Source: Synergistaceae bacterium
GTDB lineage: Bacteria > Synergistota > Synergistia > Synergistales > Synergistaceae
DNA length: 36,168 nt
Direction: 5' to 3'
Assembly: GCA_031289955.1 (NCBI GenBank)
Contig: JAITOL010000092.1
Location: 1 to 36,168 of the forward strand
Shown: positions 1 through 36,168 of the stretch, piece by piece
How the letters are laid out: every line of letters starts with the position of its first letter
Numbering within the stretch: the stretch's first letter is position 1
The notes under the pieces: generated by a model
What the model was told of the DNA's origin: nothing
Database searches by the model: none
Seen by the model: only the letters and a program-made list of their open reading frames with translations
Translations under genes and position numbers: made by a program

Positions 1-554
1 GCGTCGACCTTCGGCGAATAATGGTCGACCAGGAGGATGTGAACGGAATAGAAGAGAGCGCAGAATAGCGTGTAGACGTCGCCTCTGTTGATGGACGCCG
101 ATTCCTTAACGCAGAGCATGTACATGCCGACTGCGGCGATACATATGCAGCCCCATACGGACGGAGAAACCCCGCGCCCCAAAAACAGGCCGAGTATCGG
201 CACGATCACTATGTAAAGCGTCGTTATGAAGCCGGATTTGCCGACGGTTGTATAGAGGATGCCGACCTGCTGGAGGATGCCGCAGACAAATATCACGATC
301 CCGCAATAGACGCCGGCCCTCCACAACAGGCGGGACGGGGCGTCTCCCGACTCCGGTTTCCTTCCGAGGCGTCCGGAAATTATCGAATTTATTATGATCA
401 CCGGCACAAGCGAGGCGCCGCCGACGAGAAAGCGCACGGCCATGAAAGTGGCCGGGCCCACATGATCCATCCCCATGCGCTGGGCGACGAACGCCGTCCC
501 CCATATGAACGCCGCGAGGGATAACATCGTCATTCCGCGAAGTTGTTTTCCCAT
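1..554 (-). CDS. EamA/DMT-family transporter, truncated by the window edge
   Basis: Inner-membrane drug/metabolite transporter of the EamA family; substrate unknown. Reading the minus strand from ATG at 554 gives 184 codons before the window ends, so only the N-terminal part is visible. It opens with MGKQLRGMTMLSLAAFIWGT, followed by FVAQR and FMAVRFLVGG, which is the typical first-repeat pattern of this family. Further hydrophobic helices follow (GIVIFVCGILQQVGILYTT, then FITTLYIVIVPILGLFLG). The upstream aas stop codon (570-572) lies beside an AGGAG ribosome-binding site, so the gene is probably the last or a late member of the minus-strand lipid operon. A role in lipid metabolism is only guilt by association. 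Confidence 0.8.
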   Translation of the reverse strand, partial: MGKQLRGMTMLSLAAFIWGTAFVAQRMGMDHVGPATFMAVRFLVGGASLVPVIIINSIISGRLGRKPESGDAPSRLLWRAGVYCGIVIFVCGILQQVGILYTTVGKSGFITTLYIVIVPILGLFLGRGVSPSVWGCICIAAVGMYMLCVKESASINRGDVYTLFCALFYSVHILLVDHYSPKVD

Positions 555-569
555 ATTGCCCTGGTCTCC

Positions 570-2702
570 TCAGTTCAATATCGAGGATACGGCCGGATAG
601 TCTATCTTGCCGGAGCCGAGCAGAGGCAGCGACGCCACCTTTACGATCCGTTTCGGTATGTGCGTTTCCGAAAACCCCGCTTCCTTGAGATACGCGGCGA
701 GCTCCTCCCTCGTGGCGTCCCCGTATTCGGTCGCGAGCACGAGCGTCTCGCCCTTCCGTTCGTCCGGCACAGCGGCGACGGCGTGACGGGCGCCGCTCCA
801 GAGGCGCTCTATCACGTCCTCCAAAGAGGCGAGCGACACCATCTCTCCGCCGATTTTGGCAAATCGCTTCGCGCGCCCCATTATCGTCAGAAATCCCGAC
901 TCGTCCTCCTCTATTATGTCGCCAGTGTCGTACCATCCGCCCTCCGGCGGCTCGATCTCTCCGCCGGCGCCGGCCCGGAGATACCCGAGCATCACGTTCG
1001 GCCCCCTTACGAAGAAACGGCCTCCCCGCTCGATGCCCTGCACAGGCTCCGTGCGGCACTCCATGGCAGACAGCGCCCGACCGACCGTGCCTGCCTTGAA
1101 TTGCAGGGGAGTGTTGGCGGAGATAATGGCGGTCTCCGTCGTTCCGTAGCCCTCTATTATCCTGATCCCGAACTTCTCCGCCCACAGCGCCCGCGTGTGA
1201 TCCCGCAGCTTCTCCGCTCCGGCGAACACGTAGCGGGTTCTGTAGAAATCGTATGGGTGCGCGCTTCTGGCGTAGGCGTAAAGAAACGTGTCCGTGCCGA
1301 AGAGAACCGTCGCGTCTATGTCGTACGACAGCACCGGTATGACGCGATAGTGAAGGGGATTGGGATAATAGAACGTCAGTATGCCCGTAAAAAGCGGCAT
1401 GAGGGTGCCGACGACGAAACCGAGGACGTGGAACATCGGCATGGCGTTCATCACGACGTCGCTCGGATTGAAGTCTATCGACGAGATGAGCTGATTTCTG
1501 TTCGCGATTATATTCGCGTGGCTCAGAACGACTCCCTTCGGCGTCCCCTCGGAGCCGGACGTGAAGAGCACGAGCGCGGCGCTGTCGGGGCTTCTGCCGT
1601 CATGGGGAACCGCAAACCGCGCCCGCAGGAAACCGAACAGCCTGTCCGTCGCGGTGACGCTTTGCGAGACGTCCTCGAGCCAGATTATATCGAGCCCCTC
1701 CGACGACAGCGCGTCCGTTATCGCTCCGAGCTTGCCGGAGGCTACAAACTTCCGCGAAGATACGACGGTCGTTATCTGTGCCGCAAAGCAGCAGGAGATT
1801 ATGTTCCTGGATCCCGACGTGTAATTGAGCATGGATGGCACAAACCCCATCCGCGAGAGCCCCAGCACGGCGGCCACAGTCGGAATGGCGCCTGGGAGCA
1901 ATATGCCGACGCGCTCGCCATTGACGAGCGGCGCCAGCTTTTCGCCCAGCACGATGGAAGCCGTAACGATATCGTCGTAGGTGGCGGGGCGGCGGTTTAT
2001 GTCGAGAGCAACGGGGCGGCGTCCGCCGTAAATTCCGCGGGCGCGCGTCAGCGCGTCCCACACGGTCATCCTGCCGTCCAGCGTCGAATAAGAGCCGTCC
2101 CTCATTAGATCGTGGAGATACTTCCGGACGGCCTCGCGCCTGCGACGCCCCTTTAGGTCGGGAATGTTTGGGCGGCACGGAGGCAGGAACGTCATGGTTA
2201 TCTTTGGGAAATTTCTCAGAGGATACTTGCCCTTCATGTACGAGGCCTTCGAGAATACGGCCCCGTCTATCCGAAGCGGCAGCAGAACGGCATCCGCCTT
2301 GTCCGCGAGCATCGCGGCCCCGTCGTATATCTTCATGATAGCGCCCGTCGTCGTTATCCTTCCCTCGGGAAAGAAGACGCAGCACGCGTCGCGCTTTATC
2401 TCCGCGATTAGGCCCTTCAGCGAAAAAGGGCTCGTCGGGTCGATCGGCCAGGTTTTGATCAGCCGGAGAAACGGCTTCACCCAGCGCCAGTTCTCGGCCA
2501 CGAATTTATTTACGGCGAATACGGGATTCCCGGGAACGAACAGGGCCGCTAAGGCCGCGTCCAGAAGCGACGTGTGGTTCGGCAGCACTATCACGCGGGA
2601 ACCGGCGGCGGTGAAATTTTCGAGCCCGCGAACCTCCACCCTGTAGAGCGCCCTCAGCATCGCCCTGCCGGCCGCGAAGAGAATTTTTCTTACAAAGCTC
2701 AC
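570..2702 (-). CDS. aas: Aas-like bifunctional acyltransferase / acyl-ACP synthetase
   Basis: Likely remodels or salvages phospholipids at the inner membrane: the AMP-forming half activates a fatty acid and the PlsC-like half transfers it to a lysophospholipid. The 710-residue length is close to E. coli Aas (719). The N-terminal domain has the acyltransferase H-x4-D motif in LPNHTSLLDAAL and a FPEGRITTTG block. The C-terminal domain has the AMP-binding loop LFTSGSEGTPKGVV, the EGYGTTET block and a YDTGD motif. I chose the GTG at 2702 because it overlaps the stop of the upstream transporter as GTGA and gives the expected N-terminus (VSFVRKILF). The longer open frame upstream is a shadow of the transporter gene. 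Exact lipid substrate is inferred from the family and the LplT-like neighbour. Confidence 0.88.
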   Translation of the reverse strand: MSFVRKILFAAGRAMLRALYRVEVRGLENFTAAGSRVIVLPNHTSLLDAALAALFVPGNPVFAVNKFVAENWRWVKPFLRLIKTWPIDPTSPFSLKGLIAEIKRDACCVFFPEGRITTTGAIMKIYDGAAMLADKADAVLLPLRIDGAVFSKASYMKGKYPLRNFPKITMTFLPPCRPNIPDLKGRRRREAVRKYLHDLMRDGSYSTLDGRMTVWDALTRARGIYGGRRPVALDINRRPATYDDIVTASIVLGEKLAPLVNGERVGILLPGAIPTVAAVLGLSRMGFVPSMLNYTSGSRNIISCCFAAQITTVVSSRKFVASGKLGAITDALSSEGLDIIWLEDVSQSVTATDRLFGFLRARFAVPHDGRSPDSAALVLFTSGSEGTPKGVVLSHANIIANRNQLISSIDFNPSDVVMNAMPMFHVLGFVVGTLMPLFTGILTFYYPNPLHYRVIPVLSYDIDATVLFGTDTFLYAYARSAHPYDFYRTRYVFAGAEKLRDHTRALWAEKFGIRIIEGYGTTETAIISANTPLQFKAGTVGRALSAMECRTEPVQGIERGGRFFVRGPNVMLGYLRAGAGGEIEPPEGGWYDTGDIIEEDESGFLTIMGRAKRFAKIGGEMVSLASLEDVIERLWSGARHAVAAVPDERKGETLVLATEYGDATREELAAYLKEAGFSETHIPKRIVKVASLPLLGSGKIDYPAVSSILN

Positions 2703-4054
2703 TCCCGAACGCTCCCGCCGCGCCGCATCTGTTCGCGCACGGCGCTTCGGATGACGAACGACGCTATCACCGTGAGGGCCGCCAGCGTCAGAAATACCTG
2801 CGGTATGGAAAATCCCGCGCCGAGCATGAGCGTAGTCGCGACGGATGAAATGACCATGAAGAGCGAGTCCATGACGTTGCAGCAGGCGGTAACGCTTGCG
2901 AGTCGGTCCTCTGTGCTCCTGCTCTGGATGATGGCGTAGAGCGGCACTATATAAAGCCCTCCGAAGAACGATATGCCCAAAAGACACGCGAGCACCGCCC
3001 AGTTCGGGATCGACGTCACGAACTGCGTGACGGTCACGAGGGCCCCCTCCTCGGAAATGGGAGGCCTCAGGCTCGCGAAATAGAGCCCTATGCTCGTGCC
3101 CGATATGCCGAGCGCGGCCCATGGTACGTATCTGCCGGATATTTCGCCCTTCAGAAGCCCGTTGCACGCCAGGGAGCCGAGCCCTATTCCCACGGAGAAG
3201 ACGGCCAGAAACAGCGTCGCGACGCGCTCGTTTGCTCCTATTACGATCTTTGCGTATGTCGGAAATTGCGAGAGAAACGTCCCGCCCACGAAATAAAACC
3301 ACGAGATGGCAACGATGGAGAGGAATATATCCCGCCTCGGCCATACATCGGACACGAGCTTCCACGTCTCTTTGGCTATATTGAAGCGGAATTCCAGAAA
3401 CGGGTTTATCACCTTCGTCTTAGGCACGAACCAGCTAGCTGCCCATCCGGCTGCGGCGACTCCGATGACCAGGAGGCTCACCGTGAAAATTCCCCAGTCG
3501 CCGAGGACGAACACTCCGCCGAATATAGTGCCTATGAGTATCGCCAAAAACGTCCCCGTCTCAATGAGCGCGTTCGCGCCTATCAGATCGTCCGGACCGA
3601 GATGCTGGGGGAGTATGCTGTATTTCAAGGGGCCGAAGAGCGTGCTCTGAGCCCCCATGAGGAATAGCACCGTCATCAGCAGCGTTATGCTCCCGGTGTA
3701 AAAGCCGGCGACTGCGGCGCTCATGACGATTATCTCTATCAACTTCACCCGTCGCACGAGCATGGAGCGCTCGTACTTGTCGGCCAGCTGCCCGGCCGTC
3801 GCGGAGAATATCACAAACGGCAGGATAAAAACGCCGGCGGCCGCCGTGACGAGCAGACGGGCGTCCACTCCGGCGGCGTCGGCGAGCCTGTACGTTATGA
3901 GGATGACCATGGCGCTCTTGAAGAAATTATCGTTGAAAGCGCCCAGGAACATCGTCAGAAACAGCGGCAGGAAGTTCCTCGACCGAAAGAGCGAAAACTG
4001 GCTTTTCGGTTTCGCCCCGGTCGTCTCAGGCTTAGTCATATCCAAACGGGACAA
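2699..4054 (-). CDS. lplT: LplT-like MFS transporter (lysophospholipid transporter family)
   Basis: A 451-residue major facilitator superfamily protein of the inner membrane. The N-terminal segment around FLPLFLTMFLGAFNDNFFKS closely resembles the opening of E. coli LplT, which flips lysophospholipids inward for Aas to re-acylate. About twelve hydrophobic segments follow, with the MFS loop ADKYERSMLVRR between helices 2 and 3. It overlaps the downstream aas-like gene by four bases (GTGA), so the two are translationally coupled, matching the LplT-Aas partnership. ATG at 4039 (five residues later) is an alternative start. The family call is firm; lysophospholipid specificity rests on motif similarity plus context. 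Confidence 0.82.
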   Translation of the reverse strand: MSRLDMTKPETTGAKPKSQFSLFRSRNFLPLFLTMFLGAFNDNFFKSAMVILITYRLADAAGVDARLLVTAAAGVFILPFVIFSATAGQLADKYERSMLVRRVKLIEIIVMSAAVAGFYTGSITLLMTVLFLMGAQSTLFGPLKYSILPQHLGPDDLIGANALIETGTFLAILIGTIFGGVFVLGDWGIFTVSLLVIGVAAAGWAASWFVPKTKVINPFLEFRFNIAKETWKLVSDVWPRRDIFLSIVAISWFYFVGGTFLSQFPTYAKIVIGANERVATLFLAVFSVGIGLGSLACNGLLKGEISGRYVPWAALGISGTSIGLYFASLRPPISEEGALVTVTQFVTSIPNWAVLACLLGISFFGGLYIVPLYAIIQSRSTEDRLASVTACCNVMDSLFMVISSVATTLMLGAGFSIPQVFLTLAALTVIASFVIRSAVREQMRRGGSVRE

Positions 4055-4079
4055 TATCTCGCGCGCCCTGTCATCCCCG

Positions 4080-5150
4080 TCAACCGACGAGATCCCTGAA
4101 TATGCCGGCGACCGTGTCCATTTTTTCGCACTTCACGACGTTGCTGCCGACGAAGAAAAGCCCCGTGTCCCAGTTGCCCTGATAGGCGTCGACGAGCGCG
4201 TGGGCTATGCAGAACGTCGTTCGGCTTCTGAGGTACTCGCAGTGGGAGAGGCATGCCGCCATGCAGGGCTTGCTCTCGACCTGTCCCGAGATGTATTTCT
4301 CCACGAACGGGTTGCGCAGGGCCCTGCCCGGAATGCCGACCGGACTCATTATGACGACGACATCATCCTCCGTCGCGTCGAGATAAGCCCGCTTGAAGCG
4401 GTCATCCGCGTCGCACTCATCGGTGCAGACGAAACGGGTGCCCATCTGAACCCCTCGGGCCCCGAGCGAGAAAGCCCTGTCGATGTCGTTTCTGTCCCAT
4501 ATCCCTCCGGCCGCGATGACAGGAATGTCGGCTTTGACCGTCTCCTCTATGTATTTCACGAGATCCGGAACGACCGCTTCCAGGGAGAAGGCCGGATCCG
4601 TGACGTTCTCCATCTTGGTGGCCCCGAGATGCCCTCCGGCGTAAAGCGGAGTCTCGACGACTATCGCGTCGGGCAGCTTTCCATATTGTTTCCCCCATTT
4701 GCGGACTATGAGGTCGGCCGCCTTGACGGAGCTCACAATGGGCACGACCGCCACGTCCGGAAAATTCGCAGTGTACTCCGGCAGCTTCATCGGAAGCCCC
4801 GCGCCCGAGATTATCATATCCACTCCGGCCTCGCAGGCGCTTATGACCTGCCTGTCGTAGTCCGTCAGCGCCGCCATGCAGTTTACGGCGAGCACCCCAT
4901 CCGGGGCTGCCGCTCTCGCGGTCTTGACAGCCTCCGCCATCGCGATCTCATTTATATCGAAATAATTATTGCCTCTGAACATGGGATGATCGCACGCGAT
5001 GCCCACGCTGGCTATCGTTCCGACGCCGCCGCTTGCGGCCACAGCCCCGGCCAGTCTCGAACCGGATATTTTAACGCCCATGCCGCCCTGTAATATAGGA
5101 TACTTCGGCGTGTGCCTGCCTATTCTCAACGTCGGTAATTTGGACAACAC
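4080..5150 (-). CDS. Nitronate monooxygenase / FabK-like FMN flavoprotein
   Basis: A 356-residue TIM-barrel flavoprotein of the 2-nitropropane dioxygenase family, which includes nitronate monooxygenases and the enoyl-ACP reductase FabK. Visible family blocks are YPILQGGMGVKISGSRLAGAV near the N-terminus, IISGAGLP, ETPLYAGGHLG, IPVIAAGGIWDR and GVQMGTRFVCT (phosphate and flavin binding). A C-terminal cysteine cluster (C296, C300, C304, C314) is the sort of set that could hold a metal or Fe-S cluster. The GTG at 5150 has a well-placed AAGGAG upstream. It leads the operon into the LplT/Aas pair, so a job in fatty-acid or lipid redox chemistry is plausible, but nitronate detoxification cannot be excluded. 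Confidence 0.85.
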   Translation of the reverse strand: MLSKLPTLRIGRHTPKYPILQGGMGVKISGSRLAGAVAASGGVGTIASVGIACDHPMFRGNNYFDINEIAMAEAVKTARAAAPDGVLAVNCMAALTDYDRQVISACEAGVDMIISGAGLPMKLPEYTANFPDVAVVPIVSSVKAADLIVRKWGKQYGKLPDAIVVETPLYAGGHLGATKMENVTDPAFSLEAVVPDLVKYIEETVKADIPVIAAGGIWDRNDIDRAFSLGARGVQMGTRFVCTDECDADDRFKRAYLDATEDDVVVIMSPVGIPGRALRNPFVEKYISGQVESKPCMAACLSHCEYLRSRTTFCIAHALVDAYQGNWDTGLFFVGSNVVKCEKMDTVAGIFRDLVG

Positions 5151-5194
5151 ATCACTGCTCCTTCTTTTTTAACGCGTTCCGCCGCGTTTTCAAC

Positions 5195-5210
5195 TGAATG
5201 AACACATTCA
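5195..5210 (-). promoter_or_regulatory. Palindromic operator candidate, TGAATG-N4-CATTCA, upstream of the lipid operon
   Basis: The plus strand reads TGAATG AACA CATTCA, a perfect 6+6 palindrome. It lies 45 bases upstream of the flavoprotein GTG and immediately downstream of a TATACT -10-like hexamer (minus strand, 5216-5211). That places it over the likely transcription start, a typical repressor position. The half-sites equal those of the Bacillus FadR (TetR-type) fatty-acid operator, although the spacer here is shorter. No convincing -35 was found. Confidence 0.45.
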
Positions 5211-5238
5211 AGTATATCACAATCGCGAGCTTATTTAA

Positions 5239-5715
5239 TCAGACCCCGCGTTTTGCCCGGGCGATCCTGCATCGGGCCGCCGCGCGCGCTATTCCCGGTT
5301 TGAGCTTCGGATTTCTCTCCATCATATCGCAAACGAGAGCTTCGAGCTCCGGACCCTCCGGGACGGCGGGAGGTTTCCTCCAGCGCGACGCGCTTACGAC
5401 GACGCTCACGCGCCTGCGTTTGACGCGGCATATCTCCGTCCTTATATCCTTCAGCCTGAGGGACATCTTCGAGCGTATCTCCTTGATGATCGCGCCTTTT
5501 CTGAAGTTCATATCCTGCTCCGCCGAGCGGTTTTCCACGCCCACAACAAGAACCCCGTCCTCATATGCCTTGGGGCCGCTTCGTTTTGCCAGCGCCGCTC
5601 CCGCTATGGATTCCCATTCATGTTCTATCATGGAAAGGGTCGCGCAGAGGCCGAAGAAGGACTCGGACTTCGACAGGGCGTTGAATATTTTCTTTTCCCC
5701 TCTCTCCTCCGTCAT
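5239..5715 (-). CDS. dciA: DUF721 / DciA-family protein
   Basis: A 158-residue protein of the DUF721 family, whose characterised members (DciA) help load the replicative helicase at the origin. The recognisable core is the stretch around IEHEWESIAGAALAKRS, then GVLVVGVENRSAEQDMNFRK and a KEIRSKMS helix. The C-terminus is basic (VKRRRVSV and following), fitting nucleic-acid contact. ATG at 5715 follows the mnmG stop by three bases, so it is the last gene of the dnaA-dnaN-recF-mnmG series, a replication context that supports the call. Direct evidence of helicase loading in this organism is absent; the family assignment rests on pattern recognition. Confidence 0.72.
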   Translation of the reverse strand: MTEERGEKKIFNALSKSESFFGLCATLSMIEHEWESIAGAALAKRSGPKAYEDGVLVVGVENRSAEQDMNFRKGAIIKEIRSKMSLRLKDIRTEICRVKRRRVSVVVSASRWRKPPAVPEGPELEALVCDMMERNPKLKPGIARAAARCRIARAKRGV

Positions 5716-5718
5716 CCG

Positions 5719-7593
5719 TCAGCGCGCCTCCCTGTGTATTCTCTCTATGGCGACCTGAACGAGCTGTATGTCGACGTTGTTCACGCCGGGCACGCGCGAC
5801 GCCTGACCCAACGTGCGGGGACAGATTTTTCCCAATTTTTCCGCCGACTCGGCGGACAGGCCGGTTATGCGGGAATATACCAGATCGTCCGGTATGCGCA
5901 GGCGCTCCATTGACGAGAGCCGCCGCACCCTTCGCTCCTCGCGCTGGGCGTAGCCCTCGTATTTCACGTCCACCTCTATGCGCCGCCACGATTCTCCGTC
6001 TATATCCGCGTCGATCATGCCTGAGATGTCGCGCCACGATACCTCCGGACGCCTCAGGAGATCCAGCGCCGATGCGGGCTCGTCGAGCGGAGACGACATC
6101 AGCCCGGCCAATATGGAGTTTATGCCGTCGGAAGCCGGTATTCTCGTGCGGAGCAGCTCCTCGCGCGCGGACGCGGCCAATTCACGCTTCGCGGCGAGTT
6201 CGCTCCAGAGTTCATCGCTTATGAGCCCGAGCTCGCGCCCTATGCCGCACAGACGTTCGTCCGCGTTGTCGTGCCTCATTATGAGCCTGTGCTCACATCT
6301 GCTCGGCAGCATCCTGTACGGTTCGTCGGTCCCCCTCGACGTCAGGTCGTCAATGAGGACTCCGATGTAAGCCTGATCGCGTCCCAAAACGAGCGGGTCG
6401 CGCCCCTGGACGGACAAAGCCGCGTTCACCCCGGCAATGAAGCCCTGGGCCGCCGCTTCCTCGTAGCCGGACGTTCCGCATATCTGACCGGAGCAGTAAA
6501 GGCCCTTCACGGCCCGCGTCTCCATCCAGGGCTCGAGCTGTGTCGGCACGACGTAGTCGTATTCTATTCCGTAGCCGGGCCTCAGCATCAACGCCCTCTC
6601 GCACCCAGGGAGCGTGTGGATTATCTCGAGCTGCACGTCCGGCGGCATGTATGTCGAAAAGTTCTGCATGTATATCTCGCGGCTGTTTCTGCCGACCGGT
6701 TCGAGAAATATCGGGTGTGAGTCCTTGTCCGGAAATTTCAAAATTTTGTCGTCGAGCGACGGACAGTACCGCGGCCCCTTTACGCCTATCTCGCGTGTAG
6801 CCAGCGGCGAACGGCCCAAAGACGCTTTGAGTATGTCGTGGGTTCTGGCCGAGGTTCTCGTCTTGCCGCAGTAGTGTCCGGTGTGGACTTTCTTCGGGCT
6901 CCAGTGGGAGAACGCCTCCGGCGTCGGATCGCTCCCCTGGAGTTCGAGCGACTCCCAATCGACGCTAAAGCGGCATATGCGGGGCGTCGTATCCGTGCGG
7001 AACCTCCTGAGCTCGATTCCGCACCTTGTGAGCGACTCCGACAGCCCGAAACGCGACGGCATCTGCCCGAGCGGGCCGGACTCGAAACTGACGAGCCCCA
7101 TGTGGACGAGCCCCCTCATATAAGTCCCGGCAGCCACGACGACCCTCCGGCACGAAAATTTCTCCCCCGCCAGAGTGCGAACCCCGGCGATTTGCCCGTC
7201 CTCCACAACCACTTCAACGGCCATGCCCTGATATACGTGGAGGTTAGGCGCTGCCGCAAGCGTTCTCGTGTAGTGCGCTCCGTAGTCCCGGAGGTCGCAC
7301 TGGGCGCGGAGCGTTCTGACGGCGTATCCCTTCGACGTGTTGAGCCACCTCAGATGGAGCGTCGCCTCGTCGGTGGCTCTCGCCTGCTGCCCTCCCAGCG
7401 CGTCGAGCTCCCGGACGAGGTTTCCCTTTGCCGGCCCTCCTATGGCCGGGTTGCACGGCATCAGGGCCATATTGTCCAGATTGTGGTTGAGCATCAGCGT
7501 GCGGCATCCCATTCTGGCAGAGGCCAGAGACGCCTCGCAGCCCGAATGTCCTCCCCCTATGACTATGACGTCGTAGTCGCGTTTTTCGTCCAT
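5719..7593 (-). CDS. mnmG: tRNA uridine-5-carboxymethylaminomethyl modification enzyme MnmG (GidA)
   Basis: FAD-dependent subunit that, with MnmE, installs the (carboxymethyl)aminomethyl group on the wobble uridine of several tRNAs. The 624-residue length is standard. The N-terminal FAD-binding motif is VIVIGGGHSGCEA, followed by the family blocks NPAIGGPAKGNLVRE, GTYMRGLVHMG and DTTPRICRFSVDWE. Later come GYGIEYDYVVPTQLEP and the FAD-proximal block GLYCSGQICGTSGYEEAAAQG. The C-terminal helical domain ends with GVNNVDIQLVQVAIERIHREA. It starts one base before recF ends and is followed three bases later by the DciA-like gene, so it is cotranscribed with the replication genes. No mnmE is in this window. 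Confidence 0.96.
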   Translation of the reverse strand: MDEKRDYDVIVIGGGHSGCEASLASARMGCRTLMLNHNLDNMALMPCNPAIGGPAKGNLVRELDALGGQQARATDEATLHLRWLNTSKGYAVRTLRAQCDLRDYGAHYTRTLAAAPNLHVYQGMAVEVVVEDGQIAGVRTLAGEKFSCRRVVVAAGTYMRGLVHMGLVSFESGPLGQMPSRFGLSESLTRCGIELRRFRTDTTPRICRFSVDWESLELQGSDPTPEAFSHWSPKKVHTGHYCGKTRTSARTHDILKASLGRSPLATREIGVKGPRYCPSLDDKILKFPDKDSHPIFLEPVGRNSREIYMQNFSTYMPPDVQLEIIHTLPGCERALMLRPGYGIEYDYVVPTQLEPWMETRAVKGLYCSGQICGTSGYEEAAAQGFIAGVNAALSVQGRDPLVLGRDQAYIGVLIDDLTSRGTDEPYRMLPSRCEHRLIMRHDNADERLCGIGRELGLISDELWSELAAKRELAASAREELLRTRIPASDGINSILAGLMSSPLDEPASALDLLRRPEVSWRDISGMIDADIDGESWRRIEVDVKYEGYAQREERRVRRLSSMERLRIPDDLVYSRITGLSAESAEKLGKICPRTLGQASRVPGVNNVDIQLVQVAIERIHREAR

Positions 7594-8640
7594 TTACAAA
7601 AACCGTCCGTCCCTCATTTTATGTATTTCAACCCCGTCCGACGCCATGGGATCCGTCGTCGTCGCAAACACCTGACAGCCTGTGCCGACAAGCGCCTCGA
7701 CCGACGACGTCCTTCCGGACTCGTCGAGCTCGGATGTTATCTCGTCGAAAATCAGAACCGGTTTTCTTCCAAGCCTGCGCTCGACCACGAGCGACGAGGC
7801 GAGCACTATCGCCGATACCGCTCTTCTGCTCTGCCCCCTGGAGAGAGCGCACGAGGCCTCTATGCCGCCGCACATGAATTTTATATCGTCCCTCTGCGGT
7901 CCCACAAGGGGCATTCGGGAAGCAATTTCCTTATCCCTCGCCCCGGCAAGCGATTTCCTGAAGTCGTCGGAGGCCTTCTCGTCGAGCCCTCCTCCCCCTC
8001 GAACGAAAAAAAAATCCATCGGCGCGGGGAGCAGATTCCTGAAATTTTCGGTCTCAGTATAGATCATTTTCAGAATTTCGTCCCTGGCGGTCCAGAGCCA
8101 CGAACCCAAAGACGACAACAGCCTGTCGGCGGCGCGAGCGTCGCGCCCTCTTCGCAGCATCGCCGATTTCTGCCGAAGGACGACCCTGTAGTCGCGCAGT
8201 ATCTTCGCGTAGGATACGCTCATCAACGCGCCAACCATATCGAGCAGATAGCGTCTGTACGACGCGCCGCCCTTTAACAGGGACATGTGTCCCGGCAAAA
8301 ACGACAGCACCGGAACATGTCCTCTCATCTCGGCCGCCCCTATCGCTTTGCCTCCGCTTTTGAGCTGACACCTGGCGCGCAGCGACGCGAACATCTCGCT
8401 TCGTTCCTCTCCGCAGGCCATGCCCCATAGGGACGACGATTCCGAGTTCCACTTCACGAGGTTGGATATTTTCGCTTTTTTTTCGAGAGGGCCCCATCCG
8501 GAAAGAATGTTCAAACCTTCAAGGAAATTCGTCTTTCCGGATCCGTTCGGGCCTGTGATGAGATTGAAACCGGGGGACCATTCTCTGCGCTCCGGATACA
8601 AATTTCTGAAATTATGAAAATATGTTCCGCTAAAGTACAT
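7594..8640 (-). CDS. recF: DNA replication and repair protein RecF
   Basis: SMC-like ATPase that helps load RecA at gaps during recombinational repair. All diagnostic motifs are present in the 348-residue product: Walker A GPNGSGKTNFLEG near residue 30, the ABC-type signature LSRGQSRRAVSAIVLASS, Walker B PVLIFDEITSELD, and the C-terminal block GCQVFATTTDP. The start overlaps the dnaN end by 11 bases and its stop abuts the mnmG start, so the order dnaA-dnaN-recF-mnmG forms a continuous transcription unit. Nothing unusual in length or motifs. Confidence 0.96.
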   Translation of the reverse strand: MYFSGTYFHNFRNLYPERREWSPGFNLITGPNGSGKTNFLEGLNILSGWGPLEKKAKISNLVKWNSESSSLWGMACGEERSEMFASLRARCQLKSGGKAIGAAEMRGHVPVLSFLPGHMSLLKGGASYRRYLLDMVGALMSVSYAKILRDYRVVLRQKSAMLRRGRDARAADRLLSSLGSWLWTARDEILKMIYTETENFRNLLPAPMDFFFVRGGGGLDEKASDDFRKSLAGARDKEIASRMPLVGPQRDDIKFMCGGIEASCALSRGQSRRAVSAIVLASSLVVERRLGRKPVLIFDEITSELDESGRTSSVEALVGTGCQVFATTTDPMASDGVEIHKMRDGRFL

Positions 8641-9793
8641 CTACTCCCAAGTCCGGGGAGGACGTCTCCATCTCCTCTTTGCTCAGCTCGACCGGAGCGA
8701 CGAGACACAAAAATGAATCCGTCCCAGACGAGCGGACGGCCATATGACCGTCCTGTCCGTTAAAAAGCAGCCTGGCTGTGGGTTCGTCGAGAGCTTTGAC
8801 CGCGTCGTAGAAAAATCTTGTATTGAAACCGATGAAAAGCGCCTCGCCGTCGGAGATACACGGTATGTTTTCCACAGCTTCGCCAAACTCCCTCGCGCGG
8901 CCGGTCAGCGTGCACTCGCCGTTTTGAGCCAGATTCACGAGAACCGTCCTGTTATAGTCCCTTACAACCACATCGACGCGTTCGATGGCCGACAGCAGCG
9001 ACGATTTTTCTATATCGACCGATGTACTGTGCGACGCGGGCAGTATTTTGGCGTAAGCCGGAAATTTCGACTCCACCTTGCGTATCGCGAACTCGAGACC
9101 CTCCGCGGCGAAGTAAGCCTGGGACTCGTCGTACAAAATTTTTATCTCGAGCGACGAATCTATCATTCCGAGCACGCGGAGTATCTCCTTGAGTCCCTTC
9201 ATCGGAAGGAGCATCGGTTCGCTCTCGCTGCCCTCCGTAACCTCTGTGCGGCAGAGGGCGAGCCGTCTTTTGTCCGTTGAAACTATATTCAGCGCGCCGC
9301 GCTCCATCTCGAAATACGCGCTCGACAGATACTGAGGATATTCGTCGCCGGAGGACGCGCAGAGCGTGCCGCGCTCGACGGCTGACATCAACTTCGCTGC
9401 CGGCAGCGAGCAGAAAAACGAACCCCCCTCGGACGAGGGAAGTTTCGGAAAATCGCCGACGGGATAGGTCGAGAATTTATATCTGCTCTTTCCGGAGGTC
9501 ATCACGGCGTGCCCGCCGTCTATATGTATCGTGAATTCCGGGGATCCCGCCTTTTTAAAGAGATCGGATACCCCTTTCAGCGGAATTACCGCGTCTCCGG
9601 CCTCCAGAACCGTCACGCCTCCCGCTTTGCATATTATGGATGTCTTTATATCCGTCGCCTGAAGCTCGACCTCCTCCATATCGGCGCGCATTTTTATGGT
9701 CGAGAATATATTCATGGATCCCGACGTCCCAGCGCTGCGCTCGGCAAGGCTCCAGCTCTTTATAAAAACTTCTTTGTTCACCAGTATTTTCAT
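8630..9793 (-). CDS. dnaN: DNA polymerase III beta subunit (sliding clamp)
   Basis: Ring-shaped processivity clamp for the replicative polymerase. The product (387 residues from the chosen start) begins MKILVNKEVFIKSWSLAER, which is typical of DnaN, and contains LPAAKLMSAVERGTLCAS and STDKRRLALCRTEV. I chose ATG at 9793 because a GGAGG lies nine bases upstream. The open frame extends ten codons further, to 9823, but that segment contains the Shine-Dalgarno itself. The C-terminus has MAVRSSGTDSFLCLVAPVEL, close to the usual clamp ending. It overlaps recF by 11 bases. Many dnaA-dnaN gaps carry DnaA boxes, and this one does too. Confidence 0.96.
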   Translation of the reverse strand: MKILVNKEVFIKSWSLAERSAGTSGSMNIFSTIKMRADMEEVELQATDIKTSIICKAGGVTVLEAGDAVIPLKGVSDLFKKAGSPEFTIHIDGGHAVMTSGKSRYKFSTYPVGDFPKLPSSEGGSFFCSLPAAKLMSAVERGTLCASSGDEYPQYLSSAYFEMERGALNIVSTDKRRLALCRTEVTEGSESEPMLLPMKGLKEILRVLGMIDSSLEIKILYDESQAYFAAEGLEFAIRKVESKFPAYAKILPASHSTSVDIEKSSLLSAIERVDVVVRDYNRTVLVNLAQNGECTLTGRAREFGEAVENIPCISDGEALFIGFNTRFFYDAVKALDEPTARLLFNGQDGHMAVRSSGTDSFLCLVAPVELSKEEMETSSPDLGVDVL

Positions 9794-10057
9794 CTCAAAC
9801 GACCTCCAAACGTTCCTTTTCACAAAAAAGATATTCTACTTCTTGTTCTATTATATATATTATTAATAAGAAGTCGTACCAGTAGTGTCTGTGGATTCGT
9901 GGAAAACAACCCTTACCGCGCCAGGCTCAAAGTTTTCCGCTGTGGAAAACCCCCGATTCTTTTATCTCGAGTTTTTCACATTTTCCACATGAAATTTGTG
10001 AAAAACCTGAACGAACGATGGGAAAACAACATTCATCCACCGCCGGTACACGAATTT
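9794..10057. other. dnaA-dnaN intergenic region with DnaA-box-like sites and an AT-rich stretch (possible second origin part)
   Basis: This 264-bp gap holds several matches to the DnaA box (TTATCCACA). They include TGTGGAAAA at 9941-9949, TTTTCCACA at 9981-9989 and the weaker TGTGGATTC at 9890-9898. A further TTATCCACG lies at 10077-10085 in the dnaA 3' end. A nearly pure AT run covers about 9848-9870 and could be a DNA-unwinding element. A perfect 10-bp inverted repeat (GTTTTTCACA at 9971-9980, its complement at 9997-10006) flanks the 9981 box. A repeated GGAAAACAAC occurs at 9901 and 10021. The dnaN promoter must also be here, but no clear -35 was found. Confidence 0.6.
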
Positions 10058-11383
10058 TTACATCTTATCCTGCAAATTATCCACGATAGTCTTTACCCTT
10101 AAATTTGTCTTGATCATTTCCTCTATTCTCCTGCACGCGTATAGCACGGTAGTATGGTCTTTTTTGTTGAACGCTATGGCTATCTGATTTACCGTCATGC
10201 GCAGGTTCTTCCGCGCTGTGTACATAGCTATCTGGCGGGCCAAAGCCAGCTCGGCGGTTCTATTTGGGGAGAGAAGCTCCTCCACGGTTATGCCGAAGCT
10301 CTCCGCCACGATCTGCTGAATGTAGTCTATGCTGACCTGTCCCTTCGCGTTTCCGCGCAGTATGTCCTTGAGCCAGACGCCTATGTTTTCGGTGTTCATC
10401 GGTTCGGAATTTATCTCGGAGTACGCTATGACCCTGTTTAGCGCGCCTTCGAGCTCCCTTATGTTGCTCGGTATGTTCTGGGCCAGGAAGAGTATTACCT
10501 CCTCCGGTATGACCCGGTTTTTGAAATCGGCCTTCTTCTGGAGTATCGCGACCCTCGTCTCGAGATCCGGCGTCTGTATGTCGGTGACGAGCCCGGATTC
10601 GAAACGCGATACGAGGCGTTCCTCAACGCCCAAAATATCCCTCGGCGGCCGGTCCGAGCTTATCACTATCTGTTTCGAGGCCTCGTACAGGGTGTTGAAC
10701 GTGTTGAAAAACTCCTCCTGAGTCTGTTCCTTTCCGGTTATGAACTGGATGTCGTCTATGAGAAGCAGGTCGAGGTTGCGGTATCTGCCGCGAAACTCGT
10801 GAGTGCTGTTGTTTCTTATGGCCGTTATGAGATCGTTTGTGAACTTTTCCGAGCTGACGTACAGCGTGCGCGCGTCCATTATATTTTGGCCGACGTGATG
10901 GGCGATGGCGTGCATGAGGTGCGTTTTGCCGAGTCCGACGCCCCCCCATATGAAAAGGGGATTGTAGGCAACGCCCGGCGAATCGCTCACCGCAAGGCTG
11001 GCGGCGTGAGCGAGCCTGTTCGACTTGCCGACGACGAACGATTCGAAAACATAATTCGGATTGAGCCCGTTGGCGCTCTTCTGGGGAATTTGGATTTTCT
11101 GCGAACCCCGATCCTTCTGGGAATCGGAGGAAACATCGCGGGCGACCTGCATGGAGACCGATAAAGCGTATCCGCGACCATGAAGGAAACGAACCAGATG
11201 ATCCATGACGACCGTCTCCATCTTTGATTTTGAGAACTGGTTCGACGCCTCGATTATGAGGACGTCGCCGTCTATCGACACAGGGCGGCTTGTGGCAAGC
11301 CATATTTCGTTAATTTCTTCCGGCAAAAATTCTTTGACTGATGCCAGAACGTCCTGCCAGATTGCCTCCATATCTTTATCCAC
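10058..11383 (-). CDS. dnaA: Chromosomal replication initiator protein DnaA
   Basis: AAA+ initiator that binds DnaA boxes and melts oriC. From the chosen start it has 441 residues. Visible features: domain I (IWQDVLASVKEFL), a variable linker, domain III starting LNPNYVFESFVVGKSNRLAHA with Walker A GGVGLGKTHLMHAI and Walker B LLLIDDIQFITGKEQTQEEF, and domain IV with the box-binding signature NKKDHTTVLYACRRIEE. I chose the GTG at 11383 because GAGGTG lies seven bases upstream. The ATG at 11413, ten codons further out, lacks a good Shine-Dalgarno. Transcribed away from the origin on the minus strand, first in the dnaA-dnaN-recF-mnmG series. Confidence 0.97.
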   Translation of the reverse strand: MDKDMEAIWQDVLASVKEFLPEEINEIWLATSRPVSIDGDVLIIEASNQFSKSKMETVVMDHLVRFLHGRGYALSVSMQVARDVSSDSQKDRGSQKIQIPQKSANGLNPNYVFESFVVGKSNRLAHAASLAVSDSPGVAYNPLFIWGGVGLGKTHLMHAIAHHVGQNIMDARTLYVSSEKFTNDLITAIRNNSTHEFRGRYRNLDLLLIDDIQFITGKEQTQEEFFNTFNTLYEASKQIVISSDRPPRDILGVEERLVSRFESGLVTDIQTPDLETRVAILQKKADFKNRVIPEEVILFLAQNIPSNIRELEGALNRVIAYSEINSEPMNTENIGVWLKDILRGNAKGQVSIDYIQQIVAESFGITVEELLSPNRTAELALARQIAMYTARKNLRMTVNQIAIAFNKKDHTTVLYACRRIEEMIKTNLRVKTIVDNLQDKM

Positions 11384-11413
11384 TTCAAAACACCTCGTCT
11401 GTCGCGCGCTCAT

Positions 11414-11762
11414 CCGCTTTTTACTAAATTAAACAGAGCCAGCATATTCTAACATGAGTCCGACATGAATGATAACAACTAAAAACCATTAAATTATACA
11501 TTATCCACTAATATTATCCACATATACACAATTTGGCTCCCGTTATTTGTGGATTATTGCGGGCGATTGATATCGCAAGCGTTAAAATATAGTCAAAATT
11601 TCCGCAAAATTTTAAACGCGCACGGAATGGCGTTTAGTCGAAAATGAGATACGTGGAAAAAAAATTCCGGGTTATCCACGTATGTGCATAACTTAGGTGG
11701 ACAATTATAGCTTATTTACTCATAATATATGTGTAGTTATAAATATAGGAGGAGGCCTCTAT
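11414..11762. other. Candidate oriC: DnaA-box cluster between divergent dnaA and the Tat operon
   Basis: No gene occupies this stretch. It has five DnaA-box-like nonamers: TTATCCACT (11501-11509), TTATCCACA (11514-11522, perfect), TGTGGATTA (11548-11556, reverse), TTATCCACG (11672-11680) and TGTGCATAA (11683-11691, reverse). AT-rich runs lie around 11490-11520 and 11581-11615. Transcription diverges here: everything to the left is minus strand and most genes to the right are plus strand, as expected where two replichores begin. Together with the adjacent dnaA-dnaN region this suggests a bipartite origin. A cumulative GC-skew minimum at this point would confirm it. Confidence 0.72.
11698..11726 (+). 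promoter_or_regulatory. Probable promoter of the Tat operon
   Basis: TGGACA at 11698-11703 and CATAAT at 11721-11726 are separated by 17 bases, each one mismatch from the sigma-70 consensus. The predicted start near 11733 leaves a 30-base leader with AGGAGGAGG before the DUF362 gene. The promoter begins only seven bases after the last DnaA box (11683-11691), so DnaA binding could influence it. Confidence 0.5.
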
Positions 11763-12680
11763 ATGGACAGGCGCGAATTTTTGAAAAAAACCGCCGTTTT
11801 GGGTCTGGGAGTCGGAATGACGTTTATTCCCGGAGGGCTCAAGAAGATATGTTCGTCGATCGCGTCGGCGGACGAGTATCCGAATCTCGTCGCGCTGAAG
11901 GGCGCCAAACCGAATCTCATGTTCGACAGGGGCATGAAAGCCATCGGCGGTATGGGCAGGTTTGTAAGGTCTGGACAGACTGTGGTCATAAAGCCGAATA
12001 TATCGTGGGACGTACCTCCGGACGGAGCGGCCAACACGTCGCCCGAACTTGTTGCGAGCGTGATCAAACACTGCCTCGACGCCGGAGCGGGCAAGGTATA
12101 TGTCATGGATCACTCCATAGAATATTGGGAGAACAGCAAAAAATCCTCGCTGATTGGCGACGCGGTCATCATCGCGGGAGGGGTCTATGCTCCAGCCGAC
12201 AGCGGCGGATATTATTCGAGCGTAAAGGTCTCCGGCAACTCGCTCAAGGAGGCGATGATCCACGAGACTCTGCTCGAAAGCGACGTGCTGATAAGCGTGC
12301 CGGTGTTGAAGCATCACGGAGGCGCCGGGGTGAGCATATCGGCGAAAGGCCTCATGGGATGCGTCTGGGACAGGCGCGAATATCACGCGAACGGGCTTCA
12401 GCGTTGCATAGCGGATTTTCTGTCCGTCAGGAGGCCAGACCTGAACGTTATAGACGCGGGTCGCGTTATAACGAGGCACGGGCCGAGAGGAGGATCCGCC
12501 TCCGATATAGTGAGGATGGATTCGCTGCTCATATCGGACGACGTTGTGGCCTCCGACGCGGCCGGCGCGACGATGCTCGGACACAAACCGGAGGATATAG
12601 AGCATATACGACTCGCCGCCCAGGCGGGGCACGGAGAGATAGATCTGTCGAAACTGAAGATAGAACGGATTACAGTTTAA
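11763..12680 (+). CDS. DUF362-family protein with Tat signal peptide
   Basis: A 305-residue DUF362 protein predicted to be exported by the twin-arginine route: it begins MDRREFLKKTAVLGLGVG, a consensus Tat motif (R3-R4 then FLK) with a hydrophobic stretch. DUF362 blocks are visible in KPNISWDVPPDGAANTSPELV, HCLDAGAGKVYVMDH and ISVPVLKHHGGAGVSISAKGLMGCVWDR. DUF362 proteins often accompany ferredoxins and are thought to act in redox or Fe-S-linked processes; the reaction is unknown. ATG at 11763 is preferred over 11697 because AGGAGGAGG precedes it and the Tat signal then starts at residue 1. It heads a four-gene unit with a polyferredoxin and tatA/tatC, so it is a probable Tat client made beside its own translocase. 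Confidence 0.85.
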   Translation: MDRREFLKKTAVLGLGVGMTFIPGGLKKICSSIASADEYPNLVALKGAKPNLMFDRGMKAIGGMGRFVRSGQTVVIKPNISWDVPPDGAANTSPELVASVIKHCLDAGAGKVYVMDHSIEYWENSKKSSLIGDAVIIAGGVYAPADSGGYYSSVKVSGNSLKEAMIHETLLESDVLISVPVLKHHGGAGVSISAKGLMGCVWDRREYHANGLQRCIADFLSVRRPDLNVIDAGRVITRHGPRGGSASDIVRMDSLLISDDVVASDAAGATMLGHKPEDIEHIRLAAQAGHGEIDLSKLKIERITV

Positions 12681-12690
12681 CCGCATAAAG

Positions 12691-14184
12691 ATGCCGGAAC
12701 AGTGCGGGAAGGGGAAAATCAGGAGGTTTTATCGCGCTTTGTTTTGCGCGCGCGGCATAATCGCGGTTTCATGTTTTGCGATTTTCCTCTGGGCGTACTC
12801 GAGGCCGCGCTCCTTTTGCAACGACTTTGCCGGATATCTGTTGAACTTCCAGTTCTCGGCGCGCGCGGTCGGGGTCGGAGCGACGGCCGGGGCTGTGCTG
12901 ATATTTCTAATGGCGGCTTTCGCCGCCGGGAGGATTTTTTGTTCGGCGTTTTGTCCGATGGGGGCGCTCCAGGAGCTTTTGTGGAGAGTGTCGGGGGCGT
13001 TGAAGATATCTCGCGGAAAATATATTTCGCCGCGGAAAATCAGATATATAGTGCCTCTCGTCTCTGCTGCCGGGATAATCGCGGTCGTCAGGGCCATGTT
13101 CATCATACCTGATCCCATATCGAACTTCGGCCGGGGAATTTTGGGAATATCGCTCGTTTTGGAAGGGGTTATAACGCCGCAAGTTCTGGCGTCAGTCGCG
13201 TTTTTTCTCGTGATCGCGTCCGCCGCGTTTTGGCGGGGCAGGAGATTTTGCGACTGGTGCCCGGTAGGCACTGTGCTCGGCTTCGCGTCGTTCGTCGCTC
13301 CGATGAGGCTCGCGCTTGACTCACATGGATGCGTCTCATGCGGATTGTGTGAAAAATCCTGCCCGATGAACTGTGTCGACGCCTCCGGAAAAAAGATAGA
13401 CAGCGACAGGTGCGTGCTCTGCATGGGGTGCGCGTCGGTATGTCCGGGAGAGTTCATTCGTTTCGGGCGTCGCGGGTCGCCGGCCCCGGACGGCAGAAGA
13501 AGAAATTTCATAAAAAGGGCGTGCGCGTTTATAATAGGGGCAGGTTATCTCGGAGGCAGAAACATGGCGGATTTAGCGCGCGGCATAGACGTTCGGGCGA
13601 AGGTTTCGCGGGAAGCGGCGTCATTCGCGCTTCCTCCCGGCGCCTTGAGCGAAGAATATTTTTCGTCGAGATGCGTGGCCTGCCAGATGTGCGTGAAATC
13701 CTGTCCCGTTGGGATAATAAGGGCTGACGACGCTCCGCAGCCGGTGGTAGTCTACGGGACGGATTACTGCCAGTTCAACTGCGTCGAGTGCGGCAAGGTC
13801 TGCCCGACCAACGCCATCACGCGTCTCGACGTCGAGACGAAGCGCGTTACAAGAATAGGCTTGTCTCGCCTCACGCTTTCCAGATGCGTCGTGGTGACGA
13901 AGTTACAGGCGTGCGGCGCGTGCGCTGAGGTTTGCCCGACCCACGCGCTTCGGATGGAGCGTTACGAAGGCAATCCGGGGCTCACGATACCGGTCTTTGA
14001 CAAGGATTACTGCATCGGCTGCGGCGCGTGCCTCTGCGTCTGTCCGGCCGACCCGACAGCGTTCGGGATGACGGGAGTTTCACCGCAGATTCCGACGCTG
14101 GGTATGCGCACGGCAGCATATGACGAAGGCGACGAGGATGGAGGCGTCAGACCCATGACGTCGGACGACGATTTTCCATTTTAA
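12691..14184 (+). CDS. NapH-NapG-like fused membrane polyferredoxin
   Basis: A 497-residue protein that looks like a NapH-type membrane ferredoxin joined to a NapG-type periplasmic ferredoxin. The N-terminal half has about four to five membrane helices, the CSAFCPMGALQELL and CDWCPVG motifs, then two [4Fe-4S] motifs (CVSCGLCEKSCP and CVLCMGCASVCP). Around residues 268-290 is GRRRNFIKRACAFIIGAGYL, which resembles an internal Tat signal. The C-terminal part has four more cysteine motifs (CVACQMCVKSCP, CVECGKVCP, CGACAEVCP, CIGCGACLCVCP). This suggests electron transfer between the membrane and an exported partner, perhaps the DUF362 protein. The start has a weak ribosome site ten bases after the DUF362 stop; coupling is likely. 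Confidence 0.85.
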   Translation: MPEQCGKGKIRRFYRALFCARGIIAVSCFAIFLWAYSRPRSFCNDFAGYLLNFQFSARAVGVGATAGAVLIFLMAAFAAGRIFCSAFCPMGALQELLWRVSGALKISRGKYISPRKIRYIVPLVSAAGIIAVVRAMFIIPDPISNFGRGILGISLVLEGVITPQVLASVAFFLVIASAAFWRGRRFCDWCPVGTVLGFASFVAPMRLALDSHGCVSCGLCEKSCPMNCVDASGKKIDSDRCVLCMGCASVCPGEFIRFGRRGSPAPDGRRRNFIKRACAFIIGAGYLGGRNMADLARGIDVRAKVSREAASFALPPGALSEEYFSSRCVACQMCVKSCPVGIIRADDAPQPVVVYGTDYCQFNCVECGKVCPTNAITRLDVETKRVTRIGLSRLTLSRCVVVTKLQACGACAEVCPTHALRMERYEGNPGLTIPVFDKDYCIGCGACLCVCPADPTAFGMTGVSPQIPTLGMRTAAYDEGDEDGGVRPMTSDDDFPF

Positions 14185-14196
14185 GGAGGGGTAACG

Positions 14197-14388
14197 ATGA
14201 ATCTTGGCATGGGCGAAATAGGCCTTCTCATAGTGTTGGCTCTCATTATATTCGGGGCGAAGCGCCTGCCTGAGGTCGGACGCGCGGCGGGCGACGCCAT
14301 AAGGGAGTTCAAGTCCGCGATGAGCGGAGACGGCAGAGGCTCTAAAGAAGCGGAGAGAGGCGACCGGACGGACGGCGATGCCGACTGA
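14197..14388 (+). CDS. tatA: Twin-arginine translocase subunit TatA
   Basis: A 63-residue pore-forming subunit of the Tat protein exporter. It has the classic plan: a short membrane helix (MGEIGLLIVLALIIFG), the FG hinge, the amphipathic helix AKRLPEVGRAAGDAIREFKS, and a charged, disordered tail. A strong AAGGAGGGG precedes the ATG. No separate tatB is present, so this subunit probably does both the TatA and TatB jobs, as in other minimal Tat systems. It overlaps tatC by 11 bases. Confidence 0.95.
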   Translation: MNLGMGEIGLLIVLALIIFGAKRLPEVGRAAGDAIREFKSAMSGDGRGSKEAERGDRTDGDAD

Positions 14389-15094
14389 CGCGAAGGGCGA
14401 GTGGGAGGAGCATCTCGAGGAGCTGCGCCGGCGGATAATAAGCGTTCTCGCCGTATTTTTCGCGGCAACCGTCATTTCGTTCGTCTTTTCGGAAGGGATA
14501 GCGTCATTTTTCACTGACCCGGTCTCGCATCTCGGGGCGAGGCTCTACTCTTTCTCCCCGGCTGAAAAACTCATGGCTTACCTTCACATATCAGCACTGT
14601 CGGGCGCCGTATTTACGGCGCCTTTTTTCATACTCCAGACGGCCCTTTTCATCTGGCCGGCACTAAAAGGCGCCGAGAAAACCTGGGCCAGATTCGCGCT
14701 TTTTTCGGTTCCTTTTCTCTTTCTGGCCGGGATGGCCGCGTCCTACAGCTTCCTGGCCCCGAAAGCGATCTCGTTTTTTCTTTCGTTCGCCTCGAGCGAC
14801 GGCGTGGAGCCGCTCTGGAGCTTCAGGGAGTATCTGTCGCTTTTGATTTCTCTCATGCTGGCGGCCGGCGTTTCGCTTCAGATGCCTCTAGTGATGCTGA
14901 TACTGTTCGCGTTGGGCGCGCTCGACCCGCGCATGGTCGCCAAATCCCGCTCGTACATCGTTCTTCTTATATTTTTTCTCGCCGCCCTAATCACCCCGCC
15001 GGATGTCATAAGCCAGATAATGTTCGGAGTGCCGCTTTATCTGCTCTTCGAGGCGACGCTTTTTCTCGGGCGGATCATAGCGAAAAAACGATAG
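14378..15094 (+). CDS. tatC: Twin-arginine translocase subunit TatC
   Basis: The 238-residue, six-helix receptor that recognises the twin-arginine signal. The N-terminal cytoplasmic motif EWEEHLEELRRRI is characteristic, followed by a long periplasmic loop with the family block FSPAEKLMAYLHIS, and later FREYLSLLISLMLAAGVSLQMPLVM and TPPDVISQIMFGVPLYLLFE. The ATG at 14378 lies inside the tatA tail. As the last gene of the Tat operon, its transcript probably ends in the following gap (15095-15219), although no clear terminator hairpin was found there. Confidence 0.96.
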   Translation: MPTDAKGEWEEHLEELRRRIISVLAVFFAATVISFVFSEGIASFFTDPVSHLGARLYSFSPAEKLMAYLHISALSGAVFTAPFFILQTALFIWPALKGAEKTWARFALFSVPFLFLAGMAASYSFLAPKAISFFLSFASSDGVEPLWSFREYLSLLISLMLAAGVSLQMPLVMLILFALGALDPRMVAKSRSYIVLLIFFLAALITPPDVISQIMFGVPLYLLFEATLFLGRIIAKKR

Positions 15095-15219
15095 GGACTC
15101 GATAAAAACATCAGATTTAGTCATTTTTCATTCACACTTTTACGTTCTCATATTGGGCGTATTGAGGATATGAGCCGGAGGTATAATGATATTATCCCGC
15201 GAAAGAGGAGATGACTTTG

Positions 15220-16119
15220 GTGAATAAATTTAGCGACGCCGCGCTGGATTATGAGAAGGCGAGAGAACATATAGGTAAATATTTATATGCAATGGCGTTC
15301 ATCGGTTTTTTAATATTTTGTTTTGAGTCTCGCATAGATTTTGGAGGATTCCGTCTCACCGATTTTTACAGGATGGTTGTCACAACGATAGTTCTAATAT
15401 TCGCAAGCACTCCGTGGTTTATTTTCATTAAGTTTCGAACGGACAAGCTATGGATACTGAGGGAGCTCGGGCTGGGACACGGCGATAATTGGGACGGCGG
15501 CAATTTGCTGAGAAAGCCGATGTTCATGTGGCTTTTCCTCTTTGTTCAGAACTTTTTATATAATAAGATAGGAAATCAAAACATATTTTTGGTTATCAAT
15601 TCACTTTTAGCGGTTGTATCCGTGCACTTTTTATCCCTCAATCTATCCGCCATGATGGGTATGTACCGCTATCTGACCGCTCGCGTAACCGACGACGATG
15701 GGGCGAAAACGGACGCGGGGGACGACGAGATATTGGAGACGCTTTATAAGGCCAATCAAGGCAACCGCTCAAGTTGTACCGCGCTTTTGGTGATGTTCCT
15801 CTATCTGTGGGTGATCGTTTTGGTCTTCGTTTCCTCGATCGCGTCCAGTTTAAAGTATGTGATCCCAATGTTTCAGTTTCTGATCGTCTGTATTTCAGTC
15901 GGTTCATTTTCCTTTTTTACATCGAGATTCATCGCGAACAACATGATCTTTCACCATCTGGCGTCGATGAATAACGCCTCCTATACAGGCGGCGCGAGCA
16001 GATTTGGGGAACTCATGTCCTCCCAGATGAAATTTACGAAAACAGTGGTGATCTTCCCCCTGCTGCCGCTCATTTACGGGACGGCGTTTTACGTAATATA
16101 CAGCTCGCTGTCCGCGTAA
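15220..16119 (+). CDS. Orphan multi-pass membrane protein, unknown function
   Basis: About 299 residues with no family I recognise. Hydrophobic segments are visible near residues 18-35 (LYAMAFIGFLIFCF), 47-65 (MVVTTIVLIFASTPWFIFI), about 105-145, 190-215 (ALLVMFLYLWVIVLVFVSS), 220-240 and the C-terminus (VVIFPLLPLIYGTAFYVIY). A charged central loop holds TDDDGAKTDAGDDE. I prefer GTG at 15220 because GAGGAG lies nine bases upstream; the ATG at 15211 sits directly on that site. It is AT-richer than its neighbours, with more TTT, TTA and ATT codons, hinting at transfer or loose selection. A TATAAT lies at 15182-15187 without a convincing -35, so it may be transcribed alone. Confidence 0.7.
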   Translation: MNKFSDAALDYEKAREHIGKYLYAMAFIGFLIFCFESRIDFGGFRLTDFYRMVVTTIVLIFASTPWFIFIKFRTDKLWILRELGLGHGDNWDGGNLLRKPMFMWLFLFVQNFLYNKIGNQNIFLVINSLLAVVSVHFLSLNLSAMMGMYRYLTARVTDDDGAKTDAGDDEILETLYKANQGNRSSCTALLVMFLYLWVIVLVFVSSIASSLKYVIPMFQFLIVCISVGSFSFFTSRFIANNMIFHHLASMNNASYTGGASRFGELMSSQMKFTKTVVIFPLLPLIYGTAFYVIYSSLSA

Positions 16120-16221
16120 GGTATCAATGAGGTTACGCCGATCAGCTTGATTTTTTCACCGCAACGAGCCATGATATGGAAAGTTTGCAATAGGTTATTG
16201 TAATAATGGGAGGGCGAATTC

Positions 16222-18054
<1,833 letters not shown>

Positions 18055-18089
18055 TGAAAACTCTGATCCGAAAAAACTATGCCATATGC

Positions 18090-18743
18090 TTAGCGCCGCC
18101 TGAATCTTTCTATAGCTTTGCATATCGCCGGGGTCAGCACTCCGGCCACTGCCGCCTCCGGTATTCCGTTGGCGATGATTACGGACAGCACCAAACCGTA
18201 GACCGCGCCCGTGCCGACATTTCCGACCGTTGCGTATGCGTCCTGAAATAAGAAATATATCAGGTGCATGACCAGAATTGTGTTGGTGATTGAGCCGGCT
18301 ATTCCCGCAAATAACAGCGAAACGACCCGCCATTTTTTGTCGCCTTTCCGCAGAGACGACAGAAATTTATCGACATACCACGGAACGACACCCACAAGGA
18401 TGCGCGGCACAAAGCAGATCACGAGCGCCCATAAGCTGCCCCACTGTGTGCCGGGGACTGTTACGACAGGTGAAAACGCGAATGAGAGCAGTTTCGGGTG
18501 CATGCTGTTGATTATCAGGCTGGTGAAGCCGAATATCGCTCCCAACACGGCGCCCTTTCGCGGCCCGAGGATTACAGAGCCTATGGCGACCGGTACGTGT
18601 ATTATGGTCGCGTTTATAAAGACCAGGTTTATGAAGCCCACAGGAGTGAAGGCCATGAGTAATATAATCGCCGCGAAAAGAGACGTCACAGAAAGGTCGC
18701 GTATCTTGGCCGATGTTTCTTCCGTCATGTTCTTTAATTTCAT
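18090..18743 (-). CDS. ECF transporter S component (vitamin-type substrate unknown; PanT-like)
   Basis: A 217-residue membrane protein with six predicted helices, resembling the substrate-binding S components of energy-coupling factor transporters. Supporting blocks are FAAIILLMAFTPVGFINLVF, IIHVPVAIGSVILGPRKGAVLGAIFG and GSITNTILVMHLIYF. The ordering resembles pantothenate-type S components, but I cannot fix the vitamin from sequence alone. No EcfA or EcfT gene is in the window, so it presumably shares a module encoded elsewhere. It converges with ftsH and starts at ATG 18743 with GAGGGG ten bases upstream. Its promoter region contains a tandem duplicated -10 element. Confidence 0.75.
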   Translation of the reverse strand: MKLKNMTEETSAKIRDLSVTSLFAAIILLMAFTPVGFINLVFINATIIHVPVAIGSVILGPRKGAVLGAIFGFTSLIINSMHPKLLSFAFSPVVTVPGTQWGSLWALVICFVPRILVGVVPWYVDKFLSSLRKGDKKWRVVSLLFAGIAGSITNTILVMHLIYFLFQDAYATVGNVGTGAVYGLVLSVIIANGIPEAAVAGVLTPAICKAIERFRRR

Positions 18744-18787
18744 TTAATGAAAACCCCTCATCTGTTACATATTTTCAGAGCCCATTA

Positions 18788-18809
18788 ATTATACGCAAAT
18801 TATACGCAA
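18788..18809 (-). repeat. Tandem 11-bp repeat carrying two TATAAT boxes upstream of the ECF gene
   Basis: The plus strand has ATTATACGCAA twice in direct tandem. Read on the minus strand, each copy contains TTGCGTATAAT, so two perfect -10 hexamers (18793-18788 and 18804-18799) are 11 bases apart, one helical turn, about 45-60 bases upstream of the ECF-type gene. No good -35 matches either copy. A duplicated -10 with a short repeat could vary in copy number. Confidence 0.55.
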
Positions 18810-18882
18810 AATTGGTGGAAGTTATCCGCTCATTTGTTTGAAATTTTCATTGTGATTGCGCGAAAATATTCATTGAGATATT

Positions 18883-19695
18883 ATGAAGCGTAATATTGCG
18901 GCAGGCAGCAGAGGAAGGGACGGTCGAACGATGAGAGGATATGGGATCAGGGCTCACGCGGGACGTAAAATACTTCTGTTTATGGCGGCGGCGTTTATCG
19001 TCTCGTTCGCGCTTTTTGCGTCGCCCCGGTATTGCGCGGCCATGTCGGACGAGGAAATGGCCGCGTCGCTGGCGGACAAGCTTGGAGGGGAATTTTCCCC
19101 GGAGGCGCTATTCGTGACGGTCGACGGCAGCCATGCCTATGCCGAGGCGAGGGGCGTCGTTCTGAGCGGAGTCCGCATAGATACGCTCCGGCTCGAGGCC
19201 ATCCTCGCCGACACCAAACTGCCCGAGGACGACGAGATCGAGTCCCTGGCGTCTCTGATAGCTTACTCATGGGGCGAGGTAGTCATGCTCGAGAGGGATA
19301 TAAACAGTTATTTCAAATCCCACGAGACCCGCGGTTTCACCGGCCTCGTCGCGAAATTCGCCCCGACCGGTTTCAGAGCGGAGGGGCTTTATACCGCCAA
19401 GTTCCTCTTTACGCTGCGGATGAGGCTGAGGGCGACCGGTAATTTCGCGCTCAAGCCCGACGGGGTATACATCGAGGACGCGTCCATATTCGTGGAGGGC
19501 CTCCGTCAGCCGGGTTTTCTGGTGGAGGAGATCATGGAGCGAGTCAACCCGCTCATAGAGTGGGATGAGATACCGTTTAAGATAACGTTCAAGACCATAT
19601 ATATGGATGGGACTTCCGCGACGATGACCGGCGAACCTCGCGTGTTCGACAGTGGCGCCACGGCCGTCTGGGAGAAGGAGGGCATTGCGAAATGA
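18883..19695 (+). CDS. Exported DUF2993 (LmeA-like) lipid-binding family protein
   Basis: A 270-residue protein with an N-terminal signal-like segment (KILLFMAAAFIVSFALFASPRYCAA) after a basic lead. The remainder matches the DUF2993/LmeA layout: GVVLSGVRIDTLRLEAILAD near the start, a central helix-rich part (DINSYFKSHE), and a C-terminal block RVNPLIEWDEIPFKITFKTIYMDG. LmeA members bind phospholipid in the cell envelope; a lipid-handling role is inferred. ATG at 18931 is an alternative start with a better purine-rich site. The stop overlaps the hemB start as ATGA, so the two are coupled, a pairing for which I see no functional reason. Confidence 0.68.
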   Translation: MKRNIAAGSRGRDGRTMRGYGIRAHAGRKILLFMAAAFIVSFALFASPRYCAAMSDEEMAASLADKLGGEFSPEALFVTVDGSHAYAEARGVVLSGVRIDTLRLEAILADTKLPEDDEIESLASLIAYSWGEVVMLERDINSYFKSHETRGFTGLVAKFAPTGFRAEGLYTAKFLFTLRMRLRATGNFALKPDGVYIEDASIFVEGLRQPGFLVEEIMERVNPLIEWDEIPFKITFKTIYMDGTSATMTGEPRVFDSGATAVWEKEGIAK

Positions 19696-20675
19696 GCGGT
19701 TTTCCGACCACCCGGATGAGAAGGATCAGGGATAACGCCACGCTGAGAGACATGCTGACGGAGGTTTCGATAGAGCCGCGGCATCTCGTGCTTCCGATAT
19801 TCGTCTGCCCCGGGGAGGGCGTCTTTCGGGAGATACCGTCGATGCCCGGCGTGTCGCACTGGAGCGTCGACCGTCTGCCCGAGATAATGGAACCGGCGTC
19901 GGAAGCGGGAGTGAAGGCTTTTCTGTTCTTCGGGCTGCCGACGTACAAGGATCACGACGGCACGAGCGCGTTCGATCCGGGCCAGCCGGTTCAGAGGGCG
20001 CTCTCGTATGCCCGCTCCAAATATCCGAATCTCTACCTCATAGCGGACACATGTATGTGCGAATACACGTCCCATGGGCACTGCGGGCATATAGACGACG
20101 ACGGGCGGGTCGACAACGACGCGACGCTCGAGCTGCTCGCGAAAGCGGCCGTGAGCCAGGCCCGAGCCGGCGCTCACATGGTGGCGCCGAGCGACATGAT
20201 GGACGGCAGGGTCGGCGCGATACGCCGCGCGCTCGACGCGGAGGGGTTTCAGTCGGTTGGGGTCATGAGCTACGCCGCTAAACTCGCCTCCGCGTTCTAC
20301 GGTCCGTTCCGCGACGCGGCCGGCAGCGCCCCACAGTTCGGCGACAGGAGGGGCTATCAGCTTCCGCCGTCGAACCCGAGGGAGATAATTCGCGACGCCC
20401 TGATGGATATAGACGAGGGAGCGGATATGCTCATCGTGAAACCGGCGATGCCGTGTCTCGACATAGCCTCGCGCCTCAGAGAGCGGACGGATCTTCCTCT
20501 AGCCGGTTATATGGTGAGCGGCGAGTATATGATGCTGCGGCTTGCGATGACGTCGGGCGCTCTCGATCCGGATCGCGCGCTGCTCGAATATCATCTGTCG
20601 ATCCGCCGGGCCGGAGTCGACGTCGTCATAACATATTACGCGACGGAGCTCGCGCGCCTCATTTCCGGATCGTAA
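19692..20675 (+). CDS. hemB: Porphobilinogen synthase (delta-aminolevulinic acid dehydratase)
   Basis: Condenses two 5-aminolevulinate molecules to porphobilinogen, the first common tetrapyrrole step. The 327-residue protein has both catalytic-lysine regions, SYAAKLASAFYGPFRDA and DMLIVKPAMPCLD. It also has a cysteine-rich metal site, DTCMCEYTSHGHCG, typical of zinc-dependent enzymes. Other landmarks are RRIRDNATLRDMLTEV near the start and PSDMMDGRVGAIR in the middle. It overlaps the upstream DUF2993 gene by four bases. Its stop is only two bases from the stop of the convergent DUF2156 gene. No other heme-pathway gene is in the window. Confidence 0.96.
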   Translation: MSGFPTTRMRRIRDNATLRDMLTEVSIEPRHLVLPIFVCPGEGVFREIPSMPGVSHWSVDRLPEIMEPASEAGVKAFLFFGLPTYKDHDGTSAFDPGQPVQRALSYARSKYPNLYLIADTCMCEYTSHGHCGHIDDDGRVDNDATLELLAKAAVSQARAGAHMVAPSDMMDGRVGAIRRALDAEGFQSVGVMSYAAKLASAFYGPFRDAAGSAPQFGDRRGYQLPPSNPREIIRDALMDIDEGADMLIVKPAMPCLDIASRLRERTDLPLAGYMVSGEYMMLRLAMTSGALDPDRALLEYHLSIRRAGVDVVITYYATELARLISGS

Positions 20676-20677
20676 AA

Positions 20678-21577
20678 TTATAAATTTATCCGCACCGTAT
20701 ATTTTTTGACGAATCCCGTCGGGTGGTACGACGTCTTCGCGTCGCGGAGGCCTGGGTCGGCCATGTCCTCCTCGCGGTTTACAGTCGCGAACGAATTGCC
20801 CTCATGCAGGAGGAACTCGCGATTTATGACCTGATACGCCGCGTTGTAGCTCAAGCTCGCCTTCTCGAAGTGGATCATGACCATGTCGTCGTCGGCCCTC
20901 TCCGCTACTGTGTACGCCGCCATCTGCCCCATAGTCTCGATGGCGCCGCCCATCAGCTGGGGCAGCAGGCGCCAGTTGCCAAGGATGTTCCTGATTATGC
21001 CCTCGCTCTCGCGTTCTATGCTGTCGAAGCCGTTGAATTCCCTGTACGATTCGCACCATTCGCGCTGAAACGCGACTACCCTGGGCAGCGTCTCCTCGGT
21101 TATGGTTATGTAGCTGTATGGGTTTTGTTTTCTGAACTGGTTGACGCGGTTGCGTTTTCGCATATACTTGTTTCCGGAAAGTTCGGCAAGGTCGGAGACG
21201 GGGTGCAGATATTCCCAGCTCGCCCTGTTTTCAGTCGCCTCCATCGAGGCCCCGAGCTGATCCTGCCAGATATTTACGAGCTGTTCGGGTACGAGCTGAA
21301 ATTCCGCGTGTTTTCCGAATCGGGCGCCTATGATGCCCTCCCAGTCGGAGTGAGCGTTCCAGTCGCCCACGGGGGCGAGGAAATGTTCGGCCGGTTGTTT
21401 TCCGTTTATCCACGCTAGGTTATCGCATTCGTCGAACGCTATCTGGTAGTCCATCGCGCGTTCCCAGCAGAGCAATACTCCGGACGAGTAGTCGGAAGAT
21501 TTTTGCGGCATGACGTTCCACAATTCGAGATATTGAGCTATGGTGTCGAGGTTTACCGATTTGAAAAGTAGTCTCAC
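20678..21577 (-). CDS. DUF2156 (phosphatidylglycerol lysyltransferase C-domain-like) protein
   Basis: A 299-residue soluble protein of the DUF2156 group, related to the GNAT-fold C-terminal domain of lysylphosphatidylglycerol synthases. Recognisable stretches are NKYMRKRNRVNQFRKQNPYS and MGGAIETMGQMAAYTVAERA, then MIHFEKASLSYNAAYQVINREF, and DPGLRDAKTSYHP with VKKYTVR at the end. Whether it transfers an aminoacyl group or does something else is unknown; there are no membrane helices. The GTG at 21577 has GGAGG seven bases upstream. It is convergent with hemB, with stops two bases apart, so no terminator fits between them. Confidence 0.72.
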   Translation of the reverse strand: MRLLFKSVNLDTIAQYLELWNVMPQKSSDYSSGVLLCWERAMDYQIAFDECDNLAWINGKQPAEHFLAPVGDWNAHSDWEGIIGARFGKHAEFQLVPEQLVNIWQDQLGASMEATENRASWEYLHPVSDLAELSGNKYMRKRNRVNQFRKQNPYSYITITEETLPRVVAFQREWCESYREFNGFDSIERESEGIIRNILGNWRLLPQLMGGAIETMGQMAAYTVAERADDDMVMIHFEKASLSYNAAYQVINREFLLHEGNSFATVNREEDMADPGLRDAKTSYHPTGFVKKYTVRINL

Positions 21578-21651
21578 AAATATGCCTCCATATTTTGTCA
21601 GTAGCCTTTATAATAACTTTAGCACAACTTGGGAGATATTGCGCGCTCCAC

Positions 21652-21680
21652 TTGACAGCATCAAACGTACTTTCTATGAT
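21652..21680 (+). promoter_or_regulatory. Strong sigma-70-type promoter for ftsZ
   Basis: TTGACA at 21652-21657 is a perfect -35. TATGAT at 21675-21680, with a 17-base spacer, is one mismatch from consensus. Predicted start near 21687, giving a leader of about 59 bases to the TTG start of ftsZ. This is among the best promoter matches in the window. Confidence 0.65.
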
Positions 21681-21745
21681 AACGTGTGTAGATTATGTTT
21701 CTTGTGTCTTTTGTAATAGTGTAGAAACGAAGGGGGAATTGGGTT

Positions 21746-22942
21746 TTGGCGACTTCAGCCCTTGTTTATATGGACGAAAACATGGACGAGCTGAAAGGAG
21801 CTCGTACTCGCGAGGAGACAAAGAGCAAGGTTATTCCCGCTCCTCTGTCGACGTTCAAGGAAAGAATCAAAGTTGTCGGTATAGGAGGGGGCGGAAACAA
21901 TGCCCTGGATCATATAATCAGATCCGGCTCCGCGGGGGTTGAATTCCTCGCTATAAATACAGATGCCCACTGCCTTGAGAAGTGTCTTTCAGTAGAGAAG
22001 CTCGTAATAGGCGAAAAACTTACGAAGGGGCATGGAGCGGGGGCTCGTCCGGAGGTCGGCGAGCAGGCCGCTATAGAGTCGCGAGAGAGCATCCGCCTGT
22101 GTCTGAAGGGATGCGACATGGTGTATCTCGCCGCCGGAATGGGAGGCGGAACCGGAACGGGGGCTCTTCCCGTCGTGGCCGATATAGCCAAGGAGCTCGG
22201 CATCCTCACGGTTGCCGTCGTGACCCGTCCTTTTTCCTTCGAGGGCAAAAGGCGCACGACGTGTTCGAACTCCGGCATAGAGAAGATCAAAAATATAGTG
22301 GACGCGTTGATCGTCGTTCCGAACGACAGGCTGCTTCTGTCCGACCGCTCCACTACCGTGCAGGAGGCTTTCGCGATGGCGGACGGCGTTCTGCGCCAGG
22401 CCGTGCAGGGAGTGACGGATCTCGTGACGAAGCCGGGACAGATAAACGTCGACTTCGCCGACCTGCGCAGCATCATGAAGCACTCGGGCGGCGCGGTCAT
22501 GGGCGTCGGCAGCGGCAAGGGCGACAACAGGGCCGAGGACGCTCTGCGCCACGCGATGGAGAGCCCGCTCATGGAGACGTCCATCAAAGGCGCGAAGGGG
22601 GTCATACTGAACGTGACGGCAGGCCCCGACATCGGTCTCTTCGAGGTGCAGACGGCCGCCATGCAGCTCGAGGCGCTCATCGATCCGGACGCGAACTTCA
22701 TATGGGGTCTCGTCTGCGACGTAAACATGGGCAGGGACAATCAGGACGACGTTCAGATGGTCGTGATAGCTACCGGTTTTGACATGCGGGATTCCTCGCC
22801 CGAGCCGGAGGCGCCGGCGAGCGCCGCGACGGAATCCTGCAAGGCGCCGGCGAAAGCTTCCATTCCTGAGAACGAGGGATTTTTTTCCATGGATTCGCCC
22901 ATTGACACGCCGTCGTATCTGCGCCGCAAATTGCGTCCTTGA
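21746..22942 (+). CDS. ftsZ: Cell division protein FtsZ
   Basis: Tubulin-like GTPase that forms the division ring. The 398-residue product has the FtsZ nucleotide-binding region (KVVGIGGGGNNALDHII), the tubulin signature GGGTGTGA (in AAGMGGGTGTGALPVVADIA), and VVTRPFSFEGKRR. It also has the NVDFADLRSIMKHSGGAVMGVGSG block and a C-terminal peptide, TPSYLRRKL, for partner binding. The start is TTG at 21746 with AGGGGGA upstream; the next ATG codons lie within the N-terminal extension, and the GTPase core begins well downstream. The C-terminal linker is short and alanine/proline-rich. It stands alone, without ftsA or ftsQ beside it. Confidence 0.96.
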   Translation: MATSALVYMDENMDELKGARTREETKSKVIPAPLSTFKERIKVVGIGGGGNNALDHIIRSGSAGVEFLAINTDAHCLEKCLSVEKLVIGEKLTKGHGAGARPEVGEQAAIESRESIRLCLKGCDMVYLAAGMGGGTGTGALPVVADIAKELGILTVAVVTRPFSFEGKRRTTCSNSGIEKIKNIVDALIVVPNDRLLLSDRSTTVQEAFAMADGVLRQAVQGVTDLVTKPGQINVDFADLRSIMKHSGGAVMGVGSGKGDNRAEDALRHAMESPLMETSIKGAKGVILNVTAGPDIGLFEVQTAAMQLEALIDPDANFIWGLVCDVNMGRDNQDDVQMVVIATGFDMRDSSPEPEAPASAATESCKAPAKASIPENEGFFSMDSPIDTPSYLRRKLRP

Positions 22943-22989
22943 GCGCTTTGCGCCATGAGTATGTCGATATAGGATAAAGTCAGAAACGA

Positions 22990-23014
22990 CGCGGCGCTGA
23001 ATTACAGCGCCGCG
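22990..23014. terminator. Perfect 10-bp GC-rich hairpin after ftsZ
   Basis: CGCGGCGCTG and CAGCGCCGCG form a perfect 10-bp stem around a 5-base loop (AATTA), 47 bases past the ftsZ stop. There is no U tract after it, so it is either a weak or factor-assisted terminator, or an mRNA-stabilising hairpin, between ftsZ and the carboxypeptidase gene. Confidence 0.5.
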
Positions 23015-23045
23015 CTCGCTTGTCACAACGATTGGGGGTGGCTCG

Positions 23046-25031
23046 GTGCGATTTCTCCGTGCCGCGGCGTTTTGGGTCGTCGTGTCCGCCGTTTTGCTGT
23101 GCGCGTCCCGCGCGCCGGCAGTGAGCCTGGAAGCCGGAGGCGCGATCCTGATGAACATGAAATCGGAGAGCGTGCTTTACGTCCAGAGCGAGGATGCGCG
23201 GATAGCGCCGGCCTCTTTGACCAAGATAATGACGCTTCACGTGGCGTTCGACGCCATAGCGTCCGGGCGCGCGTTTCTGTCCGACGACGTAAGGGTCAGC
23301 CGGCGGGCCGCGTCACAGCCGGGCGCTCGATTGAATCTGGGGGCGGGAGACGTAGTCTCTCTGGATATGCTGATAGCCGGCGCCGCCATTGCGTCCGGAA
23401 ATGACGCGGCCGTCGCGGTCGCCGAGCATATCGGAGGCTCCGTCGAGGCGTTTCGGAATATGATGAACGAGAAGGCCGCCGAACTCGGCATGACGCGGAC
23501 GGTTTTCAGGAACCCGAACGGCCTGCCGTCGAGCGGGCAGGTGACGACGGCCCGGGATATGCTAGCCCTGTCGAAAAGCTACATTGAAAAATATCCGGAG
23601 GCGCTCGAACGTTATCACAAGATTCCCAATATAAAGTACAAGGGGAAGACGACGACGAATAAAAACCCGCTGCTCAGGATGTTTCCCGGCGTTGTCGACG
23701 GGCTGAAGACAGGATGGACGAACGCTTCGAAGCATTGCCTGATCGCTACGGCACAAAGCGGGGACATCCGTCTTGTATCGGTGATTCTGGGCTCTCCAAC
23801 GGCGGAAGATCTGACGCGGGGATCGGCGTTCCTGATGGAGGCCGGTTTCAATACGGTGGCGAGCGGAGGGGCGGTCAAGGTGATCTCCCAGTTGGAAGCG
23901 AGGGAGAAGGGCATATCGATCGACATTCCGATCCGGGTCGATCGGGCTTCGCCCGAGACGTTCCTTGACGCGTCCCCCGATATATCCGGGGATAAACCCC
24001 TCGTTTCATCGGGCGACGGCATGATGATCCCGCCCGATGTCGAGGCGTGGCCCGGGGATGAGCCTGAGATAAACCCGGGGGATGACACTGAGTTCGACAT
24101 GGATTTCGACGAGACCGAATTTGACGACCCATCGGTCTGGATCGGACAAAGCGAGCCAGGGGCCGAATGGAGGAAGGGAGATACCGCATTGAGGGAAATA
24201 GATGCCCGCCAGATCATCGAGGCGGTGGAGGCGCTCTGCGTCGAGGCGAATTACGTCATAAACGGCGATATCAAAGCGGCGCTCGAACGGGGCCTCGAGG
24301 CCGAGGAGGACGACGTCTCGCGAGACGTTCTCGAGCAGTTGATAGAGAACGCCGAAATAGCCGCCGAAGGAGAACTTCCGCTATGTCAGGACACCGGGAT
24401 GACCGTCGTGTTCGTCGAGATAGGTCAGGATGTTCGCGTTACCGGTGGTTCCATACGGGACGCGGTAAACGAGGGCGTCCGCCGCGGCTACAGGGAGGGC
24501 TATCTGCGAGCGTCCGTCGTAGCGGATCCGGTCGACAGGGTGAACACCGGGGACAACACCCCCGCGATCGTGTATTTCGACATAGTGCCTGGCGACAAGC
24601 TCAGGATAATAATCGCTCCCAAGGGTTTCGGCAGCGAGAACATGAGCCGCACGGCAATGCTCAAGCCGTCGCAGGGAATCTCCGGCATACGCGAATTCGT
24701 CGTAGACACGGTCAGGGCCGCCGGGCCGAACCCATGCCCCCCGATAATCGTCGGGGTGGGGGTGGGAGGCACGGCCGATTACGCCGCGCTTCTGGCGAAG
24801 CAGGCCCTCTTGAGGCCGGTCGGCGCCACGAACGAAAACTGGATATGGAGAGGGTTGGAGGATGAGCTTCTCGAGGCGATAAACGCGCTCGATATAGGCC
24901 CTGCCGGCCTCGGAGGACGCACTACGGCGCTGGCGGTTCATATAAAGACGTTCCCGACGCACATCGCCGGGCTTCCGGTGGCTGTCAATATCGGCTGTCA
25001 CGCGACCAGACACGTCGAGATAACTCTCTAG
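23046..25031 (+). CDS. PBP5-like D-Ala-D-Ala carboxypeptidase in one frame with fumarase alpha subunit
   Basis: One open frame of 661 codons from GTG at 23046. Residues 1-25 form a signal peptide, and residues 26-260 are a serine DD-peptidase with SLTK (S57, K60), SGN (117-119) and KTG (221-223), so it would trim peptidoglycan outside the membrane. Residues 265-380 are an acidic, proline/aspartate-rich tail (for example DFDETEFDDPSVW). From residue 382 a full-length class I fumarase alpha subunit follows (see separate entry). Each half alone has normal length (381 and 280 residues). An exported enzyme joined to a cytoplasmic Fe-S enzyme is topologically odd; either an internal start makes the fumarase separately, or a stop codon has been lost by mutation or assembly error. 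Confidence 0.75.
   Translation: MRFLRAAAFWVVVSAVLLCASRAPAVSLEAGGAILMNMKSESVLYVQSEDARIAPASLTKIMTLHVAFDAIASGRAFLSDDVRVSRRAASQPGARLNLGAGDVVSLDMLIAGAAIASGNDAAVAVAEHIGGSVEAFRNMMNEKAAELGMTRTVFRNPNGLPSSGQVTTARDMLALSKSYIEKYPEALERYHKIPNIKYKGKTTTNKNPLLRMFPGVVDGLKTGWTNASKHCLIATAQSGDIRLVSVILGSPTAEDLTRGSAFLMEAGFNTVASGGAVKVISQLEAREKGISIDIPIRVDRASPETFLDASPDISGDKPLVSSGDGMMIPPDVEAWPGDEPEINPGDDTEFDMDFDETEFDDPSVWIGQSEPGAEWRKGDTALREIDARQIIEAVEALCVEANYVINGDIKAALERGLEAEEDDVSRDVLEQLIENAEIAAEGELPLCQDTGMTVVFVEIGQDVRVTGGSIRDAVNEGVRRGYREGYLRASVVADPVDRVNTGDNTPAIVYFDIVPGDKLRIIIAPKGFGSENMSRTAMLKPSQGISGIREFVVDTVRAAGPNPCPPIIVGVGVGGTADYAALLAKQALLRPVGATNENWIWRGLEDELLEAINALDIGPAGLGGRTTALAVHIKTFPTHIAGLPVAVNIGCHATRHVEITL
24189..25031 (+). 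CDS. Class I fumarate hydratase (or tartrate dehydratase) alpha subunit, probable internal start
   Basis: The frame from TTG at 24189 encodes 280 residues, the usual length of the alpha subunit of two-part Fe-S fumarases, and starts as these proteins usually do (REIDARQIIEAVEALCVEAN). Cysteines that would hold the [4Fe-4S] cluster are in LPLCQDTGMT, NPCPPIIVG and NIGCHATRH. Family blocks include RRGYREGYLRASVV and KGFGSENMSRTAMLKPS, plus GVGVGGTADYAALLAKQALLR. An AGGGAG lies eight bases before the TTG, a well-placed ribosome site, which favours separate synthesis. The TTGA here would be a usual stop/start overlap if the upstream gene were in the next frame. L-tartrate dehydratase is an alternative; the beta gene follows by 11 bases. 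Confidence 0.68.
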   Translation: MREIDARQIIEAVEALCVEANYVINGDIKAALERGLEAEEDDVSRDVLEQLIENAEIAAEGELPLCQDTGMTVVFVEIGQDVRVTGGSIRDAVNEGVRRGYREGYLRASVVADPVDRVNTGDNTPAIVYFDIVPGDKLRIIIAPKGFGSENMSRTAMLKPSQGISGIREFVVDTVRAAGPNPCPPIIVGVGVGGTADYAALLAKQALLRPVGATNENWIWRGLEDELLEAINALDIGPAGLGGRTTALAVHIKTFPTHIAGLPVAVNIGCHATRHVEITL

Positions 25032-25042
25032 GGGCGAATGGG

Positions 25043-25576
25043 ATGAAAAAAGAGAGGATCAAAATCGCGACCCCCATATCGGACGACGCCATATCCCGCC
25101 TCGAGGTCGGCGATTCCGTGGCCCTGTCGGGGGTTATCTACACGGCGAGGGACGCGGCGCACAAGATGCTCGTCGAGATGCTCGAGCGCGGGGAGGATAT
25201 GCCGTTTCCCTTCGAGGGGAGCGCGGTGTATTACGCCGGCCCGAGCCCGACACGGCCCGGGGCTGTGATCGGCGCCATCGGCCCCACGACGAGCGGGCGC
25301 ATGGACGCCTATTCGCCCCAGCTCATAAGACGCGGACTCAAGGTTATGATCGGAAAAGGCCTGCGAAACGGCGATGTGAGAGCCGCCATCGTCGAGTGTC
25401 GCGGGCTTTATCTCGTTGCCACGGGAGGCGCGGCCGCGCTTCTGTCGCGTTCCGTGAAAAAAGCGGAGATCATTGCTTTCCATAGTCTCGGCACAGAGGC
25501 TATCCGACGCCTCGAGGTCGAGGATTTTCCGGCGATAGTGGCGATAGATTCAAGAGGGCGCGATATATACGACTGA
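25043..25576 (+). CDS. Class I fumarate hydratase (or tartrate dehydratase) beta subunit
   Basis: The 177-residue C-terminal-domain partner of the alpha subunit; together they hydrate fumarate to malate. Family blocks: EVGDSVALSGVIYTARDAAHK near the start, GSAVYYAGPSP, then AIGPTTSGRMDAYSPQLI, GLKVMIGKG, and ATGGAAALLSRSVKKAEII. It starts 11 bases after the alpha stop and is cotranscribed with it. Malate/fumarate chemistry, typical of reductive branches in anaerobes, is the usual role; substrate cannot be fixed from sequence alone. Confidence 0.9.
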   Translation: MKKERIKIATPISDDAISRLEVGDSVALSGVIYTARDAAHKMLVEMLERGEDMPFPFEGSAVYYAGPSPTRPGAVIGAIGPTTSGRMDAYSPQLIRRGLKVMIGKGLRNGDVRAAIVECRGLYLVATGGAAALLSRSVKKAEIIAFHSLGTEAIRRLEVEDFPAIVAIDSRGRDIYD

Positions 25577-25615
25577 CTTTACATAACGGCCGCGCGTTCG
25601 GGCGGATCGGCTGAT

Positions 25616-26062
25616 TTATTTATTGTTCGGGTCGTACTCCACGAACGTGAAGACGTCCTCGCTCCTGTCGAACCCCAGCAGATAGCTTTTTTTCGCGTCG
25701 ACGACGAGATCTTTTTTGACGACGTCCGTCGTGGAGGTCACGTTCTTGTGAAGAAGGCCGGGGCGCGTGTATGAATAGCAAACCTCGACCGAGCTCGTGC
25801 CCGGGAGGAGGTAAAAACCGGTCTTCATGCCCTCCATGAACTTCACCGGTCCGTCGCCGTTGACGCTGTAGACCGTGACCGCTTCCGACGTGATGAAGGT
25901 TTTCGTCGTGAGGTACACTTTTGCGGCGTCGGGGTGAGTCGCCAGAAATTCCTCGCCGGACGCCTTCATCTTCCGCATTTGCGGTTTGCTGTAGAAAAAC
26001 CAGAACCCGACCGATACGGCGCATACTATGATTATCCACACAAATGTAATGATGGACGACAT
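25616..26062 (-). CDS. Small single-pass membrane-anchored hypothetical protein
   Basis: A 148-residue protein with one N-terminal membrane helix (IITFVWIIIVCAVSVGFWFF) and a mostly beta-type soluble part of unknown family. A strong AGGAGGAA sits inside the last codons of the upstream minus-strand gene (KSKEEE), so translation is coupled to it. It converges with fumarase beta, with 39 bases between stops. No catalytic motif is evident; function unknown. Confidence 0.65.
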   Translation of the reverse strand: MSSIITFVWIIIVCAVSVGFWFFYSKPQMRKMKASGEEFLATHPDAAKVYLTTKTFITSEAVTVYSVNGDGPVKFMEGMKTGFYLLPGTSSVEVCYSYTRPGLLHKNVTSTTDVVKKDLVVDAKKSYLLGFDRSEDVFTFVEYDPNNK

Positions 26063-26065
26063 GGT

Positions 26066-26548
26066 CTATTCCTCCTCTTTTGATTTGGCTGCCGACAGCA
26101 CTTCCGGTTCATTGACCGATATGTCGTCGAGCGCCTGGAACATCGCCATGAACGTGTCGAGGCCCAGCGCGTCGCAGTCGATGTTCACTATGTCGGACTT
26201 TTCCGTCGTTCCCTCGGGCTGAATGTCGAGCCTGAGCGAGTGGGACGGAAGAAAACCAGTGTCGCTCTTGCGGTGGTAGCCTACCCCGCATTTCGTCATG
26301 TCGAAACTGAGTTTCTGCTCTCCCCTTTTAAAGTAGCGGAATTTGCCGTCCGGCGCGAGCTCGAAGTATATATTGGAACTGACGAGGGCAATATGGATCA
26401 TTGCGAAAAAAGCGACCGCCGCGAGCGCTGAAACAATGAGCCTGCTGCTGATGAAAATACCGCCGATAATCACTATCGCGAGCGCGACAAACGGCGCGTA
26501 AATCACGCCCTTGACCATCTCCCATTTCGACCGCCTGAACGTCTTCAC
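26066..26548 (-). CDS. Two-helix membrane protein, hypothetical
   Basis: A 160-residue protein with two adjacent N-terminal membrane helices (VKGVIYAPFVALAIVIIGGIF and ALAAVAFFAMIHIALV), followed by a compact domain (FELAPDGKFRYFKRGEQ onward) that could be PH-like, and an acidic/lysine tail. No family is certain. The frame opens with GTG at 26548; GGAGG lies 12 bases upstream. A tiny ATG-TTT-CTG-TGA leader frame occupies 26557-26546 and its stop overlaps the GTG, which could couple translation. An internal ATG at codon 11 is also possible. The pair with the next gene is probably one operon; the 3-base gap supports this. Confidence 0.62.
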   Translation of the reverse strand: MKTFRRSKWEMVKGVIYAPFVALAIVIIGGIFISSRLIVSALAAVAFFAMIHIALVSSNIYFELAPDGKFRYFKRGEQKLSFDMTKCGVGYHRKSDTGFLPSHSLRLDIQPEGTTEKSDIVNIDCDALGLDTFMAMFQALDDISVNEPEVLSAAKSKEEE

Positions 26549-26723
26549 AGAAACATCAATCCTCCCTGATGGATATTATGAGATAGTCAACCGCGAATCA
26601 TCCACAAAACACGGGTATTCTATCATAATAACAATGAATATATGTCTTACATCTTAAAAAGAGATTTGTTTTTCTGAAAAATTAAATGGCTGGGTTCCGC
26701 GACGCGTTTTCCCTTGTGATATA

Positions 26724-26740
26724 AATTGGTCGGTCCAATT
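26724..26740. promoter_or_regulatory. Palindrome AATTGG-N5-CCAATT upstream of the GntR gene
   Basis: A perfect 6+6 inverted repeat with a 5-base centre (TCGGT), about 75 bases upstream of the GntR promoter's -35. The TTGG-N5-CCAA core is the spacing used by FadR/GntR-type regulators (TGG-N5-CCA). It is the strongest operator candidate for the regulator encoded just downstream. Confidence 0.5.
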
Positions 26741-26814
26741 TTGCGCGATTGATTTCCCTTTGGCGCCCCTTCATGACCAATAAATATTCCTTTTCTATTT
26801 CGATATATTCGCGC

Positions 26815-26859
26815 TTGAAAAATTTTCCGGTCTGTTGTATAACGTATAAAAATCAGACC
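26815..26859 (+). promoter_or_regulatory. GntR-gene promoter with overlapping inverted repeat
   Basis: TTGAAA at 26815-26820 and TATAAC at 26838-26843 are separated by 17 bases, a good sigma-70 match. GGTCTG (26829-26834) lies in the spacer and its complement CAGACC (26854-26859) lies just past the start point. Repression by the encoded regulator would fit, an arrangement suggesting autoregulation. GGAG at 26863-26866 is the ribosome site. Confidence 0.55.
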
Positions 26860-26873
26860 AATGGAGAATAAAA

Positions 26874-27575
26874 ATGGAGACAGACGTCAGACCGGCAAGA
26901 AAATATGAAAAGGTGGTTGGCGCCATAAAGGATGCCATCTCGCGCGGCGAGCTGGCATACGGCGACGCGCTGCCGCCGGAGCGGGCGATGATAGACCAGT
27001 TCGGGGTGTCGCGCGGTTCGCTCAGGGAGGCGTTCAGTGTGCTCGAGTTGCTCGGGCTCATCGAAAGCAAGCCGGGGAGCGGTCGTTTTGTGCGCAGCCC
27101 CCACGCATTCCCCGAGGGGTCGAGCGCGGGCGCGGTTCCTCTCGAAAGCTCCGCCGTGCTCGAACTCATGGAGGCCCGCCGCATACTCGACCCGGCCATA
27201 GCGTCCGAGGCCGCCCGCAGGTCGTCCCCGTCCGATATGACCCGCATACGGAGGATACTCACGTCGACGAGGGAAAATCTGGACGACCTCACCCACAGGG
27301 CGAGGTCGGATTTCGACTTTCACATGGCGCTGGCGTCCGCGACCCAGAATTTTCTGTTCGTGAATATCGTGCGGATGGAGTTCAATCTGATAATGGCGAC
27401 GCACGAGAGCATATATGGGCTGCTCGAGGACAAATGCGCCTTCGCGGATGAGCATGAGGCGCTTTATGAGGCCATAACTGTGCACGACGCGAATCGGGCG
27501 TCCGCCGCGGCCTCTTTGCATATCGACAGGATATACAGGACGCTTTTGGGCGCTTTCGCGATGTTTCAGCCGTGA
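26874..27575 (+). CDS. GntR-family transcriptional regulator, FadR/FCD subfamily
   Basis: A 233-residue two-domain regulator. Residues 1-75 are a winged helix (GDALPPERAMIDQFGVSRGSLREAFSVLELLGLIESKPGSGRFVR in outline, read in pieces: ALPPERAM, VSRGSLREA, GSGRFV). Residues 95-225 form an all-helical FCD domain with the metal-site pattern DFHMALASATQN (D and H) and later SAAASLHIDRI. FCD regulators usually sense small organic acids or acyl compounds. It leads directly into the HD-domain and hydro-lyase genes (41-base gap) and is likely their controller, with operators upstream of itself. Effector unknown. Confidence 0.9.
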   Translation: METDVRPARKYEKVVGAIKDAISRGELAYGDALPPERAMIDQFGVSRGSLREAFSVLELLGLIESKPGSGRFVRSPHAFPEGSSAGAVPLESSAVLELMEARRILDPAIASEAARRSSPSDMTRIRRILTSTRENLDDLTHRARSDFDFHMALASATQNFLFVNIVRMEFNLIMATHESIYGLLEDKCAFADEHEALYEAITVHDANRASAAASLHIDRIYRTLLGAFAMFQP

Positions 27576-27616
27576 TATTCGGATACATATATAAGGAATA
27601 TGGGAGGCGTGTTTAA

Positions 27617-28177
27617 ATGAGGGAAAAGATAAGGAAAATGCTGCCGGAAATAGAGTGGATACTCGATAAGGGTCTTCAGGAGAAGGTGCTCGCCAGCTAC
27701 GAGGACGCGCTTGAAACGGGGGGCTGGGCGCCGGAGGATATGGATCGCATTCCGTTCACGCTGCTCATTCCCGACTGTCCAGCCTCGTACCTGACGCATG
27801 TCCGGGGCGTCACGAGGATGGCGTATCACGCCATGAAGGAGTTCAACGAGCTCTATGCCACGCCCGACGGCAAGTTCAGGATGGACAACGACCTGCTTGT
27901 AGCGGGCGCGCTGCTTCACGATGTGGGCAAGCTCGTCGAGTACGAGAAGGCGCCGGACGGCGGGACGGTGAAGTCGCGGTTGGGAAAAGACCTGAGGCAT
28001 CCCTTCTCGGGAACCGTGATCGCGCTGCGCAACGGGTGCGATTCGGCCATCGGCCACATCATAGCGAACCACGCGCACGAGGGCGACGGGACGCTCCGCA
28101 GTCCGGAGGGCGTGTTGGTGAACAAGGCGGACTTCATGAACTTCGAGGGGATGAAGAGCTTTTTGGGAATGAAGTAG
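27617..28177 (+). CDS. HD-domain metal-dependent hydrolase-family protein
   Basis: A 186-residue HD-superfamily protein, probably a phosphohydrolase. The motif set is visible: H near residue 61 (LTHVRGVTRMA), the HD doublet in LLHDVGKLVEYE (H101, D102), HPFSG near 133 and NHAHEGD near 152. Substrate unknown. It lies between the GntR gene and the first hydro-lyase pair, with GGGAGG before its ATG, and appears cotranscribed. Why an HD enzyme accompanies aconitase-like genes is unclear: it could act on a nucleotide or signal molecule, or on an organophosphate intermediate. Confidence 0.8.
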   Translation: MREKIRKMLPEIEWILDKGLQEKVLASYEDALETGGWAPEDMDRIPFTLLIPDCPASYLTHVRGVTRMAYHAMKEFNELYATPDGKFRMDNDLLVAGALLHDVGKLVEYEKAPDGGTVKSRLGKDLRHPFSGTVIALRNGCDSAIGHIIANHAHEGDGTLRSPEGVLVNKADFMNFEGMKSFLGMK

Positions 28178-28224
28178 CGGTCACGATGGCGCCGGGAGAA
28201 GAAATACCGATCTCTCTCGGGTGT

Positions 28225-28241
28225 TCGGGGCGAATCCCCGA
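28225..28241 (+). other. Short GC hairpin in the leader of the first hydro-lyase gene
   Basis: TCGGGG and CCCCGA form a perfect 6-bp stem around CGAAT, followed by GGTTTTGG, 28 bases before the ATG of the large subunit. The U run is too short for a sure terminator. It might set relative expression of the upstream HD gene and downstream enzymes. Confidence 0.35.
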
Positions 28242-28268
28242 GGTTTTGGGGCACGAGGGGGCATTTGA

Positions 28269-29549
28269 ATGGGCAAAACGATGATAATGAAAATCATGGA
28301 ACGGGCGGCTCACAAGGAGGTCCACACCGGAGAGCGCGTATGGTGCGACATAGACTGGTCGACCGCTCGCGACTTCGGCGGGGCGAACTGCACTCTTCAG
28401 TTCGACGAGATAACGGAGAACAAGGGAAAGGTCTGGAACCCGGAGCGCATCGCGTTTACGTTCGATCTTCAGGCGCCGTCTCACTCCGAGAAGGTGTCGA
28501 ACAACCAGAAGATAATCCGCGAGTTCGCCCGCAGGCAGGGGATCAAACACGTTTTCGACATCAACCGCGGCATAGGGCAGCACGTTTTGCTGGAACACGG
28601 GCATGTCCTGCCCGGCGACGTCATTCTGGGCACGGACAGCCACATGAACCTGCTCGGCGCTGTGGGCGCGTTCGCGACCGGCGTTGGCAACACCGACATC
28701 GCCGCGTCGTGGCTCAACGGCACGAACTGGTTCCGGGTTCCCGATACGATGAAGATAGAGGTGACGGGCGAATTTCCGTGCGGCGTTTCCATGAGGGATT
28801 TCCTTACGCTCCTGGTCGGCGACCTCGGAGCCGGGGGCCTGGATTTCCTCGCCGTCGAATTCACTGGCGACGCGATAGACCGCGCGACTTTGGCCGAGCG
28901 CATAACGCTCTGTTCCATGGTGACGGAGATGAGCGGCAAGATAGGGCTCATCCTGCCGAGCGGGGCCGTGCTCGACTGGCTGGCGGAGCGCGCCGGGCCG
29001 GAGGCCAGGGTCCGCGCCGGGGCCATCAAGCCCGATCCGGACGCTGTCTACATCGAGACGCGCAAATACGACGTATCCAGGCTCGAGCCGATGGCGTCCT
29101 GCCCGGACGCGCCGGACAACGTGAAGCCGGTGCGGGAGATAGCGGGGACGCGGGTCGATCAGGTCCACATCGGAAGCTGCACGAACGGGCGTTTCGAGGA
29201 TATCGCGGCGGCTTACGAGGTTCTGGAGCGAGGAGGTTTCAAGGTCTCGCCGGACGTTCGCACGATAATAACCCCGGCTACGACCGAGGTCATGAAAAAG
29301 TGCGCCGAGCGCGGGATGATCGAAAAATTCCTCGACGCGGGGATCGTCTTCACGAACCCGACGTGTTCGCTCTGCACCGCCGAGCATTACGGGGCGCTGC
29401 CGAGCGGCGACGTGGGATGCTCCACGACGAACCGCAACTTCATCGGCAAGGTGGGCAAGGGAAGCCATACGTATCTCCTGAGCCCGATGACGGCAATGGC
29501 CACGGCTGTGCGGGGCGTGATAACGGATCCCCGCGACATCGTCTGCTAA
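28269..29549 (+). CDS. LeuC-type aconitase-family hydro-lyase, large subunit (first pair)
   Basis: A 426-residue [4Fe-4S] large subunit of the 3-isopropylmalate dehydratase/homoaconitase group, which isomerises a hydroxy-acid by dehydration and rehydration. Cluster cysteines are C304 (GSCTNGR), C366 and C369 (TCSLCTAEH). Other blocks: GHVLPGDVILGTDSHMNLLG, VGAFATGVGNTDIAASW and GCSTTNRNFIGKVGKGS. The usual DSHTTTHGA-type motif reads DSHMNLLGA here, and G(T/R)TE reads GNTD, so substrate contacts may differ. The ATG at 28269 has GAGGGGG seven bases upstream. The matching small subunit follows after 17 bases. LeuC itself is unlikely since no leuA or leuB neighbours are present; substrate unassigned. 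Confidence 0.85.
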   Translation: MGKTMIMKIMERAAHKEVHTGERVWCDIDWSTARDFGGANCTLQFDEITENKGKVWNPERIAFTFDLQAPSHSEKVSNNQKIIREFARRQGIKHVFDINRGIGQHVLLEHGHVLPGDVILGTDSHMNLLGAVGAFATGVGNTDIAASWLNGTNWFRVPDTMKIEVTGEFPCGVSMRDFLTLLVGDLGAGGLDFLAVEFTGDAIDRATLAERITLCSMVTEMSGKIGLILPSGAVLDWLAERAGPEARVRAGAIKPDPDAVYIETRKYDVSRLEPMASCPDAPDNVKPVREIAGTRVDQVHIGSCTNGRFEDIAAAYEVLERGGFKVSPDVRTIITPATTEVMKKCAERGMIEKFLDAGIVFTNPTCSLCTAEHYGALPSGDVGCSTTNRNFIGKVGKGSHTYLLSPMTAMATAVRGVITDPRDIVC

Positions 29550-29566
29550 AAGGGGGAATATACGAT

Positions 29567-30094
29567 ATGAGCGATGTATTGAAGGGCCGCGCGTGGGTCT
29601 TCTCCGACGACGTGGACACCGACCTGATCTATCACAATAAGTATCTTGCGGAGACGGATCCGAAAAAGATGCCCCAGTATTCGTTCGAGTACTATCCGGG
29701 CAAGGAGAATTTCGCGCGCGAGGTAAAACCGGGCGACTTCATCGTGGCCGGCAAGAACTTCGGCTGCGGATCGAGCCGCGAACACGCCGTCTACTGCCTC
29801 AAGGAGGCCGGAGTGCCTGCCATCCTGGCCGAAACCTGTTCCCGCATATATTATCGGAACGCCATAAACAACGGATACCCTGTTCTCTTCGTCAAGGGGC
29901 TTTCCGAGGCGATCAAGGCGGGGAAGATCGGGGACGGCGACGATCTGGAGGTCGATATCTCGACCGGCTCGATAAAAGACGCGACGAACGGCGCCACGTT
30001 CCACGGAGACGCTGTGAGCGACCTCGAGCGCGACATAATGTCGGCCGGGGGTCTCATCCCATATTTGAAATCGCGGAAAAAGGACGTGAGATGA
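29567..30094 (+). CDS. LeuD-type hydro-lyase, small subunit (first pair)
   Basis: A 175-residue swivel-domain partner of the preceding large subunit. Family blocks: FSDDVDTDLIYHNKYLAETD, then VKPGDFIVAGKNFGCGSSREHA and SRIYYRNAINNGYPV. The loop that sets substrate size in this family (YLRT in archaeal homoaconitases, YLVY in isopropylmalate isomerases) reads Y26-L-A-E29 here, so it lacks the arginine that contacts a distal carboxylate. The ATG at 29567 has AGGGGGA upstream. Its end overlaps the ATG of the second large subunit by four bases. Confidence 0.85.
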   Translation: MSDVLKGRAWVFSDDVDTDLIYHNKYLAETDPKKMPQYSFEYYPGKENFAREVKPGDFIVAGKNFGCGSSREHAVYCLKEAGVPAILAETCSRIYYRNAINNGYPVLFVKGLSEAIKAGKIGDGDDLEVDISTGSIKDATNGATFHGDAVSDLERDIMSAGGLIPYLKSRKKDVR

Positions 30095-31350
30095 TGGGCC
30101 GGACATTTGCCGAAAAAGCGCTTGGAAGGGCTGTCGGGCATCCGGTGAACGCGAACGAGGTCGTCACGGTCGAGCCTGATTTCTGCATGAGCCACGATAA
30201 CACGGGCCCCATATCCCGCACGTTCAAAAAAATAGGCGTCAAAAAAGTTTGGAAGCCGGAACGCCTCGTCGTCATCCTCGATCACGGCGTGCCGGCCCCG
30301 TCGAGCGATCACGCCGTAAACCACAAAGAGGCCCGCGAATTTATGCAAAACCAGGGCGCGCCTCACTTCTACGACGTTTCGAGCTCGGGAGGGGTATGCC
30401 ACCAGAAATTTCCGGAGGAGGGCTTCGCTCTGCCCGGGCAGATAGTGATCGGCAGCGACAGCCACACATGCACATATGGCGCGTTCGGGACGTTCGCGAC
30501 GGGCATCGGCCGCACGGAGATGGCCGCGGCCTGGGCCACGGGGAACATCTGGTTCAAGGTTCCGGAGAGCATGAAGGTTACGGCAAAGGGACGGCTCGGC
30601 AAAGGAGTATCCGCGAAGGACTTCATCCTCAAGGTCATGGGAGACGTCAAATCCGACGGGGCCGACTACATGAGCGTCGAGTTCCACGGCGACGGCATAG
30701 AGAGCATGAGCGTGGCGTCTCGGATGACGCTCTGCAACCTCGGCATAGAGATGGGAGCCAAAAACGCCGTCTGTAAGCCGGATCAGAAGGTGCTCGACTT
30801 TATAAGGGGGCGTGAAAAATCGAGCGGCTGGGAGGTTCTCTGGGCCGATCCGGACGCCGATTACGTCAAGGAGTACAGCTACGACCTGGGAGAGATAACG
30901 CCCGGAGTCGCGAAGCCTCACACGGTCGACAACTACGCTCCGATAGCCGAGGTCGCCGGGACCGCGATAAACCAGGCTTTCATCGGGACGTGCACGAACG
31001 GGAGGCTCGAGGATCTGCGCGCCGCGGCCGAGATATTGAAGGGTCGTAAGGTGGCGGTGCGGACGATCATCATACCGGCGTCCTGGAACATTTACCGCGA
31101 GGCAATGCATGACGGCACGCTCGACGCGCTGCTCGACGCGGGCTGTATAGTCTGCAATGCCGGCTGCGGCCCGTGCCTCGGCGCTCACATGGGCACGCTC
31201 GCCCCGGGAGAGGTCTGCGTCAGCACGGCAAACCGCAACTTCAAGGGGAGAATGGGCGACAAGGAGAGCTTCATATACCTGGCGAGCCCACGAACAGTTG
31301 CGATGAGCGCAGTAACAGGCAAAATCTCCGACCCGAGGGAGGCGTTTTAG
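30091..31350 (+). CDS. LeuC-type aconitase-family hydro-lyase, large subunit (second pair)
   Basis: A 419-residue paralogue of the first large subunit, in the same [4Fe-4S] hydro-lyase family but more canonical. Cysteines are C301 (GTCTNGR), C359 and C362 (GCGPCLGAH). Typical motifs are HGVPAPSSDHAVNHK, GSDSHTCTYGAFGTFATGIGRTE and VSTANRNFKGRMGDKES. It begins with ATGATG overlapping the previous stop, so it is translationally coupled. Two different pairs in one operon suggest two successive isomerisations, or two substrates, in one pathway. Length is typical of archaeal-type LeuC/HacA proteins. Confidence 0.86.
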   Translation: MMGRTFAEKALGRAVGHPVNANEVVTVEPDFCMSHDNTGPISRTFKKIGVKKVWKPERLVVILDHGVPAPSSDHAVNHKEAREFMQNQGAPHFYDVSSSGGVCHQKFPEEGFALPGQIVIGSDSHTCTYGAFGTFATGIGRTEMAAAWATGNIWFKVPESMKVTAKGRLGKGVSAKDFILKVMGDVKSDGADYMSVEFHGDGIESMSVASRMTLCNLGIEMGAKNAVCKPDQKVLDFIRGREKSSGWEVLWADPDADYVKEYSYDLGEITPGVAKPHTVDNYAPIAEVAGTAINQAFIGTCTNGRLEDLRAAAEILKGRKVAVRTIIIPASWNIYREAMHDGTLDALLDAGCIVCNAGCGPCLGAHMGTLAPGEVCVSTANRNFKGRMGDKESFIYLASPRTVAMSAVTGKISDPREAF

Positions 31351-31351
31351 C

Positions 31352-31846
31352 ATGAAGATAAAAGGACGCGTCTGGAAATACGGCGACGACGTGAACACGG
31401 ACGTCATATTCGCGGGAAAATACACGTACACGATAAAGGATCGCGCCGAGATGGCCCGCGTCGCGCTTGAGGATCTCGACTCCGACTTCACGAAGAACGC
31501 CTCACCCGGCGACATAATCGTTGCGGGCAAAAACTGGGGCTGCGGATCGAGCCGCGAGCAGGCCGCCATCTGCCTCAAGGAACGCGGGATAGGGGCGATA
31601 ATAGCCCGCGGTTTCGCCCGCATCCACTATCGCAATTGCCTCAACGAGGGGCTCCCCATCATCATATCGTCCGAGCTGCAGGATTTGATCCAAAAAGGCG
31701 ACGAGATAGAGATAGATTTCGACTTGGGGGAGATAACGGCCGCCGGAAAAAAGATAAAGTTTCCTCCGTATCCCGAATTTGTCCAGGGATTGGTGAACGA
31801 CGGAGGGCTCATTCCGCACGTTAAAAAATCGCTCGGATTGGCCTGA
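31352..31846 (+). CDS. LeuD-type hydro-lyase, small subunit (second pair)
   Basis: A 164-residue small subunit partnering the preceding gene (one base separates the stop and the ATG). Family blocks: KYGDDVNTDVIFAGKYTYT, DIIVAGKNWGCGSSREQAA, and FARIHYRNCLNEGLPIII. The substrate-loop tetrad is Y24-T-Y-T27, again neither YLRT nor YLVY. A possible weak hairpin (AGGGG near 31846 with CCCCT near 31872) lies beyond the stop, before the PPOX-family gene. Confidence 0.86.
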   Translation: MKIKGRVWKYGDDVNTDVIFAGKYTYTIKDRAEMARVALEDLDSDFTKNASPGDIIVAGKNWGCGSSREQAAICLKERGIGAIIARGFARIHYRNCLNEGLPIIISSELQDLIQKGDEIEIDFDLGEITAAGKKIKFPPYPEFVQGLVNDGGLIPHVKKSLGLA

Positions 31847-31923
31847 GGGGCGAAATTTATATTATATCGACCCCTTAGTGGTAAAATAACCGAAGCAATA
31901 AATTGCCATAGGGGGCGATATAA

Positions 31924-32361
31924 GTGAAAAAAAGTGTGGATGGCAGGAGTGAAGCTGTAGAAAAAGCTTTGAAACTACTGGGCGCCGCTAAAACTCACTA
32001 TTTGGCAACGAATGGGTCTCACGGGCATCCGAACCTGAGAGCTATGGCGCCGCTCAAGATCGACGGCGTGAAGAGCGTCTGGTTCGCGACATACGAGGGA
32101 TCGAGCAAGGTGCAGGAGCTGCTGAAGGACGGAAACGCCGTGATATACGCGGAGGCGTCCCGCGACGCCACTGAATGCAGGTTGTGGGGTAACATAGAGG
32201 TTCTCTCGGACGACGCGTCGAAGAAATATGTCTGGAGCGAGGAACTGAGGGATCATTTCCCGGACGGAGCGGATTCCCCGGAGATGAGGGTGCTTCGTTT
32301 CGACGTATCGAACGGGATTTACATCGATAAAAATAGAGAGATCTTCGAATTTAAAAACTAA
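31924..32361 (+). CDS. Pyridoxamine-5'-phosphate-oxidase-family (PPOX) flavin-binding protein
   Basis: A 145-residue split-barrel protein resembling the general stress protein 26/PPOX group, which binds FMN or F420. Supporting blocks: THYLATNGSHGHPNLRAMAPLK, WFATYEGSSKVQELLKDGNAVIYAE and CRLWGNIEVLSDD, with RVLRFDVSNG near the end. The start is GTG at 31924 with AGGGGG about eight bases upstream. It sits between the hydro-lyases and the dehydrogenase-family gene, so it probably shares their transcript. Its reaction is unknown; it is rarely a biosynthetic PdxH, being too short and lacking that enzyme's typical C-terminus. Confidence 0.78.
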   Translation: MKKSVDGRSEAVEKALKLLGAAKTHYLATNGSHGHPNLRAMAPLKIDGVKSVWFATYEGSSKVQELLKDGNAVIYAEASRDATECRLWGNIEVLSDDASKKYVWSEELRDHFPDGADSPEMRVLRFDVSNGIYIDKNREIFEFKN

Positions 32362-32425
32362 CGGCGTCCGGGCGGTCCGCGTAAAACCTCCCGGTCTGCC
32401 TGAGAGAGCCTGAGGAGGCATAAGA
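32362..32425 (+). promoter_or_regulatory. 64-base leader of the dehydrogenase gene with possible RBS-sequestering structure
   Basis: Between the PPOX stop and the dehydrogenase ATG, CCGGG (32368-32372) can pair with CCCGG (32390-32394). A second possible stem joins TGCCT with AGGCA, which includes part of the AGGAGG ribosome site at about 32412-32417. This could tune translation. It is not a riboswitch class I recognise. Confidence 0.3.
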
Positions 32426-33685
32426 ATGAGTCGTGACGTTATGAGGGTAAAAGAGAAGAAGGACCGCTACAAGGTGTGCTACATGTCCGGGGACGACTCC
32501 GGATTCGATATGATGGAGGGCGCGCTGCTCGTTCTGGAAGCCATGAACCTCCCCATAGACTGGGTGAGGGCTGACCTCGGTTGGTGTATGTGGGAGAAGT
32601 CGATAGCGAAGTTCGGCGAGGGCGATCCGCGGTGCAACACAGTTCCGCCCGAGACGATCGACGCCATAAAGAACACGGACGCGACTCTGATGGCCGCGAT
32701 TACGTCGAAAGCGGGCGTCAAGGGCTTCAAATCCGCCATCCTCCAGATGCGGCAGTTGTTCGACCTCTACATCAACCTGCGCCCCGCAAAGACCCTGCCG
32801 GGAATAGGGACTCCGCTCAAGGGCGACCCCAAGATAGATATAGTGATGTTCCGCGAGAACACGGAGGATCTATATTCCGCGGTCGAGTTCTATCCTCTGC
32901 CGCCCGAGCAGTTCGACCTGCATCCTGGCATGGAGCGCTTCAAAAAGTGCAGCGAGGTCGCGGTGTCGTGGCGCGTTTTCTCGAAAGAGGGCTGTGAGCG
33001 CATAATCCGCGCGGCATTCGAGTACGCGCGCAGCTCGGGCAGGAAGACGGTTCACTGCGGCAACAAGGCGAACGTAATCCGCCAGACGGATGGCATGATG
33101 AAGAGGATATTCCTCGAAATAGCGAAAGAATACGAACAGTACGGTATAAAGGGCATAGAGGAGAACGCTGACGCTACCGCGATGTGGCTCATCAAGAACC
33201 CGCAGGACTACAGCATCGTCGTGGCGAGCAACGTCTTCGGCGACATCCTCTCCGACGAGGCGAGCCAGCTCACCGGCGGTCTCGGCTTCGCCCCGAGCGG
33301 CAACATCGGAGCGGACGCGGCGCTTTTCGAGCCGTCGAGCGGCTCAGTGCCCAAGTATGCCCACAAGTACCGCGTGAACCCGTCGGCGATGCTGCTGACT
33401 TCGAAGATGATGCTGGAGTATCTCGGGCTCGATTCCGAGGGCGCGAAGATAGAAAAGGCGATCGGAGAGGTGCTGGTAGAGAACAAGCCTGGGACGCTGA
33501 CATACGACATTCTGCGCGACTTCAGGGGAGACCCCGACTGGGAGCGCGACGCCGCGTCGACGATAGACATGGCTGCCGCCATCGCGGGTAAGATCGACCC
33601 GAATTTCAAGGGAGAGCGCCTCGAGAAGGCCAAAGCGAAAGTCCGGGCCATGTGCGACTGGACGAAGACGGTCGGGTTCGAGTAA
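32426..33685 (+). CDS. Isocitrate/isopropylmalate-dehydrogenase-family oxidative decarboxylase
   Basis: A 419-residue metal-dependent beta-decarboxylating dehydrogenase, closest in layout to E. coli-type isocitrate dehydrogenase (416 residues). Counterparts of E. coli S113, R119, R129, R153 and Y160 are S103, R109, R119, R143 and Y150, all at a constant offset of ten. The isocitrate-contacting N115, however, is I105, and the stretch SAILQMR resembles the hydrophobic L90/L91 site of isopropylmalate dehydrogenases. Metal aspartates are in FGDILSDEASQ. The cofactor region GSVPKY keeps the Lys-Tyr pair associated with NADP use. The substrate may therefore be an alkyl-malate rather than isocitrate. 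Being last in the hydro-lyase cluster fits isomerase-then-dehydrogenase chemistry. Confidence 0.85.
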   Translation: MSRDVMRVKEKKDRYKVCYMSGDDSGFDMMEGALLVLEAMNLPIDWVRADLGWCMWEKSIAKFGEGDPRCNTVPPETIDAIKNTDATLMAAITSKAGVKGFKSAILQMRQLFDLYINLRPAKTLPGIGTPLKGDPKIDIVMFRENTEDLYSAVEFYPLPPEQFDLHPGMERFKKCSEVAVSWRVFSKEGCERIIRAAFEYARSSGRKTVHCGNKANVIRQTDGMMKRIFLEIAKEYEQYGIKGIEENADATAMWLIKNPQDYSIVVASNVFGDILSDEASQLTGGLGFAPSGNIGADAALFEPSSGSVPKYAHKYRVNPSAMLLTSKMMLEYLGLDSEGAKIEKAIGEVLVENKPGTLTYDILRDFRGDPDWERDAASTIDMAAAIAGKIDPNFKGERLEKAKAKVRAMCDWTKTVGFE

Positions 33686-33706
33686 ATAAATCCGGTAATT
33701 TTTATG

Positions 33707-33735
33707 ACAGGGGGCCGCGTAAAACGGCCCCCTGT
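33707..33735. terminator. Perfect 11-bp hairpin after the dehydrogenase gene
   Basis: ACAGGGGGCCG and CGGCCCCCTGT pair perfectly around CGTAAAA, 22 bases after the stop codon at 33685. Only TTC follows, so there is no U tract. The position and strength suggest termination of the GntR-led operon, perhaps factor-assisted, as with the hairpin after ftsZ. Confidence 0.6.
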
Positions 33736-33788
33736 TCGTCGGAAGCCCATATTACAGCTTCGGGCGGTTTCATGGGAGATGGCTGATT

Positions 33789-34097
33789 TTATCCACGAGC
33801 GTCGCCCATTGGGGCGCGCAGGAATGTCATTACGCGTTTTGCCGTGCTATGTAAGAATGTCCTCGCGCCGTCAAATATATGAGACTTCGGGGCAATGCTC
33901 GCCGCGTCGCGGGCGCGATATTCGTCGTTTGCCTCCGCGCGGGCGCCGCGCCTCTCTCGGAGATTTCGGCGGTCATGCGGCATCGTGGATTTACCCCACA
34001 AGCTCATTTCGGCGTAGCCGCCTTCCTCTCCCAGAGTCGCGGCGTTCATCATGCATCTGGGATCGCTCCCGCTATCTCGTCTGTTATTATATTTCAT
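33789..34097 (-). CDS. Possible small basic protein, unrecognised
   Basis: A 102-codon minus-strand frame from ATG at 34097. The start has AGAGGAG about nine bases upstream, a good ribosome site. The translation is polar and basic, rich in Arg/Asp/Ala (for example RRNLRERRGARAEAND), with no family or membrane helix seen. A plus-strand frame of 141 codons over the same bases (33704-34129) lacks such a start. I give the minus frame modest weight; it could be a remnant of a decayed gene or a chance frame, and a T/A-rich promoter-like area lies upstream (34130-34200). Confidence 0.33.
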   Translation of the reverse strand: MKYNNRRDSGSDPRCMMNAATLGEEGGYAEMSLWGKSTMPHDRRNLRERRGARAEANDEYRARDAASIAPKSHIFDGARTFLHSTAKRVMTFLRAPMGDARG

Positions 34098-34159
34098 GCC
34101 TCGACTCTCCTCTCGTATCAATGACTTGATGACCGTATTTTAGTAATAATGAAAAATCC

Positions 34160-34185
34160 AAAATACACCCAAACGGGCGTATTTT
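34160..34185. terminator. Bidirectional terminator-like hairpin
   Basis: AAAATACACCC and GGGCGTATTTT form an 11-bp stem with one mismatch (G-U on the minus strand) and an AAAC loop. On the plus strand it is followed by TTTTATTTC and then by AAATTTTT, a U-rich tail, making it the most terminator-like element in the window. It could stop transcription from either side. Confidence 0.5.
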
Positions 34186-34210
34186 ATTTCTTAAATTTTT
34201 ATTATGCCGA

Positions 34211-34235
34211 GCGATCATTGGGCGCGCATGATCGC
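34211..34235. promoter_or_regulatory. Inverted repeat GCGATCAT-N9-ATGATCGC upstream of htpG
   Basis: A perfect 8+8 inverted repeat with a 9-base spacer, centred about 60-70 bases upstream of the htpG -35/-10 region. The N9 spacing matches that of the CIRCE heat-shock element bound by HrcA, but the arm sequence does not (CIRCE arms are TTAGCACTC). It could be the operator of another stress regulator. Confidence 0.45.
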
Positions 34236-34280
34236 CGGATGGAGCAAGTTGATATTTGCTAAAATTCACGCTCCGCCCTC

Positions 34281-34310
34281 TTCAAATTTTTGTTTGAGTG
34301 TGATTATAAT
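34281..34310 (+). promoter_or_regulatory. Probable htpG promoter
   Basis: TATAAT at 34305-34310 is a perfect -10. TTCAAA at 34281-34286, with 18 bases between, is a moderate -35. The transcript would start near 34317, leaving a 47-base leader that ends in AAGGAGGA, eight bases before the ATG. Confidence 0.5.
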
Positions 34311-34363
34311 AAGCATGATACCGCGTAAAAAACTGTATTGACGAAACAAGGAGGAAATTCACA

Positions 34364-36168
<1,805 letters not shown>

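Follow-up and report, generated by a model that had tools for sequence, protein, structure and literature searches.

A conserved Synergistota operon encodes an isocitrate dehydrogenase-like enzyme of a distinct clade with a putative homoisocitrate-type recognition site

The window analysed here (the whole 36,168-nucleotide stretch, contig JAITOL010000092.1) belongs to a Synergistaceae genome assembled as 219 contigs (2.65 Mb, 95.6% complete), whose nearest relatives are Synergistaceae metagenome-assembled genomes. It carries a tightly packed forward-strand cluster in the order GntR, HD, LeuC1D1, LeuC2D2, PNPOx-like and IDHx, the last being a beta-decarboxylating dehydrogenase, and this arrangement is conserved across Synergistota:

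26874..27575, forward strand: GntR/FCD-type regulator, first gene of the cluster (Pfam GntR and FCD)
27617..28177, forward strand: HD-domain protein, also found in a WOR-3 cluster (Pfam HD)
28269..29549, forward strand: LeuC1, aconitase/isopropylmalate-isomerase large subunit (NF001614, 437 bits, cut-off 385)
29567..30094, forward strand: LeuD1, small subunit (TIGR02087, 160 bits, cut-off 109)
30091..31350, forward strand: LeuC2, second large subunit (HacA_Meth 470 vs LEU2 463 bits, both below cut-off)
31352..31846, forward strand: LeuD2, small subunit with an invariant GKYTYT loop (TIGR02087, 182 bits)
31924..32361, forward strand: PNPOx-like flavin protein (Pfam Pyrid_ox_like and PNPOx_N)
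32426..33685, forward strand: IDHx, NADP-type beta-decarboxylating dehydrogenase, 419 aa (Pfam Iso_dh, 253 bits)
32732..32752, forward strand: IDHx codons 103-109, first part of the substrate-recognition helix (residues 113-119 of E. coli Icd), with the Asn-to-Ile difference

Most Synergistota loci long enough to include its position keep the regulator upstream. The PNPOx-like gene, between leuD2 and IDHx, is confined to the sub-lineage of the window, in which citrate lyase genes (citDEF) are no longer adjacent, and its product probably lies outside the core pathway.

The recognition helix of IDHx reads S103-A-I105-L106-Q-M-R109 (codons TCC at 32732, ATC at 32738, CTC at 32741 and CGG at 32750). 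A sequence-only reading had proposed that the enzyme follows E. coli Icd at a constant offset of ten with Ile in place of the isocitrate-contacting Asn, and alignment bore this out: S113, R119, R129, R153 and Y160 of Icd correspond to S103, R109, R119, R143 and Y150, while N115 and V116 correspond to I105 and L106. SAILQMR and SLNVALR align without a gap, and no shifting of gaps brings the Asn back. The Lys-Tyr NADP signature noted in that reading turned out to be stronger than claimed, as all five Icd residues compared (K344, Y345, V351, Y391 and R395) are kept as K310, Y311, V317, Y360 and R364. IDHx shares its catalytic and five NADP residues with Icd, including the K344/Y345/Y391/R395 equivalents expected of an NADP-dependent isocitrate dehydrogenase (IDH), but lacks the Asn at the Icd 115 position, and differs from Icd in Ile105/Leu106 versus Asn115/Val116, in Ser305 versus His339, and in falling into a separate clade. 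The AlphaFold model of IDHx has a mean pLDDT of 89.8. At residue 305 (33338-33340), the Ser aligned with the adenine-contacting His339 (EPSSGS) is present in 34 of 40 Synergistota members, although the other residues of their NADP site are unchanged; the His is retained in deeper-branching Synergistota and in all outgroup sequences.

IDHx homologues of at least 59% identity were present in 43 of the 151 Synergistota genomes sampled, plus one fragment. Ile occupies column 105 in every one of the 40 Synergistota members compared (identity as low as 68%) and in all 18 sequences of an outgroup clade, whereas the 18 canonical relatives retrieved by the same search all have Asn; a basal Synergistota member (L145) has Val-Ile at the 105-106 positions. 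The outgroup clade, which includes Bacteroidota, Ignavibacteriota, Acidobacteriota, Elusimicrobiota, WOR-3 and others, is about 40-45% identical to IDHx over the best segment (about 47-50% in another comparison) and differs at the neighbouring residues (L-Q in IDHx, V-R in the outgroup). Ser103 is invariant across the Synergistota, outgroup and canonical sequences compared, and a published table of dimeric and monomeric NADP-IDHs has Asn at the 105 site in every entry (PMC3521221). Because the Ile is fixed in both Synergistota and outgroup, I105 reflects neither chance nor sequencing error.

The best NCBIfam match of IDHx was the methanogen-type homoisocitrate dehydrogenase model AksF2 (287 bits, cut-off 540); AksF gave 264 bits (cut-off 500), and the LeuB model TIGR00169 gave 157 bits (cut-off 353); all equivalog scores of IDHx are thus below the curated cut-offs. 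Single-residue variants of IDHx were rescored against these models. Restoring the Asn (I105N) cost 4.3 bits in AksF2, 4.1 bits in AksF and about 4 bits in the LEU3_arch and isocitrate-homoisocitrate models, and gained 4.5-5.3 bits in the main IDH models. With Gly or Glu in place of S103, about 3 bits were lost in the AksF and IDH models (about 2.8 for Gly in the AksF models), and S103G helped or hardly mattered in LeuB-type models. The LeuB model preferred Leu at position 105, and Leu106 was favoured by LeuB-type models only, with Val suiting AksF2 and IDH. The Ser and Ile preferred by the AksF/AksF2 models (NF040626 and NF040619 between them), a preference read from HMM scores rather than from a direct AksF sequence alignment, are both present in the IDHx helix. 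By these scores Ser103 with Ile105 is the predicted homoisocitrate-dehydrogenase combination, and the only isopropylmalate-like residue is Leu106. The hydrophobic I105-L106 pair does occupy the 115-116 positions as in LeuB, and the isopropylmalate-like pair suggested from the sequence holds for its second member and not for its first.

The same mixture of likeness and difference appears against characterised enzymes. Thermus thermophilus homoisocitrate dehydrogenase (HICDH; PDB 1x0l, 3asj) shares about 36-37% identity, the Ile at the N115 position and the fold, but has Gly for the Ser, Arg for Leu106, and NAD-type Asp-Ile for Lys-Tyr. Relative to AksF/AksF2, the gene setting differs, and IDHx has the full NADP signature and a longer C-terminus. 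The LeuB proteins compared have hydrophobic residues at both positions, as in IDHx, but lack the Ser and carry NAD-type residues; in the alignment, Gly replaces it in the genome's own LeuB (itself of the Asp-Ile NAD pattern), in E. coli LeuB and in DmlA, where the IDHx clade keeps Ser. Phylogenetically, IDHx and the outgroup are united (support 100/100) and stand apart from all Asn-bearing IDHs (100/98), so that IDHx did not group with characterised IDHs; its position relative to LeuB and DmlA is unsure, with long branches. Foldseek ranked IDHs and HICDH together and gave no discrimination. On sequence evidence, IDHx belongs to an uncharacterised clade, neither that of the isocitrate dehydrogenases nor that of the isopropylmalate dehydrogenases, and its site is homoisocitrate-like. 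The earlier picture of a single enzyme mixing two families gives way to one member of a clade spread over several phyla, and an ordinary isocitrate dehydrogenase with a drifted residue does not describe it, given the separate clade and the fixed Ile.

Family searches of the genome itself identified three Iso_dh proteins: LeuB, a eukaryote-type NADP-IDH and IDHx. The LeuB gene lies on contig C203, clustered with leuA, leuC, leuD and ilvB, and the single PF00682 protein of the genome is leuA-like and sits inside this leucine cluster. With a separate IDH and LeuB available, IDHx is probably no housekeeping isocitrate dehydrogenase. A role in leucine biosynthesis was likewise rejected, given this LeuB and LeuA elsewhere in the genome and outgroup genomes without LeuA (G003, G004, G006 and G016, in each of which LeuA was not found and one PF00682 match of HMG-CoA-lyase (HMGL) size was). 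A PF00285 search of the window's genome did not detect (Si-) citrate synthase. Other contigs carry two citDEF sets whose CitF falls in the clade of the IDHx modules. Contig C152 (L087) separately carries a cluster of LeuC-LeuD, a PrpD-family protein, aconitase, the eukaryote-type IDH and a LysR regulator.

Both LeuCD pairs of the operon are hydro-lyases of the aconitase family. The methanogen homoaconitase model outscored the LeuC model slightly for LeuC2 (470/463 bits) and more clearly for outgroup LeuC proteins (480/439 and 462/429 bits); for LeuC1 the homoaconitase model was not above the LeuC model. The LeuD1 loop YHNKYLAE is nearly invariant. Arg is absent from both LeuD loops, for which (YLAE and YTYT) no verifiable motif match was obtained, and a YLRT motif was not found in the literature search. 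The LeuD1 gene of one relative (L007, 7108-7620) has an in-frame TAA at 7219, from either a sequencing error or a pseudogene.

Downstream of IDHx, the operon typically continues into citrate lyase genes. Among PNPOx-less loci with room, citE directly follows IDHx in 22 of 24, mostly with citD and citF, and in none of 14 PNPOx-bearing loci with room downstream. The CitF proteins of IDHx modules form their own clade (100/100), separate from a clade (100/99) of CitF from canonical modules, which combine aconitase and E. coli-type Icd, or aconitase and eukaryote-type IDH, with citDEF. The E. coli-type Icd of these modules (60-61% identity) has Asn in the four checked. Such canonical-IDH modules were seen at L137 (6280-12496), L138, L139, L141, L143 and L146; those of L137 and L139 share the order of the IDHx module (hydro-lyase, dehydrogenase, citD, citE, citF) but have canonical aconitase and IDH and the other CitF clade. 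Citrate synthase is missing from most sampled Synergistota members, and the canonical modules are a candidate glutamate-to-acetate route running from 2-oxoglutarate through citrate to acetate and oxaloacetate, which would account for the citrate lyase activity of strains that ferment glutamate. The two module types occur together in several genomes. That the IDHx module is found beside canonical ones, equipped with separate hydro-lyases and a separate lyase, suggests that it handles a different, homologous substrate.

Gene neighbourhoods in the outgroup offer a more specific clue. There, genes for an HMG-CoA-lyase relative and a class III (CaiB-type) CoA-transferase often come after that of the dehydrogenase, and LeuC-LeuD often as well. 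Citrate synthase, aconitase and monomeric IDH are also present in G003, G006, G009, G013 and G016, so that the IDHx-like enzyme is an extra one in these genomes; the idea that it serves as sole IDH, with the Ile compatible with the TCA cycle, is refuted by the same three enzymes. In one Elusimicrobia locus (L056, 10019-19423), genes for the IDHx-like, HMGL-like and CoA-transferase proteins, LeuC and LeuD are joined by three lysine genes: a lysine-ketoglutarate reductase (LKR; best PDB match human AASS, 299 bits), a saccharopine dehydrogenase (SDH) 78% identical to that of a second Elusimicrobia locus (L054), and an aminoadipate-semialdehyde / L-piperidine-6-carboxylate dehydrogenase (AASADH; 785 bits, cut-off 730). 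In L054 (5672-13449), the cluster is followed by LKR and SDH, the latter matching the fungal and human enzymes at 316-333 bits. The LKR route ends at aminoadipate/2-oxoadipate. No lysine genes were found near canonical control loci, and one Synergistota module (L142) has an AASADH gene upstream in divergent orientation (757 bits). Aminoadipate genes thus lie beside homologues in L054, L056 and L142 only, and two hydro-lyase pairs occur in Synergistota loci. A WOR-3 locus (L044, 10013-18124) combines an IDHx-like gene, both LeuCD pairs, an HD protein, SucCD-like proteins and a citryl-CoA-lyase-family protein, and the HD protein is common to the WOR-3 and Synergistota clusters. Homoisocitrate as substrate is supported more strongly by the outgroup operon, most clearly that of L056, than by the Synergistota evidence.

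We tentatively favour, at somewhat less than an even chance, IDHx as an NADP(H)-dependent enzyme of homoisocitrate and 2-oxoadipate working in the carboxylating direction, with its operon as a chain-shortening module; here we infer the substrate, the direction, the assignment of the two hydro-lyases and the cleavage products. Lysine or aminoadipate would yield 2-oxoadipate, which IDHx would carboxylate with CO2 and NADPH to homoisocitrate; LeuC2D2 and LeuC1D1 would convert homoisocitrate through homoaconitate to homocitrate, and a CitDEF-type citrate lyase would cleave homocitrate to acetate (or acetyl-CoA) and 2-oxoglutarate. Since homocitrate isomerisation needs two aconitase-family enzymes in fungi and Thermus (PMC3556520), the two LeuCD pairs fit this scheme. 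A "bulky malate" as substrate, proposed earlier from the site, would be loosely right in that homoisocitrate can be viewed as malate bearing a carboxyethyl branch; overall, the observation behind that reading was confirmed and its interpretation partly supported. Put more broadly, and with slightly less confidence, several phyla may degrade 2-oxoadipate (from lysine or aminoadipate) by a reversal of the alpha-aminoadipate route of lysine biosynthesis, with three unrelated final lyases, namely a CitDEF type in Synergistota, a citryl-CoA-lyase type in WOR-3 and CoA-transferase with an HMGL type in Elusimicrobia, Acidobacteria and Ignavibacteria, the operon in the window being one version. A limited literature search did not find a reverse homocitrate route described, and novelty is not established.

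Several observations weigh against the homoisocitrate assignment. Lysine genes are adjacent in two outgroup loci only, with one such gene in one Synergistota locus; IDHx and the outgroup are distant, down to their site neighbours; Thermus HICDH carries Gly and Arg in place of the Ser and Leu of IDHx; and every equivalog score is under its cut-off. The cultured carriers point both ways. In favour of the assignment, Thermanaerovibrio acidaminovorans is reported to ferment lysine, yielding acetate and propionate, and to show citrate lyase activity, with isocitrate dehydrogenase activity undetected (PMC3035242). A scan of its whole chromosome (G029) found an Icd module and the IDHx-citDEF module in full. 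Homologues of LKR, SDH and AASADH were not found there, apart from one weak partial LKR match, and neither was a match to the aminomutase homologue EpmB. Because these genes were not found, lysine use by this route in Thermanaerovibrio would lack any known form of its opening steps. Aminomonas paucivorans shows no growth on lysine and forms acetate from glutamate (PMC3035310), and G051, apparently this species, carries the IDHx module.

This absence of lysine genes and non-use of lysine keep alive, for Synergistota, an alternative that we rate as less likely than homoisocitrate yet as its most serious rival: that IDHx acts on isocitrate and 2-oxoglutarate, with the Ile tolerated for isocitrate binding, in a glutamate fermentation without citrate synthase that leads from 2-oxoglutarate through isocitrate and citrate to acetate and oxaloacetate. 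The layout shared with canonical aconitase-Icd (60%) or eukaryote-type IDH modules with CitDEF would suit it, as would the retained equivalent of Icd Ser113, the NADP residues, and the fermentation of glutamate to acetate by A. paucivorans (PMC3035310). IDHx is moreover the sole IDH detected in G035, G092 and G093, and in G035 and G092 the only aconitase-family large subunits detected are the operon's own; class I fumarase genes, which lie immediately upstream of the module in L005 and L013, would fit oxaloacetate as a product. Against it, the Asn is invariant in tabulated NADP-IDHs (PMC3521221) and in canonical relatives, IDHx coexists with canonical aconitase-IDH-CitDEF modules of a separate CitF clade, two hydro-lyases would be superfluous, and IDH activity went undetected in T. 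acidaminovorans (PMC3035242).

A 3-alkylmalate with no third carboxylate (3-methylmalate or 3-isopropylmalate) is an improbable substrate. In that case the operon would shorten 2-oxobutyrate or the 2-oxoacid of leucine through a citramalate-lyase-like or isopropylmalate-lyase-like step, and the hydrophobic I105-L106 pair, the preference of LeuB-type models for Leu106, the missing Arg in either LeuD loop and the CitDEF-like nature of citramalate lyase are all consistent with this. The Ser at the Icd S113 position is, however, absent from the LeuB and DmlA compared, the genome has its own LeuB clustered with leuA, leuCD and ilvB, and outgroup clusters are joined by lysine rather than branched-chain genes. 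Methylaspartate mutase, found in 2 of 151 genomes of the phylum, is nearly absent, which counts against an alkylmalate and also led us to reject methylaspartate glutamate fermentation. An oxidative IDHx acting on an imported tricarboxylate, with the lyase in a separate branch, is very doubtful, since a search of the flanks for transporters conserved beside the cluster found none, even if GntR/FCD regulators often control organic-acid catabolism. Citrate fermentation by T. acidaminovorans (PMC3035242) would be compatible with such a role.

If reversed homocitrate chemistry does operate here, the biosynthetic route of fungi, Thermus and methanogens would gain a catabolic counterpart, and amino-acid-fermenting anaerobes a CO2-fixing, electron-consuming cleavage of 2-oxoacids to acetate. 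It would also help to locate the gaps in lysine and glutamate breakdown among uncultured bacteria of gut and sediment, and would correct automatic annotation, which tends toward isocitrate or isopropylmalate dehydrogenase, the two-residue marker of Ser and Ile then telling the enzymes apart.

Upstream of the operon, the window also encodes (23046-25031) a D-Ala-D-Ala carboxypeptidase-like domain and a class I fumarase alpha domain in one 661-aa frame. The same fusion, at 617 aa, occurs in L005 (2737-4590) and L013 (2692-4545); each is followed by a fumarase beta gene, and the fusion pairs a secreted-type with a cytosolic-type domain.
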